Positions 1 to 64,000 of a stretch of 64,000 nt of DNA are shown one piece after another. Under the pieces are notes generated by a model. The model saw nothing but the letters and a program-made list of their open reading frames with translations. It made no database searches and was not told the DNA's origin. This stretch comes from Lachnospiraceae bacterium. GTDB lineage: Bacteria > Bacillota > Clostridia > Lachnospirales > Lachnospiraceae. Position numbers and translations under genes: made by a program. The stretch spans positions 49,194-113,193 of the forward strand of contig JAAWAV010000048.1 of NCBI GenBank assembly GCA_022792335.1, in the 5' to 3' direction. How positions within the stretch are numbered: the first letter of the stretch is position 1; each line of letters begins with the position of its first letter.

Positions 1-286
1 ACTCCCGTCCCTCATACCAGTCCCGAAGCACATATCTGGCCTGATCCTCGTCCGGAGAAATCAGATTTCCTTCTGCATTCTGTATACAGCAGTCCACTTG
101 AAGTCCGACCTCCGTCAACGCGGACAGCACTTCATATTCTAGCTGAATCCTTTTGTCCGATCCCGTCCATTCCTTTAATAATTTAAGGCCCTGACTGGTC
201 TCACACAAAAAGGCGCCCCTGGTACGCCAGGTTCTGGATACCTCCAGATCGTACTGGTCCAACACGCCGGTTCCTCGTTCACTCAC
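1..286 (-). CDS. CotS-like spore coat kinase-fold protein (partial, N-terminal 95 codons)
   Basis: The gene runs off the left edge of the window, so only its first 95 codons are visible. The protein opens with V-L-D-Q-Y-D-L-E-V and continues with R-G-A-F-L-C-E-T, L-K-L-L-K-E and R-Y-V-L-R-D-W-Y. That is the N-lobe pattern of the CotS/YsxE family of spore-coat proteins, which have an aminoglycoside-phosphotransferase fold. I chose the GTG at 284-286 because a strong GGAGGGG ribosome site lies 5 nt upstream of it. The family assignment rests on pattern memory only. It fits a spore former, as does the sigK gene further along. The C-lobe with the catalytic residues is outside the window. Confidence 0.6.
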   Translation of the reverse strand, partial: MSERGTGVLDQYDLEVSRTWRTRGAFLCETSQGLKLLKEWTGSDKRIQLEYEVLSALTEVGLQVDCCIQNAEGNLISPDEDQARYVLRDWYEGRE

Positions 287-560
287 GTCTACCCCTCCAA
301 ATGACTGATAAAAATCTCCTGAAAATTGGCTACTTCTATCCTATGAATGGAATGGTGGAAACATGATTAATTTAACAATGAACTTCCACGTGCCCTCCGG
401 TGGGTTGCTTTCGCAACATGATTCCTTACCGCCTCAGTACCCTCGCTTCGCCGGGGCAGGCCCGCGATCCTAGCAAAGTGTTTTTGTTTCATGGGATGCA
501 CTTTCCATGAAACAAAAATGAGGTCCGTCGATTTTCGACGGACCCCTGAGTCTTAAAAAA
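287..560. other. Intergenic region with nested inverted repeats
   Basis: No gene is supported here. The stretch contains a GC-rich part (about 385-475) with a small GTTGC/GCAAC hairpin. It also has a perfect 14-bp inverted repeat (481-494 and 505-518) and, closest to ppdK, the ppdK terminator hairpin. The density of hairpins resembles a dispersed intergenic repeat, but no second copy was noticed in this window. Confidence 0.5.
515..544 (-). terminator. Intrinsic terminator downstream of ppdK
   Basis: On the minus strand, a perfect 10-bp stem GGTCCGTCGA / TCGACGGACC with a 3-nt loop (522-544) is followed by a short T-rich tract. It lies 17 nt past the ppdK stop codon. Confidence 0.7.
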
Positions 561-3185
561 TTATTTATTGTTGAGTGCTGCCTGAGCCGCCGCCAGCCTT
601 GCGATAGGAACGCGGAACGGAGAACAGGATACATAATTCAGGCCAATCTTATGGCAAAATTCCACGGAGCTGGGATCGCCGCCGTGCTCGCCGCAAATAC
701 CAATCTTTAAGTTGGGATTGGCGGTACGGCCTTTTTCGGAAGCCATGGCAACCAACTGGCCAACGCCTTCCTGATCCAGTTTTGCAAACGGATCGGACTC
801 ATAAATCTTGTTTTCATAGTAGGACGGCAGGAACTTTCCAGCGTCGTCACGGGAGAATCCAAAGGTCATCTGAGTCAGATCATTGGTGCCAAAGGAGAAA
901 AATTCTGCCTCCTCAGCAATCTGATCTGCAGTGAGAGCCGCACGAGGAATCTCGATCATGGTACCTACATGATAATTAATGTAAGCGCCCTTTTCTTTCA
1001 TAACTTCCTCAGCCGTGGAAATAACCACTTTTTTCACATATTTCAGCTCTTTCTTCTCACCTACGAGAGGAATCATCATCTCAGGAACGATGTCATAACC
1101 CATTTCATCCTTCACTTCGATGGCAGCCTCAATGATAGCTCTGGTCTGCATCTTAGCGATCTCCGGATAAGTCACGGCCAGACGACATCCGCGGTGTCCC
1201 ATCATCGGGTTAAACTCATGGAGTTCGTCACACTTCGCCTGTACCTGTTCTGCCGTCAGACCCATATCCTCTGCCAACGCCTGGATATCCTCCGGATCGG
1301 TGGGGATGAACTCATGAAGCGGCGGATCCAGATAACGTACCGTCATCGGACGTCCCTTCAAAGCCTTGTACATGGCCTTGAAATCCTCTTTCTGGAAAGG
1401 AATCAGCTCGTTGAGCGCTGCTTCTCTGGCTTCCACTGTATCAGAAAGGATCATCTTGCGGATCTTCGGAATCCTATCAGGTTCAAAGAACATATGCTCT
1501 GTCCGGCACAGTCCGATACCTTCGGCTCCTAACTTCACCGCATTTTCCGTATCCGCAGGGGTATCGGCATTGGTACGCACCCGCAGCTTGCGGTACTGAT
1601 CCGCCCAGCGCATGATCCGGCCGAAGTTTCCGCCTACAGAAGCCTCTACGGTCGGAATATCGCCCTTGTAGATTTTGCCGGTGGTACCATCCAGAGAAAT
1701 ATAATCTCCCTCTGTGAACGTATAGCCGCCCAGCTCAAATCTCTTTTCTTCTTCATTGATCTTGATGTCGCCACAACCGGATACACAACAAGTTCCCATA
1801 CCGCGGGCAACGACTGCTGCATGAGAGGTCATACCACCGCGGACAGTCAGGATTCCTTCCGCTGCATGCATTCCCTCGATATCCTCCGGAGAAGTCTCCA
1901 GACGAACGAGGACGACTCTCTCGCCCTTCTCATGAGCGTTCTTCGCATCCTCAGCAGTAAAATAAACTTTACCTGCTGCAGCGCCGGGAGATGCGGGAAG
2001 CGCACTTCCGATTACCTCGCCCGCCTTCAGGGCCGCAGGATCAAAAGTAGGATGGAGAAGCTGATCCAGGGATTTGGCTTCGATCCGGCACACAGCCTCT
2101 TCCGGCGTAATCTTCCCTTCGTCTACCAGATCGCAGGCAATCTGAATCGCAGCCGAAGCCGTTCTCTTTCCATTTCTGGTCTGAAGGAAGAAAAGCTGGC
2201 CTTCCTGAATCGTAAATTCCATATCCTGCATGTCGCAGTAATGGTCCTCCAGCTTGTTTGCAATCTCCATAAACTGGCGATAGCACTTGGGAAGATCCTC
2301 CTCCAGCTTCGTAATCGGCTGAGGAGTTCTGACGCCAGCCACTACGTCCTCGCCCTGGGCGTTGATCAGATACTCGCCGTAAATTCCCTTCTCACCGGTA
2401 GAAGGATTTCTGGTAAAGGCAACGCCTGTACCGGAAGTATTGCTCATATTTCCAAATACCATGGTCTGAACATTGACCGCGGTACCCCAGTCGCCGGGGA
2501 TATCATTCATTCTTCTGTAAACAATGGCACGAGGGTTGTCCCAGGAACGGAATACGGCCTTTACAGCCTCCATAAGCTGAACCCTGGGATCCTGAGGGAA
2601 GTCCACTCCTCCCATCGCTTCTTTATAAACTGCCTTAAATTTGGAAACCAGTTCCTTCAGATCTTCTGCCGTCAACTCTGTGTCATAATGAACACCCTTA
2701 GCCTCTTTAAGCTCATCAATGATTTTTTCAAAGAAGGACTTGGGAACTTCCATAACTACATCGGAGAACATCTGGATAAATCTCCGGTAAGAATCATATG
2801 CGAACCTGGGGTTTCCAGTTTTCTTCGCAAACCCTTCCACAGAGACATCATTCAGTCCCAGATTCAGGATAGTATCCATCATACCAGGCATGGAAGCTCT
2901 GGCGCCGGAGCGCACAGATACCAAAAGCGGATTCTCCGTATCTCCAAACTGTTTTCCGTTTTCTCTCTCCAACCATTTCATCGCCTCAAAGATCTGTCCC
3001 TGAATTTCCTCAGTAATCTTCTGGCCGCTGTTGTAATAATCTGTACATGCTTCTGTCGTCACTGTAAATCCCTGGGGGATCGGAAGTCCCAGGTTGGTCA
3101 TCTCTGCCAGATTGGCGCCCTTGCCGCCAAGAAGGTTACGCATATCCGCATTTCCTTCTTTAAACAAATATACCCATTTTGCCAT
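561..3185 (-). CDS. ppdK: Pyruvate, phosphate dikinase
   Basis: This cytosolic enzyme interconverts pyruvate + ATP + Pi and phosphoenolpyruvate + AMP + PPi. In anaerobic Clostridia it often serves glycolysis with PPi or PEP formation. At 874 aa it has the full length of the family. The N-terminal ATP-grasp part starts M-A-K-W-V-Y-L-F and has the G-G-K-G-A-N-L-A-E-M motif. The swivelling phosphohistidine domain carries T-S-H-A-A-V-V-A-R-G at about residue 455. The C-terminal PEP/pyruvate barrel ends with the catalytic Cys in G-I-C-G-E-H-G-G. The ATG is preceded by GGAGGG. It is monocistronic, with its own promoter and terminator. Confidence 0.96.
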   Translation of the reverse strand: MAKWVYLFKEGNADMRNLLGGKGANLAEMTNLGLPIPQGFTVTTEACTDYYNSGQKITEEIQGQIFEAMKWLERENGKQFGDTENPLLVSVRSGARASMPGMMDTILNLGLNDVSVEGFAKKTGNPRFAYDSYRRFIQMFSDVVMEVPKSFFEKIIDELKEAKGVHYDTELTAEDLKELVSKFKAVYKEAMGGVDFPQDPRVQLMEAVKAVFRSWDNPRAIVYRRMNDIPGDWGTAVNVQTMVFGNMSNTSGTGVAFTRNPSTGEKGIYGEYLINAQGEDVVAGVRTPQPITKLEEDLPKCYRQFMEIANKLEDHYCDMQDMEFTIQEGQLFFLQTRNGKRTASAAIQIACDLVDEGKITPEEAVCRIEAKSLDQLLHPTFDPAALKAGEVIGSALPASPGAAAGKVYFTAEDAKNAHEKGERVVLVRLETSPEDIEGMHAAEGILTVRGGMTSHAAVVARGMGTCCVSGCGDIKINEEEKRFELGGYTFTEGDYISLDGTTGKIYKGDIPTVEASVGGNFGRIMRWADQYRKLRVRTNADTPADTENAVKLGAEGIGLCRTEHMFFEPDRIPKIRKMILSDTVEAREAALNELIPFQKEDFKAMYKALKGRPMTVRYLDPPLHEFIPTDPEDIQALAEDMGLTAEQVQAKCDELHEFNPMMGHRGCRLAVTYPEIAKMQTRAIIEAAIEVKDEMGYDIVPEMMIPLVGEKKELKYVKKVVISTAEEVMKEKGAYINYHVGTMIEIPRAALTADQIAEEAEFFSFGTNDLTQMTFGFSRDDAGKFLPSYYENKIYESDPFAKLDQEGVGQLVAMASEKGRTANPNLKIGICGEHGGDPSSVEFCHKIGLNYVSCSPFRVPIARLAAAQAALNNK

Positions 3186-3217
3186 GTCTCTAACTCCCTC
3201 CTGTGTTTTTAGACGTT

Positions 3218-3275
3218 AACCAGCAGGTCGGCACGCCTGCTGGTTTTAGTATAGCACAGAATTGCCTGTCCGCAA
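3218..3275 (-). promoter_or_regulatory. ppdK promoter and 5' UTR hairpin
   Basis: On the minus strand a TATACT -10 (3248-3253) lies 16 bp from a weak TTGCGG -35 (3270-3275). The transcript would begin with a perfect 10-bp hairpin, AACCAGCAGG / CCTGCTGGTT (3218-3245). No T-run follows it, so it looks more like a 5' stability or regulatory structure than a terminator. Confidence 0.5.
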
Positions 3276-3351
3276 ACCATTTTTTTGCCATTTTTTATAA
3301 TTTTTGTATATTTTCCGGTACAATATTTGGTAACTTTTCTCGTACTGACAA

Positions 3352-4236
3352 TCAGTTTTCCAGCATGTTCCGAATCGCTTTCAGTTCCTGTATGTCAAAC
3401 TGATAACTTTCATTGCAGAAATGACAGGACACTTCCGCCGTCTCGCCGGATGCGATCATCTCCTCAAGCTCCGTCTTTCCCACACTGATCAAGGCTTTTT
3501 TTACCCGCTCTTTGGAACAATTGCAGAAAAACCGGGTGGGAATCCGATCCAGAATCTCCAGTTCAAACTCCCCCAAAATATGAGAGAGTATTTCTTCCGG
3601 TCCCTCTCCCCCATCCAAAAGAGCCGTGATCGATCGTATCTCTCCCAATCGCTTTTCAAGCTGTCCGACGATCTCTTCCCCTGCCTCCGGCATGAGCTGG
3701 AGGATGAAGCCTCCTGCCTGGCGCACAGTATTTTCCCGGTTCATGAGCACTCCCAAAGCCACCGAGGAAGGAGTCTGCTCTGACAGTGCATAATAATAGG
3801 TAAGATCTTCCGCGATTTCTCCGCTTACCAGATTAATCTGTCCAGAATATGGTTCTTTTAAACCAATGTCCCGAATCACCGTCAAAGTCCCGTTCCCCAC
3901 GGCTCCTGCCACGTCCAGTTTTCCATCTGCTCTGGCATGAAGAAGGACCTCGGGGTTTTGTACCGTCCCTTTTACATCTGCATGAGAATTTGCCGTAACG
4001 GTGATTCCTCCGATGGGGCCGTCTCCCTGGATCCGCAGCGTCAGCACATCTTTCTCTCCCTTCATCATAGCCCCCATCATGGCTCCCGCCGTCAGAAGCC
4101 GTCCCAGAGCAGCCGTCGCAACCGGGCTGGTATTGTGCCGCCGTCTCGCCTCTTCCACCAGATTTTTTGAAGTTATTGCAAACGCCCGGATAGCTCCTTC
4201 TGCTGCCGCCGCCCGGACGATATAGTCTCCGTTCAT
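3352..4236 (-). CDS. hslO: Redox-regulated chaperone Hsp33
   Basis: Hsp33 is a cytosolic holdase activated when oxidation releases the zinc from its C-terminal cysteines. The 294-aa protein starts M-N-G-D-Y-I-V-R-A-A-A, as the family does. It ends with the four zinc ligands C-N-C and C-H-F-C. I chose the ATG at 4234-4236 because AGGAGAAAGGAAAG lies just upstream. A longer reading frame begins at 4299, overlapping the methyltransferase stop as ATGA, but its extra 21 residues are atypical and poorly served by a ribosome site. It lies downstream of, and probably in one operon with, the methyltransferase and MATE genes. Confidence 0.93.
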   Translation of the reverse strand: MNGDYIVRAAAAEGAIRAFAITSKNLVEEARRRHNTSPVATAALGRLLTAGAMMGAMMKGEKDVLTLRIQGDGPIGGITVTANSHADVKGTVQNPEVLLHARADGKLDVAGAVGNGTLTVIRDIGLKEPYSGQINLVSGEIAEDLTYYYALSEQTPSSVALGVLMNRENTVRQAGGFILQLMPEAGEEIVGQLEKRLGEIRSITALLDGGEGPEEILSHILGEFELEILDRIPTRFFCNCSKERVKKALISVGKTELEEMIASGETAEVSCHFCNESYQFDIQELKAIRNMLEN

Positions 4237-4295
4237 CTTTCCTTTCTCCTCTCTTTCTCTCTGATCATTTCTCATCTGTCGGCCTTTCGTTCCTT

Positions 4296-5057
4296 TCATT
4301 TTCCCTGTTCTCTCGCTACTACGTAGACTCGTTCGCTTGTCTCATTCGGTGCATTTTCCGTAAACGCGTCATAAAAAGCAACCCATTCCATCCCTGCTTC
4401 TGACAGGGCTTTCCGGATCTCTTCCAGGGAATAAGCCCGCTGGTAATGGAACTCCTCATATTTCCGGTAAAGCCCACTTTCCTCTTTTAAAAAAAGGGTC
4501 AATTCATATTCATTGAGTTTCTGCTCTCTATCATAATAGTTGTCCCATATAAAGCTCTGTTTTTCTCGATTCTCCGCAATGGTCCTTTCTCCCAGAATCT
4601 CTCTGTATTTATATTCCGTATTCAGGTCGAAAATAAAAATCCCTCCGGGATTCAGATAATTATTGACCAGGCGAAATACCTGTACCAGCTCCTCATATTC
4701 TGTGATATAATTCATGGAATCGCAGATGCTGACCATTGCCTCCACTGTGCCATAAAGCTCGAACTCCCGCATATCCTGTAGCAGATACAGAATATCCAGC
4801 CCGCTCTCCCTCCGCTTTTCCATGGCAATCCCCAGCATCTCTTCTGAATTGTCAATGCCTATCATATCATAACCGGCCCGGGATAGGCGTTCCGTCAGAG
4901 CGCCCGTACCGCATCCAAGCTCTGCCACAAGCCCTTCCCTGCATCCATATGTTCTCAAAAGCCTTACCAGATACTCACACCATTCTTCATAGGGAACATT
5001 GTCCATAAATTCATCATATACTTTTGCAAAATCCGTATAGGCGTCTTTACACTCCAT
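4296..5057 (-). CDS. Class I SAM-dependent methyltransferase
   Basis: This is a small Rossmann-fold methyltransferase of about 253 aa. Motif I, V-A-E-L-G-C-G-T-G-A-L-T, binds SAM, and the acidic motif II follows in M-I-G-I-D-N-S-E-E-M-L. The N-terminus, Y-T-D-F-A-K-V-Y-D-E-F-M-D, is common in Clostridia methyltransferases of unknown substrate. I prefer the ATG at 5055-5057, which has an AAGGGAG site. The frame stays open to a GTG at 5180 that overlaps the upstream MATE stop, and a longer, translationally coupled product cannot be excluded. The substrate cannot be read from sequence. Confidence 0.85.
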   Translation of the reverse strand: MECKDAYTDFAKVYDEFMDNVPYEEWCEYLVRLLRTYGCREGLVAELGCGTGALTERLSRAGYDMIGIDNSEEMLGIAMEKRRESGLDILYLLQDMREFELYGTVEAMVSICDSMNYITEYEELVQVFRLVNNYLNPGGIFIFDLNTEYKYREILGERTIAENREKQSFIWDNYYDREQKLNEYELTLFLKEESGLYRKYEEFHYQRAYSLEEIRKALSEAGMEWVAFYDAFTENAPNETSERVYVVAREQGK

Positions 5058-5176
5058 CCGACTATCACTCCCTTCGGTTTTCCTGACACAGACGGCTTCG
5101 TACACAGAGACGACTTCCTCCACAGACTCTCCGCTTTTCTGCCCAGTCTTATCTCTAAAGAACTCTTCTTCCAGTA

Positions 5177-6532
5177 TCACAGTCCCTTTTCCTCAACCAG
5201 CCGTTTCTCTCTCCATTCTCCGGTAAAGTATCTTCTGAGGGATAAAAGGGCCGCCAGCGTCCAGGCCAACCCTGTAGTGATCCAGATTCCCCATACCCCC
5301 ACTTTGGAATTACCGGTCAAAATCAGAGCCAATCCAATACGGCTCACTGCCTCTATGGCACTGTTTTTCATGGGATAGACGGTATCCCCGGCTCCGCTTA
5401 AGAAATGATGGAGAATCTGTACCCCTCCCATAGACAGAAAAAATATCCCCGTAATCCGGATTCCTGCCGCTGCGAGATCCACCATCTTCTCATCATCAAC
5501 TAAAAGTCCCATAAACATCTCTCCAAATATCCAGAAAAACGCTGCAAGACATAGGGACAGGATCAGTGTGATCTTCGCTGCCGAAGCCGCCCCTTTTTTC
5601 ACCCGTTCCGTATTTCCCGCTCCGATATTCTGTCCGGTAAAAGCCGCCACCGCAGATCCGATCCCCAGATAAATATGACGAATCAGAGACTCCGTCTGGC
5701 TGGTAGCTGTAAAGGCGCCGATGGCCGTCACGCCGAAACTGTTGACAATCCACTGAAGCGCACTGCCGGAAGCATAGACAAAGATATTTTGCGCCCCTGC
5801 GGGAAGAGACAGACGGATGGTCTTTTTAAGCATCTGCTTATCCGGCCCTGGCTTTTGAAAAGCTTCTCTGAAATAGGAAATGGTCCAGAAAGCGTAAATC
5901 AGGCAGAGAATTGCCGCCACAGTCTGAGACAAGGTGCTCGCCAGGGCAGCGCCAAAGGCGCCCAGAGAAAACCGGACTACAAACAACAGATCCAGGCCGA
6001 TATTCAGCACACTGGAAAATACCACGATAAGCATAGGTACTCTGGAATTGCCAAGCGCCCGAAGCACCTGAAAGGTAGAAAAACAGGCGGCAATGGAAAT
6101 CTGTCCGGCCAGATAAACTTTCATATAAACAGACGCATCCTTCATAAGCTCCGGCGGCGTCCCCAGAAGGGTCAGAAGCGGCTCCGTAAGGATCAGAGCC
6201 AGAACCGTCATAAGCGCGGCTTCCGAAAGGACCACATAAGCTCCGTTTCGGATAGAACTGGTCACGCCCTCCTGATCTCCCGCCCCATAATGCTGCGCCA
6301 CCAGAATACCGATTCCGGTCTGAGTCCCAATCGAAAGAGACATAAACATAAAAATCAGCGCTCCGGTAGCTCCCACCGCCGAAAACGCATCTGCTCCCAC
6401 GTATCGTCCCACAATTGCCCGGTCTGCCAGCAGATAAAGCTGTTCTACCATATTTCCAATGATCGCAGGCGCCGCAAACCAAAGCAGCAGTCTCGTCGGA
6501 CTGCCCTTTGTCATATCTGAAAGTCCCCTCAT
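5177..6532 (-). CDS. MATE family multidrug/cation efflux protein
   Basis: This inner-membrane antiporter exports drugs or metabolites using Na+ or H+. The protein has about 451 aa and 12 hydrophobic segments. The family opening L-L-L-W-F-A-A-P-A-I-I-G-N-M-V-E-Q-L-Y is followed by D-R-A-I-V-G-R-Y-V-G. The start at 6530-6532 is chosen for the AGGAAAGAGG site upstream and because typical MATE proteins begin here. The frame extends 26 residues further but lacks family similarity there. It is first in an apparent MATE-methyltransferase-hslO operon. It is one of three MATE genes in the window. Confidence 0.9.
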   Translation of the reverse strand: MRGLSDMTKGSPTRLLLWFAAPAIIGNMVEQLYLLADRAIVGRYVGADAFSAVGATGALIFMFMSLSIGTQTGIGILVAQHYGAGDQEGVTSSIRNGAYVVLSEAALMTVLALILTEPLLTLLGTPPELMKDASVYMKVYLAGQISIAACFSTFQVLRALGNSRVPMLIVVFSSVLNIGLDLLFVVRFSLGAFGAALASTLSQTVAAILCLIYAFWTISYFREAFQKPGPDKQMLKKTIRLSLPAGAQNIFVYASGSALQWIVNSFGVTAIGAFTATSQTESLIRHIYLGIGSAVAAFTGQNIGAGNTERVKKGAASAAKITLILSLCLAAFFWIFGEMFMGLLVDDEKMVDLAAAGIRITGIFFLSMGGVQILHHFLSGAGDTVYPMKNSAIEAVSRIGLALILTGNSKVGVWGIWITTGLAWTLAALLSLRRYFTGEWREKRLVEEKGL

Positions 6533-6557
6533 CCTCTTTCCTCCCTTGTGTGGTACT

Positions 6558-6587
6558 ATTATAATACAGTTTCCTCCCCATTGACAA
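6558..6587 (-). promoter_or_regulatory. Sigma-A promoter for the MATE-methyltransferase-hslO genes
   Basis: On the minus strand TTGTCA (6582-6587) and TATAAT (6558-6563) are separated by 18 bp. This puts the start of transcription about 20 nt before the MATE start codon. Confidence 0.7.
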
Positions 6588-6629
6588 GAGCATCTCCTGG
6601 CAGAGACCATGGGAAACGATTTAAAATAA

Positions 6630-6659
6630 AAAAATCAAAAAAGAAGGTATAAGCCTTCT
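6630..6659 (-). terminator. Intrinsic terminator after the metal ATPase transcript
   Basis: On the minus strand a stem AGAAGG / CCTTCT (6642-6659) is followed by a long T-rich run. It would end transcripts of the P-type ATPase about 220 nt after its stop codon. Confidence 0.6.
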
Positions 6660-6879
6660 CTTTCCGGGCATACTTAAGATAGTACCAAAGAAAAGAGAAA
6701 TACTTATCCTCCCCTTTTGATTATCCCCTCACTGCCCATGTGGCGGTGGGGGGATTTTTGTTTTCAGGCGCTGCGCTCGCTCCTTTTTCGTTCCTTTTTC
6801 GCTGCTTTTTACACAGCCTGACAGCCAATCCGGAAAAAGCCGGCAGACCAAAGATAAAGAAACGGTGTTCTTATGTGCC
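6660..6879. other. Intergenic stretch with no supported gene
   Basis: This is the 3' side of the P-type ATPase. I see no gene with a start and ribosome site. It holds a plus-strand terminator (listed separately). On the minus strand a short open stretch reads K-Y-F-S-F-L-W-Y-Y-L-K-Y-A-R-K-E-K-A, which I do not recognise. Confidence 0.4.
6723..6762 (+). terminator. Orphan plus-strand intrinsic terminator
   Basis: A GC-rich stem (ATCCCC...CACTGCC pairing with GGCGGTG...GGGGAT) is followed by TTTTTGTTTT on the plus strand. The genes on both sides are on the minus strand, so no annotated plus-strand transcript ends here. Confidence 0.6.
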
Positions 6880-9420
6880 CTAAAGGGTGTTTACCCTTGT
6901 CGGGCGGCGATACAAAATCCGAACGGAGTTTAATACGCAGAGCATCGCCACTCCTGTATCTGCAAAAACGGCCGCCCACATGGACGCAAATCCGCAAAGA
7001 CCAAAAATCATAACAATTGCTTTGATGAGCAGGGCAAACCCCACATTCTGCCAGGAAATCCTCCTGGTGCTCCTCGCAATCTGGACAGACTGGGGAATCG
7101 CGCTCATCCCGGAAGTCATAAAGACCACGTCTGCCGCTTCGAGGGCCGCGTCCGCTCCGCTCCCCATGGCAGCTCCCACATCTGCTCCCGCCAATACTGG
7201 AGCATCGTTGATTCCGTCCCCCACATACATAACCGGACCATATTTTTTCCTAAGCTCTTTCAACTCGGAAACTTTTTCTTCTGGCAATAGTTTTGCCCTC
7301 ACTTCGTCAAGACCGATTTCTCCGGCTACCGCATCTGCGCTTTCCTTTCTGTCTCCAGTCAGCATGGCTGTCGCCACATTCATTTTTTTCAGTCCGGCAA
7401 TGGATTCTTTCGCATCCGCCTTGATGGTATCTGAGACTAGAATCTGTCCAATAGAAACGCCGTCCAGGGCGACATACACCTCTGACCCGAAGGTTCCGTT
7501 TTCTTCTGTCTCTACGGCAATTCCGAATTTATCCATCAAGGTTCTGTTCCCGCAAAGAATCTCTTTTCCATCCAGCACTGCCCGGATTCCATGACCGGCA
7601 ATCTCTTCCATCTGCTCCGGTTCTGAGAGGGTCAGCTCCTCCTCTTTTGCTTTTGCCACAATGCTTACGGCAATGGGATGAGTGGAATGCTGTTCACAGC
7701 CGGCGCAAATCTTTAAGAGTTCTGTCGCTTCCACTGCTCCCGCTTTCGTCGGAGAAATTTTCTGTACAAGAAAGTTTCCTTCCGTAATGGTCCCGGTTTT
7801 ATCCATGATCACAGCCTTTATCTTGCTCATGGCTTCAATAGAAACGCCGCCTTTAAAGAGGATCCCTTCCCTGGATCCCGCCCCGATGCCGGAGAAAAAC
7901 GCCAACGGAACGCTGAGTACCAGGGCGCAGGGGCAGCTCATAACCAGGAAAGAAAGGGCCGTATAAACCCAATAATCCCAATCTCCTGTTATTACGGAAG
8001 GGATTATCGCCGTCGCCAGGGCAACTGCTACCACCACAGGTGTATATATTTTCGCAAATCTGGTAATAAACCGGTCAATTTGAGGCTTGCTGGCCGCTGC
8101 ATTTTCCACAGAATCCAGAATCCTGGTAACCATGGATTCTTCCAGTATTTTTTCCACACGGATTTTCAGTTGTCCGGAAGTATTCACGCACCCGGAAACC
8201 ACATAGTCTCCCGTCTTTCTCAGAACCGGAACTGGTTCTCCGGTGATGGGCGAAGTGTCGATCCGGCTTTCTCCTTCTACAATTGTACCGTCCAAAGGAA
8301 TCCTGTCGCCGGGACGTACCAGCAGAATGTCTCCCACCGCAGCCTCTTTTGCACCGATGACCAAAATCCCTTCTGAGGTTTCCAGATTGACAACCTCCGG
8401 CCGCAAATCTACCGCTTCCATAATCTGACTGCGGCTCTTTGCCACCGCCTTTTCTTCAAAAAACTCACCGATCCTGTAAAATAGCATAACGCCTGCTGCT
8501 TCCGGATAATCTCCAATGACGAAAGCGCCCAGGGTCGCGATGCTCATCAAGAAATTTTCATCAAATACATGGCCTTTTGTCAGATTACGGACAGCCGTCC
8601 ACAGAATCTTTGCTCCAAGGAGCCCGTAAGACAGAACATACACAGGAATCGTTACCATTGTGTCCACCCCGACGTGCTCCAGAATAATGCCGAGGATGAA
8701 ACATACCGCTCCAGACAAAAGACTGGCCAGAGTCTTTGTCTCTTCCCGCCGATTCTCATCTTCCATTCGACTTTTTTCGGTAGATCCTGCCGTTTCCCGG
8801 ACTTCTCCGTTTCTAATTTTTTTCTGTACGTCCTCTTTCCGCCCGCTTTTGTAAATCACTTTCACATCCGGTTCGATAGAAAGACAGATTTTCTCAATCT
8901 GAGGCACCAGCCCTTCCGGATCTTTCGCCTCAATCCGAAGCTGTTTCGTCGCATAGGTGATTGTGGCAGAGATCACTCCCGGCAGATTTCCGATTTTCTC
9001 TTCCATCTTGGCAGCGCAATGGGCGCATCCAAGATTTTCCAGAATATATACATATTTTCTGCCCTGCCCTTTGGGCTTTTTTACTCCTTCCGTCCTTTGG
9101 TACTCAGGAGAATGGTCATGGGAATGGCCGCATCCACAGCCCTCTTCTCCACAGCCGGAAACATCGTGAGAATGCTTATGCTCGTGTTCGTGATCCTTAT
9201 GATGGCATCCATGTCCATGAACATGACCGCATCCACAGTCTTCCTCCTGACACTCAGAATGACTGTGTTCATGAGTTTCATGGGAATGAGCACGCTCCTG
9301 AGCTTCATGAAAATGGCTGTGTTCGTGAGCTTCATGGGAATGACCATGTTCCTGAGCATGATGTCCGCCACACCCGCACATTTCCGGCTCCTGTTCCAAA
9401 AACTGCGTTGAATCTTTCAT
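6880..9420 (-). CDS. Zn/Cd/Pb-type P1B heavy-metal exporting ATPase with His-rich N-terminus
   Basis: This membrane ATPase exports soft divalent metals (Zn, Cd, Pb). It has 846 aa with domains in this order. First is a long His/Cys-rich arm (residues about 10-110) full of H-x-H, C-G-C-G-H and G-H-G-C-H-H motifs. Next is an HMA domain with the metal pair in G-C-A-H-C. Then come the membrane segments with the C-P-C metal site, the phosphorylation motif D-K-T-G-T, the hinge G-D-G-I-N-D-A-P and the last helix with A-D-T-G. The CPC and A-D-x-G signature suits the Zn/Cd group rather than copper. The ATG at 9418-9420 has AGGAGG 6 nt upstream. An ArsR-type operator lies in the leader. No metalloregulator gene is adjacent. 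Confidence 0.93.
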   Translation of the reverse strand: MKDSTQFLEQEPEMCGCGGHHAQEHGHSHEAHEHSHFHEAQERAHSHETHEHSHSECQEEDCGCGHVHGHGCHHKDHEHEHKHSHDVSGCGEEGCGCGHSHDHSPEYQRTEGVKKPKGQGRKYVYILENLGCAHCAAKMEEKIGNLPGVISATITYATKQLRIEAKDPEGLVPQIEKICLSIEPDVKVIYKSGRKEDVQKKIRNGEVRETAGSTEKSRMEDENRREETKTLASLLSGAVCFILGIILEHVGVDTMVTIPVYVLSYGLLGAKILWTAVRNLTKGHVFDENFLMSIATLGAFVIGDYPEAAGVMLFYRIGEFFEEKAVAKSRSQIMEAVDLRPEVVNLETSEGILVIGAKEAAVGDILLVRPGDRIPLDGTIVEGESRIDTSPITGEPVPVLRKTGDYVVSGCVNTSGQLKIRVEKILEESMVTRILDSVENAAASKPQIDRFITRFAKIYTPVVVAVALATAIIPSVITGDWDYWVYTALSFLVMSCPCALVLSVPLAFFSGIGAGSREGILFKGGVSIEAMSKIKAVIMDKTGTITEGNFLVQKISPTKAGAVEATELLKICAGCEQHSTHPIAVSIVAKAKEEELTLSEPEQMEEIAGHGIRAVLDGKEILCGNRTLMDKFGIAVETEENGTFGSEVYVALDGVSIGQILVSDTIKADAKESIAGLKKMNVATAMLTGDRKESADAVAGEIGLDEVRAKLLPEEKVSELKELRKKYGPVMYVGDGINDAPVLAGADVGAAMGSGADAALEAADVVFMTSGMSAIPQSVQIARSTRRISWQNVGFALLIKAIVMIFGLCGFASMWAAVFADTGVAMLCVLNSVRILYRRPTRVNTL
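9100..9375. repeat. Degenerate tandem repeats encoding the His-rich arm
   Basis: Within the ATPase gene, short units coding for variants of H-S-H-E-x-H-E are repeated, with the words TTCATGGGAATGA and GAGCTTCATG recurring. The array probably expands and contracts by slippage, so its length may vary between strains. Confidence 0.6.
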
Positions 9421-9497
9421 AACAATCCTCCTATCCTGTATCTTTACATCTGCCTTTACTCGACTTTCTCGCCAGATGTCCATTTGTCTTTTTCCAT

Positions 9498-9519
9498 CAT
9501 ATGAATAACTGTTCATATG
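9498..9519. promoter_or_regulatory. ArsR/SmtB/CzrA-type operator
   Basis: The arms CATATGAA and TTCATATG are perfectly dyad-symmetric around a 6-bp centre. This matches the known 12-2-12 operator class (ATATGAAC...TTCATAT) of zinc- and cadmium-sensing ArsR-family repressors. It lies just downstream of the predicted ATPase promoter start site, where a bound repressor would block transcription. Confidence 0.75.
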
Positions 9520-9521
9520 TT

Positions 9522-9551
9522 TATTTAAGCACTTTTTATGAGGATTGTCAA
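9522..9551 (-). promoter_or_regulatory. Promoter of the metal ATPase
   Basis: On the minus strand TTGACA (9546-9551) and TAAATA (9522-9527) are separated by 18 bp. They lie immediately upstream of the ArsR-type operator. Confidence 0.65.
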
Positions 9552-9567
9552 GGCCCATTTTTTCGTC

Positions 9568-9726
9568 TTATTTCCGCAGCCAGGCCGTTCGTCTGCCAAT
9601 ATGTTGTTTGGTTCTGTTTAAAGGCTGTGCATTTTTCTTGTTTTTGTCCTCCTCCTTCCTTTTTTCATCACATTCCTCATCTATTTCATAGACAGAATCT
9701 TCATCGATAATAAGCCTGGTTTTCAT
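9568..9726 (-). CDS. Small charged protein of unknown function (52 aa)
   Basis: This short gene has a strong ribosome site (AAGGAGG, 5 nt before the ATG at 9724-9726) and a clean TAA stop. The protein starts M-K-T-R-L-I-I-D-E-D-S-V-Y-E-I-D-E-E-C. A Lys/Glu-rich stretch follows, and it ends R-R-T-A-W-L-R-K. It has no membrane segment and no recognisable domain. It lies just upstream of the P-type ATPase promoter, in the same direction. I recall similar short proteins in Lachnospiraceae but cannot name a function. Confidence 0.65.
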   Translation of the reverse strand: MKTRLIIDEDSVYEIDEECDEKRKEEDKNKKNAQPLNRTKQHIGRRTAWLRK

Positions 9727-9863
9727 AAGTCCTCCTTACAAAACGAATACCCTTGCTTCTATATCTTATGTATCCGTTTCTGTTTCGGCTCCTTCCGTCT
9801 TTCCATACATACCTCTACGTCCTCTCGCATATGTTAAACAGATAATATCTATGAGGTGTCATT

Positions 9864-10574
9864 TTGGAGCAAAAGGATTTGAAGGCTACTGAATTGGACA
9901 AAATGACTTGCAGCTATGATCTTCAGATGCTGAAAGCCGCCCTCTCTTATTTTCCTCCTCAGCCGAAGCGGCTTCTGTCCATTTTTGTTAAAGTACAGGA
10001 ACTTAAAAATACCTTCCGCCTGATTTCTTCCCCTGAAAATATCAGCTCTCTCAATATCTGTTCCACTCCGGAGGGGGTCCCGAAACAGGGCTTTTTTGAT
10101 ATCTGGAATGAAATTAAAGATTACGGGGGACCGGAACAGCAGAAAATGTTTGAGCGATTAAACCAGATAATACAGATTTCCAGTATGTACGAGCAGATGA
10201 GTCAGGCGCAGACCACAGGAGAACCTGTCTATTCGGAGACACATGCTTCCTCCTTTACGCCTTTCCGGGCCAAACAGGCAGAAACAGAACCTTCCGGAAT
10301 CAAACCGGCCCCGCAAAACGAGCAGGACGAATCTGCTTCCGATCTGGCGGCCGCCAGCCTGTCTGAAAGTCTTGCTGAACCTTCTACACAGGCTGTTGCC
10401 TCCAGTCCTGTCTCGCCCTCCGCTCATGCCTCTTCCTCTGTCCTAGAATCTCCCGGAAAATCCGATTTCCGAACTTATATTCGAAGTTCTCTCAGTCCGG
10501 AAAATCAAGCGCTCTTTGATTCTTACAGCGCCATGTTCCACTCATCAGGTACCTTTTCAGGAAAGGAGATTTAA
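9864..10574 (+). CDS. Unknown protein with helical N-terminus and disordered acidic/Ser-rich tail
   Basis: I do not recognise this 236-aa protein. Residues 1-115 look helical and folded, with K-M-T-C-S-Y-D-L-Q-M-L-K-A-A-L and F-E-R-L-N-Q-I-I-Q-I-S-S-M-Y-E-Q-M. Residues about 120-210 are rich in Ser, Pro, Ala and Glu and look disordered, and a short helical end follows. The TTG at 9864 is the likely start, with AGGTG upstream. The next in-frame ATG (9903) has no ribosome site. Only 5 nt separate it from the next gene, which has a similar plan, so the two probably form an operon and a complex. No signal peptide is visible. Confidence 0.6.
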   Translation: MEQKDLKATELDKMTCSYDLQMLKAALSYFPPQPKRLLSIFVKVQELKNTFRLISSPENISSLNICSTPEGVPKQGFFDIWNEIKDYGGPEQQKMFERLNQIIQISSMYEQMSQAQTTGEPVYSETHASSFTPFRAKQAETEPSGIKPAPQNEQDESASDLAAASLSESLAEPSTQAVASSPVSPSAHASSSVLESPGKSDFRTYIRSSLSPENQALFDSYSAMFHSSGTFSGKEI

Positions 10575-10579
10575 AAAAT

Positions 10580-11125
10580 ATGAATAACTACCATAACCCT
10601 TACAGAAATCCATATCCCGGACAAAATATGAAGTATGGAACTGCTCCCTCCGATAGTCCTTCTGAAAACCGGCAGCAAGATTTCGCCCAGTCTGATACTA
10701 ACTCTGGTTTTCAGACGCAAAATACCGCTCCTCATAGCCAGGAAAGCTCCAATCAGGGAAATTCTGGCCAAGGAACTTTCAGCCAGGGGAACGCTACTCA
10801 GGGAAGCGCCGGCCAGGGAAATACCTCTCAGACAGGTTCCGGATGGAGCAATTCCAGCTGGAAAGATGATCCTTCGCTAAAAAACATGGATCTGAAAAAA
10901 CTGGCCTTTTTGTCAGAGCTGGTTGCCGAATCCGGTAGCAAACCTTTGGACGCGCTTCTTCCATTTTTAATCTCCGCCAACAAAAATGCTAATTCTATGG
11001 GACTTCAGTTTAATGATGCGGAAACCAGCCTGTTGCTGGAAGTGTTGAAAAAACATATGAGTCCGGAAGAGCAATCCCGTATCGATATGATTCGGAAAAT
11101 GGCTGACATGCTCGGAAAAAAATAA
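10580..11125 (+). CDS. Unknown protein with Gln/Gly/Ser-rich repeats and helical C-terminus
   Basis: I do not recognise this 181-aa protein. The N-terminus is rich in Asn, Tyr and Pro (M-N-N-Y-H-N-P-Y-R-N-P-Y). Residues about 55-95 carry degenerate repeats of the form G-N-x-x-Q-G-x-x-G-Q-G. The last 80 residues look folded and helical: L-K-K-L-A-F-L-S-E-L-V-A-E-S, then L-L-L-E-V-L-K-K-H-M-S-P-E-E. The ending M-I-R-K-M-A-D-M-L-G-K-K resembles small helical packing modules. It is coupled to the preceding gene, and together they look like a two-protein system of unknown role. Confidence 0.65.
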   Translation: MNNYHNPYRNPYPGQNMKYGTAPSDSPSENRQQDFAQSDTNSGFQTQNTAPHSQESSNQGNSGQGTFSQGNATQGSAGQGNTSQTGSGWSNSSWKDDPSLKNMDLKKLAFLSELVAESGSKPLDALLPFLISANKNANSMGLQFNDAETSLLLEVLKKHMSPEEQSRIDMIRKMADMLGKK

Positions 11126-11167
11126 AGAGGAGAAACAAACCAGGAAAATTCCTTTTTCCATTTCTTT

Positions 11168-11929
11168 TTACAGTTTTTTTCGATCAAAGCAGGGAAAAGA
11201 GGCCAGAATACTGAAAAGGAGCATCAGGCAGGTAAAAAGAATGCTTCCATAAAGATCTTCCGGCCTCTCTGCCCCTCTCAAAAGAGACATCCCGCTCATA
11301 AGCCTTGCTGGAAAGATCCGCCCGAGTACTGGAAAAAGGCCAAGCAGATACATGCCGAGAGTTAGAATGCCTGTCGCAAAAAGTACCTGTATGCTACTCC
11401 CCGCCAGCGTGGAAAAAAATATCATCCAGCCAATTACCCACAGGCCGAATAACCAGAAGCCAAGCGCTCCAAACAGCCAGAAGGAGGCAATCCCATTATC
11501 CCAGAAATATTCGTTATATCCATAGGTAATTCCAAGACAAAGAAGATATAAAGCCGTCCAGGATCCAAACAACATCAACGTTTTGGCCGCTACAATCTTC
11601 CGGCGGGACAATCCCTTGGTCACCACAGGGATCAGCGTACCCTTCTGATATTCCACCGTAAAACTGCCGCTGTTAAGTAGCACAAACAAAATCAGGGCCA
11701 ACGGAATATTTTTATAAAACTGCGTCCAGGATGTCATCGCGTCTACGGTGACAGCGTCCGCGACAATACCCGCTTCTGCAAACTGTTCTCCCATAATCTC
11801 CATCATCCAGGGAGTCAGTTTGGCAATGGCCGGATTCATGATTCCAAAAAGCGCAAAAATAAACACCAGAACCCACAGCCGCCCGGTGCGGACGGATTCT
11901 GTCCATTCTTTTTTCAGAAACGCCGTCAT
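11168..11929 (-). CDS. ABC-2 type transporter permease
   Basis: This is a six-helix integral membrane protein of 253 aa, starting M-T-A-F-L-K-K-E-W-T-E-S-V-R-T-G-R. That is typical of ABC-2 permeases, whose first helix follows a short amphipathic stretch. It also has the V-T-K-G-L-S-R-R-K-I-V coupling-helix motif common in the family. The start overlaps the stop of the ATPase gene by 4 nt (ATGA), so the pair is translationally coupled. The substrate is unknown. In such regulator-linked exporters, peptides, lipids or antibiotics are typical. Confidence 0.88.
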   Translation of the reverse strand: MTAFLKKEWTESVRTGRLWVLVFIFALFGIMNPAIAKLTPWMMEIMGEQFAEAGIVADAVTVDAMTSWTQFYKNIPLALILFVLLNSGSFTVEYQKGTLIPVVTKGLSRRKIVAAKTLMLFGSWTALYLLCLGITYGYNEYFWDNGIASFWLFGALGFWLFGLWVIGWMIFFSTLAGSSIQVLFATGILTLGMYLLGLFPVLGRIFPARLMSGMSLLRGAERPEDLYGSILFTCLMLLFSILASFPCFDRKKL

Positions 11930-12819
11930 TCTCCAATCACCTCCAAAAACAAATCTTCCAGCGTGGCCTCCTGCCGTTCCATACGCAAAAAGGAAAGCTT
12001 TCTCCTGGCAATAAAAAAAAGAAGCTCCGGCAGATGGATTTCATCCCTTAACAAAAGACCATTTCTTCCCACAGGCTGCAGAAAGGGAAATTCCGCCAGT
12101 AAAAGCGCTACATCCTCCTGTCGCTCCACTTCCAGCTCCATCGCCGTTTCCCTTCGTGCGTTCCGAACCTCCTCCAAAGCTCCTTGAAGGACGATCTTCC
12201 CTTCATGCAGCACGGCAAGCTCATCACAGATATGTTCCACATCTGAGAGAATATGAGTCGAAAAGAGTACTGTGGTTTTTTCTTTCGCCGCTACTAAAAT
12301 ATCCAAAAGCTCCTTTCGACCTACCGGATCAAGGGCCGAGGTCGGTTCATCGCAGATCAAAAGCTTTGGCCTGTGAAGCAGAGCCTGGGCAATGCCAAGC
12401 CTTTGTTTCATTCCTCTGGAAAATCCTTTGATTCTCCTGTTTTTTTCCAATCCCACCAGAGCGAGCAGCTCTTCCTGCCGTTTTTGGATCTCCCGCTTTT
12501 CCATACCGGTAATTCCTCCGCAGAAAGTCAGATATTCTACAGGGGTCATATAAGAATAAAATTCCGGAACATCCGGCAGATATCCAATGAGCCGGTTCGT
12601 AGCTGTATCGCCATACCGGACCGGAAGCCCGTCTACCAGAATCTCTCCTTCGTCAGGGGCCAGCAGCCCAAGTATCAGCTTCATGGTCGTGGTTTTTCCC
12701 GCCCCGTTTTTTCCTACAAAGCCGAAGATGGTATGTTCCGGCACAGAAAGACTCACATCCTTTAAAACCGGATTCTCCCCAAAACATTTCTTCACATGGG
12801 AAAGTGTCAGCATATCCAT
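11926..12819 (-). CDS. ABC transporter ATP-binding protein
   Basis: This is the nucleotide-binding subunit of the neighbouring ABC-2 exporter, 297 aa. The Walker A motif is G-K-N-G-A-G-K-T-T, the signature is F-S-R-G-M-K-Q-R, and Walker B is L-L-I-C-D-E-P-T-S-A-L-D-P. A C-terminal extension typical of drug- or bacitracin-resistance type ATPases follows. The ATG at 12817-12819 follows a GAGGAGG site; the frame upstream of it is not family-like. It is the third gene of a regulator, PLDc_N, ATPase, permease operon. Confidence 0.92.
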   Translation of the reverse strand: MDMLTLSHVKKCFGENPVLKDVSLSVPEHTIFGFVGKNGAGKTTTMKLILGLLAPDEGEILVDGLPVRYGDTATNRLIGYLPDVPEFYSYMTPVEYLTFCGGITGMEKREIQKRQEELLALVGLEKNRRIKGFSRGMKQRLGIAQALLHRPKLLICDEPTSALDPVGRKELLDILVAAKEKTTVLFSTHILSDVEHICDELAVLHEGKIVLQGALEEVRNARRETAMELEVERQEDVALLLAEFPFLQPVGRNGLLLRDEIHLPELLFFIARRKLSFLRMERQEATLEDLFLEVIGE

Positions 12820-12820
12820 A

Positions 12821-13024
12821 TCAGTCCTCCTCTTTTCCCAAAAGAAAATACAAGATTGGGCCAATGAACTCCATCCCAAGGATGGAAATTAAAAGCCAAA
12901 GCCCCCTGCTGCCCCGTTTATAAGTCCTGTGGGTCAGAATATGACGGATGGTAAAAAATAACAGTGCAAACTGCAGTACCACCAATGGAATCAAAAATGG
13001 AAGGATTTCTTGTAAATTAAGCAT
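12821..13024 (-). CDS. PLDc_N (phospholipase D N-terminal-like) small membrane protein
   Basis: This 67-aa protein has two membrane helices and the ending G-M-E-F-I-G-P-I-L-Y-F-L-L-G-K. That matches the two-helix PLDc_N domain, which often occurs as a stand-alone protein beside ABC-2 exporters in Firmicutes. Its start overlaps the end of the XRE regulator gene by 8 nt, and its stop lies 1 nt from the ATPase start. It is therefore part of the operon and probably works with the exporter. Confidence 0.85.
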   Translation of the reverse strand: MLNLQEILPFLIPLVVLQFALLFFTIRHILTHRTYKRGSRGLWLLISILGMEFIGPILYFLLGKEED

Positions 13025-14144
13025 GTGTTACTCCTCCTTTCAACAGTTCAGACTGAAGGCTCTGAAATTCTCTCGTTTCCTTTAGTTCCGAAAAAACAGG
13101 GTGTGATAATGCTCCAAGGGCGCTTTCCCTTATAAACGTTTTGTCTCTGGGAGCCATGTTGCCGAGAGGCAGGCGTTCCATCCACTCCTCCAGCCTATCA
13201 AAGTATCCATCTCCACAGAGTTTAAGCTGATCCATACGAAGCAACCTGCCCACGCACCGCCCGAAACCATCTAACATCTCAAGCGCTTTCTCCTTTTTTC
13301 CATGACCGGCGTAAACCAAGGCCGACTGATAATAAAACTGGGCCGCTTGATTCGGGTGCAGCTTTTCTACCTGGTATAGCTCCAAAACTCCCTGAATACG
13401 TCGTACGGTTTCCTCACACCGCTCCGGTTCCTCTTCATAAAGGGAGAGAAGTTCAACGGCCCCTCCAATCAGACTTAACAGGTCCGTATACTGTTCTACC
13501 TGAGCGTAACTTCTGGCCAGCTCTCTTTTCTCCGCCATACAGTAAGCTTGAAGCAATACGGAACCGCTCTTCCAGGAAATGCGGCTTAAGTCTAACATGG
13601 GCTCAAGAATTTCAATCACCTCATCTGCATGCCCAAGCTGCAATTCCAACACCGCTTTTAAGGCCACCGCATCCTCACAGATTCCCACATCCTTGCACCC
13701 CTGAGAAATCCGGTCGCACAGAAGCAGTCCTTCTTCCAGAATCTTTCTCCCTTCTTCTTTCTCTGCCAGCATGAAATGATTCAAGTACAGAACACAAATT
13801 TGTAAAAGAAAAGGATAACATGCATAGTAACGCCGTACCAGCGCGCGTGTTTTCTCCATGGTCTCTGAAAAAGGAAGCTTCGCAAAATCACTGCAAAGTT
13901 CCTGATAACAACGCCGAATCTGTTCTCTGGAAAGCTGTGCCTCATAGCCCATAAGCACGTCTATGGTTACGCCGAAAAATCCAGCCAGCTGCGGCAAAAG
14001 CAGAATATCCGGCATGGTCTGTCCCGTCTCCCATTTGGAAACAGCCGCTTTCGTCACCCCGAGAAAATCGGCCAGTTCTTCCTGAGTGATCTTCCTCTCC
14101 CGCCGCAGTCCGGCGATATGCTCTGATAAATGCAGTTCGTTCAT
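13017..14144 (-). CDS. XRE-family regulator with TPR-like C-terminal domain
   Basis: This 375-aa cytosolic regulator has an N-terminal helix-turn-helix. It reads L-R-R-E-R-K-I-T-Q-E-E-L-A-D-F-L-G-V, then T-K-A-A-V-S-K-W-E-T-G-Q. A long helical region of TPR character follows. Such proteins in Clostridia usually control the exporter genes directly downstream, here PLDc_N and the ABC pair. The C-terminal helices may bind a peptide or small ligand, which is inference. The ribosome site AAAGGAGAG precedes the ATG. Confidence 0.85.
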   Translation of the reverse strand: MNELHLSEHIAGLRRERKITQEELADFLGVTKAAVSKWETGQTMPDILLLPQLAGFFGVTIDVLMGYEAQLSREQIRRCYQELCSDFAKLPFSETMEKTRALVRRYYACYPFLLQICVLYLNHFMLAEKEEGRKILEEGLLLCDRISQGCKDVGICEDAVALKAVLELQLGHADEVIEILEPMLDLSRISWKSGSVLLQAYCMAEKRELARSYAQVEQYTDLLSLIGGAVELLSLYEEEPERCEETVRRIQGVLELYQVEKLHPNQAAQFYYQSALVYAGHGKKEKALEMLDGFGRCVGRLLRMDQLKLCGDGYFDRLEEWMERLPLGNMAPRDKTFIRESALGALSHPVFSELKETREFQSLQSELLKGGVTHA

Positions 14145-14267
14145 TTCTTCTCTCTCCTTTGTCTCATTATAGCAGAGAAGATCGCGTCAGTACAAGAGAG
14201 GCGTCAGATACTCCAGGATATAAAATCAACCAATAGGAAACCCGACAGCTAAAGTTTCCGATACAAC

Positions 14268-14295
14268 AAAAAAAGTCAGGCATTTACCTGACTTT
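14268..14295 (-). terminator. Intrinsic terminator of tRNA-Gly
   Basis: On the minus strand a 9-bp stem AAAGTCAGG / CCTGACTTT (14272-14295) is followed directly by a run of T. It lies 5 nt past the tRNA. Confidence 0.85.
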
Positions 14296-14300
14296 CCTCG

Positions 14301-14372
14301 AGCGCGAGACGGGATTCGAACCCGCGACCCTCGCCTTGGCAAGGCGATACTCCACCACTGAGCCACTCGCGC
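14301..14372 (-). tRNA. tRNA-Gly (anticodon GCC)
   Basis: On the minus strand a full cloverleaf can be drawn. The acceptor stem is GCGCGAG / CTCGCGC with discriminator T. The D-arm is GGCTCAGTGGTGGAG. The anticodon stem is TCGCC / GGCGA with loop TTGCCAA, so the anticodon is GCC. The T-arm is GCGGG-TTCGAATC-CCGT. CCA is not encoded. A terminator follows. Confidence 0.95.
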
Positions 14373-14492
14373 TTATTTTGTTTTTACTTTTTGTCCCGCG
14401 AACAAATAATATAATACTATGCATTCTGGTTTTTGTCAATACTTTTTTTATTTTTATTTCCAGAATTTTTCCATTATTTTTTCACAAGCCTC

Positions 14493-15257
14493 TCAGGCCA
14501 GCAAAATACTCATAAAATACTGATTGCTCCGCATTTCTCTGGCCGCCAGGTTCTCCTTCCTGGCAAATTCAACATCCCTCCAGCACTCTTCTGCCGCCAG
14601 AGTGACATGGGAAAGCATAATCCCCATATCAAATTCGATCCGATCTTCCTTTGACCGCAGGGGAATCGGCTCTTTTCTGGCAAATACATGAATCCTGTTC
14701 TGATACACAATAAACCGCCAGGGCTGCCTGTTAAAGGCAGACGGGGCCAGCCTGGCCGCCTGCAGCATCAGCCTGGTCTCCTCCGTAGAATCCTCCTTAA
14801 ATACACAGAGCTCTTTTAAGGGCAGTCTCTTGGCCCGAAACGATTCCCGGTGCAGCTTTTCGTCGGCGTAGCCAAAAGCGACTACCATAACCGGATCCAT
14901 GCCCGCCGGTCCCTGAAGTCCGACAGTCTTTGCCATCCCCTGATAACAGGTGCCGACCCCGCGGCTGGTCATGTAAAGTACGATCTGTTCCAGCAAATAC
15001 CCGGCATTGAGCGCGGCATATTCCCCTGGTTCAGAAAAAAACACCATATAGTAAGGCGCTTTTACATGAAAGAGCCCCTTGATCCTGGCTTCTCCATCCA
15101 TGGCGTTGAATAATTCTACGGAATGTTTAATCTCCGGAGTAAAAGACTGAAGTCCCTGCTCAAACTTCCGCAGGTTCCGGAAAAACTCCTGAGGCAGGAG
15201 TTCCATCTTATAGTGCCGTACCGATTTTCTGTTGTAAACCGCTTCGTATAAGTTCAT
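14493..15257 (-). CDS. Nitroreductase family FMN-dependent oxidoreductase
   Basis: This is an FMN enzyme of the nitroreductase fold, 254 aa, reducing nitro compounds, quinones or related substrates with NAD(P)H. It starts M-N-L-Y-E-A-V-Y-N-R-K-S-V-R-H-Y, the conserved N-terminal FMN-binding R-x-S-x-R motif. Later it has A-R-L-A-P-S-A-F-N-R-Q-P-W-R-F, the standard 'APSA.NxQPW' signature. The exact substrate cannot be told from sequence. It lies alone between the tRNA and pepF. Confidence 0.88.
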   Translation of the reverse strand: MNLYEAVYNRKSVRHYKMELLPQEFFRNLRKFEQGLQSFTPEIKHSVELFNAMDGEARIKGLFHVKAPYYMVFFSEPGEYAALNAGYLLEQIVLYMTSRGVGTCYQGMAKTVGLQGPAGMDPVMVVAFGYADEKLHRESFRAKRLPLKELCVFKEDSTEETRLMLQAARLAPSAFNRQPWRFIVYQNRIHVFARKEPIPLRSKEDRIEFDMGIMLSHVTLAAEECWRDVEFARKENLAAREMRSNQYFMSILLA

Positions 15258-15405
15258 ACTCCCGCCTCTCTTCCATGTATCTCAGCATACCATATTTTTC
15301 TGATTCTGACACTGGAAAATAGAGAAATATTTTATTAACTTTTTCCTAATTTTTTCTGCCAGATGTATACCATCCGCCTCTCTTTTGATAGGCGATTCCC
15401 GCCTT

Positions 15406-17211
15406 TTAAGCCAGTAAATCCGAAAGCTCGAAAAGCGCCCGCTCAAACGCTCCCATAGCCGCCTCTACCGGCTCCTTTGTCCGCATATCCACTCCGGCCT
15501 CTGCCAAAAGATCGATGGGGTCTTTGCTGCAGCCGCCTTTTAAGAAACTCATATAAGACTCTACCGCTTTCGCTCCGTCTTTTAAAATCCGCTCGGAAAG
15601 CGCCACTGCCGCCGAAAACCCTGTTGCATACTGATATACATAAAACGGCGTATAAAAATGAGGAATCCTGGCCCATTCCATGGCGATTTCTTCGTCAATG
15701 ACTATCCCTTTCCCAAAATAATCTTCATTGAGCCTCCGGTACAGTCCACAGAGCACATCTGCCGTCAGCACCTCGCCGGCCTGGCTTTTTTCATGGGTCA
15801 GCTTTTCAAACTCCGCAAACATGGTCTGCCGGAATACAGTTCCCTTGAAACCATCCAGAAAATGATTCAGGATAAATGCCCGCTCCCCCTCACTCTCCGC
15901 ATGCTTCAAAAGATAATGATTCAGCAGACATTCATTGCAGGTAGAGGCCACTTCCGCCACAAAGATTTTATACTGGGCATTGGTAAATGTCTGATTCGTA
16001 TTGGAAAAATAAGAATGCATCGCGTGACCCATCTCATGGGCCAGAGTAAATACATTGTCCAGGTTCCCCTGGTAAGACATCAGAATATAAGGATGAACGC
16101 CATAAGGACCGCTGCAATAGGCGCCGCTGCGCTTCCCTTCATTCTCCATAAAGTCAATCCATCTGTTTTCAAACCCCTCCCGGAAAACGGTCAGGTACTC
16201 CTCTCCCATGGGCTCCAGAGCTTTTAAAACTGTTTCCTTTGCCTCTTCATAGGGAACAAAAATACGGCTTTCCGGTACAATGGGCGTATAGAGGTCATAC
16301 ATGTGAAGTTCCTCTACCCCAAGCATCCTTTTCCGAAGATCCACATACTGATACATGAGCGGCATATGTTCCCGAACCGTACGGATAAGAGTATCATAAA
16401 CTGTCTCCGGTACCCTGGCGTCAGCCAGGTAGTAGGCTCTGGCAGAAGGATAATTCCTGGACTTTGCATAAAAATGCGCCTGTTTCACGTTAGCCTGAAA
16501 GGCGGCCGCCAGCGTGTTTTTATGACGTCCAAACGTTCGGTACATGGCCTGGAACGCCTCTTTTCTCACCCGCGGGTCCCTGCTCTCCAGAAATGTCACA
16601 TAACGCCCGTGGGTCAGTTCTACCTCTTCCCCTTTTTCATTTTTTATCATGGGGAATTTTGTATCTGCATTGTTGAACATTTTGAAAATCTGAGAAGGTC
16701 CGCTTGCCACTTCCGAGGCATCGGCCAGGAGTTTTTCTACTTCTGGGCTTCTGGTATGTTCCCGCTCTCTGAGAATCAAATCCAGCGCCCTCTCAAAATG
16801 CCCTTCTTCTTTTTCCTCTTCCCGCATGGCAGAAAGCTTCTCCGGCGAAATAGCCAAGATCTCCGAAGCGATAAAGGAAGAGGCGGCCGAAGCTTCGGCA
16901 TACAGGCTGGCGGCCCGCCCCACAAGTTTCTGATATACTGGATTTCCCGTATCCACATCGGATTTCAGATGGGCATAGCCGTAAAGCAAATCCAGTTCTT
17001 TTCCCATATGCTCCTCAAATTTCAAACAGTCGTAAAGTGTCTTTGCCGAATCTCCCAGACGTCCCTTAAACGTCTCATAGAAAGGAAGCTCCTCTCTCAC
17101 CCGGCAAAACGCCTGTTCCCACGCCTCATCAGAAGGAAAAATATCTTCCGTCGCCCAGGTATTTTCTACAGGCACGTCCACTCTCTTTCTGATTATATTC
17201 CCATATCCCAC
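15406..17211 (-). CDS. pepF: Oligoendopeptidase F (M3 metallopeptidase)
   Basis: This cytosolic zinc peptidase cleaves short peptides. It has 601 aa, standard length for the family. The zinc motif H-E-M-G-H-A-M-H-S lies near residue 380. The N-terminal helical lobe contains the usual W-A-T-E-D-I-F-P-S opening. Translation starts at a GTG (17209-17211), 8 nt after AAGGAGGG. It follows the DMT transporter gene by 3 nt, so the two form an operon. Confidence 0.94.
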   Translation of the reverse strand: MGYGNIIRKRVDVPVENTWATEDIFPSDEAWEQAFCRVREELPFYETFKGRLGDSAKTLYDCLKFEEHMGKELDLLYGYAHLKSDVDTGNPVYQKLVGRAASLYAEASAASSFIASEILAISPEKLSAMREEEKEEGHFERALDLILREREHTRSPEVEKLLADASEVASGPSQIFKMFNNADTKFPMIKNEKGEEVELTHGRYVTFLESRDPRVRKEAFQAMYRTFGRHKNTLAAAFQANVKQAHFYAKSRNYPSARAYYLADARVPETVYDTLIRTVREHMPLMYQYVDLRKRMLGVEELHMYDLYTPIVPESRIFVPYEEAKETVLKALEPMGEEYLTVFREGFENRWIDFMENEGKRSGAYCSGPYGVHPYILMSYQGNLDNVFTLAHEMGHAMHSYFSNTNQTFTNAQYKIFVAEVASTCNECLLNHYLLKHAESEGERAFILNHFLDGFKGTVFRQTMFAEFEKLTHEKSQAGEVLTADVLCGLYRRLNEDYFGKGIVIDEEIAMEWARIPHFYTPFYVYQYATGFSAAVALSERILKDGAKAVESYMSFLKGGCSKDPIDLLAEAGVDMRTKEPVEAAMGAFERALFELSDLLA

Positions 17212-17214
17212 AGG

Positions 17215-18111
17215 TTATTCCCTCCTTCTTTTTAAAAATGAAAATTTTGTTTCTGCCATGATGATTGCTATAAAAATCAGCACACATCCCGCCGTCATTC
17301 TCGCCGTCAGATATTCCTTCAGGAAAATCAGAGAAAAGAGTACGCCAAAGACTGATTCCAGAGAAAGAAACAGAGACGCTGAGGTGGGAGTCGTATATTT
17401 CTGACACACATTCTGCAAAAGAAAGGCCACCATGGTGCTCCCAATTCCCAGATACAACATTCCTGACAGATACCGCCAGGAAAAAACAGCCGTCGGAAAT
17501 CCTCCGTCAAAAAACGGAGCCATGATCCAGGAAAATAACGCCGCCATTCCAATTTGCAAAATCGTCAGAAAGACCGGATCGTGAATTTCCGTATATTTAT
17601 CAATATAGATCATATGAAACGCATAGCCAAATCCACAAATAATCGTCAGAATATCGCCGATGTTGATGGTCATGTCCCCCTGGAGAGACAGAAGGCCGAT
17701 TCCGGCTATTATCAGAAAAGCCGCCACGATACAGTACCAGTCCGGCTTCTTTTTATTGATCACCCAGTGAAGAAAAGGTACAATCACCACATAAATGGTA
17801 GTGAGGAAAGCGTTTTTCCCTGCTGTGGTATACTGAATCCCCACCGTCTGAAAAAAATAGCTGATAAATAACCAGAAACCAAGAAAGCTCCCACAAATCA
17901 GATCGCTCTTTGTAATTTTCGGAAGCTTTTTGTAAAACACCAGCAAAAGTCCTATAAATGCTATTGTAAACCGAAAAGCCAACATATATACCGGCGGTAC
18001 GCTATCTACTGAATCTTTTACCACCACAAAAGCAAACCCCCAGATCAAAGCCGCAAACGCCATTCCCAGATTGGCCAGCCATGTGATCGTTCTCTTTCCC
18101 ATCCTATTCAC
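17215..18111 (-). CDS. EamA/DMT-family transporter
   Basis: This 298-aa membrane protein has ten hydrophobic segments and two EamA repeats. The first starts L-G-M-A-F-A-A-L-I-W-G-F-A-F-V-V-V-K. The second contains the S-L-F-L-S-L-E-S-V-F-G-V motif. Members export amino acids, nucleosides or other metabolites, and the substrate here is unknown. It is followed with almost no gap by pepF, which suggests a possible link to peptide or amino-acid turnover. Confidence 0.88.
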   Translation of the reverse strand: MNRMGKRTITWLANLGMAFAALIWGFAFVVVKDSVDSVPPVYMLAFRFTIAFIGLLLVFYKKLPKITKSDLICGSFLGFWLFISYFFQTVGIQYTTAGKNAFLTTIYVVIVPFLHWVINKKKPDWYCIVAAFLIIAGIGLLSLQGDMTINIGDILTIICGFGYAFHMIYIDKYTEIHDPVFLTILQIGMAALFSWIMAPFFDGGFPTAVFSWRYLSGMLYLGIGSTMVAFLLQNVCQKYTTPTSASLFLSLESVFGVLFSLIFLKEYLTARMTAGCVLIFIAIIMAETKFSFLKRRRE

Positions 18112-18220
18112 TGCATTCCTCCGTCGTTTTTTATTTTTTGTCTCGTGTACTTCCAGGCCGCAGGATTTTCCTGTTTTTTACAGGTGTTTGTCTTGTCTGT
18201 CTCTGATTACGCTCATCCGA

Positions 18221-18250
18221 ATTATATCCTTCTCTGCATCCCCTTGTCAA
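18221..18250 (-). promoter_or_regulatory. Promoter of the DMT transporter-pepF operon
   Basis: On the minus strand TTGACA (18245-18250) and TATAAT (18221-18226), both perfect, are separated by 18 bp. They lie about 110 nt upstream of the transporter start. Confidence 0.75.
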
Positions 18251-18323
18251 TACTTCCCACCTCTGAAAGATTTCCCCCTTTTCAAGCCCTCTTTCTTATG
18301 CTACACTCGAGGTGAGGTGTGTC

Positions 18324-19280
18324 ATGCAAAATCATATTTTTTATACATTGTCTAAAACAATCTCTGAGCAAATTGAAGCATTGTATGCTTCCTGTGTGGA
18401 AACAGCCTCCGGTCCTGCTCTTTTAGGGTTGGCTCTTCCGGAAGCAGACCTTCTGGAAGAAGATACTTTCTACGCCCTATATTATATAGAAGATACCCTT
18501 GTCAGTTTTCTGTCCTGTTTCTGTCCAGATGGAAAAACTGCTGAGATCTCCGGTTTTACTGCTCCCAGATTCCGGAATCAGGGATTTTTTTCCTGCCTCC
18601 TGAAAGAAGCCCAAAAAGAGGCCCGAAACCTTTTCGGACCTGTTTCATTCCGCTTCCAGTGCCTTCTCTCTGATCCGGATACTACTTCCTTCTGTAAAGC
18701 CCGAAACCTTGCTTTCGCCTATTCGGAGTGTATGATGGCCAGGCAGCAAAAAGAAACAGACCTGAACAGAGTCCTTTCTTCTCCAAATGCTCTCTCCGCC
18801 GATCTCCCTGTGGTCCGTCTCCTTTCTACGACGAAACGAAAAACACTGGAAAGGCTTCATGAGAAAGCCTTTTTCTGTTCGCCAGAGTTTTCCTCCCTTT
18901 ATATCAATACAGTTCTTACAGAAGAAAATACAGTTTCCTATGTGATAAAAAAAGCAAAACATCCTGAAGCGCAGGATGTTCTTTCTGCGTCCCAGGATGT
19001 CGTCGGACTTTTCCATCTGAGTTTCCAGAAATTCAAAACCTCCGGCCATCAATCAGGAAATGAACGCAAACAGATGGTCTATCTGACGGGGCTTGGCATT
19101 CTTCCGGGATATCGACGACAGGGGTTTGCCGAGGCTGCATTACGGTCTTTATTTTCTCTTCTCCCGAAAAACTCCCGACTGATTTTGCAGGTCGCCACTT
19201 CCAATAAGGCCGCCTTCTCTCTTTACCGGAAACTGGACTTTGAGATTTCCTCCCGTCTGGATTATGTTTCGTCCATTTAA
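18324..19280 (+). CDS. GNAT-family N-acetyltransferase
   Basis: This 318-aa protein shows a double acetyltransferase layout. The first half has A-P-R-F-R-N-Q-G-F-F-S-C-L-L, an acetyl-CoA pyrophosphate loop. The second half has the stronger motif G-I-L-P-G-Y-R-R-Q-G-F-A-E-A-A-L-R, followed by N-K-A-A-F-S-L-Y-R-K-L-D-F, the typical GNAT end. The substrate is unknown. The ATG at 18324 has GAGG 6 nt upstream; an in-frame GTG 12 nt earlier is less likely. Its stop overlaps the gltD stop on the opposite strand. Confidence 0.85.
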   Translation: MQNHIFYTLSKTISEQIEALYASCVETASGPALLGLALPEADLLEEDTFYALYYIEDTLVSFLSCFCPDGKTAEISGFTAPRFRNQGFFSCLLKEAQKEARNLFGPVSFRFQCLLSDPDTTSFCKARNLAFAYSECMMARQQKETDLNRVLSSPNALSADLPVVRLLSTTKRKTLERLHEKAFFCSPEFSSLYINTVLTEENTVSYVIKKAKHPEAQDVLSASQDVVGLFHLSFQKFKTSGHQSGNERKQMVYLTGLGILPGYRRQGFAEAALRSLFSLLPKNSRLILQVATSNKAAFSLYRKLDFEISSRLDYVSSI

Positions 19281-20764
19281 GGTCTGTTGGAATATCCCAT
19301 CAGGTTCTCGTCCACAGCCCGGGCTACTTCGCGGCCCTCTCTGATCGCCCATACCACCAGGGACTGGCCTCTGTGCATATCTCCGGCTGTAAAGACATTT
19401 TTTATATTCGTTGCGTACTCACCCGGTTTGGTCTTTACATTGGTCCGGCTATCTACCTCCACGCCAAACGCCTTGGTGACATAGTCCTGGCTACCTAGAA
19501 ATCCCGCTGCAATCAATACCAAATCCACTTCGACTTCTTTCTCGCTTCCCGCTACAGGAACCATCGTCCTTCGTCCCGTCTTTTCGTCTTTTTTCTCCTC
19601 CAGACTCACCAGTACTGCTTTTTTAAGATTTCCCTTGCCGTCGGCGATAAATTCTTTCACTGTAGTCTGATAAATTCTCGGATCCCCGCCAAACAGAGCA
19701 ATGGCTTCCTCCTGACCGTAGTCTGTTTTCAGAATACGCGGCCATTGGGGCCAAGGATTCTCCAGGGACCGCTTTTTAGGCGGCTCCGGCATCATTTCCA
19801 ACTGGACGACGGACGTACAGCCATGGCGGATAGCAGTACCCACACAGTCGTTACCAGTATCGCCGCCTCCGATAACCAGAACTTTTTTCCCCTTTGCGGA
19901 AATAAAAGTTCCGTCTTTCAGTTTTGAGTCCAGCAGACTCTTCGTTGTGGCCGCCAGAAAGTCTACGGCAAAATAAATCCCTTTCGCCTCCCGTCCAGGC
20001 GCCTTGATATCCCTGGGATTGGACGCGCCGCACGCAAGAATCACGCTGTCGAACTGTTTCATTAAATCGGCCGCTTTGTAGTTTCCTCCCACATTGGCGT
20101 CCGTCACAAACTCCACACCCTCCGCTTTCATTACGGAAACCTTCCGGTCTATGATATGCTTCTCTAGTTTCATATTGGGAATACCGTATCGTAAAAGGCC
20201 TCCAATCCGGTCCCTCCGCTCAAAGACCGTCGCCTGATGTCCTCTCTTATTGAGCATATCGGCGGCCGCCAGACCGGAAGGACCGGAGCCAACCACAGCT
20301 ACCCTCTTCCCGGTCCTTATGGAAGGCGGCAAAGGTTTCACATATCCATTTGCATAAGCAGTCTCAATGATACTCATCTCATTTTCCTTAATGGAAACGG
20401 GCCGTCCGCTCAGATTGCAGGTACAGGCGGCTTCACAAGGGGCCGGACAGACTCTACAGGTAAACTCCGGAAAGCTGTGAGTCTTTTTCAGCCTGTTGTA
20501 CGCCTGTTTCCAGTTGCCCCCGTAGACCAGATCATTCCATTCCGGAATCAGATTATTTAACGGACATCCGGAAACCATTCCGTTAAAGAGGACGCCCGAC
20601 TGGCAAAAAGGCGTGCCACAATCCATGCAACGTGCTCCCTGAATCTTCTGTCTCTTTGGCGGCAACGGTTTATGAAATTCATTAAAATTTTTTATGCGTT
20701 CCAGAGGAGGAACGACCGCCCCCGTCTCCCTCTCGTACTCTAAAAATCCGGTCGGTTTTCCCAT
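19277..20764 (-). CDS. gltD: Glutamate synthase small subunit
   Basis: This NAD(P)H-dependent electron-input subunit works with gltB in ammonia assimilation (glutamine + 2-oxoglutarate to two glutamate). It has 495 aa. The N-terminal [4Fe-4S] domain has C-M-D-C-G-T-P-F-C and [12 protein letters not shown]. The FAD-binding loop is [13 protein letters not shown], and the NAD(P)H loop is [12 protein letters not shown]. The ATG at 20762-20764 (M-G-K-P-T-G-F) has GGAGGAC upstream. It begins 4 nt after the gltB stop. Confidence 0.95.
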
Positions 20765-20768
20765 CTTT

Positions 20769-23700
20769 TCAATGTCCTCCTTCCTCTTCACCCTTTGCAT
20801 TGGCAAAAAAAGCCTCGATCTGCGCCTGTTCACTGCTTAAGCCTTTTTCTTCCATTTGAACAATGGTATTTAACACCCGTTTATAGTCATATGGAATGAT
20901 CTTTTTAAACTTCGGCAGATATTCTCCGAAACGTTCCAGGATTTTCTTCCCTCTGTCAGAGTTTGTATAGGCCACATGATCCTGGAGCATCGTTTTTAAC
21001 TCCAGTACGTCATACTTATTTGTCAGTTCCTCCATGGAAACCATCTCCCGGTTAAGACGCATATACAGGTCGCTGTCCTCGTCCAGTACATAGGCGATTC
21101 CTCCGCTCATACCTGCCGCAAAATTTTTTCCGGTCTTCCCAAGGACTGCCACACAACCGCCCGTCATATATTCACAACCGTGATCGCCAACGCCTTCCAC
21201 CACGGCTCTGGCGCCAGAATTGCGAACAGCAAATCGTTCCCCGGCCATACCATTTATGTAAGCCTTGCCTCCTGTCGCCCCATAGAGGGCTACATTTCCA
21301 ATAATTATATTATCTCCAGCCGAAAAGTCTGCCCCTCTGGGCGGATAAATCACTAATTTGCCGCCTGAAAGCCCTTTCCCAAAATAATCGTTGCTGTCGC
21401 CGGATACTTCCAGTGTCAACCCAGCCGGAATAAAAGCTCCAAAACTCTGACCGCCGCTGCCGTTGCATTTCACTATAAAGCTATCTTCCGCAAGCCCCTC
21501 CGGGTAATGCCTGGTAATCTCTGCGCCGAATATCGTACCAAAGGCCCGATCTGTATTTTTAATCTCTACCTCAATGCTCTTTTTCTGTCCCGATTCCAGC
21601 GCCGAAAGTAACTTTTTCATCAAAATCCGTTCATCGGCCGACTTTTGAAGTTCAAAATGATACATCTTTTTCCTGTGATATCCGGCCAGTTTTGTTCCTG
21701 TATAAGGGTTATCCAGAAGTCTGGACAAATCCACAGTAGCTGCCCGCGGGAAATCAAATTCCGTTTTCATTTTCAGCAGATCTGTCCGTCCAACCAGTTC
21801 ATCCACCGTACGGATCCCCAGTTTCGCCATGTATTCCCGAAGTTCTTTCGCCACAAAATACATAAAATTGATGACATACTCCGGTTTTCCCCTGAACCGC
21901 TTTCTGAGCTCCGGGTTCTGAGTGGCGATTCCCACCGGGCAGGTATCCAGACTGCAGACTCTCATCATAACACACCCCATAGTGACTAGCGGCGCCGTGG
22001 CAAAACCAAATTCCTCTGCTCCCAAAAGAGCCGCCACCGCCACATCCCTTCCGTTCATCAGCTTTCCGTCTGTTTCCAGGATAACTTTGTCCCTTAAATC
22101 ATTCATAATCAACGTCTGATGGGTCTCGGCCAGTCCAAGCTCCCAGGGCAGTCCTGCATGATAGATAGAACTTCTGGGAGCAGCTCCCGTGCCGCCGTCA
22201 AAACCGGAAATCAGAATAACCTGCGCTCCCGCTTTCGCCACGCCGGCCGCTACTGTCCCCACTCCAGCCTCAGAAACTAGTTTCACGGAAATGCGCGCGT
22301 TTTTATTGGCGTTTTTCAAATCATAAATCAACTGGGCCAGATCCTCGATGGAATAAATGTCGTGGTGAGGCGGAGGAGAAATCAGACTGACGCCAGGCGT
22401 GGAATGTCTGGTCTTTGCCACCCATGGATAGACCTTCTTTCCAGGTAACTGTCCGCCTTCGCCCGGCTTCGCTCCCTGTGCCATTTTGATCTGAATCTCG
22501 TCGGCGCTCACCAGAAACCTGGAGGTGACGCCGAATCTGGCTGAAGCTACCTGCTTAATGGCCGAACAGCGGTCTTTCCCCACAAGCCCTTTGGTATCCA
22601 GCCGTTCCAGAGATTCGCCGCCCTCGCCGGTATTGGATTTTCCGTGAATGGCATTCATAGCCAGAGCCAGAGTCTCATGAGCTTCCTGAGAAATAGAACC
22701 ATAGGACATCGCTCCTGTTTTAAACCGCTTGACTATGGAATCTATACTTTCCACCTCTTCCAGCGGCACTCCCTGTTTCGGATAACAAAAATCCAGAAGT
22801 CCCCTTAAATTCATGGGCTTTCTTTCCTCATGAAGCATGGCTGAATATTCCTGAAACAGTTCATAATTTCCAGTTCTTGTAGATTCCTGTAGCAGGTGGA
22901 TCGTTTTTGGATGATATAGATGTTCTTCCTTACCAGAACGGGATTTATGGCTTCCCACGCTCTCCAGCGTCAGATCTACCTGCAATCCCAACGGATCAAA
23001 GGCCGCCGAATGGAGGGCGTCTACATCAGCCGCAATATCTTCCAGCGTCACGCCTCCCACCCGGCTAACCGTATCTGTAAAATATTTGTCCACAACTTCC
23101 TTACAGACTCCGATAGCTTCAAAAATCTGAGAACCCTGATAAGACTGTAAAGTGGAAACTCCCATCTTGGAAGCAATTTTTACAATCCCATGAAGAACTG
23201 CTGAATTGTAATCTTCCACCGCCGCATAATAATCCTTATCAAGCATCCCGGAGTCAATCAGAGCCCGGATGGACTCATGAGCCAGATATGGATTGACCGC
23301 GCAGGCGCCATATCCGAGAAGAGTCGCAAAATGGTGAACCTCTCTGGGTTCTCCGCTTTCCAGAATCATGGCGACAGACGTCCGCTTCTTTGTCCGGACC
23401 AGATGCTGTTGCAGAGCGGAGACTGCTAACAAGGACGGAATGGGCACATGATTTTCGTCAATCCCCCTGTCGGAAAGGATCAGGATATTCGCCCCGTCCC
23501 GGTGCGCTCTGTCGGCCTCCAAAAACAGGTGATCAAGAGCCCGCTCCAAGGATGTATTTTTGTAATAAATAATTGGTATCACCGCTGGTTTTAATCCCGG
23601 CGTTTTCATATGTTTGATTTTCAGCAAATCAGTTCCCGTCAGAATAGGATTATTGACTTTCAGAATCCGACAGTTTTCCGGCATTTCCTTGAGCAGATTT

Positions 23701-25352
23701 CCATCACATCCCACATACACAGTCGTGGAAGTCACAATTTCCTCCCTTATGGCGTCGATGGGAGGGTTCGTCACCTGAGCAAACAGTTGCTTAAAATAGT
23801 TAAAAAGGGGCTGATGCTGTCTGGAAAGTACTGCCAGGGGGCTGTCGGCCCCCATGGAGGAAACTGCCTCGACGCCGTCCCTGGCCATGGGAAGGATCAT
23901 GGTTCTATACTGTTCATAGGTATAACCGTAAGCTTTCTGGAGCTTTGCCCGCTCTTCATCCGTATATCCTTCCACTCTATGGTTGGGAATTTTCAACTTT
24001 CCAAGTTCTACCAGATTGCTATCCAACCATTCTCCATAAGGCTGTCTGTCAATATAGCGGCCCTTTAAAGTTTCATCTTCTACGACCTCTCCATTCACCG
24101 TATCAATGAGAAGCATCCGGCCCGGGCGAAGTCGATCTTTCTTCTTGATCTGCTCTGCCGGTATCTCCAACGCCCCCACCTCGGAGGAAAGAATCACATA
24201 ACCATCCTTGGTTTCGTAATAGCGGGAGGGTCTTAGACCATTCCGGTCAAGAACCGCCCCCAGGATATCTCCGTCGGAAAATACAATAGAGGCAGGGCCG
24301 TCCCATGGTTCCATCATGGTCGCATAGTATTGATAAAAATCTTTCTTTTTCTGGTTCATGTATTTATCGTTGGCCCAGGGTTCCGGAATGGTAATCATCA
24401 CTGCCAGTGGAAGCTCCATACCGCTCATAACCAGAAATTCCAGGGTGTTGTCAAGCATAGCTGAATCGGAACCCGTCTCGTTGACTACGGGAACCACTTT
24501 TAACATTTCTTCTTTGGTAAACTCTGATTCCATGTTCTCTTCTCTGGCAATCATCCGGTCCACATTGCCCCGAATGGTATTGATCTCACCGTTGTGTACA
24601 ATCAGTCTGTAGGGGTGAGCCCTCATCCAGCTCGGAGTGGTATTGGTACTGAACCGGGAATGAACGACGGCAATGGCCGACTCATACAGGGGGGACTGCA
24701 GATCCAGAAAAAACTGGCGCAACTCCTTTACCATAAACATCCCCTTGTAAACAATGGTCCGGCTGGATAAAGACACCACATAAGTATTGTCGTTGCTCTG
24801 TTCAAACACGCGCCTCGCCACATAAAGTTTTCGATCAAAATCCAGCCCCGTCTCCACATCCTCCGGTTTTCTGATAAAGCACTGTTCAATACAGGGCATA
24901 CAAGCTACTGCCTTTTTCCCCAGGACGGAAGGAACTGTCGGAGGTTTCCGCCAGCCCAGGAACTGCATCCCTTCTTTTGCCGTAATGATCTCGAACATTT
25001 TTTTCGCCTGATTACGCCTGAGTTCATCCTGTGGAAAGAAAAACATACCGACTCCGTATTCTCGCTCTCCTTCCAGGGAAATTCCGCACTCCTTCGCCGC
25101 TTTCTGAAAAAATCCGTGAGAAATCTGCAAAAGGATGCCGACTCCGTCTCCTGTTTTTCCCTCCGCGTCTTTTCCTGCCCGGTGCTCCAGATTTTCCACA
25201 ATCTTCAGCGCGTTCTCCACCGTTTGATGAGTCTTGATACCCTTTATATTGACAACTGCGCCCACGCCACAATTGTCATGCTCAAATCGCTCTTCATATA
25301 AACCAGGTAGGCATCTTTTCTTTTCTATTCCTACTGCCTGATTTCCTTCCAT
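20769..25352 (-). CDS. gltB: Glutamate synthase large subunit
   Basis: This large amidotransferase subunit of 1527 aa is full length. It carries an N-terminal class II glutaminase, a central domain, the FMN-binding synthase domain and a C-terminal beta-helix. A 27-residue leader precedes the catalytic cysteine of D-N-C-G-V-G-A-V-V, which must be exposed by cleavage. The synthase half has the 3Fe-4S ligands in C-S-L-D-T-C-P-V-G-I-A-T, and G-A-K-P-G-E-G-G-Q-L-P-G lines the ammonia tunnel. It is followed by gltD. The leader region contains an intrinsic terminator (listed separately), so expression is probably controlled by attenuation. Confidence 0.96.
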   Translation of the reverse strand: MEGNQAVGIEKKRCLPGLYEERFEHDNCGVGAVVNIKGIKTHQTVENALKIVENLEHRAGKDAEGKTGDGVGILLQISHGFFQKAAKECGISLEGEREYGVGMFFFPQDELRRNQAKKMFEIITAKEGMQFLGWRKPPTVPSVLGKKAVACMPCIEQCFIRKPEDVETGLDFDRKLYVARRVFEQSNDNTYVVSLSSRTIVYKGMFMVKELRQFFLDLQSPLYESAIAVVHSRFSTNTTPSWMRAHPYRLIVHNGEINTIRGNVDRMIAREENMESEFTKEEMLKVVPVVNETGSDSAMLDNTLEFLVMSGMELPLAVMITIPEPWANDKYMNQKKKDFYQYYATMMEPWDGPASIVFSDGDILGAVLDRNGLRPSRYYETKDGYVILSSEVGALEIPAEQIKKKDRLRPGRMLLIDTVNGEVVEDETLKGRYIDRQPYGEWLDSNLVELGKLKIPNHRVEGYTDEERAKLQKAYGYTYEQYRTMILPMARDGVEAVSSMGADSPLAVLSRQHQPLFNYFKQLFAQVTNPPIDAIREEIVTSTTVYVGCDGNLLKEMPENCRILKVNNPILTGTDLLKIKHMKTPGLKPAVIPIIYYKNTSLERALDHLFLEADRAHRDGANILILSDRGIDENHVPIPSLLAVSALQQHLVRTKKRTSVAMILESGEPREVHHFATLLGYGACAVNPYLAHESIRALIDSGMLDKDYYAAVEDYNSAVLHGIVKIASKMGVSTLQSYQGSQIFEAIGVCKEVVDKYFTDTVSRVGGVTLEDIAADVDALHSAAFDPLGLQVDLTLESVGSHKSRSGKEEHLYHPKTIHLLQESTRTGNYELFQEYSAMLHEERKPMNLRGLLDFCYPKQGVPLEEVESIDSIVKRFKTGAMSYGSISQEAHETLALAMNAIHGKSNTGEGGESLERLDTKGLVGKDRCSAIKQVASARFGVTSRFLVSADEIQIKMAQGAKPGEGGQLPGKKVYPWVAKTRHSTPGVSLISPPPHHDIYSIEDLAQLIYDLKNANKNARISVKLVSEAGVGTVAAGVAKAGAQVILISGFDGGTGAAPRSSIYHAGLPWELGLAETHQTLIMNDLRDKVILETDGKLMNGRDVAVAALLGAEEFGFATAPLVTMGCVMMRVCSLDTCPVGIATQNPELRKRFRGKPEYVINFMYFVAKELREYMAKLGIRTVDELVGRTDLLKMKTEFDFPRAATVDLSRLLDNPYTGTKLAGYHRKKMYHFELQKSADERILMKKLLSALESGQKKSIEVEIKNTDRAFGTIFGAEITRHYPEGLAEDSFIVKCNGSGGQSFGAFIPAGLTLEVSGDSNDYFGKGLSGGKLVIYPPRGADFSAGDNIIIGNVALYGATGGKAYINGMAGERFAVRNSGARAVVEGVGDHGCEYMTGGCVAVLGKTGKNFAAGMSGGIAYVLDEDSDLYMRLNREMVSMEELTNKYDVLELKTMLQDHVAYTNSDRGKKILERFGEYLPKFKKIIPYDYKRVLNTIVQMEEKGLSSEQAQIEAFFANAKGEEEGGH

Positions 25353-25425
25353 AGACTTCGTTCCTTTCTGTGTCTCAGACGGAAATACATGGAATCAGAG
25401 ACAGTCCATAAGAACTTCTATACAA

Positions 25426-25473
25426 CAAAAAAGAAGCGCCCAGTACAGATACTCTGTCTGTACCAAACACTTC
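25426..25473 (-). promoter_or_regulatory. Leader terminator/attenuator upstream of gltB
   Basis: On the minus strand a long stem starts with GAAGTG, continues through G-U pairs and GTACAGA, and closes with TCTGTAC and CGCTTC (25433-25473). Six or more T follow. It lies between the gltB promoter and the gene. A smaller hairpin, ACAC-AACGAA-GTGT, overlaps the 5' half of this stem and would exclude it. Upstream GATGGAAATAC can also pair with downstream GTATTTCCGTC, enclosing the terminator. This is attenuator architecture; the ligand or protein is unknown. Confidence 0.65.
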
Positions 25474-25535
25474 GTTGTGTCTCAGGATCATCGTATTTCC
25501 ATCTATGAAATTTTTCAAGCTGCAACTTGTGTTTT

Positions 25536-25564
25536 ATCATACAACAGTTTTCCATGTTTGTAAA
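25536..25564 (-). promoter_or_regulatory. gltBD promoter
   Basis: On the minus strand TTTACA (25559-25564) and TATGAT (25536-25541) are separated by 17 bp. This gives a leader of about 175 nt before gltB. Confidence 0.7.
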
Positions 25565-25734
25565 TAACAATCTTTCGAAAATTTATCAGATTTAAAAGGG
25601 GGCCTCTGGAAGAAACCGGGTATGTTTCTGAGGACTGGAACCATTTACTCACAGTACCTTCCAACGCTACAGTGGCTGACAATTACGCCCATATTTTTAG
25701 AGCCAAACATTGCCGGAAACGTAGTGAACGATAA
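25564..25734 (+). pseudogene. Possible ORF remnant without a start codon
   Basis: A frame without start codon or ribosome site ends ...V-A-D-N-Y-A-H-I-F-R-A-K-H-C-R-K-R and a TAA stop. It could be the tail of a lost gene, perhaps recombinase-like, or simply chance. The adjacent marR promoter begins right after it. I attach little weight to it. Confidence 0.2.
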
Positions 25735-25748
25735 AAGGATTTTTTGCC

Positions 25749-25804
25749 TTGACAAACGTCCGAAATCGTACTATAATGCCTTTGTAATTTAGTACGATTT
25801 CGGA
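25749..25804 (+). promoter_or_regulatory. marR-MATE promoter with overlapping palindromic operator
   Basis: A perfect TTGACA (25749-25754) and TATAAT (25772-25777) are separated by 17 bp. A perfect 13-bp inverted repeat flanks the -10: TCCGAAATCGTAC at 25759-25771, inside the spacer, and GTACGATTTCGGA at 25792-25804, in the transcribed start. A MarR dimer on either or both arms would block polymerase, so the gene is probably autoregulated. Confidence 0.85.
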
Positions 25805-25824
25805 CAACCGAAAGAAAGGAAGCC

Positions 25825-26295
25825 ATGTATCCTCATTCTTCTAAAGAAATCAAACGGTTCAATCATCTGATCAGTGAAACAGACGCCGCCTATCATGAAA
25901 TGTCTCTGAAGTTTGGGCTCTCAGACAGCGCCATGCAGATTTTATATACCCTTTGCGGCAGCGAGGACGACGGTTGCCTCCTCCGGGATATCTGTCGCCT
26001 GACAGGCCTCAGCAAACAGACGGTTCATTCGGCCATCCGTAACCTGGAGAGGGACGGGATTCTCCGCCTGGAAATGGTGGGAGCTAAAAATAAAAATGTC
26101 CTTCTCACAGAAAAGGGACGTCGTCTGGCAGAACGCACGGCCATGAAAATCATCGAGGCAGAGAATAGAATCTTTGCTTCCTGGCCGGAAAAAGATGTGG
26201 AAATTTACCTGGGGCTTATTCGCCGCTATCTGGAAGATTTCCGAAAAGAAATTCGAAATCTTGGGCCGGAACAGGCGGAACCCTCCGACGTATAG
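25825..26295 (+). CDS. MarR-family transcriptional regulator
   Basis: This 156-aa winged helix protein has recognition helix L-S-K-Q-T-V-H-S-A-I-R-N-L-E-R-D-G. The wing is I-L-R-L-E-M-V-G-A-K-N-K-N-V-L-L-T-E-K-G, the standard MarR plan. It lies directly upstream of a MATE exporter in the same direction. Its promoter contains a perfect palindrome, which points to autorepression relieved by an exported compound. The ligand is unknown. Ribosome site AAAGGAAG precedes the ATG. Confidence 0.9.
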   Translation: MYPHSSKEIKRFNHLISETDAAYHEMSLKFGLSDSAMQILYTLCGSEDDGCLLRDICRLTGLSKQTVHSAIRNLERDGILRLEMVGAKNKNVLLTEKGRRLAERTAMKIIEAENRIFASWPEKDVEIYLGLIRRYLEDFRKEIRNLGPEQAEPSDV

Positions 26296-26353
26296 CCTGG
26301 GCGCCGGGGGATACAAAACTCTAAAGCTTTTAATAACAGCGGAGGTATCAGAC

Positions 26354-27685
26354 ATGCATATTCAATTATCCGATCACTTCACCTATAAAAAATTGTTTCG
26401 CTTTACTCTTCCATCCATAGTCATGATGGTTTTTACTTCTATTTATGGAGTCGTAGACGGTTTTTTCGTGTCGAATTTTGCCGGAAAAACTGCTTTTGCC
26501 GCCGTCAACCTGGTGATGCCCTTTGTCATGATCCTGGGTGGAGTGGGTTTTATGATTGGTACCGGCGGTACGGCTCTTGTCTCCAGAGTTTTGGGCGAAG
26601 GAGACAGAAAAAGAGCCAATCAGTATTTTTCCATGATGATTTCTATAACACTTATCATCGGACTGATTCTGTCCGCCCTCGGCGTTGTGTTTATGGAACC
26701 TATTGCTCTGTTTCTTGGAGCCACAGAAGAAATGAAGGCAGACTGCGTCCTTTATGGACGCCTGATCATCAGTTTCAACGCTGCGTTTATGTTACAAAAC
26801 GTATTTCAGAGTTTTTTCATCGCTGCCGAAAAACCAAAACTGGGACTTGCCGCCACAGTGGTCGCCGGATTTGTCAATATTGCGCTCGACGCGCTCTTTG
26901 TGGGCGTGTTCCGATGGGGCGTGACGGGCGCCGCCGTCGCAACCGGACTCAGCGAGTGTGTGGGCGGGATTCTGCCCCTTTTTTATTTCCTTCGTCCCAA
27001 TCAGAGCCTTTTGCGGCTCACGAGGACAAAACTGGAAAAGCGGCCCCTCCTCCAGGCTTTTGGCAACGGTTCTTCAGAACTTATGAGCAACATTTCCACC
27101 TCCGTTGTCAGTATGCTGTACAATTTCCAGCTTTTAAAATACGTGGGAGAGAACGGCGTCTCTGCTTATGGCGTATTGATGTATGTACAGTTTATTTTTA
27201 TTGCCATTTTTATCGGATATGCCATTGGCAGCGCCCCTGTCATCAGCTATCATTATGGCGCCGGGAACCATGGGGAGCTAAAAAACATGCTGAAAAAAAG
27301 TGTGTTGCTCACTACCTGTTCCGGTATGGTCTTAGCTGCCCTGGCATTCTGTCTGGCAAAACCGTTGGCATGGATCTTCGTCGGATATGACAGCCAGCTT
27401 TTTGCGCTCACCAGCCATGCCTTCCGCCTGTTTTCCTTTTCTTTTTTGCTGGCCGGCTTCAATATTTTCGTTTCTTCCTTTTTTACCGCCTTAAACAACG
27501 GCGCTGTGTCTGCCGCGGTCTCTTTTCTGAGGACTTTGGTTTTTCAGACATCCTCCGTTTTGATTCTGCCTGTTTTTTTTGACGTGGACGGAATCTGGTG
27601 GGCTATCACTGTGGCTGAAACCTGCGCCTGTATGATTTCCATCCTCTTCCTTTTCGTAAAACGGAAAAAATATCATTATCTATAA
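26354..27685 (+). CDS. MATE family efflux protein (MarR-linked)
   Basis: This 443-aa, 12-helix exporter starts M-H-I-Q-L-S-D-H-F-T-Y-K-K-L-F-R-F-T-L-P, followed by Y-G-V-V-D-G-F-F-V-S-N-F-A-G, the MATE opening. GGAGG lies 8 nt before the ATG. A longer frame begins inside marR but is not family-like. With the marR gene 58 nt upstream, it forms a typical regulator-exporter operon of the MepRA kind: a drug is sensed by MarR and exported by MATE. Confidence 0.9.
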   Translation: MHIQLSDHFTYKKLFRFTLPSIVMMVFTSIYGVVDGFFVSNFAGKTAFAAVNLVMPFVMILGGVGFMIGTGGTALVSRVLGEGDRKRANQYFSMMISITLIIGLILSALGVVFMEPIALFLGATEEMKADCVLYGRLIISFNAAFMLQNVFQSFFIAAEKPKLGLAATVVAGFVNIALDALFVGVFRWGVTGAAVATGLSECVGGILPLFYFLRPNQSLLRLTRTKLEKRPLLQAFGNGSSELMSNISTSVVSMLYNFQLLKYVGENGVSAYGVLMYVQFIFIAIFIGYAIGSAPVISYHYGAGNHGELKNMLKKSVLLTTCSGMVLAALAFCLAKPLAWIFVGYDSQLFALTSHAFRLFSFSFLLAGFNIFVSSFFTALNNGAVSAAVSFLRTLVFQTSSVLILPVFFDVDGIWWAITVAETCACMISILFLFVKRKKYHYL

Positions 27686-27702
27686 AATCTATAAACCGTC
27701 GC

Positions 27703-27738
27703 TTTTCCCTGCTCTGCCTTTCGGCAAAACAGGGAAAA
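27703..27738. terminator. Hairpin terminator between convergent genes
   Basis: The 9-bp stem TTTTCCCTG / CAGGGAAAA lies between the ends of the MATE gene and the facing repeat-protein gene. The T-run is weak on both strands, so function in either direction is possible. Confidence 0.5.
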
Positions 27739-27797
27739 CTTCCGTTCTCATCTGATATGGAAAATACCTTTCGCTAGCAGTATCCCTTCAGTGGTTC

Positions 27798-30020
27798 TTA
27801 TTCCTCTCCGATTTTTTCTGTCTTGTAAATAAACCGGACACTCTCTCCTGTATTCCCCGCATGGTCTTTAAAGGACCTGTAGTTCTTTGCTACGTCTGAC
27901 ACTGCTCCCATGCGGTCTTTCAGATCTTTTACTTCCCCGTCAAAAGCATCCACAAGCGCCTCAATTCCTTCCTCTTTCAATTTCTTTACGCCGTCTGAAA
28001 GCTGCATCGCCCCGTCTTTTAACTGTGTCACCCCGTCAATCAATGCTCCACTTCCGTTTCTCAGCGTTCCGATTCCCACATAGAGAGTATCGGCCCCGTC
28101 CGAAAGCTGCATGGCTCCATTTTCCAGTTGGCCGGCCCCTTCTTCCAGGCGGATAACTCCCTCTGCAAGCTGCCCGGCTCCCTCTGAAAGCTGACTGGCT
28201 CCTCCAGCCAGTTCTCCGGCTCCGCTTGCCAGGCGGTCAGCGCCTTCATTGGCAGAAGCCACACCTGCCGTATAGGTTAAAAGTCCTTGATAGAACTGAT
28301 GGTAACTGTCAAGCTGGGATTTTAAAGCCGCAAGGCTGGTCGCGCCTGTCCTAGCGTTTAATACTGCCGCTTCAATCTGCGCAGTCACATTCTCACTCTC
28401 CATATTCTGTGCAATCAGCTCCTGAATCTTCCCTTCCGTCGCCTGGGAAATCTTCTCCTGGATTTCTCCGCTTCCCATCTGAGCCTCTATGGCGCCGGAA
28501 ATCTGCGCAAGGCTGGCCGCCGCGTTTCCGTCCCCGGCTGCCGCCGCGTCTGTAAGGGCCTGGTAAGTGGCTTCGTCCATCCCGGCCTGCCCAAGTACGG
28601 CCTGGAGAACCTGTTGTCTGACGGCCGCTTCGACCCCGGTGCGCACCGTGCCGGTCTGTTCCCGTACCTTGGCTTCCACCTGGTTTCTTGCGATTTCAAG
28701 TGCCTGTTCCCGTACAACGTTCTCATTGAAAGAACCTATTGCTCCCTCTAATACTTCTCCGTAATTTTCTCTGGTCAAAGCCGGAAGGGAAAGTCCCGCT
28801 GTCTGAATCTGAGAATTGGCCGCCGCTAAGAGAGAGTCAAACACCTGACCTGCTCCGCCGTTTAAGGTATCGTTATTCGCTGCAAGCTGCCCCAGTCCAT
28901 CCTTTAACTCTGAAGCGCCTGCCTTCAGCGTCTCCGTCCCCGCTTTCACGGTCTGTATTCCGGATCGGAGCGCTTCTGCTCCCTCCTTCAATTCTCCGGC
29001 TCCGGAGTGCAGATCTCCGGCGCCTACCTCCAGATCTCCGGCGCCCGTCATCAAAGCTTCGGCGCCAGAATGTAGCATTCCAATTCCCTCGCTCAGCTCG
29101 CCGGATTTATCAAGCAAGGTATCCAGACCTTCATAAAGGGCCGAAGATCCGTCCGTCAGTTCCTCCATAGCGTCCATCAGTTTTTCCATGGAGTCATCCA
29201 GCTCATCAAGAGCGCTCTCTTGATCCAGATCCAGTTCCTGAAAGATTTCTGTGGTCGCCAGGGTCATCGTCGTCTCCAGCTTAAAGTCTGTGACCTGTGC
29301 CGTCACTTCCACAAAATCAGGTAACTCCATTTTCTCTCTGTCCAGATCCAAACTTTCCTGGAGTCCAGGTACGGCGAATCCGGCCACAATGGTGCGCTCC
29401 CCGTCATTGATCACCCGGCCGTTGGAAACTTCGACTCCGGAAAACCGCTCATTGTCCAGGACCATACCTGTCATCATCACAAAGGGCACGTAAATCCGCC
29501 TGACCTCTCCGTCAATCTCCACATCCTCATATGCCTGATTGGTATAGTCAAACCGCATGGTAAGCTTTCCGCTTTTCCCGGCTATCTCTTCTGCCGTCAT
29601 GGTTTTTCCGTCCAGTTTATACGTCACCGCCAGCTCCACGGGAAGTTCCTTCTCCAGGCTTTCCTTTGTATAGGTATCCTCCCCGTTTGCCGCCTTCATC
29701 CAGTCGCTGACAATGATCTTTTGTGTTGTTCCGTCGGCCCCTGCTATGACGTAAACTGTTTCTTCTACCCTTCCTTCTTGTTTTTCTCCGGAGCTGTTTT
29801 CCTGTCCATTCTTCTCTGCCGTCTCAATCACTTCCGGTCCCGGGCCTTCTCCTTTTCGCATTCCTGCCGCATAGGCTCCCGCCCCAGTCATTCCAAATAC
29901 TAGAGATCCTCCGAGAATCAGGGCCAGAAGCTGCTTAGATTTTCCATTCAGATATTTCACGTTCAGGCGTTCCACTTTTGCAGGTTTTCTGTTTTTATCT
30001 TTTATAAATCTATGTTTCAT
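27798..30020 (-). CDS. Exported coiled-coil/repeat protein (YhgE/Pip-like X-repeat) partner of the MMPL transporter
   Basis: This 740-aa protein has a basic N-terminus and one membrane segment (L-L-A-L-I-L-G-G-S-L-V-F-G-M). It is rich in 7-residue repeats of the form G-A-x-x-L-x-x-G in two blocks (about residues 300-390 and 585-690). That is the pattern of YhgE/Pip-family proteins and of phage-infection-like membrane partners. The middle has Ala/Gln-rich helices. It probably spans or lines the envelope. Its start overlaps the end of the MMPL gene (ATGA). In Lachnospiraceae such proteins often accompany MMPL transporters; the function is unproven. Confidence 0.75.
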   Translation of the reverse strand: MKHRFIKDKNRKPAKVERLNVKYLNGKSKQLLALILGGSLVFGMTGAGAYAAGMRKGEGPGPEVIETAEKNGQENSSGEKQEGRVEETVYVIAGADGTTQKIIVSDWMKAANGEDTYTKESLEKELPVELAVTYKLDGKTMTAEEIAGKSGKLTMRFDYTNQAYEDVEIDGEVRRIYVPFVMMTGMVLDNERFSGVEVSNGRVINDGERTIVAGFAVPGLQESLDLDREKMELPDFVEVTAQVTDFKLETTMTLATTEIFQELDLDQESALDELDDSMEKLMDAMEELTDGSSALYEGLDTLLDKSGELSEGIGMLHSGAEALMTGAGDLEVGAGDLHSGAGELKEGAEALRSGIQTVKAGTETLKAGASELKDGLGQLAANNDTLNGGAGQVFDSLLAAANSQIQTAGLSLPALTRENYGEVLEGAIGSFNENVVREQALEIARNQVEAKVREQTGTVRTGVEAAVRQQVLQAVLGQAGMDEATYQALTDAAAAGDGNAAASLAQISGAIEAQMGSGEIQEKISQATEGKIQELIAQNMESENVTAQIEAAVLNARTGATSLAALKSQLDSYHQFYQGLLTYTAGVASANEGADRLASGAGELAGGASQLSEGAGQLAEGVIRLEEGAGQLENGAMQLSDGADTLYVGIGTLRNGSGALIDGVTQLKDGAMQLSDGVKKLKEEGIEALVDAFDGEVKDLKDRMGAVSDVAKNYRSFKDHAGNTGESVRFIYKTEKIGEE

Positions 30021-32110
30021 GACAAAACCTCCGTTTTCTTTTTCACATTTCGTTTCATTCCAAGACTTGTAGCGCAGATCAACCGGTCAAACAGCATAAA
30101 CATGGCCGGAAGTACCAGGATCACTGAGAACATACTGACGATGGCCCCCCTCGCCATCAGCATACAAAGCGAGCTGATCATATCAATGTCTGAATAGAGC
30201 GCCACGCCGAAGGTGGCTGCAAATAATCCCATGGCGCTGACGACCACGGAGGGAATCGAGGCAGATAAGGACGTTACAACTGCCTGATATTTTCCCTTTC
30301 CCTCATATCTCTCGCTTTTGTATCTGGTTGTCATCAAAATCGCATAATCTACCGTAGCTCCAAGCTGAATGGTGCTGATACAGATAGGAGCGATAAAGGG
30401 AAGCGATGTTCCTGTATAATGGGGCAGACCCAGATTGATGAAGATTGCAAATTCAATCACTGCCACCAGAATCACCGGAAGAATCAGGCTTCGTTCTACA
30501 ATCAGGATAATCAGAAAAATCGCCACAATAGAAACGATATTCACCACCTTGAAGTCCCGATCCGTCACCTCAATCATATCTTTGGTACAGGGCGCCTCTC
30601 CAATCAGCATTCCCTTTGAATCGTATTGTTTAAGGATTGCGTTCAAGCGGTCAATCTGAGCACCCACCTCGTCGCTGGCCGTCTTGTACTTGGAATTGAT
30701 TAACATCAGCTCCCAGTTGTCGCTTTGCAAAATCTCTTTGACTGATTTTGGAATTAGCTCCTCCGGTATCAGCGGACCGACGAGGGATTCCAGTCCCAGC
30801 ACATATTTTATTCCGTCCACCTGCTCCATCTCTTTGATCATTTCCCGTTTTTCTTCCATCGGAACGGATGCATCCGTCAGTACCATATGAGTCGAGCCCA
30901 CGTCAAAGGTTTCCTGAAGCTTCGTATTGGCCACAATGTTGTCCAGATCCCTTGGAAGGCTGTCGGACAGTTCATAATAAACTTCCTTTCCCGTCTCCCG
31001 ATAGCCGATATAGGCCGGAATCAGAATCACCGCAAACAGTACCAGAAACACTGGGAAATATTTTGTAATCCTGCTGGCCAGCTTTTCTGTGGTCGGTATC
31101 AGAGAGCGATGTCTGGTCTTGAAAAGCAGTTTATCCAGTACGAGAATCAGAGACGGAAGTGTGGTCACACAACCGACGACTCCCAAAACAACTCCCTTTG
31201 CCATAACAATTCCAAGATCTTTTCCCAGAGTAAAGCTCATAAAGCAAAGGGCGATAAAACCGGCCACTGTGGTAATGGAGCTTCCCACCACGGAAGTAAG
31301 CGTCCGGTGAATGGCCTCCGCCATGGCCTCTTTTTTATCTGGAAGTGTTTCCCTTTGTTCCTCATAGCTGTGCCAGAGAAAAATGGAGTAATCCATAGTC
31401 ACTGCAAGCTGTAGGACGGCGGCCAGCGCCTTTGTCAGATAGGAAATCTCTCCCAGGAAATAATTGGTTCCCATATTAAGCAAGATGGACATGCCAATGC
31501 TCAGAAGGAACACAACAGGGATTAGGAAATTATCCATGAATAGCATCATGGCCACACTGGCCAGGAGGACGGCGATTCCCACATAAACCGGTTCTTCTTT
31601 TTCGCATAATTCCTTCAGATCCGTAACCAGGGCCGACATTCCGGAGACAAAACACTGCCTTTTCGTCACCTCTTTGATCTCCTGGATTGCCTCCATGGTT
31701 TCATCTGCCGAAGTGGAACTGTCAAAGAATACGGCCATCATGGTGGCGTCTCCGGAATTAAATTCCCGGTACAGCTTATCGGGGAGCAGCTCCATGGGCA
31801 CAGATAAATCCATAACACTGTCGTACCAGAGGGCTGTATCTACGTGTTCTACCCCTTCAATGGTTTCTTTCATTTCCGATACTGCTTTTTCTTCCATTCC
31901 CTCTACGATAATAAAGGAAAACGCTCCTTTTCCAAAATCCTCCATCAGGATATCCTGACCTTTGACCGTATCCATATCCTCCGGCAGATAGGTCAGCATA
32001 TCGTAATTGATTCTTGTAGCTGCCATGCCAATGACGGAAGGTATCATCAGAAGAATGGCGATTACCAGAATTGGAACCCGGCATTTCACCACGGTTTTTC
32101 CGAATTTCAT
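30017..32110 (-). CDS. MMPL/RND-family transporter
   Basis: This 697-aa inner-membrane RND-type exporter has 12 predicted helices in two similar halves. Each half has one helix, a large extracellular loop and then five helices. The proton-relay type helix is seen in A-V-T-M-D-Y-S-I-F-L-W-H-S-Y and, in the second half, Q-L-G-A-T-V-D-Y-A-I-L-M-T-T-R. Members export lipids, siderophores or peptides. The ATG at 32108-32110 has AAAGGAGG upstream; the longer frame overlaps the previous gene. It lies between DUF308 and repeat-protein genes, all with 4-nt overlaps. Confidence 0.88.
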   Translation of the reverse strand: MKFGKTVVKCRVPILVIAILLMIPSVIGMAATRINYDMLTYLPEDMDTVKGQDILMEDFGKGAFSFIIVEGMEEKAVSEMKETIEGVEHVDTALWYDSVMDLSVPMELLPDKLYREFNSGDATMMAVFFDSSTSADETMEAIQEIKEVTKRQCFVSGMSALVTDLKELCEKEEPVYVGIAVLLASVAMMLFMDNFLIPVVFLLSIGMSILLNMGTNYFLGEISYLTKALAAVLQLAVTMDYSIFLWHSYEEQRETLPDKKEAMAEAIHRTLTSVVGSSITTVAGFIALCFMSFTLGKDLGIVMAKGVVLGVVGCVTTLPSLILVLDKLLFKTRHRSLIPTTEKLASRITKYFPVFLVLFAVILIPAYIGYRETGKEVYYELSDSLPRDLDNIVANTKLQETFDVGSTHMVLTDASVPMEEKREMIKEMEQVDGIKYVLGLESLVGPLIPEELIPKSVKEILQSDNWELMLINSKYKTASDEVGAQIDRLNAILKQYDSKGMLIGEAPCTKDMIEVTDRDFKVVNIVSIVAIFLIILIVERSLILPVILVAVIEFAIFINLGLPHYTGTSLPFIAPICISTIQLGATVDYAILMTTRYKSERYEGKGKYQAVVTSLSASIPSVVVSAMGLFAATFGVALYSDIDMISSLCMLMARGAIVSMFSVILVLPAMFMLFDRLICATSLGMKRNVKKKTEVLS

Positions 32111-32673
32111 TGTTTTTCCTCCTTTTTGTTCTGAATGATTTTTACTGCGCAGACTGCCACGCACAGATTTAAGCACCCTTCTGCAAGGAACGTAAGTCCT
32201 GTCATCACCATCAAAGCGGCTGCTCCTGCAAATGGATCTGCCACTAAGATCAGTCCAAAGGTTGCCGATATCAGGGCCGTAACGGCGATCATCCACCAGT
32301 GGGCAAGGCCGAACCGTCTGGCGTCCAGAGCTGTTTGCAGTTTAAAAAGCCCGTCTGCCAGAGCAATTACCCCGATAATTACATGCAGCGCCAGAATCAC
32401 TCTCTGTGTGTCAAGTAAGAGCGTCAGCCCCAAGGCTGCGGACAATAGTCCAAAGGCCAAATCAAACTGAAAGGCCAGCCGATACAGATCCCTGGAAAAA
32501 TATCCGACCAGTTTGATAGCTCCGCAGACAATGAGTAATATCCCCGCCAACTGACAGAGCACCCTCGCGGAAAACTCCGGCCAGGCCATTAAAAATACTC
32601 CTGTACCACATAAAAATAATGAAGTAACAATATATCCAAGCTTTGCCGCTTTCACTGTTTTCAAGTTTCTCAT
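32107..32673 (-). CDS. DUF308/HdeD-family membrane protein
   Basis: This 188-aa protein has six membrane helices in three two-helix repeats, such as F-G-L-L-S-A-A-L-G-L-T-L-L-L and V-I-I-G-V-I-A-L-A-D-G. That is the HdeD/DUF308 pattern; HdeD proteins are linked to acid stress in E. coli. The ATG at 32671-32673 follows GGGAGGTG. It is the first gene of the DUF308-MMPL-repeat protein operon, with its stop overlapping the MMPL start by 4 nt. Confidence 0.82.
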   Translation of the reverse strand: MRNLKTVKAAKLGYIVTSLFLCGTGVFLMAWPEFSARVLCQLAGILLIVCGAIKLVGYFSRDLYRLAFQFDLAFGLLSAALGLTLLLDTQRVILALHVIIGVIALADGLFKLQTALDARRFGLAHWWMIAVTALISATFGLILVADPFAGAAALMVMTGLTFLAEGCLNLCVAVCAVKIIQNKKEEKQ

Positions 32674-32732
32674 TCTCACACCTCCCTTACACTGCTTTAT
32701 TCTATCTGTTTTCCCCGAACATGAAAACGGAC

Positions 32733-32769
32733 AAAAAAAGCCCGGTGTACAAAAATCGTACACCGGGCT
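32733..32769 (-). terminator. Strong intrinsic terminator before the DUF308-MMPL operon
   Basis: On the minus strand a 12-bp perfect stem AGCCCGGTGTAC / GTACACCGGGCT is followed by seven T. It lies about 66 nt before the DUF308 start codon. It either ends read-through from upstream or attenuates this operon. A weak promoter (TTTTCA-N17-TAGAAT) is visible after it. Confidence 0.8.
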
Positions 32770-32947
32770 GCTTTTGCCCGAATTTCAGACAAAACACGGG
32801 AAGTGCCCAAAAAACAGACACCGAACCAGTCCTTGCCCAAATATTTTTATGAAAGAAAGCTGAAAGATTTCCTTCCGTTTCCTGAAAGGGTTTTCTGCTA
32901 AACTGCAGATACTAATGGATGATTGTGAAAATGGAAAGGAGCTTCTT

Positions 32948-33772
32948 ATGAAAACCATCCGAATCCTGTTTCTTGTTTTTCTTCTGTTTCCCTTTCGGGC
33001 CGCGTCATACCCGGCTATGGAACCCTCTTTGTTTCTCTGTATTCAAAATTCTCCTCTGTTCTTAAAAAGTCTTTCCCATCCCTGGATCACCGCCCATCGA
33101 GGTGCTTCTACATCTGCCCCGGAAAATACGCTCCCGGCTCTTCAGGCCGCCATCGACGCCCAGGCGGATTTTGTGGAGATTGACGTCCGGGAAACAGCCG
33201 ACGGCATCCCGGTCCTCTGCCACGACTCCCTTCTGAAACGGACTTCTGGAGAATCGGGAAGTCTCCAGGACTATACTTATGCGGAACTCTCTGTTTTTGA
33301 TTTTGGAGGGTGGTTTTCTGATTCCTATAAAAATGTCCCCATTCCCACTCTGGAGCAGGCTCTCGAAACCTGCAAGGGGCATATCCGTATGAATATTGAA
33401 TTAAAATCTGGAGAGACCCTGACAGAAACAGTTCTGGAGCTTCTGGAACTCCATGACATGGAAAATCAAGTGGTTTTAAGTTCCACAAAGCTTCCGTATC
33501 TAAAAGAGGCAAAAGAAAAAAAGCCGGAGATTCCCGCCGGCTACATCGCTTCTTCCCCCTGCCCCTGGCTGCTTGAAGAAGAAATCATTGACTTTTTCAG
33601 CGTATCCTCCGCCTGGGTAACGGAGGATTTTGTGACGCAGGCCCATCGCCTTGGCAAGGAAGTCCATATCTGGACTGTCGATACCTCCGAAGCCCTCCTG
33701 GCTGCTGATGCTCTGGGCGTCGATAATGTGATCACCGACTGCCCAAAGCTCGCCAAAACGCTGCTCCGATAA
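32948..33772 (+). CDS. Glycerophosphodiester phosphodiesterase (exported)
   Basis: This enzyme hydrolyses glycerophosphodiesters to glycerol 3-phosphate and an alcohol. It has 274 aa. The N-terminal hydrophobic stretch (I-R-I-L-F-L-V-F-L-L-F-P-F) is a signal peptide or anchor. The catalytic part has I-T-A-H-R-G-A-S-T-S-A-P-E-N-T, then F-V-E-I-D-V-R-E-T-A-D-G and L-C-H-D, the metal and histidine motifs of the family. I chose the ATG at 32948 for its AAAGGAG site; an in-frame ATG 33 nt earlier is weaker. It stands alone, on the opposite strand to its neighbours. Confidence 0.9.
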   Translation: MKTIRILFLVFLLFPFRAASYPAMEPSLFLCIQNSPLFLKSLSHPWITAHRGASTSAPENTLPALQAAIDAQADFVEIDVRETADGIPVLCHDSLLKRTSGESGSLQDYTYAELSVFDFGGWFSDSYKNVPIPTLEQALETCKGHIRMNIELKSGETLTETVLELLELHDMENQVVLSSTKLPYLKEAKEKKPEIPAGYIASSPCPWLLEEEIIDFFSVSSAWVTEDFVTQAHRLGKEVHIWTVDTSEALLAADALGVDNVITDCPKLAKTLLR

Positions 33773-33803
33773 TCGATGTGAAGCTGGCTTCTGTTACCGT
33801 ACT

Positions 33804-34364
33804 TTATACTGCACGGGCCATATTGAGAAAAGCCGCTTCAATCCCTCCCTCCAGCATGACTCCAAGACGCCGAATCACATCCTCCGGCTCATAGTTCATG
33901 CCGGAGGCCAGCCAGTCTAAGATCATGCCGGTAAGAGCCGCCCGGTAAAAGGACGCCATCAATGTTTTATCTTCCTCCGACACGGATAGTCCCTTTGCCG
34001 CCTTTTCCACAAACCGCTCCATAACATCCATCCCGATCCGGTTCAGATACTGCTCGAATACCTCCCGGTTTACGGAATTGTAGATATGATAAATGCTCTT
34101 TTTATTATTCAGGGCAAATCGGGTGGCGGCGATGAAGCCTTCCTCCCAAGAATCTTCCCCCAGATGCTCCCCTAATACCTGCTCTGTTTCCTCTTTTAAA
34201 ATCGTCTCCACCAGGTTCGGAATATCTTCAAAGTGATAATAAAACGTATTCCTGTTGATCCCGCAATCCTCCACAATATCTTTAATGGTGATTTTATCCA
34301 GAGGCTTCTCCCTCAAAAGTTTTAAAAAAGAATCTGCAATCGCCTTCTTGGTAAATGCCGGCAT
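33804..34364 (-). CDS. TetR/AcrR-family regulator
   Basis: This 186-aa DNA-binding protein has the N-terminal helix-turn-helix K-I-T-I-K-D-I-V-E-D-C-G-I, N-R-N-T-F-Y-Y-H-F, typical of TetR proteins. Its C-terminal ligand domain is of the DhaS-like type. It may control the DUF308-MMPL operon, but the GDPD gene lies between them on the other strand, so this is inference. GAGGAGG precedes the ATG. Confidence 0.87.
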   Translation of the reverse strand: MPAFTKKAIADSFLKLLREKPLDKITIKDIVEDCGINRNTFYYHFEDIPNLVETILKEETEQVLGEHLGEDSWEEGFIAATRFALNNKKSIYHIYNSVNREVFEQYLNRIGMDVMERFVEKAAKGLSVSEEDKTLMASFYRAALTGMILDWLASGMNYEPEDVIRRLGVMLEGGIEAAFLNMARAV

Positions 34365-34419
34365 AAACCAGTCCCTCCTCGTCCTTCTCTATGGTCGTTT
34401 TACTGCGGTTTCCTCCCCG

Positions 34420-35844
34420 CTACTGTCCTTTACTGTTTCTTCGGATCACAGGTTTCTGCGGATTATAAGTACTGTTATGTAAAAACTCCCGGCCAATCTC
34501 TTCTCCGTCTTTCATGGTCACCAGATCCGTCACCACCCGGTAGCCTTCTTTTCCATAGCTTTTGTAACGCTCCTCTCCGGGGGAGAGAGAATCATCCTCC
34601 ACATAAGAGGGTTCCGGGATGGGAATCGTCTCCACCACGTTCGATTCCATTTTTACCGTGACACCCTCCTCCAGAATCGGGATTCCGTAAACATAACAGA
34701 TCACCTCCGGCCCGGAAGCATCCAAAAGCAACAGAACATTCCCTGACGAGTTGTTTTTAAACTTCAGGTCCGAGTTCCAGTAAGAAATCATGGCATCCTC
34801 GCCCAAAGGCACATAGGAGACTGTCATACTGTGATTTTTCCGCTCTGTCGTCTCAAGCCCTGCCTGGATCACTGCATTATAAATGGTGGAAGAAACCTGG
34901 CAGACGCCTCCGCCAAACTCCGGAACCACCTCTCCCCTGGAATAAGTGGCCGCTTCCCGGTACCCCTGTTCCTCCGTTGTCTCCCCGATCACTGCATTCA
35001 TGGAAAACTCCCCGCCGGGCGCAACCAGCGTATTATTCACCGTATCAGAAGCCAGCTTCACATTGTGATCCCTGTCCTCGCTGTCAACTTCCGCTTCTGT
35101 GCGAAACTTGGCCAGGCAAACATAAGACTCCTTTGCCTGTTCTAATGTAAGATTCGGCGAAACCTCCGAAACCTTCCCGGAAAGAACAGCGTCATAATCT
35201 CCGGAAGAGACAGCCTTTTCAAGCTGAAGAAGCAAATCCTCCCGGTCTACCTGTCTGCCGGTTTCTTCCCCGGAAAACTGAAAACCTGTCGCCTCCTCGT
35301 AGCCGGTCATGGCTGCGTCCTTCGCCGCAATGTCAAAGGAATCTCCGATTTTATCGATGGCTTTCCTGGCCGCCTCCTCGTCATAAGTGTCTTTCACACT
35401 GAAATGCCTCGGCCACCGCTGCAGGCTGGTGATATCTGAGATCCGCTCTTTGTCCGTTCCCTCCCGGCCAAGCGCAAACGCTTCTGCCAGAATCTCCTCC
35501 ATATTGTTGGACATCAAATTTTCAATTTCGTAATTTACACCGCCGCAGTCCGCCCTCATCTCCCAAGTGCTCTCGGCCGTCACAGTCACTGCCGATACCT
35601 TTTTTCTGGCCTCCTCCAGCGTAAGCCCCTCTAAAGGAACATTTTCCACGTAAATCCCTTCGTAAAAAGTCTGGGAAGGGGTCAAAAGCTTTCTGTGTTC
35701 TAAGGTTTTCTTTATAAAAAACGCGCCTATTACCACAAGCACCGCCATAAGCCCCACAAAGGCCATACAAAAAAGCGGCGCCCGTTCCCACAGGCTCCTT
35801 CTCTTTTTTCTTCCGTTCCGGTTCATTTGCTGCTTTCTGTCCAT
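34420..35844 (-). CDS. VanW-family membrane-anchored protein with YoaR-like domain
   Basis: This 474-aa envelope protein has a basic N-terminus and one membrane helix (F-C-M-A-F-V-G-L-M-A-V-L-V-V-I). Two peptidoglycan-binding-like/YoaR regions follow. The VanW domain shows F-S-M-N-A-V-I-G-E-T-T, G-G-G-V-C-Q-V-S-S-T-I-Y-N-A and R-K-N-H-S-M-T-V-S-Y-V. Its biochemical role is unknown; it is linked to the cell wall and is not by itself evidence of vancomycin resistance. The ATG at 35842-35844 has AAGGAG upstream; the longer frame starts 21 nt earlier. Confidence 0.88.
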   Translation of the reverse strand: MDRKQQMNRNGRKKRRSLWERAPLFCMAFVGLMAVLVVIGAFFIKKTLEHRKLLTPSQTFYEGIYVENVPLEGLTLEEARKKVSAVTVTAESTWEMRADCGGVNYEIENLMSNNMEEILAEAFALGREGTDKERISDITSLQRWPRHFSVKDTYDEEAARKAIDKIGDSFDIAAKDAAMTGYEEATGFQFSGEETGRQVDREDLLLQLEKAVSSGDYDAVLSGKVSEVSPNLTLEQAKESYVCLAKFRTEAEVDSEDRDHNVKLASDTVNNTLVAPGGEFSMNAVIGETTEEQGYREAATYSRGEVVPEFGGGVCQVSSTIYNAVIQAGLETTERKNHSMTVSYVPLGEDAMISYWNSDLKFKNNSSGNVLLLLDASGPEVICYVYGIPILEEGVTVKMESNVVETIPIPEPSYVEDDSLSPGEERYKSYGKEGYRVVTDLVTMKDGEEIGREFLHNSTYNPQKPVIRRNSKGQ

Positions 35845-35922
35845 GAGACCGCTCCTTACATTCATACCATTTGGTACACCCTCTACTTTACAAAAAATCC
35901 TGGATTTTGTCTATGGAATCTG

Positions 35923-35951
35923 TTGCACATTTTTTTAAATTCGTTTATACT
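35923..35951 (+). promoter_or_regulatory. pyrBI promoter
   Basis: TTGCAC (35923-35928) and TATACT (35946-35951) are separated by 17 bp. The leader of about 85 nt holds a perfect 9-bp hairpin AGAATTTCG / CGAAATTCT (35965-35987) and a GTTGC/GCAAC hairpin (36001-36014). I see no PyrR-binding loop or T-run. Confidence 0.65.
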
Positions 35952-36043
35952 GGTAACGATAAAAAGAATTTCGCTCTGCGAAATTCTCTGCCGCAAATGT
36001 GTTGCGTCTGCAACGTCTCACAGTTCAAGGAGGATATACACCT

Positions 36044-36961
36044 ATGCGACATCTTTTGAGCCCTCTGGATTTTTCAGTGGACGAGCTTGACCGGCTGATG
36101 GATCTGGCCGGCGATATGGAAGCCCATCCGGACAAATACAAAGAAGCCTGCAAAGGCAAAAAATTAGCCACATTATTTTATGAGCCAAGTACCCGCACCC
36201 GTTTAAGCTTTGAAGCTGCAATGCTAAATTTAGGGGGCAGTGTTCTTGGTTTTTCTTCTGCCGATTCCAGCTCTGCTGCCAAAGGCGAAAGTGTCTCTGA
36301 CACCATCCGCGTCATTTCCTGTTATGCGGATATCTGTGCCATGCGCCACCCCAAAGAGGGCGCGCCCATGGTCGCCGCCATGAAATCTGATATTCCTGTC
36401 ATCAATGCAGGAGACGGCGGACATCAGCACCCCACCCAGACTCTGACGGATCTTTTAACCATTCGCTCTCTAAAGGGGCGTCTGGGCCGTATGACGGTAG
36501 GGCTCTGCGGCGACTTAAAATTCGGCCGCACCGTCCATTCCCTGATCGAGGCTCTTGTCCGGTATCCTGATATTCAGTTCGTCCTGATTTCTCCGGAAGA
36601 ACTCCGTGTTCCCAGCTATATCCGGGAAAATGTACTGGACGCCCACCAGATTCCCTATGAGGAAGTCCGCGATCTGGAAACGGCTATGCCTTCTTTGGAT
36701 ATCCTCTATATGACCCGTGTTCAGAAGGAACGTTTCTTTAATGAAGAGGAATATATCCGTATGAAAGACTGTTATATCCTGGACCAGGCCAAGCTTCAGA
36801 CGGCCAAACCTGACATGAGCATCCTCCATCCACTTCCCCGCGTCAACGAGATTTCCGTGGAAGTGGACGACGACCCCAGAGCCGCTTATTTCCCTCAGGC
36901 CCGCTACGGCGTTTATATCCGTATGGCCCTGATTCTCACATTGCTTGGAATCACCGTATGA
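36044..36961 (+). CDS. pyrB: Aspartate carbamoyltransferase, catalytic chain
   Basis: This enzyme makes carbamoyl-aspartate, the first committed step of pyrimidine synthesis. It has 305 aa, full length. The carbamoyl-phosphate loop is [12 protein letters not shown], followed by [11 protein letters not shown] and H-P-L-P-R-V-N-E-I, all standard. The ATG at 36044 has AAGGAGG 10 nt upstream. It is followed 113 nt later by pyrI. This makes a two-subunit, allosteric ATCase of the E. coli type, known in many Clostridia. Confidence 0.96.
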
Positions 36962-37074
36962 TTTTCATACAGGTGAAAACCTGTAATTTTTGTCCCTGCC
37001 CGGTGTGAGGGGAGTGTCTTTGGCGCTCAGCACTCTGGTACATCATATGCATTTCGCAGAAAGGATAGAATCTT

Positions 37075-37497
37075 ATGTTAAACATTGGCGGACTGAAGGA
37101 CGGAATCGTCCTGGACCATATCCAGGCCGGAAAGAGCATGGATATCTACAAATATTTGAAACTGGATAAGCTGGACTGCCAGGTAGCCATTATCAAAAAC
37201 GCCAGAAGCAACAAAATGGGTCGCAAGGATATCCTCAAAATTGAGGGCGGCCTGGATGTGGTGGATCTGGACGTATTAGGATACATCGACTGCAACATCA
37301 CGGTCAATATCATCAAAGACGAAAAAATTGTAGAAAAAAAAGTGGTCCGGCTTCCCAAAAAGCTGACCAACATCATTAAATGCAAAAATCCCCGGTGTAT
37401 CACTTCCATCGAGCAGGAGCTTCCTCATGTATTTCTCCTGGCCGACGGGGAAAACCAGGTATATCGCTGCGCTTACTGCGAAGAAAAACACAAGTAA
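37075..37497 (+). CDS. pyrI: Aspartate carbamoyltransferase, regulatory chain
   Basis: This subunit binds ATP/CTP/UTP and joins catalytic trimers. It has 140 aa. The allosteric domain reads G-I-V-L-D-H-I-Q-A-G-K-S, and I-I-K-N-A-R-S-N-K-M-G-R-K-D is the nucleotide site. The zinc ligands are in C-K-N-P-R-C and C-A-Y-C. AAGGATAG precedes the ATG. The gap after pyrB has a small hairpin ACAGGT/ACCTGT with a short T-run, which could lower pyrI relative to pyrB. Confidence 0.93.
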   Translation: MLNIGGLKDGIVLDHIQAGKSMDIYKYLKLDKLDCQVAIIKNARSNKMGRKDILKIEGGLDVVDLDVLGYIDCNITVNIIKDEKIVEKKVVRLPKKLTNIIKCKNPRCITSIEQELPHVFLLADGENQVYRCAYCEEKHK

Positions 37498-37522
37498 AGG
37501 TCAAAAGAAACTTCATAGCCAA

Positions 37523-37583
37523 CGCCGGTTCCCGCCGGGCTTTTAAAGCCGTAGGCGGCAGAAAGGCCGGGCGGGAACCGGCG
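37523..37583. repeat. 14-bp inverted repeat between convergent pyrI and Nudix genes
   Basis: The arms CGCCGGTTCCCGCC (37523-37536) and GGCGGGAACCGGCG (37570-37583) are perfect inverted repeats around a 33-nt centre with its own short hairpin. It lies between the stop codons of pyrI and the facing Nudix gene, 4 nt from the Nudix stop. It has no T-run. Confidence 0.75.
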
Positions 37584-37587
37584 CTGG

Positions 37588-38109
37588 TCAAAATACGTAT
37601 GTATCAAACGCATGGTCATAGTATTCCCGTTTGGAAAGCCAGTGGAGGAGAAATTTCTCCGCCAGGCTTCCATGGAGGATGGCCTTCCTTGCCTCGGCGG
37701 GCGTATACCAGGCGGCAGAGTCTACTTCCGGCGTCATACCGTCAAGGCTGTCAGAGTCCACAATACTGGCAAAGTTTAGCATCAGCGTATTGCTTTTTTC
37801 AAAATATTCGCTTCTATTGAAAGCACAGGCCGTCACCCGAAGGCCCATCTCCTCCATCACTTCCCTGGCCAGAGCATGTTCCGCCCCTTCTCCCTTGCCA
37901 ATATATCCCGCCACCAAAATATTTCTGTCCCGGCCGTACTGTTTGATCAGAAGAATTTTCTGCTTATCCGGGCTGTAGACGATGGTGCTGATCGCCGCGT
38001 TGAACATAGGGAACCGGTATTCTTTGCATCGATCGCACCATGGAATCATTCCTTCCTGTTCCAGATATTTCGGTTCCAGTTTCGTTCCGCACTCCGTACA
38101 ATAGGACAT
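37588..38109 (-). CDS. Nudix hydrolase with N-terminal zinc ribbon
   Basis: This 173-aa protein starts with a zinc ribbon (C-T-E-C-G-T-K and C-D-R-C-K). A Nudix domain follows with the box G-Y-I-G-K-G-E-G-A-E-H-A-L-A-R-E-V-M-E-E-M-G. It resembles the second half of NudC-type NADH pyrophosphatases, but the substrate is uncertain. AAGGAGG precedes the ATG. It is followed on the same strand by the PAP2 gene, which is upstream in transcription and ends 16 nt away. Confidence 0.88.
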   Translation of the reverse strand: MSYCTECGTKLEPKYLEQEGMIPWCDRCKEYRFPMFNAAISTIVYSPDKQKILLIKQYGRDRNILVAGYIGKGEGAEHALAREVMEEMGLRVTACAFNRSEYFEKSNTLMLNFASIVDSDSLDGMTPEVDSAAWYTPAEARKAILHGSLAEKFLLHWLSKREYYDHAFDTYVF

Positions 38110-38124
38110 GAGACTCCTCCTTTG

Positions 38125-38676
38125 TCATTTCTGCTCTTTTTTCTCCTGTCTGTGATATAAAAACACCACAAAGAAAGCGCTTAAGAAGCCAATAAGGGCC
38201 CCGGCCAGCACATCTGTGGGAAAATGGACCCCCACATACAACCTGGAAAGCCCCATAAGCACGGCCAGTCCAAGCATTCCACAGCCAAATCCGCGCTTTC
38301 CTTTCGGAGATCCCAAATATAAAACCCCGGCAGCGGCAAAAGCACAGCCGGAATGGCCGGAAGGAAAGGAATAATCTCCGAGCCGTCCCACCAGAGGGAT
38401 CAAATCAGAAAACTGATCGTAGGGTCTGGCCCGCTGCACCAGATTTTTAAGGCCCAGATTCAAAATAACGGCGTCCACCGCCAGGGCGGCCAATATCAGA
38501 AAACCGTAAACTCTTGTTTTCGGATAGAGCACCAGAGCGATTCCGAGGACAATAAAAAACCAACCTCCGTTTCCCAGAAACGTGACGGCCTTCATAAAGC
38601 CGTCCAGCCAGTCTGCCCGTATGGATTCCTGAATGAAAAACAAAATTTCATGTTCCAGATATGTAAGCGCTTTCAT
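38125..38676 (-). CDS. PAP2-family membrane phosphatase
   Basis: This 183-aa integral membrane enzyme has five to six helices. The three phosphatase motifs are visible: [16 protein letters not shown], and [13 protein letters not shown]. Members act on lipid phosphates such as undecaprenyl or phosphatidyl-glycerol phosphate. The ribosome site is weak (AAGGATG with long spacing). It is followed by the Nudix gene in an apparent operon. Confidence 0.88.
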
Positions 38677-38847
38677 ATTAATTCACACATCCTTGTTTTC
38701 TGTCGTTGTCTAATCTTCTCTGGCTCTGAGTTGGTTTCTGTTGAAATGGGCCGCAGCAATCGCACAGAGATACGCTCTTTTCCTGCAGACCAATGCCCCG
38801 AATCTCCGGCGATATGTTGCGGATATCGTATTCTCATAACCATTTTG

Positions 38848-38862
38848 GTGGTATTATACCAC
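38848..38862 (-). promoter_or_regulatory. Extended -10 promoter inside a palindrome (PAP2 upstream)
   Basis: On the minus strand TGG-TATAAT is an extended -10 with no clear -35. It lies within the perfect palindrome GTGGTATTATACCAC, which may be an operator. It is about 170 nt upstream of the PAP2 start. Confidence 0.4.
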
Positions 38863-38959
38863 ACATCCGGCGAAATAGATAGTCTCCGCTCCCCCTCTTT
38901 TTCCTGTAAAAGTCCTACCCTTTGTTCTTACTTCTGTTTCTTTCCTCCCTGTTTTGCTT

Positions 38960-39323
38960 TTATCCCGCCCCCTCCAGCTCTCTTCGCAGCTTAAGAAGCG
39001 CTCCTTTTTCAATCCTGCTCACATAGGAACGGCTAATCCCCAGAGTCGCCGCCACTTCTCGCTGCGTATACTCCCGATTTCCAAAGAGTCCATACCGCAT
39101 GGAAATCACCTGCTTTTCTCGGTCGCCCAGAGCCGTTTTATAGACCCCGTACATTCTACAAATATCCTGTGCCATGGAAATTTCCTCTGTCACGTCCCGG
39201 CCTTCCGCTTCAATGACGTCCACGAGACTGATGGCGTTCCCCTCCTTGTCGACGCCAATCGGTTCGTAAAGTGAAACTTCACGTCCCTTTTTCCGTTCCG
39301 CCCGGAGAAACATAAGGATTTCA
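38960..39323 (-). CDS. sigK: RNA polymerase sporulation sigma factor SigK, C-terminal part (split by skin-like element)
   Basis: This holds about 120 residues of SigK, the late mother-cell sigma factor that directs coat and lysis genes. The visible part begins at E-I-L-M-F-L-R-A-E-R-K-K and has V-S-L-Y-E-P-I-G-V-D-K-E-G-N. It ends with region 4: D-R-E-K-Q-V-I-S-M-R-Y-G-L and the helix-turn-helix T-Q-R-E-V-A-A-T-L-G-I-S-R-S-Y-V-S. As it stands, the frame opens at an ATG at 39388 that overlaps the recombinase stop as ATGA. That would give a fragment without region 2. Joined to 46778-47041, it makes a 209-aa intact SigK in frame. Confidence 0.93.
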
Positions 39324-39337
39324 TTTGCTATCCTCTC
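39322..39337. other. Left attachment site of the skin-like element (sigK C-terminal side)
   Basis: On the plus strand the core CATT (39322-39325) is followed by the element's inner arm TGCTATCCTCTC (39326-39337). This arm is the exact reverse complement of the arm at the other end of the element. Confidence 0.85.
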
Positions 39338-39384
39338 CCCAATGCGTTTTTGATGCACGGAGGGGGTTCGTTTCTCTGAAAGTT

Positions 39385-41151
39385 TCATCCCTCCATATCG
39401 TCATACTCATAATCCACGTCGAAAAAGTCAGCCAATTCCTCTGTTTCGTCATCATCTTTGGTATAGCCGGATGCAACAGCCGCAATTTTCGGATACTCAA
39501 TTTCATCATCTTTCACACCGAACAGGATGATATGAGCATTGACGCCATCCCATACTACCTTACGTATGATGGTACGAATGGCAGCGCGTTTCTGTTCAAC
39601 AGTCATTTCATCAATACCGTCTTTGAAGATAGTTAATAATTGACATAGCAGCTCAAATTCAATATTGCTAAGAGCACGTTGTGATGTCAGGCCTTCCAGT
39701 TCCTGAATACGCTGTTTCAAAAACTGATATTCTCCGTCCAGTTGTTCAATTCGTTTAGTTACATGGGCTTTTGCAGGGCTCTCGCCCATATCTACAAGAG
39801 AGTCTACCAGAGAATTGATTTTCTTTTCTATTTCTGCTTTTTTCCTCCGCATATCATCCAAATGTTGTTCATAGTCCGTACGATTACCGGTGTAAAATCT
39901 GCGGCTTTGTTCCAACTGTGCAATAAAAGTATCTTTGTCCTCTGCAAGCATTTTAATCTGCTCCATCACCGCCACATCCAATGTGTTGCCATTGGCATTT
40001 TTATTGTTGCATAAAGTTCTCTGGCTGTGTTCCTTTATTTTACAGACATAAGTGTAAATCACCTTGCCATCCGCTGTTTTGCGTTTACTCATTTTCGGAT
40101 ACATACGATCACCGCAGCTACAGAATAACAAGCCTGTCAGAAGTGCTTCATTACTGCGTGGCTTTCGGAAAGATTTAGATTTGTTGCGCTCTAGAGACTC
40201 TTGAATCTGTACCCACACCCTACCCGGAATCAGACCCGGATGTCTGCCGACTGATACAATCCATTCGCTTGGTGGAAGGTATTTTGTAGCTCTGCCTTTT
40301 TCCTGATCGGTACGGTTGTAGGCCATAATACCGTGCTTGTTGTCAAAGTCATCTTTCTCTGAGAACAGATCTGTGTCATGCTGAATAAAGAAATTATGGG
40401 CCTCTTCATCCGCAATCATATAAACAGGATTCTGTAAAATAGCTTTCACAGAAAAACGGGTAAAATATTTGTTATTCTTTGTCTTAATCCCCTGCTTGAT
40501 TAAAGCAGCTTCCGTCAAAGTCAGTGAATCTGTTTCTATATATAAGTCGTAAATCATTCTGACAATATCAGCTTCTTCCGGAATCAGCTTCAGCTTACAG
40601 GCTTTCTTAGATTTCCCATCAATCGTGATGCTTTTGACGGCTTCCGAGGTATATCCGGTAGGTGTTGTTCCTCCAAGCCAGCGTCCTGTCTTTGCCAGTT
40701 CGTGCATATTATCTCGAATACGTTCCGCAATAGTTTCTCTCTCCAACTGAGAGAAAACAGATGCAATGTACATCATAGCCCGTCCCATAGGAGTGCTTGT
40801 ATCAAACTGCTCTTTAATAGATATAAAAGCAATATCCAGACGATCCAACTCTTCAATCAAGCCGGAAAAGTCACTGATATTTCGACTGATACGGTCAAGA
40901 CGGTAAACGATGATTGCTTTGAATTTTCGCTTCCTGGCATCATCCATCATTTTTTTGAAATCCGGTCGGTTTAGATTTCCACCGGAAAATCCCTCATCTT
41001 CATAAATAACACTGTTTTCTACAGAGGAGTCTCCATAATGCACACGAATATATTCCTTACAGAGTTCTACCTGGTTGCCGATGCTTTCACCTTTTCCTGT
41101 ATATTTTGATTTTCTGGAATAAATTGCTATGGCATCTTCCTTTTTCTTCAT
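39385..41151 (-). CDS. Large serine recombinase (probable skin excisionase)
   Basis: This 588-aa site-specific recombinase has the catalytic domain at the N-terminus: A-I-Y-S-R-K-S with nucleophile Ser12, then E-D-E-G-F-S-G-G-N-L-N-R-P-D-F and Y-R-L-D-R-I-S-R-N. The 'recombinase' DNA-binding domain is next (P-T-G-Y-T-S-E-A and K-A-I-L-Q-N-P-V-Y). A zinc ribbon (L-F-C-S-C-G-D-R-M) and a long coiled coil follow. It lies right beside the left attachment site, as usual for this family. Its most likely job is excision of the element from sigK in the mother cell. AGGAGG precedes the ATG. The stop overlaps the frame of the sigK C-terminal part. Confidence 0.94.
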   Translation of the reverse strand: MKKKEDAIAIYSRKSKYTGKGESIGNQVELCKEYIRVHYGDSSVENSVIYEDEGFSGGNLNRPDFKKMMDDARKRKFKAIIVYRLDRISRNISDFSGLIEELDRLDIAFISIKEQFDTSTPMGRAMMYIASVFSQLERETIAERIRDNMHELAKTGRWLGGTTPTGYTSEAVKSITIDGKSKKACKLKLIPEEADIVRMIYDLYIETDSLTLTEAALIKQGIKTKNNKYFTRFSVKAILQNPVYMIADEEAHNFFIQHDTDLFSEKDDFDNKHGIMAYNRTDQEKGRATKYLPPSEWIVSVGRHPGLIPGRVWVQIQESLERNKSKSFRKPRSNEALLTGLLFCSCGDRMYPKMSKRKTADGKVIYTYVCKIKEHSQRTLCNNKNANGNTLDVAVMEQIKMLAEDKDTFIAQLEQSRRFYTGNRTDYEQHLDDMRRKKAEIEKKINSLVDSLVDMGESPAKAHVTKRIEQLDGEYQFLKQRIQELEGLTSQRALSNIEFELLCQLLTIFKDGIDEMTVEQKRAAIRTIIRKVVWDGVNAHIILFGVKDDEIEYPKIAAVASGYTKDDDETEELADFFDVDYEYDDMEG

Positions 41152-41170
41152 TTCACATCCTCCTCATCCC

Positions 41171-41197
41171 GATACGTGATATGTGATATATGATATG
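41171..41197. promoter_or_regulatory. TGATAT repeats upstream of the recombinase
   Basis: GATACGTGATAT, GTGATATA and TGATATG follow each other just before the recombinase start. On the minus strand this reads as repeated ATATCA words that overlap where its promoter must be. It may be an operator or a sporulation-type promoter region; the binder is unknown. Confidence 0.4.
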
Positions 41198-41246
41198 CTA
41201 CTATAACATAACGTAACATTGAAATAAACAGATTGGAGGTATCTCG

Positions 41247-41321
41247 ATGAAGTCATTGTTTGAAGAAATAGGCGGAAGCATGAAAGGCCCGTGGCCAAAT
41301 GGAGATAAACAACATGGGTGA
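41247..41321 (+). pseudogene. Truncated TnpV-like gene remnant (24 codons)
   Basis: A perfect ribosome site (GGAGG, 8 nt before the ATG) opens a frame reading M-K-S-L-F-E-E-I-G-G, then S-M-K-G-P-W-P. It stops at codon 25. As I recall, M-K-S-L-F-E-x-x-G-G is the start of TnpV, a protein of about 120 aa carried next to TnpX-type serine recombinases in clostridial transposons. The rest of the gene is missing and replaced by the ABC permease end. Confidence 0.55.
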
Positions 41322-41325
41322 TGAA

Positions 41326-43230
41326 TTACAACATAAGTGTATCGTCCTTAATCGCTTCTACAAGGTTCATATTGCATATCTTTTTACCACCTAAATAGTA
41401 AGCCAATGCAACAAAACCAATGACTGCTGTAAAGAGCAGAATTGCAGGAACCAACGGCAAACGCTTGCCAATAAAATCTTCTATGGTAATTCCTCCAGCA
41501 TCAAGCATGAATGCCATCAAAGGGATATTGATTACCAGGATCAAGAAAATGGGACGGAGTGCAACGATAGCGGCTTCCCAAGCCAAAATCTTTGCCGCAC
41601 CTTTGGGAGTTAAACCAACTGCAAAGTATCTTGCAAATTCACGCTTGCGCTGATGAATCTGCCCCAAAGTCGATGCAAAGATATTGGCAAGGCCGATGCA
41701 AGTCAGGATTCCGGTGAACAGATAAATAATCATTCGCAAACCATGCTGTATCTGCATCTCTTCTGCAAGTTCCTGCACACGACCTTCCAAAACGTAGTCC
41801 GGATATGCTTCTAGCAAGCCCTTCAATCTTTCCTCAACTGCATCGTTTTTGCTTTCGTCCGTCATTTTAATAGTGTAAATGGTTTCCTCAGCATTCAGAT
41901 TGAAACCGAGGGTCGCATAATAGCTTTCGGGCATGACAAGTGTCAACGCATACTGAGCTAGTTCTTCTCTCAGTACAGGCAGAGTAGCCGCAAAAGCGGA
42001 AACAGGAATGTCCTTTCCATTTACGTTCAAAATGATTTCTTTGCCCTCGTTCAAAAATGGTACATACTGACGATCTGTTCTCTCTGAATTGACACTATCC
42101 CAAATAAGATTGACAGCAACCACATTGGCACCGTTTGCATCACCACGGTATTCTGCGAAGCTTTTGTCATCTAAAATGAAAATCGGCACTTTTATGTTAT
42201 AAGCACCTGCTTCGTTCTCTATGAAACTGCTGTTGAGTTTTTCAAGGCTCAGTTTCCGGACATCGTCACTCAGATAATCAGCCGGGATTTGGGTGTTGTT
42301 ATTTACCATTCGATGAACAATGCAGCCTGTTACATCTTCTGTATCTCTAATACCCTTCAGCAAATCTTCATCATAAGCACCTCCCTTGGCGGTGATGAGA
42401 AAATCCCAGTTATTCTTATAACGGTCAAAGTAGGTTCTTTCTGTGCTAAGGCCAGACACACCAAGCATATTCAGAATTGAGATACAGGCAAACACCGCCA
42501 AAAGAATGGACATTGTACCAACTCTCATAGCCTTACGTCTGACAAACAGGGACTTGCGTGCCATCTCTCCATAAATTCCGAAAATAGCGGAATGAATACG
42601 ATATTTCTTCATTCTCTTGATAACAGGCTCAGCTCCATAGTGAATTGCTTCTAATGGAGTCATGCGGCTAAGTTTTCTTGCGGGAATCCACGCTGATACC
42701 GAAGCAGTCAGCATTGAAAATCCAAATGAGCCAAAGAACACGATAGGATGATAGGTAATGGTCAAGGTATAATCACGCAAATTAGCAGTTGAACTGATAA
42801 TAATGCTCATAAGCGCCCAACATAAGCCAATGCCGATGATATTCCCAGCGATGATAGCAGGCAAAGACAAAACAACTACTTCATTGACAAGTGTAGATTT
42901 GATTTGTCGAGAGGTTGCACCAATGCTTTGCAAAATGCCTAACTGATGGATGCGATTGGTCATAGTCGCTGCAAAAGCGTGGTGAATCATCATAATAAGA
43001 GCAAGGCTGGCGATGGTGAATACTGCGATGTAGGCGATGACTACCGGGGTGAACTCTACCCCAGAAGTTCCATTTGCGGCAACGGTTTGATTAACCTGAT
43101 CTGCCCACAGATTATAAAATAAACCACTAACAAGGCTAAGCATCATAGCTGCCAAAAAGGAGATTATCATAATGAATCTATTGCCGGTTTTATTATTTTT
43201 TATATAACTGGCACTATAAGCATTCCACAT
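41326..43230 (-). CDS. FtsX-domain ABC transporter permease (peptide-antibiotic type, skin cargo)
   Basis: This 634-aa membrane protein has two FtsX domains (I-H-Q-L-G-I-L-Q-S-I-G-A-T-S-R-Q and Q-I-H-Q-R-K-R-E-F-A-R-Y-F-A-V-G). Between them is a large extracellular stretch of about 230 residues. Size and layout match permeases of the BceB/MacB-like group that remove or sense antimicrobial peptides. The ATG at 43228-43230 follows AAGGAGG. It is the second gene after its ATPase (13-nt gap) and ends next to the TnpV remnant. The substrate is inference. Confidence 0.85.
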   Translation of the reverse strand: MWNAYSASYIKNNKTGNRFIMIISFLAAMMLSLVSGLFYNLWADQVNQTVAANGTSGVEFTPVVIAYIAVFTIASLALIMMIHHAFAATMTNRIHQLGILQSIGATSRQIKSTLVNEVVVLSLPAIIAGNIIGIGLCWALMSIIISSTANLRDYTLTITYHPIVFFGSFGFSMLTASVSAWIPARKLSRMTPLEAIHYGAEPVIKRMKKYRIHSAIFGIYGEMARKSLFVRRKAMRVGTMSILLAVFACISILNMLGVSGLSTERTYFDRYKNNWDFLITAKGGAYDEDLLKGIRDTEDVTGCIVHRMVNNNTQIPADYLSDDVRKLSLEKLNSSFIENEAGAYNIKVPIFILDDKSFAEYRGDANGANVVAVNLIWDSVNSERTDRQYVPFLNEGKEIILNVNGKDIPVSAFAATLPVLREELAQYALTLVMPESYYATLGFNLNAEETIYTIKMTDESKNDAVEERLKGLLEAYPDYVLEGRVQELAEEMQIQHGLRMIIYLFTGILTCIGLANIFASTLGQIHQRKREFARYFAVGLTPKGAAKILAWEAAIVALRPIFLILVINIPLMAFMLDAGGITIEDFIGKRLPLVPAILLFTAVIGFVALAYYLGGKKICNMNLVEAIKDDTLML

Positions 43231-43243
43231 GGCGAACCCCTCC

Positions 43244-43924
43244 TTAATGAGTTTTCTCGTCAGAAACGATCTGGCCATCCGCAATTCTGAGGATTCTGTC
43301 TGCCTGCAACGCAATGTTTTCATCATGCGTAATCACGATCAGTGTCTGCCCGTATTTTTTGTTAGAGTATTTCAGTAATTCCATGATCTCTTGACTGCTC
43401 TTACTATCAAGATTTCCGGTAGGTTCATCAGCCAACACCAGCGCCGGCGCATTCATAAGCGCTCTGCCGATAGACACACGCTGTTGCTGACCGCCGGAGA
43501 GCTGACTCGGCAAATACTTTTTGTGGTCTGCAAGTCCAAGAGCTTCAAGCAGTTCATTTACACGTTCATCATTTACTTTCTGTCCATCCAGTTTCAGCGG
43601 CAAAGTCATATTCTCTACCACATTCAAAATGGGGATAAGATTATAGAACTGATAAATCAGTCCGACTTGACGGCGGCGAAAAATCGCCAACTGCTCTTGA
43701 TTCTTTTTATATACATCTTGTCCGTCAACAAAGATATGACCGGAAGTAGGTTTGTCCACTCCGCCAATCAAATGCAACAGTGTAGATTTGCCGGAACCGG
43801 ACTGCCCGACAATCGCAACAAACGCTCCCTTTTCAACGTTAAATGACACATCATTCAAAGCCTGCACTTGATTGTTGCCTTTCCCATAGATTTTACAAAG
43901 ATTTTCTACTTGTAGTATTTCCAT
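43244..43924 (-). CDS. ABC transporter ATP-binding protein (LolD/BceA-like, skin cargo)
   Basis: This 226-aa ATPase is full length for the family. Walker A is G-Q-S-G-S-G-K-S-T-L-L-H, the Q-loop is L-I-Y-Q-F-Y-N-L-I, the signature is L-S-G-G-Q-Q-Q-R-V-S, and Walker B is L-V-L-A-D-E-P-T-G-N-L-D. It works with the FtsX permease downstream. A TATACT -10 (43961-43966) and a regulator-type palindrome lie upstream. It diverges from the response-regulator gene pair, so the element holds a two-armed, sensor-controlled transporter cassette. Confidence 0.93.
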   Translation of the reverse strand: MEILQVENLCKIYGKGNNQVQALNDVSFNVEKGAFVAIVGQSGSGKSTLLHLIGGVDKPTSGHIFVDGQDVYKKNQEQLAIFRRRQVGLIYQFYNLIPILNVVENMTLPLKLDGQKVNDERVNELLEALGLADHKKYLPSQLSGGQQQRVSIGRALMNAPALVLADEPTGNLDSKSSQEIMELLKYSNKKYGQTLIVITHDENIALQADRILRIADGQIVSDEKTH

Positions 43925-43960
43925 GAGTATTCTCCTTTTTGATATATTTATTTAGGATAC

Positions 43961-43966
43961 AGTATA
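43961..43966 (-). promoter_or_regulatory. -10 box of the skin ABC genes
   Basis: On the minus strand TATACT has no good -35. The regulator-type palindrome lies 33 nt upstream of it, which suits an activator-dependent promoter. Confidence 0.45.
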
Positions 43967-43998
43967 TCAATTTCAGAATCCAGGTACATGACTTTTTC

Positions 43999-44014
43999 AT
44001 TACAATATTGTAAT
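43999..44014. promoter_or_regulatory. Palindromic response-regulator site upstream of the skin ABC genes
   Basis: ATTACAATATTGTAAT is a perfect 16-bp palindrome. It contains TTACA-ATAT-TGTAA, which matches the TNACA-N4-TGTAA consensus known for BceR-type response regulators. It lies upstream of the ABC ATPase promoter and 460 nt from the response-regulator gene, and probably binds the regulator encoded in the element. Confidence 0.65.
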
Positions 44015-44131
44015 AATAACCAACATTCTTTAAAAAATTTGTAGCCCTGTGCTTTTAGTGTGTGGCTATTCACCTGCGCATATTGATTTGAATGTGTTGA
44101 TATGGTACTATAAAACAGAAAAGTGTATTAG

Positions 44132-44401
44132 GTTGCAAAAATCTTCCCCAGGGGTTTGCTTTATGGTGGTATTCCTCTTGTTGTTCTTCGTGAAGGTGCC
44201 AGAGAAAAAGCGGCGGCATTACAAAATTTGTTCAGCGAAATATATATTAGAGATATTTTCAAACGTAACCGCATTAAGAACATTGGATAACTGAAGGATC
44301 TGTTGAATATCCTTTCTTCCGCCATTGGTTCTCTTACAAATCCTGAAAAGTTAAAGAACACTTTTAAAACTGTAAAGAAGTCAAAATTCATAGAAAATTA
44401 G
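44132..44401 (+). pseudogene. Relic of a DUF4143-type AAA ATPase gene
   Basis: The plus-strand frame reads L-L-Y-G-G-I-P-L-V-V-L-R-E-G, then L-F-S-E-I-Y-I-R-D-I-F-K-R-N-R-I-K. A TAA stop (44288-44290) follows, then L-L-N-I-L-S-S-A-I-G-S-L-T-N-P-E-K and a TAG at 44399-44401. The G-G-I-P...V-L and E-I-Y-x-x-D-I...R-N-x-I pattern is that of AAA ATPases with a DUF4143 C-terminus. There is no start, and the N-terminal ATPase half is missing, so this is a broken remnant. Confidence 0.7.
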
Positions 44402-44473
44402 CCGTTTTTGTGTTATAGTTTTGTTTGTGAAAGTGTGAATGATAAAAAACAGCTATTAAGTGAAGATAATATT

Positions 44474-45151
44474 ATGCCTAAACTTTTAATTGTAGAAGAT
44501 GATGCAGATATAGTGGAAAATCTTTCAACGTTATTGGAGAATGAAGGATACTCTGTTTGCCATGCTTCTGATACAAAAGGTGCATTAAATAAATTGCATA
44601 CAGAAAATATCGATCTTGTGCTTCTTGATATTACTCTACCTGATGGGAATGGGTATTCAATATGTACCACTGTTAAGCGTTCAACAAACGCACCGGTTAT
44701 TTTTCTTACTGCGATGACAGATGAATCCAGTATCATTACAGGTTTTCAACTTGGTGCAGACGATTATGTTACTAAACCATTTAAGCCTATGGAATTGATT
44801 TATCGTGTACGAAACGCTTTGCGGAAAAGCGGAAAAGCGCCCTCTGTATTTCAGGTTGGAGATTTACATATTGATGCCGCAAAAGGGACTGTGACGAAAG
44901 CTGGATCTGAAATCATTCTTTCTGCACTGGAATACCGATTGCTTCTGGTGTTTCTGAATCATTTTGGCGAAACGCTTTCTCGTCGAGAATTGTTACATGA
45001 AATATGGGATGTTACCGGTACAGGTGACTATGTCAATGATAATACGTTGACTGTGTATATCAAACGACTTCGTGATAAGATAGAATCAGATCCTGCCAAT
45101 CCTGCAATTTTAAAAACGGTTCGCGGCCTTGGATATAAAGTAGGTGATTGA
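44474..45151 (+). CDS. OmpR-family response regulator (skin cargo)
   Basis: This 225-aa regulator has a receiver domain: acidic pocket L-I-V-E-D-D-A-D, phospho-acceptor Asp in L-V-L-L-D-I-T-L-P-D-G, then L-T-A-M-T-D-E and D-D-Y-V-T-K-P-F. A winged-helix DNA-binding domain follows (L-S-A-L-E-Y-R-L-L and V-Y-I-K-R-L-R-D-K-I). It lies directly before the kinase gene (1 nt gap) and opposite the ABC genes it probably controls. The ATG at 44474 is chosen for its conserved M-P-K-L-L-I-V-E-D-D start; the ribosome site is weak (AAGTGAAG). Confidence 0.92.
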   Translation: MPKLLIVEDDADIVENLSTLLENEGYSVCHASDTKGALNKLHTENIDLVLLDITLPDGNGYSICTTVKRSTNAPVIFLTAMTDESSIITGFQLGADDYVTKPFKPMELIYRVRNALRKSGKAPSVFQVGDLHIDAAKGTVTKAGSEIILSALEYRLLLVFLNHFGETLSRRELLHEIWDVTGTGDYVNDNTLTVYIKRLRDKIESDPANPAILKTVRGLGYKVGD

Positions 45152-45152
45152 T

Positions 45153-46157
45153 ATGAATTTATTCAGAAATAAAGAAATCAAGGTATTTCTTTTCGTCTAT
45201 CTACTTCTTACCATCGCTGCATCTGCGGTTGCATCGTTCATAAGTGTTTGGGCAGTAGTTTTAGTAGTTGTTATTTGTGCGATAAGTAGTTTCCTTTTTA
45301 TACTATTTACAAGAAAACGCTATCAGGCTATTTTAGACTTGAGCGCCCACGTTGACAGTATTTTGCACGGAGAATACAATGTCAATCTGGTTCCTGATGA
45401 AGAAGGGGAACTTGCAGTTCTCAGCAGCGAATTAAGCAAAATGACCTTGCGCTTGCGGGATCAGGCTGAGCGTTTAGAGAAAGATAAGCGTTATCTGAGC
45501 GATTCTCTTGCAGATATTTCCCATCAATTACGAACACCGCTAACATCCATTCGTATGATTGTATCCCGACTTTCAAGTGAATACCAGAGTGTCGAACAAC
45601 AAGCCAATATTAGAAAAGTAGATACCTTGTTAGACCGAACAGGATGGCTGATTTCTACACTCTTAAAAATTGCAAGATTGGAATCAGGAACTGTAAAGTT
45701 TTCTGAAGAACCTATAATGGTGGAAACATTGATAAATGACATAAAGGAGCCTTTAGAAATACTTATGGACATAAAGGACATTCGACTGTCGTGTAAGATA
45801 AAAAATAATGCTTGTTTTATTGGGGATCGTTTTTGGGCTGCGGAAGCCATTGGAAATATTTTGAAGAATTGCATTGAGCATTGCTCAGACGGTGAAAAAC
45901 TGGAAATACACTCATCAGAGAATCCGTTATACACAGAAATCATTATTTCAGATAATGGGGTGGGATTTGAAGAAAAAGATATCCCTCATCTTTTTGATCG
46001 CTTTTATCGTGGCAGCAATGCCGGGAAAGAAAGCGCAGGAATTGGTTTGAATCTTTCCCGAATGATTATTTCGAAGCAAAATGGTGTTATTACGGCTACA
46101 AATAAAGCAAGTGGCGGAGCGCAATTTACAATACGATTTTACAAGGGAGCTGTATAG
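45153..46157 (+). CDS. Intramembrane-sensing histidine kinase (skin cargo)
   Basis: This 334-aa kinase has two N-terminal membrane helices joined by a very short loop, so there is no external sensor domain. That is typical of kinases that sense through a partner ABC transporter. A linker follows, then the H-box D-I-S-H-Q-L-R-T-P-L-T-S. The ATPase domain has N-box I-G-N-I-L-K-N-C-I-E-H, D-N-G-V-G-F and A-G-I-G-L-N-L-S. AGGTGA precedes the ATG at 45153. Its H-box is the ordinary type rather than the W-V-H-Q-V-K-T-P form of BceS. Confidence 0.9.
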   Translation: MNLFRNKEIKVFLFVYLLLTIAASAVASFISVWAVVLVVVICAISSFLFILFTRKRYQAILDLSAHVDSILHGEYNVNLVPDEEGELAVLSSELSKMTLRLRDQAERLEKDKRYLSDSLADISHQLRTPLTSIRMIVSRLSSEYQSVEQQANIRKVDTLLDRTGWLISTLLKIARLESGTVKFSEEPIMVETLINDIKEPLEILMDIKDIRLSCKIKNNACFIGDRFWAAEAIGNILKNCIEHCSDGEKLEIHSSENPLYTEIIISDNGVGFEEKDIPHLFDRFYRGSNAGKESAGIGLNLSRMIISKQNGVITATNKASGGAQFTIRFYKGAV

Positions 46158-46270
46158 GCTCTCTCGTTGTTTTATTAACAAAAACCGGATATTCTGAAGT
46201 ATGAAAACAGCCTTTATATCGTGGGGAATAACGGACAGCTTCTCTCTCATAGACTGAAATACCGAGGGAG

Positions 46271-46495
46271 GTGCGTGGTATCGCAAGAAAGAGTGTTCCA
46301 ATCAATGTGATTGTCCATTATCCAAAAACCATACAAGGTCAGCATGAATTAGCAGAGCGTGTTGCCGGTGTCCACGCAAGCTTAGTCTATCAGCATATTA
46401 AAAAACTGAATTGTCCTTCCAATCAGAAGATACAGCTACTGGATGCGGTTATTAACTCCGCATCCATGGAGAAGGCAGGTAAACAAACCTCCTAA
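46271..46495 (+). CDS. Small element protein with a decayed start codon (candidate directionality factor)
   Basis: The frame encodes R-K-S-V-P-I-N-V-I-V-H-Y-P, then H-E-L-A-E-R-V-A-G-V-H-A and N-C-P-S-N-Q-K-I-Q-L-L-D-A-V-I. I recall similar small proteins beside large serine recombinases in clostridial elements. GGAGGTG (46267-46273) is spaced 8 nt from ATC at 46280-46282, where the start would be expected. The only nearby in-frame start, GTG at 46271, overlaps the ribosome site. So the start codon may have mutated from ATG to ATC. It lies nearest the right end of the element. Confidence 0.5.
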   Translation: MRGIARKSVPINVIVHYPKTIQGQHELAERVAGVHASLVYQHIKKLNCPSNQKIQLLDAVINSASMEKAGKQTS

Positions 46496-46763
46496 AGTTT
46501 GAACGCCTGCTTTTTCTATGCTTTAATTTTATCTTTGAAATACTTATTCCATGAATGTCCATTCGCTTCTGATCAGATTCCCATACACGAAGGAAGCGAG
46601 GGGCTATCAGCCGGAAACTACGGGTATACATCGGTGCATACCTCACATAGCCATCCGAAGTGGAGCAAAGGATGTAGATGTTCCCGGAAGCCTGTTCCCG
46701 AATACGCCGTTTTGGTTCTTTTCTGCTCTGGGGGGATTGATTTGGAACTGTAAACGTATCTGT

Positions 46764-46777
46764 GAGAGGATAGCATT
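46764..46777. other. Right attachment site of the skin-like element (sigK N-terminal side)
   Basis: On the plus strand the inner arm GAGAGGATAGCA (46764-46775) is followed by TT. The core CATT is at 46774-46777. The arm is the exact reverse complement of the left one. Confidence 0.85.
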
Positions 46778-47041
46778 ATCGATACATTTGGCCGCGTACG
46801 TCCCAAGTCTGTTGGAGCGATCCGGGTTAAACGTATCCACTGCTTTGATCAGCCCGATGGTCCCGATAGAGATCAGATCTTCCATCTCATAATCCGTCTG
46901 GCTGTACTTTTTTACAATGTGGGCCACCAGACGCATGTTTCGTTCAATCAGTACATGTTTTGCTTCCTGTTCCCCCTGTTTAAGATGTTCTAAAAAAGTT
47001 CTCTCTTCGGAAATCGTCAGGGGCTTTAAGAAAGTCTTCAT
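46778..47041 (-). CDS. sigK: RNA polymerase sporulation sigma factor SigK, N-terminal part (split by skin-like element)
   Basis: Exactly 88 codons of SigK are present: M-K-T-F-L-K-P-L-T-I-S-E-E, then N-M-R-L-V-A-H-I-V-K-K-Y, D-L-I-S-I-G-T-I-G-L-I-K-A-V and Y-A-A-K-C-I-D. These are sigma regions 1.2-2.4. Without excision the frame runs on into the element and stops at 46643. The ATG at 47039-47041 has GGAG 9 nt upstream. Compared with B. subtilis pro-SigK it starts after the pro-sequence, and a TAG stop lies in frame just upstream, so no pro-peptide exists. aspS lies upstream on the same strand. Confidence 0.93.
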
Positions 47042-47070
47042 GAAACACTGCTCCGGCAAGTTCTTTCTTA

Positions 47071-47098
47071 TAGTCTATGCCGGGACAGCTTTCGCAGT
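47071..47098 (-). promoter_or_regulatory. Candidate mother-cell (SigE/SigK) promoter of sigK
   Basis: On the minus strand CATAGACTA (47071-47079) matches the CATAnnnTA -10 of SigE and SigK promoters. The AC of a GCAC at 47097-47100 is 17 bp upstream, as in SigK -35 elements. A start about 22 nt before the sigK ATG would result. Confidence 0.5.
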
Positions 47099-47193
47099 GC
47101 TTTTACACATTTTTATTTTTTTTGACAGGACAAGACGACGAAGTCCCAAAGGACTCCGCCTCCTGCGAACCAGCTTCCGTATCGATACGGTTC

Positions 47194-48939
47194 TCAGTCT
47201 CTCACCTTAATATGCACTTCCCGAAGCTGCTGCTCTGTCACCTCATTGGGCGCACCGCACATCAGATCCTGAGCCGTTCCGCTCATGGGGAATGCAATCA
47301 CTTCCCGGATATTCTCTTCTCCCCGCAAAAGCATAATCATCCGGTCCACGCCGGGAGCCATGCCTGCATGAGGCGGCGCGCCAAACTGGAACGCCTGGTA
47401 GAGAGCGCCAAATTTGTTTCTCAAAGTTTCCTCATCGTAACCTGCAATTTCAAATGCTTTTACCATAATGTCCATATCGTGGTTACGCACCGCACCGGAG
47501 GAAAGCTCCACGCCATTGCAGACAATATCATACTGATAGGCCAGAATATCCAGCGGATCTTTGGTGTTCAAGGCTTCCAAACCGCCCTGAGGCATGGAGA
47601 AGGGATTATGGGTAAAGCCAATTTTTTTCGTCTCCTCATCCAACTCATACATGGGGAAATCATTGATATAGCAGAACCGGTACGCGTTCTTCTCGATCAG
47701 CTCCAGTCTCTCCCCAAGCTCACTGCGAATCTGCCCTGCATATTTGGAAGCCCGCTCTTCGTTGTCAGCAATAAAGAAGATCACGTCTCCGGAGATAAGA
47801 GAAGCCAGTTCTGCCAGCTCTTTTTTCATTTCGTCCGGAATAAACTTATCAATAGGGCCTTTATAGGACAAATCTTCCTTTACTTCCAGATAACCAAGCC
47901 CGCCCATACCGATGGACTGGGCAAATTTTAACAGTTTCTCATGAAAACCTTTGGAAAGGTTTGCATGGACTTTGATTGCACGCACCGTTTTCTTATGGAA
48001 GGGTTTGAAGGTACATCTCTGGAAAAATTCCGTCACATCGAGGATGCGTAAGGGATTACGCAAATCCGGCTTATCCGTTCCAAACTGAGTCATAGCCTCC
48101 TGATAGCTGAATATGGGGTAGGGGGCCTGCGTAATAACGGAGCCCTCCGGCGCAAATCTTTCAAAGGTACTGGTAAGCACTTCCTCGCCGGCCCGGAATA
48201 CATCTTCCTGAGTGGCAAAGCTCATTTCAAAGTCAAGCTGATAAAATTCTCCCGGAGAGCGATCGGCACGGGCGTCCTCATCCCGAAAGCAGGGCGCGAT
48301 CTGAAAATATTTGTCAAAACCGGACGCCATCAAAAGCTGTTTATACTGTTGCGGCGCCTGGGGAAGCGCATAGAATTTCCCCTTATATCTCCTGGAAGGG
48401 ACAATATAATCTCTGGCTCCCTCCGGAGATGAGGCACACAGAATTGGCGTCTGAATTTCCAGAAATCCCATTTCTGTCATTTTTTCCCTCAGGAAACGAA
48501 TCACATTTGACCGGAAAATGATGTTCTCTTTCACCTTATGATTGCGCAGATCCAGATAACGGTATCTCAGGCGGACATCTTCGCGGATTTCCTTGGATGT
48601 GGATACCTCAAAGGGAAGATCCCGGTATACTTTCCCAAGGATGGTAATCCTGTGCGCTTCCAGCTCGATCGTTCCCGTAGGAATCTTGGGATTGTAGGTT
48701 TCCTCATCTCTATGCTCCACCAGTCCCTCTACAGAAATACATTCTTCCTTCCGGATTCCTTTCAAAAGCTCCGTATCCCGAAATACCACCTGCATGACTC
48801 CGTACATGTCGCGCAGATCCAGAAAGGATACGCCGCCGTGATCCCGGATATTTTCCACCCATCCGGCAATCTTAAGCTCCGTTCCCACGTCGCCTTCTCC
48901 CATCTGATCCATGGTTTTGCTGCGATAAATGTCTGACAT
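47194..48939 (-). CDS. aspS: Aspartyl-tRNA synthetase
   Basis: This class II synthetase has 581 aa and the bacterial insertion. It has an N-terminal OB fold (V-G-T-E-L-K-I-A-G-W-V-E-N), motif 2 (F-R-D-E-D-A-R-A-D-R-S-P-G-E-F) and motif 3 (G-M-A-P-G-V-D-R). It charges tRNA-Asp and, in species lacking asparaginyl-tRNA synthetase, may also charge tRNA-Asn. AAGGAGAG precedes the ATG. Its leader is a T-box, so it is controlled by uncharged tRNA. Confidence 0.96.
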   Translation of the reverse strand: MSDIYRSKTMDQMGEGDVGTELKIAGWVENIRDHGGVSFLDLRDMYGVMQVVFRDTELLKGIRKEECISVEGLVEHRDEETYNPKIPTGTIELEAHRITILGKVYRDLPFEVSTSKEIREDVRLRYRYLDLRNHKVKENIIFRSNVIRFLREKMTEMGFLEIQTPILCASSPEGARDYIVPSRRYKGKFYALPQAPQQYKQLLMASGFDKYFQIAPCFRDEDARADRSPGEFYQLDFEMSFATQEDVFRAGEEVLTSTFERFAPEGSVITQAPYPIFSYQEAMTQFGTDKPDLRNPLRILDVTEFFQRCTFKPFHKKTVRAIKVHANLSKGFHEKLLKFAQSIGMGGLGYLEVKEDLSYKGPIDKFIPDEMKKELAELASLISGDVIFFIADNEERASKYAGQIRSELGERLELIEKNAYRFCYINDFPMYELDEETKKIGFTHNPFSMPQGGLEALNTKDPLDILAYQYDIVCNGVELSSGAVRNHDMDIMVKAFEIAGYDEETLRNKFGALYQAFQFGAPPHAGMAPGVDRMIMLLRGEENIREVIAFPMSGTAQDLMCGAPNEVTEQQLREVHIKVRD

Positions 48940-49086
48940 TGTCTTTCTCTCCTTTTCCTAATCAAACAGTTGTATTCCCTATGCGTTCCTGTGACGACCG
49001 AAACAGATTCTCCTGCCAGCCACAGGATATAAGCTGCCCTGAGGCTCGGAGCATGCTTCCCTGTTCATCGGCATCCCCTTCCGTGC

Positions 49087-49361
49087 ATAAAAAATGCTGT
49101 CCGTCCTCAGAACTTCTCTCAGGACGAACAGCTTTCACTCTCCGCGGTACCACCTGACTTACTGCCAAACGGCAGTCCCCTCATGGCTGTCAATTCACGC
49201 TTGACCCACGACGCACCTACTACCCGCTCCCGCAGGGTTCAGATTGCAGCTCAGAAGTGTTATTCATACGGATTCATTCTGCGGGGTTTCCACCATCTCC
49301 CGCTCACTGGAAGCGATCTTCCGTACTACTTCTCTCCGTCATCGCCTTTTTCTATTTATAC
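49087..49361 (-). promoter_or_regulatory. T-box riboswitch upstream of aspS
   Basis: On the minus strand the T-box core GGTGGTACCGCGG lies near 49142-49154. A terminator (GCTGTTCGTCCT / AGGACGGACAGC, 49096-49132, with a T-run) follows. Stem I is closed by AGAAGT / ACTTCT (49328-49333 and 49253-49258), with AGTA on the 5' side. The codon on the 3' side that fits the specifier position is AAC (49259-49261), followed by A. AAC is an Asn codon; an Asp GAC is not seen there. Confidence 0.88.
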
Positions 49362-49367
49362 TATCGT

Positions 49368-49396
49368 ATTTTATAATAGGAAACTTTTTTTGTCAA
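49368..49396 (-). promoter_or_regulatory. aspS promoter
   Basis: On the minus strand TTGACA (49391-49396) and TAAAAT (49368-49373) are separated by 17 bp, just upstream of the T-box leader. Confidence 0.7.
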
Positions 49397-49435
49397 TTCC
49401 AAAATTTTCCGTTTTTCTTGGATTTTCTTTTCCTT

Positions 49436-50257
49436 TTATTGTGCGCTGTTTTTTTGCAGATTATGCCTGCCGGCCAAAATCTGATTCCCTATTTCATCCG
49501 GCAAATAATAGACCTGAATTTTACCGGTCAGTTCATTGAAGGTAATCTGGGCGCGCACGCCAAAAATCCGGTCAATATTTTCTACCGTAATCACTTCTTT
49601 TGGAGTTCCCGATTCAATAATTTGTCCCTGATCCATCAGGAGTATCCTGTCACAGTACATGGCGGCAAGATTCAAATCATGGATGGAAGAAAAGACCGTT
49701 ACATCCTGCTTCTTTAAGGTCTGCATAATCAAATACTGAAACCGGACGTCCAGATGGTTGGTCGGTTCATCCAGCACAATCAGGCCGCTTCCCTGTACCA
49801 GAGCTCTGGCGAGAAGGACCCGCTGTTTTTCGCCTCCTGAAAGGCTTAAGTAAGAACGGTGTTCGTAGCCTTCAAGCCCGACCTCCTGGATAAAATGCAG
49901 GCAGATTTCCCGGTCCTCCTTCTTCTCTCCTTCAAAGAATTTTCGGTGGGAATACCTTCCATACATCACCATGTCCATGACCTCCAGGTCAAATTCCACA
50001 CTGTTTTCCTGAGCCATGACAGCCACTTCTCGGGCCATCTCCCTGGGTCCCAGTCCACAGATATCCTTTCCGTCCACAAACACCCGGTCTCTTTCCGGCT
50101 TATAAGTTTTGTAGATTGCCTTTAACAGAGTGGATTTCCCACAGCCGTTTGGCCCGACCAGGCCCACAAACTCTCCCTCCTGTATCTCCAGAAAAATGTC
50201 TTTCAGGATCGGGGTTTTGTCAATCTGGTAGTTTAACTGTCTAACCTGTAAACGCAT
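49436..50257 (-). CDS. btuD: Corrinoid/cobalamin ABC transporter ATP-binding protein
   Basis: This 273-aa FecE/BtuD-type ATPase has Walker A G-P-N-G-C-G-K-S-T-L-L, signature L-S-L-S-G-G-E-K-Q-R-V-L-L-A, and Walker B L-I-V-L-D-E-P-T-N-H-L-D. It powers uptake through the BtuC-type permease upstream (8-nt gap). Siderophore and cobalamin ATPases look alike. The cobalamin riboswitch in front of the operon is what identifies the substrate as corrinoid. AGGAGGGG precedes the ATG. Confidence 0.85.
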   Translation of the reverse strand: MRLQVRQLNYQIDKTPILKDIFLEIQEGEFVGLVGPNGCGKSTLLKAIYKTYKPERDRVFVDGKDICGLGPREMAREVAVMAQENSVEFDLEVMDMVMYGRYSHRKFFEGEKKEDREICLHFIQEVGLEGYEHRSYLSLSGGEKQRVLLARALVQGSGLIVLDEPTNHLDVRFQYLIMQTLKKQDVTVFSSIHDLNLAAMYCDRILLMDQGQIIESGTPKEVITVENIDRIFGVRAQITFNELTGKIQVYYLPDEIGNQILAGRHNLQKNSAQ

Positions 50258-50265
50258 ATCCCCTC

Positions 50266-51321
50266 CTATTTGGTCCTGTTACTTCTTATGAGATACAAAA
50301 AGAATGGAGCCCCGATCAATGCGGATATGATTCCAATGGGCAGCTCTTCCGGTGCAACGACGATTCTTGAAACCATATCCGCCACCATGGTAAAAAGTCC
50401 TCCCACCAAAACCACGGCCGGAATCAGACGTTTATGTTTGGATCCAACCATGGTTCTGACCATATGCGGAACTACCAGTCCGATAAAGCCGATGACGCCG
50501 CTCACAGAGACTACCACTCCGGTCAGCAGAGTCGACATCAGGATGATGACCAGTTTGATTCTACCGGTGTGGACCCCTAGGTTTTCCGCCACCTCGTCTC
50601 CCAGAAGCAGAACATCCAAATCTCTGGCAAAAAGCAGAATCACCACAAGGGCCACGATAAAAACAGTGGCCACATACCCGGCCTTTCCCCAGCTTGCTCC
50701 GCTTAGCGAACCGACCATCCAGTACTGAGCCGTCTTGGTTTTGTCCGATCCCGTATGAAAGCCGTAAATAAAGAGGTTCGTCAGGGCAGTAAACAGAGCG
50801 GAGGTCGCAATTCCTGCCAGTACAAGCTGTGTGGAAGTGATCCTGCCTTTCATAGATGCAATTCTTAAAGAGAGGACAATCGAAAGCGCAGCTCCCAAGG
50901 TTGCGCCAAACATGGTGGCATATCCTCCCATAAAGCTGAAGAGTCCCAGCACAATGGCACAGACCGCTCCCGCCGAAGCGCCGGAGGAAATACCAAGCAC
51001 ATAAGGATCCGCCAGCGAATTTTTCGTCAGCGCCTGCATCAGTACGCCGCAGACAGAAAGTCCCGCTCCGACGATGCAGGCCATCAGTACGCGGGGCAAC
51101 CGAATATTCCAGATGATGGTCTCTACATTTTCCTCCCAATTAGGGACAAAAAATTCCCGCCCTGTGATCCTGTTCCACAGGATTCTGCCGATATCTCCCG
51201 GATGAATTTCCACCGCGCCAATCAGTATGGAACTGCAGGCGGCAACTGCAATCAACACACAGATTCCCACAAGAAAGCTCAGATACTGCGTCCGGGTTCG
51301 GATTCTATGTCGGTTTGTCAT
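50266..51321 (-). CDS. btuC: Corrinoid/cobalamin ABC transporter permease (FecCD/BtuC family)
   Basis: This 351-aa permease has about ten helices. Family motifs are R-L-P-R-V-L-M-A-C-I-V-G-A-G-L-S, then N-S-L-A-D-P-Y-V-L-G-I-S-S-G-A-S-A-G and G-F-I-G-L-V-V-P-H-M-V-R. FecCD proteins import iron-siderophores, heme or B12. Substrate assignment to cobalamin is from the leader riboswitch. It lies between the ATPase and binding-protein genes. Confidence 0.85.
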   Translation of the reverse strand: MTNRHRIRTRTQYLSFLVGICVLIAVAACSSILIGAVEIHPGDIGRILWNRITGREFFVPNWEENVETIIWNIRLPRVLMACIVGAGLSVCGVLMQALTKNSLADPYVLGISSGASAGAVCAIVLGLFSFMGGYATMFGATLGAALSIVLSLRIASMKGRITSTQLVLAGIATSALFTALTNLFIYGFHTGSDKTKTAQYWMVGSLSGASWGKAGYVATVFIVALVVILLFARDLDVLLLGDEVAENLGVHTGRIKLVIILMSTLLTGVVVSVSGVIGFIGLVVPHMVRTMVGSKHKRLIPAVVLVGGLFTMVADMVSRIVVAPEELPIGIISALIGAPFFLYLIRSNRTK

Positions 51322-51356
51322 TGGTTTCTCCCTGTATTCTTCTTAAACTTTCTAGT

Positions 51357-52493
51357 TTACTGTTCAAACCGATCCGGATAGAGCTGCTTTGCAATCATTT
51401 CCACTGTCTTTGCAGAACCGGCCGATCCCTGCATATCGGAGCAGCAGGCAGAAAAAATCCGCCCTTCTTTGACTGCTTTCAGATCCTTTGTCGCGTCGTT
51501 GGTACGAAGAAACTCTGCCTTTTCTTCCACATCTCCGTCATAATCCAAAATCAAAATCACATCGGGATCCCGCTCCACCACTTCCTCCCAGGAAGGCGTA
51601 GCCCATCCGGCCTCGATATCGTCAAAAATCGAAATACCTCCGGCCAGCTTCAGAATATCTCCCGGCATCCCCTGACATGCAGTGAAAGGCGCCTCCTCTC
51701 CCGAATCATAGGCAAAGACCTTCACCGGATTTTCATAGGCTTCTTCTCCCAAAGTTTCTTTTACTCTCTGCAAAGTATCTTTCATAGCCTGCACCTTTTC
51801 TGCCGCAAGCTCCTCCACTTTGAAAATCCGGCCCAAAGTTTCATAATCTTTGTACAGATCCGCAAAGGTGGCATGATCGGAACAGACATAGGGGAAATAC
51901 ATGGCAATACCGTTTTCATTGCAAAACCCGGAACTGAAGTTTTTATCAGAAAATACGGAATCCCAGCCAATCAGAAAATCACAGTTGGTTATCAGAAGCT
52001 CCTCTTTGGACAGAGCAGAAAGCCCCTTTCCCGGTTCTACCAGTTGAGGGACAGAGTCTCTGGCCGGGTACTCCGATACCAAGCTCCAGCAGGAGCCTTT
52101 GGTGTAACCTGCCATCTGTCCCTCCAGTCCCAGATCAAAAAAGAAATCCGCCATCTGGTCTCCGGAAGCCACAATATGAGAAGGCATCTCCGTAAACGTA
52201 TGCTCCACATTCTCCCCAAGACCGGAACGCTCCAGATTCAAAGTGATCGTCACCGGATCATAGTTTTCGTCTCCTGCCGCCTGTTTTGTTTCCGTTTCCG
52301 ACGTTTCCTGTCCGGAAGAGGACGGCTCCTTTACACTCTGCTTCGTATTCTCCTGCTCTGTGCTCTCACGGTTCCTGCTGCTTTCCGGCGTCTCTCCGGC
52401 TTTGCTCGTTTCACGTGCTTGATTTCCACAACCTGCAAAAAAGGCAACACTCATCACGCAGCATAATACTGCCGCCAATAATCTCTTCTTCAT
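51357..52493 (-). CDS. btuF: Corrinoid/cobalamin-binding lipoprotein
   Basis: This 378-aa substrate-binding protein has a lipoprotein signal (M-K-K-R-L-L-A-A, then V-A-F-F-A-G-C) with lipidated Cys22. A Ser/Glu/Thr-rich linker (to about residue 70) and a periplasmic-binding-protein-like fold (T-F-T-E-M-P-S-H-I-V-A-S-G, L-I-G-W-D-S-V-F) follow. It captures the ligand outside the cell for BtuC and BtuD. AGAAGGAG precedes the ATG. It is the first gene after the cobalamin riboswitch. Confidence 0.87.
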   Translation of the reverse strand: MKKRLLAAVLCCVMSVAFFAGCGNQARETSKAGETPESSRNRESTEQENTKQSVKEPSSSGQETSETETKQAAGDENYDPVTITLNLERSGLGENVEHTFTEMPSHIVASGDQMADFFFDLGLEGQMAGYTKGSCWSLVSEYPARDSVPQLVEPGKGLSALSKEELLITNCDFLIGWDSVFSDKNFSSGFCNENGIAMYFPYVCSDHATFADLYKDYETLGRIFKVEELAAEKVQAMKDTLQRVKETLGEEAYENPVKVFAYDSGEEAPFTACQGMPGDILKLAGGISIFDDIEAGWATPSWEEVVERDPDVILILDYDGDVEEKAEFLRTNDATKDLKAVKEGRIFSACCSDMQGSAGSAKTVEMIAKQLYPDRFEQ

Positions 52494-52848
52494 AAAAAAT
52501 CTCCTTCTGTATATTTCATACTTTTACTGCTATCAGTTGGCAAAGACGCACACGCTCTGCGTGATTTAACGGTTTTTCTGCATTGTCCTCTATCTGCGTA
52601 GCTCCGTACGCCTTTCTCATCCGCCTTGAAAAATAGCCAAAACACTGCAGATGGAGTGGAAGAGTAGAAAATCCCCCTCTCCGATCGTATCTATTCTTGT
52701 CAATTGATAGATTTGGGAATATATGTTTGAAATAATGGTGAAATGGTCCCGGAAACTGCCAGGATCCTCATAGATACTGCAGAAATTTAAGAAGTATTCA
52801 AGCCCTCGTCCCCTTTCTCCTCCCTCTTACCAGGGATTTGCAAGATAG
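52494..52848. other. Long leader between the cobalamin aptamer and btuF
   Basis: About 355 nt with no supported gene. On the minus strand it holds a weak hairpin TCCTGG/CCGGGA (near 52745-52770) without a good T-run, and a TTGACA without a partner -10. I cannot identify the expression platform with confidence. Confidence 0.5.
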
Positions 52849-53002
52849 CTCCAGTAAGTCTTAGGACTCGGCCTCAACCGCAATTCCGCCTTCTCACGGG
52901 AAATCCCCGCAATGGCATCTGGAATCTTGTCCGCCTTACCTCAGGTGTAAGCTGCCAGTGAATTTCACACTGTTCCTTTATTAAGCCAAAACGGCACTGG
53001 AG
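52849..53002 (-). promoter_or_regulatory. Cobalamin riboswitch aptamer
   Basis: On the minus strand a 7-bp closing stem CTCCAGT / ACTGGAG (52996-53002 and 52849-52855) encloses typical elements. These are TTAATAAAGGAA, GTGTGAAATTCAC-TG-GCAGC, GGCGGACAAGATTCC, ATGCCATTG and GAGAAGGCGG. They match the cobalamin riboswitch core (AGGGAA-GGTGxGAATCC-GCAG-GCCACTG-GGGAAGG). It precedes btuF-btuC-btuD. Confidence 0.82.
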
Positions 53003-53038
53003 TTATTTGTCGCTTAATCTGAATCTACAGACATGCTA

Positions 53039-53067
53039 ATTATAATACAGCTTTACAGAAAATTCAA
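53039..53067 (-). promoter_or_regulatory. btuFCD promoter
   Basis: On the minus strand TTGAAT (53062-53067) and TATAAT (53039-53044) are separated by 17 bp. Transcription would start about 30 nt before the riboswitch closing stem. Confidence 0.75.
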
Positions 53068-53137
53068 GATTTTTCCTAAACTGGCCCTCTTTGTTTATGG
53101 CTCTTAGATACCAGTTTCCGGACACCGGAAATTATGA

Positions 53138-54508
53138 TTATGTTTCTTTAGAAATCCCCTCATTCTTTAGAATTAACCGCCGCACCAGCACGAGCATGGT
53201 GGTAAAACTGGCCGTCCCTCCTATAAAATTGGAGATTGGCTCTGCCAAAAATACTCCCCTTACGCCAAGGCTTGCCACATGGGGGAGAAGAAGCGTCAGT
53301 GGCACCACGATAATGATTTTCCGAAGCAAGGAGAAAAACACAGACTGTTTTGACATTCCAAGCCCCACAAAGGTGGACTGTCCCACAAACTGGAATGCCA
53401 TCATAAAGAATCCAAAAAAATAAAGATGCAGGGCAGGTATGCCTTTCTCCAAAAGCACCGTGTCTGAATTAAAAATCCCCATAATCGGTTCTGGGAACAG
53501 AAACAGCATCAGCCAGGCAAACAACATATAGGAAACTCCGGCCACTGTCACAAAACCAATCCCTTTTCTGATTCTGTCGTAGGCTCCCGCGCCCAGATTA
53601 AATCCCAGCACAGGCTGAGAGGCGTGCGTCAGCCCCTGCATGGGCATTACCGCCACATCCCGCACAGAATTTAAGATCGTCATCACCCCTACATAGACGT
53701 CGCCGCCACAATCCCTCAGCGTCGCATTGCAGGCGATCTGTACCGCGCCGTTGGAAGCAGATACAACAAACCCTGCCATCCCAAGGCTCATGATCTCCTT
53801 TAACAGCTTTCCCTCCGGGCGCATGCATGTCCTGCGGATACGAAACAGGGTCTTTTTCCCAAAAAGAAATTTCATCACCCAGACCGCAGACAGAAGCTGA
53901 GACAGCACAGTTGCCAGTGCCGCCCCCGATACTCCCATGTCAAAGACAAAAATAAAAACCGGATCCAGAGCAATGTTCACCGCCGCTCCGATCAAAATCG
54001 TAGCCATGCCTGTTCCGGCAAAACCCTGAGCATTGATAAACCCGTTCATTCCCGTCCCGAGCATGGCGAATGGCGTTCCCAGAAGATAAATTTTCAGATA
54101 ATCCTTCGCATAGGGAAAACTCAGATCGCTGGCCCCGAACAGATACAGCACCGGCTTTAAAAACAGATAGCAGGCCATTGTCAGAAACAGGCAGCAAATA
54201 CAAAGCATGGAAAAGGTGTTTCCCATGATCCGTTCTGCTTTTTCTCTGTCTCTTTGTCCCCTGGCAATGGAAAAAAGCGGCGTCCCACCCATACTGAACA
54301 GGTTCGTAAAAGCCATGATCAGCGTAACCACCGGAAAGGTCAAACCCAGACCAGTCAGCGCCAGAGAAGATGCGCCCGGAAGATGACCGATATAAATACG
54401 GTCTACAATATTATAAAGCATCTGTACAAGCTGGGCTACTGTCATGGGAACTGCCAGCGCCACAATATGTCTCCATACACTTCCCACAGAAAAATCATTC
54501 CGCTCCAA
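53138..54508 (-). CDS. MATE family efflux protein
   Basis: This 456-aa, 12-helix exporter opens with A-L-A-V-P-M-T-V-A-Q-L-V-Q-M-L-Y-N-I-V-D and R-I-Y-I-G-H-L-P-G. It has the A-x-G-F-A-G-T-G-M-A and N-I-A-L-D-P-V-F-I-F motifs of the family. Start is a TTG at 54506-54508, 7 nt after GGAGGTG. It ends about 135 nt from the cobalamin riboswitch but is not part of that operon. The substrate is unknown. Confidence 0.88.
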   Translation of the reverse strand: MERNDFSVGSVWRHIVALAVPMTVAQLVQMLYNIVDRIYIGHLPGASSLALTGLGLTFPVVTLIMAFTNLFSMGGTPLFSIARGQRDREKAERIMGNTFSMLCICCLFLTMACYLFLKPVLYLFGASDLSFPYAKDYLKIYLLGTPFAMLGTGMNGFINAQGFAGTGMATILIGAAVNIALDPVFIFVFDMGVSGAALATVLSQLLSAVWVMKFLFGKKTLFRIRRTCMRPEGKLLKEIMSLGMAGFVVSASNGAVQIACNATLRDCGGDVYVGVMTILNSVRDVAVMPMQGLTHASQPVLGFNLGAGAYDRIRKGIGFVTVAGVSYMLFAWLMLFLFPEPIMGIFNSDTVLLEKGIPALHLYFFGFFMMAFQFVGQSTFVGLGMSKQSVFFSLLRKIIIVVPLTLLLPHVASLGVRGVFLAEPISNFIGGTASFTTMLVLVRRLILKNEGISKET

Positions 54509-54574
54509 AGCCAGGCACCTCCAAAACCTGTCTCCATTGTATCCGAGTTTCTGTAAAAAGTAAACAGAAGCCTG

Positions 54575-55936
54575 TCATCCATGGCCGTCTCGTTCGTCCA
54601 GCCTTCCTCCCCACAGATAGTGGTTCGTCTCTTTCACAATTGTCTTTTGTAAAAGCAGAAGGCAGATCAAATTTGGCACAGCCATCAGGCCGTTCAGTAA
54701 ATCAGAGAGACCCCAGACAACGCCCATAGAGGTCACAGAACCGGCAAAAACAGCAACCAGATAACAAATACGGTAATAGTTCAAAGAACCCTCTCCAAAC
54801 AGATACGCCACAGCCCGCTCCCCGTAAAAACTCCATCCAAGAATTGTGGCAAAGGCAAAGATTACCAGCGATACGGCAAAGATCACATGGCCAAAGCCAT
54901 TCATCAGGCCAAAAGACGCCTCCGCCAGGTCCCCGCCGGAGATTCCGGCAAACAGTTCCGGCTGATGGAGCATGGAGGATACAATGACGATTCCCGTCAC
55001 AGCGCAAAATACCACCGTATCCCAGAAGGTACCTGTCATGGAAACCAGCGCCTGGCGCACCGGATTTTTCGATCTGGCTCCTGCCGCCGCCATAGGCGCA
55101 GTTCCAAGGCCAGATTCGTCTGAAAATAGCCCTCTTGCGATTCCCTGTCTGGCCGCCTGCATCACAGTACTTCCCACAAAGCCTCCTGCCGCCGCCCTCG
55201 GGGTAAACGCAGCCGTCACAATCAGCCGCAGAGCAGGAATCACATAAGCGCGGTTGATATAGAGAAGCGCCATGCTTCCTCCCAGATAAAAAACAGCCAT
55301 AAACGGAATCAGTCTTTCACAGACTCCCGTGATCTTTTTCGCCCCGCCGAGAATCACCACTGCCGCAAGGGCACAGATAATTGTCCCGGTAATGGCCGGT
55401 TTCACATGGAAAGCCGTCTCCATCACACTACTGATGGCATTGGCCTGGACGCTACATCCTGTTCCAAAGGCGGCAAAGGCGGCAAACACCGAAAAGAGAA
55501 CCGCCAGAAATTTTGAATGAAGCGCAGTTTTCATCACATACATGGGCCCGCCCACATAGCTCCCCTGTCCGTCTCTTTCCCGGTACTTGACTGCCAGAAG
55601 AGACTCCCCGTATTTGGTCGCCATACCGAATACCCCCGTCAGCCAGCACCAGAATACGGCTCCCGGCCCGCCCATGGCCACGGCCATGGAAACGCCGATG
55701 ATATTTCCTGTGCCAAGCGTAGCCGCCAAAGCAGTCGCCAGAGCCGCAAAGGGACTCATCCCGCCCTCTTCCCCCTCCTCTTCCGTCACGGAAAGCCGAA
55801 GCGCTTTCCAGATTTTTCTCTGAGGCATGCGAAGGCGAACGGTCAGGAGCAGATGAACGCCGAAAAGGAGGACCATCATCGGCAGGCCCCATACCATACT
55901 ATTTAAATTGTCCAGGAGAGATTTTAATCCGTTCAT
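54575..55936 (-). CDS. Sodium:alanine symporter (AGCS family)
   Basis: This 453-aa transporter imports alanine or glycine with Na+. Family motifs are A-T-A-L-A-A-T-L-G-T-G-N-I-I-G-V, then G-G-P-G-A-V-F-W-C-W-L-T-G-V-F-G-M-A-T-K-Y and F-S-D-E-S-G-L-G-T-A-P-M-A-A-A. No Shine-Dalgarno sequence is visible before the ATG at 55934-55936, and a large hairpin lies just upstream. Translation may therefore be inefficient or regulated. Confidence 0.92.
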   Translation of the reverse strand: MNGLKSLLDNLNSMVWGLPMMVLLFGVHLLLTVRLRMPQRKIWKALRLSVTEEEGEEGGMSPFAALATALAATLGTGNIIGVSMAVAMGGPGAVFWCWLTGVFGMATKYGESLLAVKYRERDGQGSYVGGPMYVMKTALHSKFLAVLFSVFAAFAAFGTGCSVQANAISSVMETAFHVKPAITGTIICALAAVVILGGAKKITGVCERLIPFMAVFYLGGSMALLYINRAYVIPALRLIVTAAFTPRAAAGGFVGSTVMQAARQGIARGLFSDESGLGTAPMAAAGARSKNPVRQALVSMTGTFWDTVVFCAVTGIVIVSSMLHQPELFAGISGGDLAEASFGLMNGFGHVIFAVSLVIFAFATILGWSFYGERAVAYLFGEGSLNYYRICYLVAVFAGSVTSMGVVWGLSDLLNGLMAVPNLICLLLLQKTIVKETNHYLWGGRLDERDGHG

Positions 55937-55963
55937 GCAACAATATATGCATGTATTTTCTGT

Positions 55964-55997
55964 AATATGTGCCGCCCCCTTGGAGGCGGCACATATT
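55964..55997. terminator. 13-bp perfect hairpin after the Bce-type operon
   Basis: AATATGTGCCGCC and GGCGGCACATATT pair perfectly around an 8-nt loop. It lies between the permease stop (56039) and the symporter start (55936), and probably ends the upstream transcript, though no T-run follows on the minus strand. Confidence 0.55.
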
Positions 55998-56038
55998 GCG
56001 GAAAGTCCTCTGAATGACTCGTATCCCGGAAGAAATGG

Positions 56039-58054
56039 CTATCTTACAATCCGGTAGTATACCCGCGCGGTCAAATGATAGGTAATGAGATAAAACAGAC
56101 CGAAAACAACAATGGTGCCTGCCGTGCAGGCACCAAAAAGACCTACATTGTACATGGCAAACAGGGAAAGCACTCTTACAAGAAAAGGAAAGGCAAAAGC
56201 TACGTGAATGCCTGCTCCAACAAGAGGCAGAAAAAATACGGTCAGTACCTGAGAGTGAATGGAACGTCGGATTTCTCTTCCTCCCATTCCCACTTTCTTC
56301 ATCACATCAAAACGGGACGCGTCATCGTATCCTTCTGAAAGCTGTTTATAGTACATGATCAGTACTGTAGCCATCAAAAACAGAATCCCCAGAAAGACAC
56401 CAATAAAAAATAGGCCTCCAAAAATGCCGATACTGTTTTCTTTAAAACCGGCAATGCTGCTTACAGAGACAGGAAGCCCTACTCCGCCCTCTTCTGGATT
56501 GCCTGTCAGCCTGTGATACAGAATATCTGCTGCCTCAGACTGTTCCTCGTCAGTCCCTCCCAGATTAAAACCATAAATAAATTCCGGAGAAGAGGCATGT
56601 TCCCCGTAAGCCTCCCTCTGCAGTCTGTTCAGTTCTTCCAGCTCTTCTTTGCCTTCTACCACGAGGAGATAACTGTAAGCCCCGCTCCCGGCAGTCCTGA
56701 CCACGCCGTCCGGAAGTTCCTTGATTCGTCCGGCAATCCGATATTCCCTCCCCAATACAGAAAGGGCCTCATCTCTGAAAGATTTTCCAGGCGCACCTCC
56801 CAGATAAATCTCTCCTGCCGAAAGAGCCGGTTTCTCTCCCGTAAGTACTCCGTAGTCCTCTGCAGTCATGACATAAAGCGTTCGCAGTGCGTTCATCTCC
56901 AGAATTGAGGCATCCTCCCCACCTATTTCCAGAGAATTTCCCCGTTCCAGTACGGAAAATCCGAGAAGTACATAGGCCGCCTCTTCGAAGGGAGTATATC
57001 CCTCTTCCTTTAGAATCTCTCCCACCAGTTCTTTTAACTGTGCGCCGGCTTCTTTTGAATCCTCCTTTGAAGCAAGCTGAACTTCCCGGAAATTCTGTGT
57101 TCTCGCCATATCGTCAAGTCCAATATAAAGGCTGAGACTGGAAGATACCATCACCAGGACCATGGTAGAAAGCACGCAAATATTTGCCAATCCCACCGCA
57201 TTTTGCCGCATCCGGTACAGCATTCCCGATACAGAGACAAAATGATTGGCTTTATAGTAATATCCTTTTCTGCTCCGTAAGAACTTTAAAAAAGCGATAC
57301 TTCCTGCAGAAAACATGCAGTAAGTCCCCACGATCACAAAAAGTACCGCTACGAAAAACAGGGCCAGGGCTGCCACCGGATTTTTGATGGAAACGGCCAT
57401 ATAGTAACCAATACCCAGACAGAGTACTCCGAGAAGCGCCGTCAGGAAATGAGTTTTTGGTTCCCGTTCCCCGGCTTTACTCTCCTGTAAAAGTTCCATG
57501 GGGCTTTTGAACTGAATCTTTCGTATACTGTTGAGTAAAATAAGCAGAAATATCACCAGAAACAGGATGCAGGTATTCCGGAATGCCTTTCCGGAAAAAG
57601 CAAAGGCAATGGGAACTGTTCCGCCGAACATGTGCAAGATAATCAGAAACAAAAGCTTGTTGAAAAGGAGGCCTGCTCCTAGACCAAAGAGTAGAGTCAG
57701 CATCCCCACATCCACCGTCTCCCAAAATAACATCCGGGCCAGATGGCGTTTTTCCATGCCCAGAATATTGTAAAGAGCCAGTTCCCTCCGCCTCTGCTTC
57801 ATTAAAAAACTGTTGGTATAGAAAAGAAAAATTACTGCGAAAAAGCCTACCACACCGCTTGCCATGAAAAGTGCAGAACGGACGCTTCTTCCTCCAATCA
57901 CCTGGTCAATACCGGGATTATCCGCCAGAGAACAGATCATAAAATACATGGCTGCCGTAATGATACAGGTCAAAAGATAGGGGAAATAAATCTTTCCATT
58001 TTTCCGGATATTGGAAACGGCCAGTTTCGGGTAAAAAAACATCTGATTATTCAT
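56039..58054 (-). CDS. Bce-type FtsX ABC permease
   Basis: This 671-aa membrane protein has ten helices and a long external domain between helices 7 and 8, the BceB plan. It starts F-Y-P-K-L-A-V-S-N-I-R-K-N-G-K-I-Y-F-P-Y and has L-A-L-Y-N-I-L-G-M-E-K-R-H-L-A-R-M. Such permeases confer resistance to, and sense, cell-wall-active peptides like bacitracin. Start at 58052-58054 follows AGGAGGGGG and overlaps the ATPase gene by 8 nt. Confidence 0.88.
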   Translation of the reverse strand: MNNQMFFYPKLAVSNIRKNGKIYFPYLLTCIITAAMYFMICSLADNPGIDQVIGGRSVRSALFMASGVVGFFAVIFLFYTNSFLMKQRRRELALYNILGMEKRHLARMLFWETVDVGMLTLLFGLGAGLLFNKLLFLIILHMFGGTVPIAFAFSGKAFRNTCILFLVIFLLILLNSIRKIQFKSPMELLQESKAGEREPKTHFLTALLGVLCLGIGYYMAVSIKNPVAALALFFVAVLFVIVGTYCMFSAGSIAFLKFLRSRKGYYYKANHFVSVSGMLYRMRQNAVGLANICVLSTMVLVMVSSSLSLYIGLDDMARTQNFREVQLASKEDSKEAGAQLKELVGEILKEEGYTPFEEAAYVLLGFSVLERGNSLEIGGEDASILEMNALRTLYVMTAEDYGVLTGEKPALSAGEIYLGGAPGKSFRDEALSVLGREYRIAGRIKELPDGVVRTAGSGAYSYLLVVEGKEELEELNRLQREAYGEHASSPEFIYGFNLGGTDEEQSEAADILYHRLTGNPEEGGVGLPVSVSSIAGFKENSIGIFGGLFFIGVFLGILFLMATVLIMYYKQLSEGYDDASRFDVMKKVGMGGREIRRSIHSQVLTVFFLPLVGAGIHVAFAFPFLVRVLSLFAMYNVGLFGACTAGTIVVFGLFYLITYHLTARVYYRIVR

Positions 58055-58814
58055 GACGGCCCCCTCCTGTTGCAATTAGAGTCAGTGTATCGGAAATCTT
58101 CTGATACATCTGTTCTGAAGTATCCCTTCCTTTATAAATCTGGTGAAAGACCTCCCCGTCTTTGATAAACAGCACTCTCTTTGCTTTGCTGGCCGCCCGG
58201 ACACTGTGAGTCACCATCAGAATGGTCTGCCCATTCTGATTCAAAAGCTCAAAAAGTTCCAGTAAGTTTTCTGAAGCCCTGGAATCAAGCGCTCCGGTGG
58301 GTTCGTCTGCCAGCAAAAGTTCTGGATCGGTGATAATCGCTCTGGCCACTGCGACTCTCTGCTTCTGCCCTCCAGATACTTCATAGGGGAATTTCGAGAG
58401 AATCTGAGAAATCCCCAATTGTCCGGCTATCTCCTGAAGATTCCGTTCCATCTCCTTATACTGTTTTCCTGCCAGAACCAGAGGTAGAAAAATATTGTCC
58501 CGGACAGAAAAATTGTCCAGAAGGTTAAATTCCTGGAATACAAACCCCAGATTCTCCCTCCGAAACGCCGCCAGCTCCCGGTCAGCCACCCCGGAAAGAT
58601 CCTTTCCGTTCAGATATACCTTTCCTCCGGTGGGCCTGTCTAGGGCTGCAAGAATATTCAAAAGGGTGGTTTTTCCTGAACCGGACTCTCCCATAATCGC
58701 CGTATATTCGCCCTTCTCCACAGAAAAAGTCACGTCCCGCAAAGCCTCTACCTGGTTTCCGCCGAATCTGGTCGTATAAATTTTACTGAGTTGTCTGACG
58801 TCAAGCATTGCCAT
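58047..58814 (-). CDS. Bce-type ABC transporter ATP-binding protein
   Basis: This 255-aa ATPase has Walker A G-E-S-G-S-G-K-T-T-L-L-N, Q-loop F-V-F-Q-E-F-N-L-L, signature V-S-G-G-Q-K-Q-R-V-A, and Walker B L-L-L-A-D-E-P-T-G-A-L-D. The ATG at 58812-58814 follows AAGGAGG. The open frame extends far upstream, but that part is out of family and overlaps the kinase gene, so it is not used. It pairs with the permease gene and, by context, the kinase and regulator upstream. Confidence 0.92.
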   Translation of the reverse strand: MAMLDVRQLSKIYTTRFGGNQVEALRDVTFSVEKGEYTAIMGESGSGKTTLLNILAALDRPTGGKVYLNGKDLSGVADRELAAFRRENLGFVFQEFNLLDNFSVRDNIFLPLVLAGKQYKEMERNLQEIAGQLGISQILSKFPYEVSGGQKQRVAVARAIITDPELLLADEPTGALDSRASENLLELFELLNQNGQTILMVTHSVRAASKAKRVLFIKDGEVFHQIYKGRDTSEQMYQKISDTLTLIATGGGRHE

Positions 58815-58917
58815 AAGTTTTGTGCCTCCTTTTCTTCTCTCTGACGACTTCCTCCCTGCAGATCGGACAGAGAACTTCCGACAGACCGCAGGTTTCCTGT
58901 CATCTGCCATCAGTATA

Positions 58918-58961
58918 CAAAAAAGGGAAATGCCCTGCCATCGTTCTGGCTTACATTTCCC
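58918..58961 (-). terminator. Intrinsic terminator between the Bce kinase and ABC genes
   Basis: On the minus strand the 8-bp stem GGGAAATG / CATTTCCC is followed by TTTTTTG. It separates the regulator-kinase pair from the ABC genes, so the ABC genes probably have their own promoter, or their expression needs read-through. Confidence 0.75.
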
Positions 58962-59007
58962 CCATATAACCTTACGGAATTGAAAGATTCCCCTGTACAG
59001 GGCAGAA

Positions 59008-59991
59008 TCATTCCAGATGGATTCTCGTCTCCTCCATCCGGATAGATACTCTTGTTCCCGCTCCCAGTCCGGACTCAATCTGGATCTCATGGGACAGTTT
59101 CCGGCAGATTTCCTGGCAGAGATAAAGTCCCAGACCTGTAGCGCTTTTCTCTGTCCTCCCATTTTCTCCGGTAAAACCTCTTTCCCAGATGCGGGGCAGA
59201 TCTGACGGATCAATACCGATTCCCGTATCCTCAACGACAAGGGTTACGTCCGACGCCATATAGATCCGGATCCCTCCTTCCTCCGTATATTTCAGAGCAT
59301 TGGAAAGGATCTGCTCCAACACAAAAGACAGCCACTTTTCATCCGTAAGCACCTGACAATCCATTTCTTTTAACTCCAGAGACAGTTTTTTCCGGATAAA
59401 AAGCGGTGCAAATTTCCGTACAACCTGACGGATGATCGGAAGAAGTCTCTGGCGCCGAATGACAAAATCTGTCCCGTCGCCAGAAACTCTCAGATAAGAA
59501 AGCACCATTCCCACATACTGTTCCACGCGGAAAAGCTCTGCCAAGATCGCCCTGTCATGGGACTCATTCTCATCCAGCAAAAGCCTCATGGCAGCGATGG
59601 GCGTTTTCACCTGATGAACCCACATGGTATAATAGTCAAGCTGCGCTCTCCGCTCCTCTGCCCCCTCTTCCAGAAGCCGCCTCTGTTCTCCATATTCCTG
59701 CAAGACAAGCTTCCGCCAGAGATCGGTTTCCCCGTCTCTCGCCTCCGGCAGAAGGGAGGGCTCTGTCAGAGGCCTTTCTAACAGCCACAGAAGTTCTTTT
59801 CTTCTGCGCCTGTAGCTCAAGAAATCCACCAGAGCCACCCCCGCGAAAAGCACCGTGCAAAGAAGGAAGGCATAGCCGGCCGTACCGTAGGGAACGTCTG
59901 ACAGCCAGAACACCAGCCAAAAAATCCAGGTGCAGACAATAAGCAGAACCAGCCTCTTCCATCTGTCTTTGAAATAAGGTAATATCATCAT
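59008..59991 (-). CDS. BceS-type histidine kinase
   Basis: This 327-aa intramembrane-sensing kinase has two membrane helices at residues about 12-55 separated by a short loop. The H-box M-W-V-H-Q-V-K-T-P-I-A-A-M is diagnostic for the BceS group. The ATPase domain has I-L-S-N-A-L-K-Y-T, D-T-G-I-G-I and A-T-G-L-G-L-Y-L. GGGAGGC precedes the ATG. It receives its signal from the partner ABC transporter. It follows the regulator gene by 22 nt. Confidence 0.92.
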   Translation of the reverse strand: MMILPYFKDRWKRLVLLIVCTWIFWLVFWLSDVPYGTAGYAFLLCTVLFAGVALVDFLSYRRRRKELLWLLERPLTEPSLLPEARDGETDLWRKLVLQEYGEQRRLLEEGAEERRAQLDYYTMWVHQVKTPIAAMRLLLDENESHDRAILAELFRVEQYVGMVLSYLRVSGDGTDFVIRRQRLLPIIRQVVRKFAPLFIRKKLSLELKEMDCQVLTDEKWLSFVLEQILSNALKYTEEGGIRIYMASDVTLVVEDTGIGIDPSDLPRIWERGFTGENGRTEKSATGLGLYLCQEICRKLSHEIQIESGLGAGTRVSIRMEETRIHLE

Positions 59992-60013
59992 CTGCCTCCC
60001 GACTGCTTTCCAT

Positions 60014-60688
60014 TTATCCTCCGATCAGATATCCGATTCCCTTTTTTGTAACAATAAAATCGGGAAGGCCGGCGCCCTCAAGTTTCCGTCTGAGTCTGGT
60101 CACATTGACTGTCAGTGTATTGTCATCCACATAACAGTCCGTCTCCCACAGCCGGTTCATAAGGAGTTCCCGGCTTACCACCCGGCCTTTATTTTCCATC
60201 AGCGTCCGAAGAATCCTGTATTCATTTCTGGTCAGATCCACCCGGTCTCCGTTCACCTGCAAAGCTGCCGCATCGATATCAAGGACTGCTCCTTCGTGTT
60301 CCAAAAGTTCCGGGGAAACGCCAAAATCATAAGCCCTCCGGAGTACTGCCTGTACTTTTGCGGTCAGTACTTCCAGACTGAAAGGCTTCGCCACAAAATC
60401 ATCTCCGCCCATGTTCATGGCCATGACGATGTTCATATTGTCGGCGGCAGACGAAAGAAAAAGGATCGGCACTTTGGAAACTTTCCGGATCTCCTGGCAC
60501 CAGTGATAGCCGTTATAAAAGGGCAGGCCAATATCCATCAATACCAGCCCCGGTTTGCAGGCAAGAAATTCTCCCATCACATTTCGGAAATCCCGGACGC
60601 GGAATACCTCCATATCCCAGGCTGCAAGATGTTTTCCCACCTGGGAGGCTATAACTTCGTCGTCCTCTACAATCATAACCCGGTACAA
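60014..60688 (-). CDS. BceR-type response regulator
   Basis: This 224-aa OmpR-family regulator has D-D in V-M-I-V-E-D-D-E and the phospho-acceptor in L-V-L-M-D-I-G-L-P. It continues with D-D-F-V-A-K-P-F and the winged helix L-T-R-N-E-Y-R-I-L and V-T-R-L-R-R-K-L. The start is TTG at 60686-60688, with AGGAGG exactly 6 nt upstream; the frame extends further but has no ribosome site there. It is the first gene of the Bce-type module. Confidence 0.92.
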   Translation of the reverse strand: MYRVMIVEDDEVIASQVGKHLAAWDMEVFRVRDFRNVMGEFLACKPGLVLMDIGLPFYNGYHWCQEIRKVSKVPILFLSSAADNMNIVMAMNMGGDDFVAKPFSLEVLTAKVQAVLRRAYDFGVSPELLEHEGAVLDIDAAALQVNGDRVDLTRNEYRILRTLMENKGRVVSRELLMNRLWETDCYVDDNTLTVNVTRLRRKLEGAGLPDFIVTKKGIGYLIGG

Positions 60689-60793
60689 AAGGGCCCTCCT
60701 TCCTTTCTTCTGACAGCGCATACAAACGGACCAGCGTCGATCGGCCAAAACGCAAAGGCTCTGAATCGCATCATTGGTCCATTTTGAAAGCTA

Positions 60794-62344
60794 TCAGTGG
60801 CGGAAATGCCGCATTCCGGTAAATACCATGGCAATCCCGTACTCGTTACATTTATCAATGGAGAGCTGGTCTCTCATGGCTCCGCCTGGCTGAATGATAG
60901 CCGTAATTCCGGCTTCGTGAGCTGCTTCTACACAGTCCGGAAAAGGGAAGAAAGCGTCAGACGCCATGACGGCACCCTTCGTCGCTTCCGGCCCGATCAG
61001 CTCCAGCGCATGTTCTGCCGACTGCTTCGCCGCCCAGATCCGGTTTACCTGTCCAGGTCCGATCCCCACCGACTGTTTCTCTTTTGCCAGGGCAATGCCG
61101 TTGGATTTTACATACTTGACAATTTTCCAGGCAAACATCAAATCTGCCATCTCTTTTTCTGTGGGTTTCCGATCCGTCACTACCTGAACTTCCTCTCCGG
61201 TCAGCCGATTGTCAATCCCCTGGACAATCAGACCGCCGTTCACCTTCTTCATATCCAGCGCATGCTCCCGCTGGGGAACCGTAATATCCGGAATCCGGAG
61301 CACACGGACATTCTTTTTCTCACAGAGAATTGCAAGCGCTTCTTCTTCATAAGAGGGCGCCATAATCACTTCCAGAAAGACCTCTTTCATCTTCGCCGCC
61401 ATGGAAGCCGTCACTTCCCTGTTTACTGCCACAATTCCGCCAAAAATAGAAACTTTGTCGGCGTTATAAGCTCTGTCCCAGGCTTCCTCGATGCTCGAAG
61501 CGCTTCCCACACCGCAGGGGTTTCCGTGCTTGCTGGCCACTACTGTGGGCTCGTCAAACTCCTTACAAAGTTCCAAAGCTCCATTGGCGTCGTTGATATT
61601 ATTAAAGGAAAGTTCTTTTCCGTTTAACTGCTCCGCCATATCAAGAGTTCCCTGCTTTTTGCCTACTTCCCGGTAAAAGGCCGCCTGCTGATGAGGATTC
61701 TCGCCATAGCGCATATCCTGTACCTTTTCAAAGGTCATGGTCAGTGTTTCCGGCAGGCTGTAATCCTTCCGCTCCGCTTTCAGATAATCGGCAATCATCG
61801 TATCATAATTGGAGGTGTGCATAAATACCTTCTGCATCAGATAGAATTTTGTATCCAGAGAAACTTTTCCGTTTTCTTTCAGTTCCTTTAAAACAGTATC
61901 ATAGTCAGCCGGATCCACCACCACGGCCACGTCCTGATAATTCTTGGCCGCTGCCCGGAGCATGGTCGGACCACCGATGTCAATATTTTCCACCGCGTCC
62001 TCACGAGTCACGCCATCCTTCATAATGGTCGCTTTGAAAGGATACAGGTTGACAATCACCATATCAATGGGCGCAATGTGAAGCTCCTCAAGCTGTTTCA
62101 TATGAGCCGGATTGGAACGCATGGCCAAAAGGCCCGCATGGACAATCGGGTGTAAGGTCTTTACCCGGCCGTCCAGACATTCCGGAAACCCGGTCAGTTC
62201 AGAAATCTCAATGGCCCCAATCCCCTCCTCCGTAAGTTTCTTGTAAGTTCCTCCTGTGGAAATAATCTCCACGCCAAGCGTCGTAAGTTCTCTGGCAAGC
62301 TCTGTGATACCAGTCTTGTCCGATACGCTGATCAAAGCTCTCAT
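60794..62344 (-). CDS. purH: Bifunctional AICAR formyltransferase / IMP cyclohydrolase
   Basis: This enzyme performs the last two steps of IMP synthesis. It has 516 aa, full length. The N-terminal cyclohydrolase has [10 protein letters not shown] and I-S-T-G-G-T-Y-K. The C-terminal transformylase has [11 protein letters not shown] in the middle and [10 protein letters not shown]. It ends with I-Q-P-G-G-A-M-R-D and [18 protein letters not shown] precedes the ATG at 62344. A ZTP riboswitch in the leader senses its substrate ZMP/ZTP. Confidence 0.96.
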
Positions 62345-62379
62345 GTTCTGCTCCTTTCCCGGAAATTCTCTTCCGTCCA

Positions 62380-62497
62380 AATAAAAACGCCTGGGAACTC
62401 TGTCTGATTCCTTCAGGCGGCCCAGGCGGTCGGCTCATATTGGCAATTCCGTGCTCCCCGTAGGTGCCCCTACCTTTCCGCCAGTCGCACGGCCGTT
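62380..62497 (-). promoter_or_regulatory. ZTP (pfl) riboswitch with terminator upstream of purH
   Basis: On the minus strand GACTGGCGGAAAGGTAGG (from near 62490), CGGGGAGCACGGAATTGCC and GCCGACCGCCTGGGC match the ZTP/pfl motif. A terminator follows. The CGCCTGGG of the aptamer (62421-62428) pairs with CCCAGGCG (62388-62395), and TTTTTATTT follows. The aptamer and terminator share the same segment, so ligand binding prevents termination. Confidence 0.88.
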
Positions 62498-62507
62498 TAC
62501 TATACTG

Positions 62508-62536
62508 ATATTACAATAAAAAGGAACGCTTGACAA
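62508..62536 (-). promoter_or_regulatory. purH promoter
   Basis: On the minus strand TTGTCA (62531-62536) and TAATAT (62508-62513) are separated by 17 bp, directly upstream of the ZTP aptamer. Confidence 0.65.
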
Positions 62537-62599
62537 GCCCCTTTTTCTCGGCTCTTCCGGCTCGTTGACGTTCTGAAAGTCTGCCGTAGATTTTGGCGG

Positions 62600-62628
62600 T
62601 TGACATTCTTCTGCCCGCTGGATATACT
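62600..62628 (+). promoter_or_regulatory. Promoter of the aldo/keto reductase gene
   Basis: TTGACA (62600-62605) and TATACT (62623-62628) are separated by 17 bp. Transcription would start about 35 nt before the ATG. Confidence 0.75.
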
Positions 62629-62670
62629 TTACAGGAAGGGTTTTATTCATCTTCCCAAGGAGGTTATCTT

Positions 62671-63696
62671 ATGGTTACAGTGACACTCGGCAAAACAGGT
62701 ATCACCGTCAATAAAAACGGGTTCGGCGCCTTGCCCATTCAGCGGATCTCAAAAGAAGAGGCCGCCAAACTTTTGAGGAAAGCCTATGACAACGGGATCA
62801 ACTTTTTTGATACGGCCCGCGCCTATTCCGACAGTGAAGAAAAAGTCGGCTACGCCTTTCAGGGTATCCGGGAAAAACTTTATATTTCCACAAAGACTGG
62901 CGCCCAGGACGCAGACGGTTTCTGGGAGGACTTACATACCAGTCTGAAAAATCTTCAGACCGATTATGTGGATATTCTTCAGTTCCACAATCCGGCCTTC
63001 TGTCCGAAGCCTGGCGATGAGTCCGGACTCTATGACGCCATCTTGAAGGCAAAAGAGCAGGGAAAAGTTCGCCACATTGGCATCACCAATCACAGACTCC
63101 ATGTCGCCATGGAAGCCATTGAGTCTGACCTTTATGAAACCATGCAGTTTCCTTTCTGCTATCTGGCGACAAAAAAGGATGTGGAAATCGTTGAAGCCTG
63201 CCAAAAACACAACATGGGTTTTATCGCCATGAAGGCCTTATCCGGCGGTCTGATTACCAATTCTGCCGCCGCCTATGCGTTTGAAGCTCAGTATGACAAT
63301 GTACTTCCCATCTGGGGTGTTCAAAAAGAATCTGAACTGGATGAGTTTCTTTCCTATATCACTCATCCGCCTATCATGACAGAGGAGCTGGCCGCCTATA
63401 TCGAAAAAGAAAAAACAGAACTTTCCGGCAGTTTCTGCCGTGGCTGTGGCTACTGTATGCCCACCTGTCCGGCTCATATTCAGATTGCGGACTGTGCCAG
63501 AATGTCCCTGATGCTTCGCCGCTCTCCTTCTGCCGTCTGGCTGACGCCGCAGGCGCAGGCCATGATGGGGAAAATCGAAGAATGTATCCGCTGTGGAAAG
63601 TGTATGGAAAAATGTCCCTACGGTCTCAGTACCCCGGATCTTCTGGCCGAAAACTATAAAGATTATAAAGAGATCCTGGCAGGAAAGCCGCTGTAG
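62671..63696 (+). CDS. Aldo/keto reductase with two C-terminal [4Fe-4S] motifs
   Basis: This 341-aa protein has an aldo/keto reductase barrel: F-D-T-A-R-A-Y-S-D-S-E-E, I-S-T-K-T-G, and Q-F-H-N. A ferredoxin-like tail follows with C-R-G-C-G-Y-C-M-P-T-C-P and C-I-R-C-G-K-C-M-E-K-C-P. This AKR-ferredoxin fusion is common in anaerobes; its substrate is not known. The ATG at 62671 has AAGGAGG upstream. It is divergent from purH. Confidence 0.9.
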   Translation: MVTVTLGKTGITVNKNGFGALPIQRISKEEAAKLLRKAYDNGINFFDTARAYSDSEEKVGYAFQGIREKLYISTKTGAQDADGFWEDLHTSLKNLQTDYVDILQFHNPAFCPKPGDESGLYDAILKAKEQGKVRHIGITNHRLHVAMEAIESDLYETMQFPFCYLATKKDVEIVEACQKHNMGFIAMKALSGGLITNSAAAYAFEAQYDNVLPIWGVQKESELDEFLSYITHPPIMTEELAAYIEKEKTELSGSFCRGCGYCMPTCPAHIQIADCARMSLMLRRSPSAVWLTPQAQAMMGKIEECIRCGKCMEKCPYGLSTPDLLAENYKDYKEILAGKPL

Positions 63697-63756
63697 CCGC
63701 GTTTCTTTTCTGTCTGGTTTCCTTCTTTTATTCGATAGACTCTTTTGTTCGATATA

Positions 63757-63806
63757 AAATACCTCCTAGGTAAGGGGCGCCTGTCCTTCCTAAGAGGTAT
63801 TTTTCT
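63757..63806. terminator. Bidirectional terminator between convergent AKR and fhs genes
   Basis: AAATACCTC and GAGGTATTT form a 9-bp outer stem, with more pairing (AAGG/CCTT) inside. T-runs follow on both strands. Confidence 0.75.
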
Positions 63807-63857
63807 GTAATCAAGAATTTTTATTCTTTGTAAGCGAGGGGCTTACTCCAAATTTTG

Positions 63858-64000
63858 TCAGAACAGGCCGGTAATCTTTCCGTTCTCGTCCACGTCAATC
63901 TTCTCGGCTGCCGGTACCTTGGGCAGGCCGGGCATGGTCATGATTTCTCCAGTCAGAGCCACGATGAAGCCTGCTCCAGCGGAAATCTTCAGATTCCGTA
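63858..64000 (-). CDS. fhs: Formate-tetrahydrofolate ligase (C-terminal end, partial)
   Basis: The last 47 codons of the gene are visible, ending at a TGA (63858-63860). The text [13 protein letters not shown], then [15 protein letters not shown] and [13 protein letters not shown] is the conserved C-terminus of Fhs. This enzyme makes 10-formyl-THF from formate, ATP and THF. The product feeds one-carbon and purine synthesis, for example purH. The rest lies beyond the right edge. Confidence 0.92.

Follow-up and report, generated by a model that had tools for sequence, protein, structure and literature searches.

Most of what is known of skin elements concerns single, prophage-like insertions in Bacillus and C. 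difficile. In the C. difficile skin element, experiments place the recombinase (CD1231) under a sigma-A promoter and the recombination directionality factor (RDF; CD1234) under sigma E and SpoIIID (PMC5025042). The gin element in gerE of Bacillus cereus is of non-phage type, is excised by a serine recombinase together with an RDF, and has likely spread horizontally (PMC5595907), while full-size phages, MMB025 of Alicyclobacillus and phiS63 of C. perfringens, are integrated in sigK itself (PMC13141910). The suicidal SSV-type integrases of archaea carry attP inside the integrase gene, which is split by integration, and the review describing them holds self-disrupting recombinases to be exclusive to archaea (PMC8371274).

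In the window, the whole stretch of 64,000 nucleotides of a Lachnospiraceae contig analysed here, sigK is split by an inserted element of 7,452 bp (39323..46774, minus strand), which bears out the main claim of the initial annotation. The 5' part of the gene (46775..47041, minus strand; 89 codons, SigK residues 1-89, with Sigma70_r2) covers positions 25-111 of the NCBIfam model TIGR02846 (spore_sigmaK), the first 24 model positions being absent, and the 3' part (38960..39322, minus strand; 120 codons plus stop, with Sigma70_r4) covers positions 112-226, such that the two meet without gap or overlap. They sum in frame to 630 nt (267 + 363). The same total had been reached with boundaries at 46778 and 39323; these deviate from ours by 3 nt and 1 nt, since both ends carry the core, which leaves the sum unchanged. 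The core is the dinucleotide AA, within AATG (attL, 46776..46777; attR, 39324..39325; both minus strand), and joining the two ends of the element yields a dyad centred on it, in which 16 of 20 arm positions pair. Across 25 complete elements, a mean of 15.2 arm pairs is found at the true centre, against 3.4-6.0 at centres moved by 1-6 nt.

At one edge of the element lies a large serine recombinase of 588 aa (39385..41151, minus strand), with full-length matches to the Resolvase, Recombinase and zinc-ribbon domain models. It does not reach the NCBIfam cut-off for the SCCmec recombinases CcrA, CcrB and CcrC (best score 146.6 bits against 900). This edge recombinase, the small size and the non-phage cargo, all remarked on before, are seen in the sequence. 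The proposed search of related genomes for an uninterrupted sigK found one, in the same genus (G095, locus L131), which reads K-C-I-D-N-E-I-L-M at the insertion place and so agrees with the predicted junction C-I-D-N-E-I-L-M. An intact sigK elsewhere, which would have spoken against the split, was found neither among 14 Sigma70_r2 places nor among three SigK-N matches (E<=1e-12) in the window's genome, which is 87.68% complete; the missing portion might still hold such a copy. Collinear parts that abut in frame on either side of an insertion, with a serine recombinase coded at its edge, make this a skin-type element, and the earlier interpretation, leaving aside the timing of excision, is supported.

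The element belongs to a family that is specific to sigK. Among 80 loci carrying relatives of the recombinase, isolates included, 73 have SigK-C exactly at the crossover, with the same codon behind the core. Cultured commensals carry it too: Mediterraneibacter agrestimuris DSM 111629 (L046), Catenibacillus scindens DSM 106146 (L061) and Sellimonas caecigallum SW451 (L062). The seven loci of the 80 without SigK-C at the core lie near contig ends (L063, L072), are inverted in sigK (L107), have SigK-N cut upstream (L108, L112) or lie outside sigK (L074, L110). After removal of L119, L122 and L128 as repeats of a place, there are 24 further complete elements of the same build, inserted at the same sigK codon as that of the window. 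Eleven split genomes from the SigK-N search overlap the recombinase loci (G194 is L045 and G222 is L050, for example), so the genome and locus counts are not independent. The window's genome is a fragmented draft metagenome bin of 61 contigs, which might raise the suspicion of a misassembly; however, the junction is identical in those 73 loci and the ends form a dyad, which is beyond chance and hardly an assembly artefact, and we regard that explanation as barely credible.

In fuller members of the family, attP lies within the recombinase gene, which is continuous when the element is not integrated. Integration therefore interrupts sigK and at the same time severs a double-HTH domain of ∼205 aa from the recombinase; in 52 recombinases a TGA stands at the core. 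Natural joined recombinase-HTH proteins exist (P0121-P0128). One of them, P0121, matches both ends of the element integrated in L050 at 100% identity, over the recombinase (609 aa) and over the SigK-N-side end (205 aa), although it might derive from a tandem array instead of a circle. The conserved stretch beside SigK-N had been considered as an att arm and as a plus-strand ORF (orf84); both were dropped, as it proved to be the HTH region in the recombinase frame. The joined proteins, whose frame is continuous, speak against an HTH gene with only its own start. An ATG stands at codon 8 of the HTH frame in several relatives, but the first 34 codons of L062 and L070 contain no ATG, GTG or TTG; a separate HTH start may be used after integration. 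In the window the element is reduced compared with these members. Its recombinase departs from the family frame ahead of the tail, which is absent, and the HTH coding region survives as a remnant (46452..46772, minus strand) within which the HTH part is deleted, so that a continuous gene across attP is not found here. By eye, a sigma-A-like promoter (TTTATT-17-TATAGT; 41200..41228, minus strand) precedes the recombinase, and it is a poorer match than those of relatives. Because of the absent tail, the HTH deletion and the weak promoter match, the window's copy might be inactive.

Both the family's dedication to sigK and its movement between hosts, like the position of attP in fuller members, go beyond the initial annotation. 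Its hosts are Clostridia and Erysipelotrichia. Fifteen relatives, Holdemania and Traorella among them, have recombinases with more than 80% (82-90%) identity and SigK-C with only 41-62%, and a clade of those hosts plus the window is rejected by the SigK-C data (p-AU 9.6e-38). Recombinases this similar in such divergent SigK genes, and the conflict between the trees, suggest that the family has likely spread horizontally between distant hosts. Part of it appears to descend with its hosts, since the recombinase tree does not reject a clade of the window and L083 (p 0.113) and recombinase and SigK-C identities are correlated (Spearman 0.50, n=73). No recombinase at least 60% identical was found in plasmid and phage records, and among 41 loci of relatives in IMG/VR, which include a cluster at 38% identity, SigK-C lies behind the recombinase in L133 and L134 only, with SigK-N in reverse orientation in L135. 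The 18-mer of attP occurs in one of 397 family genomes; we considered this match as an assembled circle and rejected it, as by eye it looks like a terminator hairpin beside a tRNA, with no element. A 20-mer has no match in IMG/VR viral contigs. This near absence of free attP weighs against excision.

The cargo of the window's element consists of an FtsX-domain permease (41326..43230, minus strand; PF02687) and an ABC transporter ATPase (43244..43924, minus strand; PF00005), which we take to be BceB-like and BceA-like, respectively, an OmpR-type response regulator (44477..45151, plus strand; PF00072, PF00486) and a sensor histidine kinase (45144..46157, plus strand; PF00512, PF02518). The 25 complete elements are 3.6-27 kb long and differ in cargo, examples being ABC transporters and an aromatic amino acid pathway. 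We scanned selected cargo genes of 14 of them with Pfam (the window, L039, L040, L045, L046, L051, L052, L061, L071, L080, L087, L089, L093 and L106). Since the element sits in sigK and encodes a large serine recombinase, it could be a degenerate prophage remnant like the skin of B. subtilis. We find no phage structural genes in the window's element, which thus lacks the prophage-like content of that skin (content that gin-type elements do not require), nor among the scanned cargo genes of the 13 others, whereas plasmid-type genes, RepA_N and MobA/MobL, are present in both large elements scanned, out of seven (L178, that of L071, and L175, that of L039). A prophage origin is accordingly very improbable. 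Members with such Rep and Mob genes are therefore likely to spread as integrative and mobilizable elements. The 19 selected genes scanned in the two include no mating-pore genes. The relaxase expected of an integrative and mobilizable element is found in these two larger relatives, and no such family, nor any plasmid-type Rep/Mob gene, among the genes of the window's element (Pfam). Separately, an AAA_14/DUF4143 cargo protein of L040 matches the PADLOC candidate family PDC-S01; other PADLOC matches are weak.

Besides the recombinase, only one gene family is found in nearly all complete elements (23/25), that of orf74 (46271..46495, plus strand), our candidate RDF. It has no match in L124 and L125, and lies away from the SigK-N end in 5 of the 23. 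Pfam, NCBIfam and PHROGs give no convincing family for it. In the window it is preceded by a sigma-E-like promoter, GAATAAC-15-CATAGACT (46226..46255, plus strand), judged by motif counts against what we take to be the sigma-E consensus, and the identical octamer CATAGACT lies upstream of sigK (47072..47079, minus strand). The box CATA[ACG]A[ACT]T is found upstream of 13/34 orf74 genes (0.66 expected) and 32/43 sigK genes (0.9 expected), many of these rows being close kin and not independent, and before 6/77 recombinases (1.88 expected). TTTAC-N17-19-TATAAT, conversely, lies upstream of 26/77 recombinases (0.02 expected; again, many close kin and not independent) and of none of the 34 orf74 or 43 sigK genes. 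The full sigma-E-like consensus (at least 12 of 15) shows a modest excess, in 29% of orf74 upstream regions against 4% of shuffles. It may be that orf74 encodes some other element protein, such as a regulator, and that excision is triggered by another factor or by the recombinase alone. In keeping with this, two of the 25 elements lack a family match, the −10 box is absent from 21/34 upstream regions, and no PDB structure matches the orf74 model at E<=0.001. The near-universal presence of the family, matched among the families we found only by the recombinase, and the conservation of the sigma-E-like box in the window's subgroup argue the other way, and we think this alternative rather unlikely.

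What is observed is the split itself with its att sites, the abutment of the two parts in frame, the recombinase, and a matching layout in dozens of genomes. We infer the directionality role of orf74 and the sporulation-timed excision of the window's element; the observations that bear on excision in the mother cell are the joined protein P0121 of a relative and the promoter boxes. We consider it quite probable that sigK is split by an element whose own recombinase, with orf74 as a switch under sigma E, excises it in sporulation. The recombinase would be made more generally, from its sigma-A-like promoter; orf74, probably controlled by the mother-cell factor sigma E, would turn it from integration to excision, and the element would be cut out during sporulation with sigK rejoined in frame. 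With its sigma-E-like promoter, orf74 would limit excision to the mother cell, and since that cell is not passed on, the germ line would keep the element. Alternatively, a recent insertion may merely have inactivated sigK in a host that no longer completes sporulation, the gene never being restored. A family that moves between hosts, and the degenerate tail and HTH parts of the window's copy, would fit such a history. Yet both sigK parts in the window are open and conserved, and each of the 73 loci has 95 or more open codons in the SigK-C frame, in line with a gene still in use; in the window nothing is missing from the recombinase domains, the att sites or orf74; and sporulation genes remain, SpoIVA and SpoIIID being present in a host that is likely a spore former. 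Simple inactivation is thus improbable. More tentatively, and with somewhat less than even confidence, we propose a reciprocal switch, in which integration splits sigK and cuts a state-sensing double-HTH domain off the recombinase, excision in the mother cell restores both, and the HTH-bearing recombinase steers the next move of the circle freed at lysis, so that sigK offers exchangeable cargo a safe place to land.

One sigK codon is thus the attachment site of a non-phage family across Clostridia and Erysipelotrichia, with signs of between-class transfer. Because the excising cell is thrown away, mobile elements may find a safe landing site in a developmental gene. These findings make it possible to test how such elements come to be coupled to development, and whether in these bacteria SigK is restrained by the need for excision instead of by a pro-sequence.

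Like the window's element, the C. difficile skin interrupts sigK with a serine recombinase at one edge; its sigma-A recombinase promoter and small sigma-E RDF are paralleled by the window's predicted promoters, and neither SigK has a pro-sequence, whereas the window's cargo is not phage-like and its family spans two classes (PMC5025042). The gin element shares the non-phage nature, the sporulation-gene target, the serine recombinase and likely horizontal spread, and differs from the family in its target, the family having sigK, many hosts, Rep/Mob-bearing members and attP in the recombinase gene (PMC5595907). MMB025 and phiS63 share sigK as integration site, the core being TCTC in MMB025 as against AA within AATG here (PMC13141910). 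The SSV-type integrases resemble the fuller members in having attP within the integrase gene; they are tyrosine recombinases whose two parts are held to be inactive, while the family here is of serine type, keeps its catalytic domains and loses its C-terminal HTH, a loss of a domain by an element's own integration that the review's account ascribes only to archaeal tyrosine integrases (PMC8371274).

The initial annotation had proposed that sigK is split by a 7.45-kb element, and this is borne out. On the minus strand, the N-part (SigK-N; start 47041, cut within the recombination core, 46777-46774) matches positions 25-111 of the NCBIfam SigK model TIGR02846 and the C-part (SigK-C; 39322 to 38960) positions 112-226; the abutting parts therefore make one SigK together, interrupted by 7,452 bp. 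The initial 24 positions of the model, which in other SigK proteins hold the pro-sequence, are absent here and likewise from the copy of a same-genus genome (G095). That copy is uninterrupted at the window's insertion codon, a state that the annotation had proposed to look for in relatives, and no second SigK, which would have spoken against the proposal, was found in the window's own genome (87.68% complete), where SpoIVA and SpoIIID are present. A T-box leader (49117-49351, minus strand) lies upstream of the gene cluster adjoining sigK (aspartyl-tRNA synthetase), and a ZMP/ZTP riboswitch lies at 62413-62498 (minus strand).

Read from the SigK-N side, the element carries the remnant of an HTH coding region; orf74 (46271..46495), a response regulator and a histidine kinase, all on the plus strand; and, on the minus strand, an ABC transporter, which we take to be of BceAB type, and the large serine recombinase that had been noted beside one end. 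This protein of 588 aa has whole Resolvase, Recombinase and zinc-ribbon domains, and its gene stops 62 bp short of the element's end. Placed together, the element's two ends read GAGAGGATAGCAAATGCTATCCTCTC, a dyad centred on an AA dinucleotide. Across 25 complete elements, 20-nt arms centred on this AA pair at 15.2 of 20 positions, against only 3.4-6.0 when the centre is moved by 1-6 nt. At two related loci (L045, L061) attL and attR mismatch at the base adjoining AA, consistent with crossover at AA.

The element belongs to a family dedicated to sigK. From named genomes 407 recombinase relatives were obtained, of which the best 80 were kept; at 73 of these loci SigK-C begins directly behind the core and reads open for 95 codons or more. 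As for the remaining seven, the DNA of L063 and L072 ends too early to judge, L107 has the element inside sigK in reversed orientation, L108 and L112 have an upstream SigK-N cut at the core, and L074 and L110 have the recombinase outside sigK. The genome of L110 has a SigK-N match within a 217-aa open frame; that of L074 (G315) has none better than 6e-12. The family recombinase and attR half at L074:11600-11830 represent an off-target integration, perhaps in a lineage that no longer sporulates. A SigK-N search of 299 family genomes returned at least 150 rows, and 14 of the matches listed have open frames shorter than 160 aa: 11 are split by an element in the DNA read, G029 and G090 were left unassigned, and G205 stands apart. 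The latter (L130:1335-1350) has an element-free sigK missing one nucleotide exactly at the crossover core, either a scar left by excision or a homopolymer error. The same sigK codon is also occupied by recombinases of only 37-56% identity (L120, L123-L125, L127). At L052, L055 and L089 other genes follow the recombinase, and 1.4-4.5 kb separate it from SigK-C.

Fifteen relatives, Holdemania and Traorella (Erysipelotrichia) among them, have recombinases >80% identical to the window's, yet their SigK-C is merely 41-62% identical; SigK-C data reject these 15 and the window as a single clade (p-AU 9.6e-38). By SigK-C the closest host is Fusibacillus kribbianus (80.5%), whose recombinase is 67.4% identical. 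Speaking against movement between hosts, the recombinase tree does not reject the window and Fusibacillus as one clade (p 0.113), and recombinase and SigK-C identities are correlated overall (Spearman 0.50, n=73). The comparisons suggest a history partly of descent with the host and partly of jumps.

At 65 of the 73 loci the reading frame of the recombinase passes open across the core, always in identical phase, and at 52 its stop TGA is formed by the final base of the element together with the GA of sigK. It continues at the opposite element end as conserved protein text, with at least 90 open codons in 12 of 25 elements (203-215 in six of these); the one continuation scanned, that of L071, contains two HTH stretches. 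At L062 and L070, ATG, GTG and TTG are all absent from the HTH-region frame before codon 35, and the stretch ahead of that codon resembles that of the other subgroup. Because the frame runs on past attP without an early start at these two loci, a recombinase-HTH protein of ~815 aa was predicted for the joined state, in which the element ends are linked. Such proteins were found in a public collection: P0121, P0122, P0123, P0125 and P0126 (803-815 aa), a shorter P0124 and, from the table only, P0127 and P0128 (789 and 810 aa). The join reads E-(D/N)-S-K-C in all six proteins read, preceded by W-G in five. P0121 (contig of 2,675 bp) is 100% identical over 609 aa to the integrated L050 recombinase and over 205 aa to the other end of that element, so one element has been observed in both states, integrated and joined; the joined form would fit a circle as well as a tandem array. 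P0126 (contig of 401,826 bp) combines a window-type recombinase with an HTH part of another type, which a tandem pair of elements would produce. These joined proteins indicate that integration splits sigK and the recombinase gene simultaneously, and we suggest that the HTH domain is a regulator distinguishing the two states. The window copy is a reduced member of the family, unable to make the long protein: its recombinase departs from the family frame ahead of the tail, and its HTH region has an internal deletion. Since recombinase domains, att sites and orf74 are all kept, its excision is plausible.

The 25 complete elements span 3,559-27,008 bp, and Pfam scans of selected genes from 14 of them revealed varied cargo: AAA_14/DUF4143 ATPases (five elements), a CNNM/CBS transporter, MFS with GNAT, a CAT-family acetyltransferase with an ADP-ribosylglycohydrolase, GH1 with PTS, and, as the cargo of one element (L087:2592-9836), a single isopeptide-domain surface protein of 2,415 aa. 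An Oscillospiraceae MAG element (L093:1661-9839) encodes seven aromatic amino acid pathway proteins, from DAHP synthase to prephenate dehydratase and dehydrogenase. Scans of two among the seven large elements, one of 16.3 kb (L071) and one of 21.0 kb (L039), found RepA_N, MobA/MobL and an IstB/DnaC-like ATPase in both, plus an actin-like protein in the element of L071. These genes point to a plasmid-like, mobilizable backbone, which the window copy lacks. Following orf74, large elements encode an NB-ARC/TPR (STAND-type) protein of 768-778 aa (L175:15555-17858 in the L039 element, L178:13257-15590 in that of L071), one of which has a weak PADLOC HamA match (E 7e-5).

The orf74 family is present in 23 of 25 complete elements (16/18 in a first set, three repeats dropped, and 7/7 in a second), and in 18 of these 23 the gene lies no more than 900 bp from the SigK-N end. 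Structure prediction gives orf74 a pair of helices (mean pLDDT 86) with no PDB match, and among the 120 matches listed of 306 database homologues none has a named function. Upstream of orf74 stands GAATAAC-15-CATAGACT, the latter sequence being found likewise upstream of the window's sigK. Using what we take to be the sigma-E and sigma-A consensus sequences, we counted promoter boxes, which are non-independent because many rows are close kin. CATA[ACG]A[ACT]T occurs upstream of orf74 in 13 of 34 genes (0.66 expected by shuffling), of sigK in 32 of 43 (0.9) and of the recombinase in 6 of 77 (1.88); TTTAC-N17-19-TATAAT occurs upstream of the recombinase in 26 of 77 (0.02 expected), of orf74 in 0/34 and of sigK in 0/43. 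Upstream of the window's recombinase only TTTATT-17-TATAGT is seen by eye.

No paper among the matches listed from the open-access literature describes sigK-targeting mobilizable elements or a bacterial serine recombinase whose own integration severs it. In a survey of large serine recombinases, site specificity is predicted for most of them, and "sporulation" appears there once, in the list of references (PMC10083194). Phages integrated in sigK are known (PMC13141910), as is a non-phage case, the gin element in gerE (PMC5595907), and skin elements are known in B. subtilis and C. difficile, whose SigK is without a pro-sequence (PMC5025042). From the promoter boxes we infer that excision would be timed to sporulation. 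The C. difficile skin likewise divides promoter control between recombinase and RDF (recombination directionality factor), there by experiment, with the recombinase expressed from a sigma-A promoter and the RDF, CD1234, controlled by sigma E and SpoIIID (PMC5025042); by analogy with this division, orf74 is likely the RDF of the sigK family.
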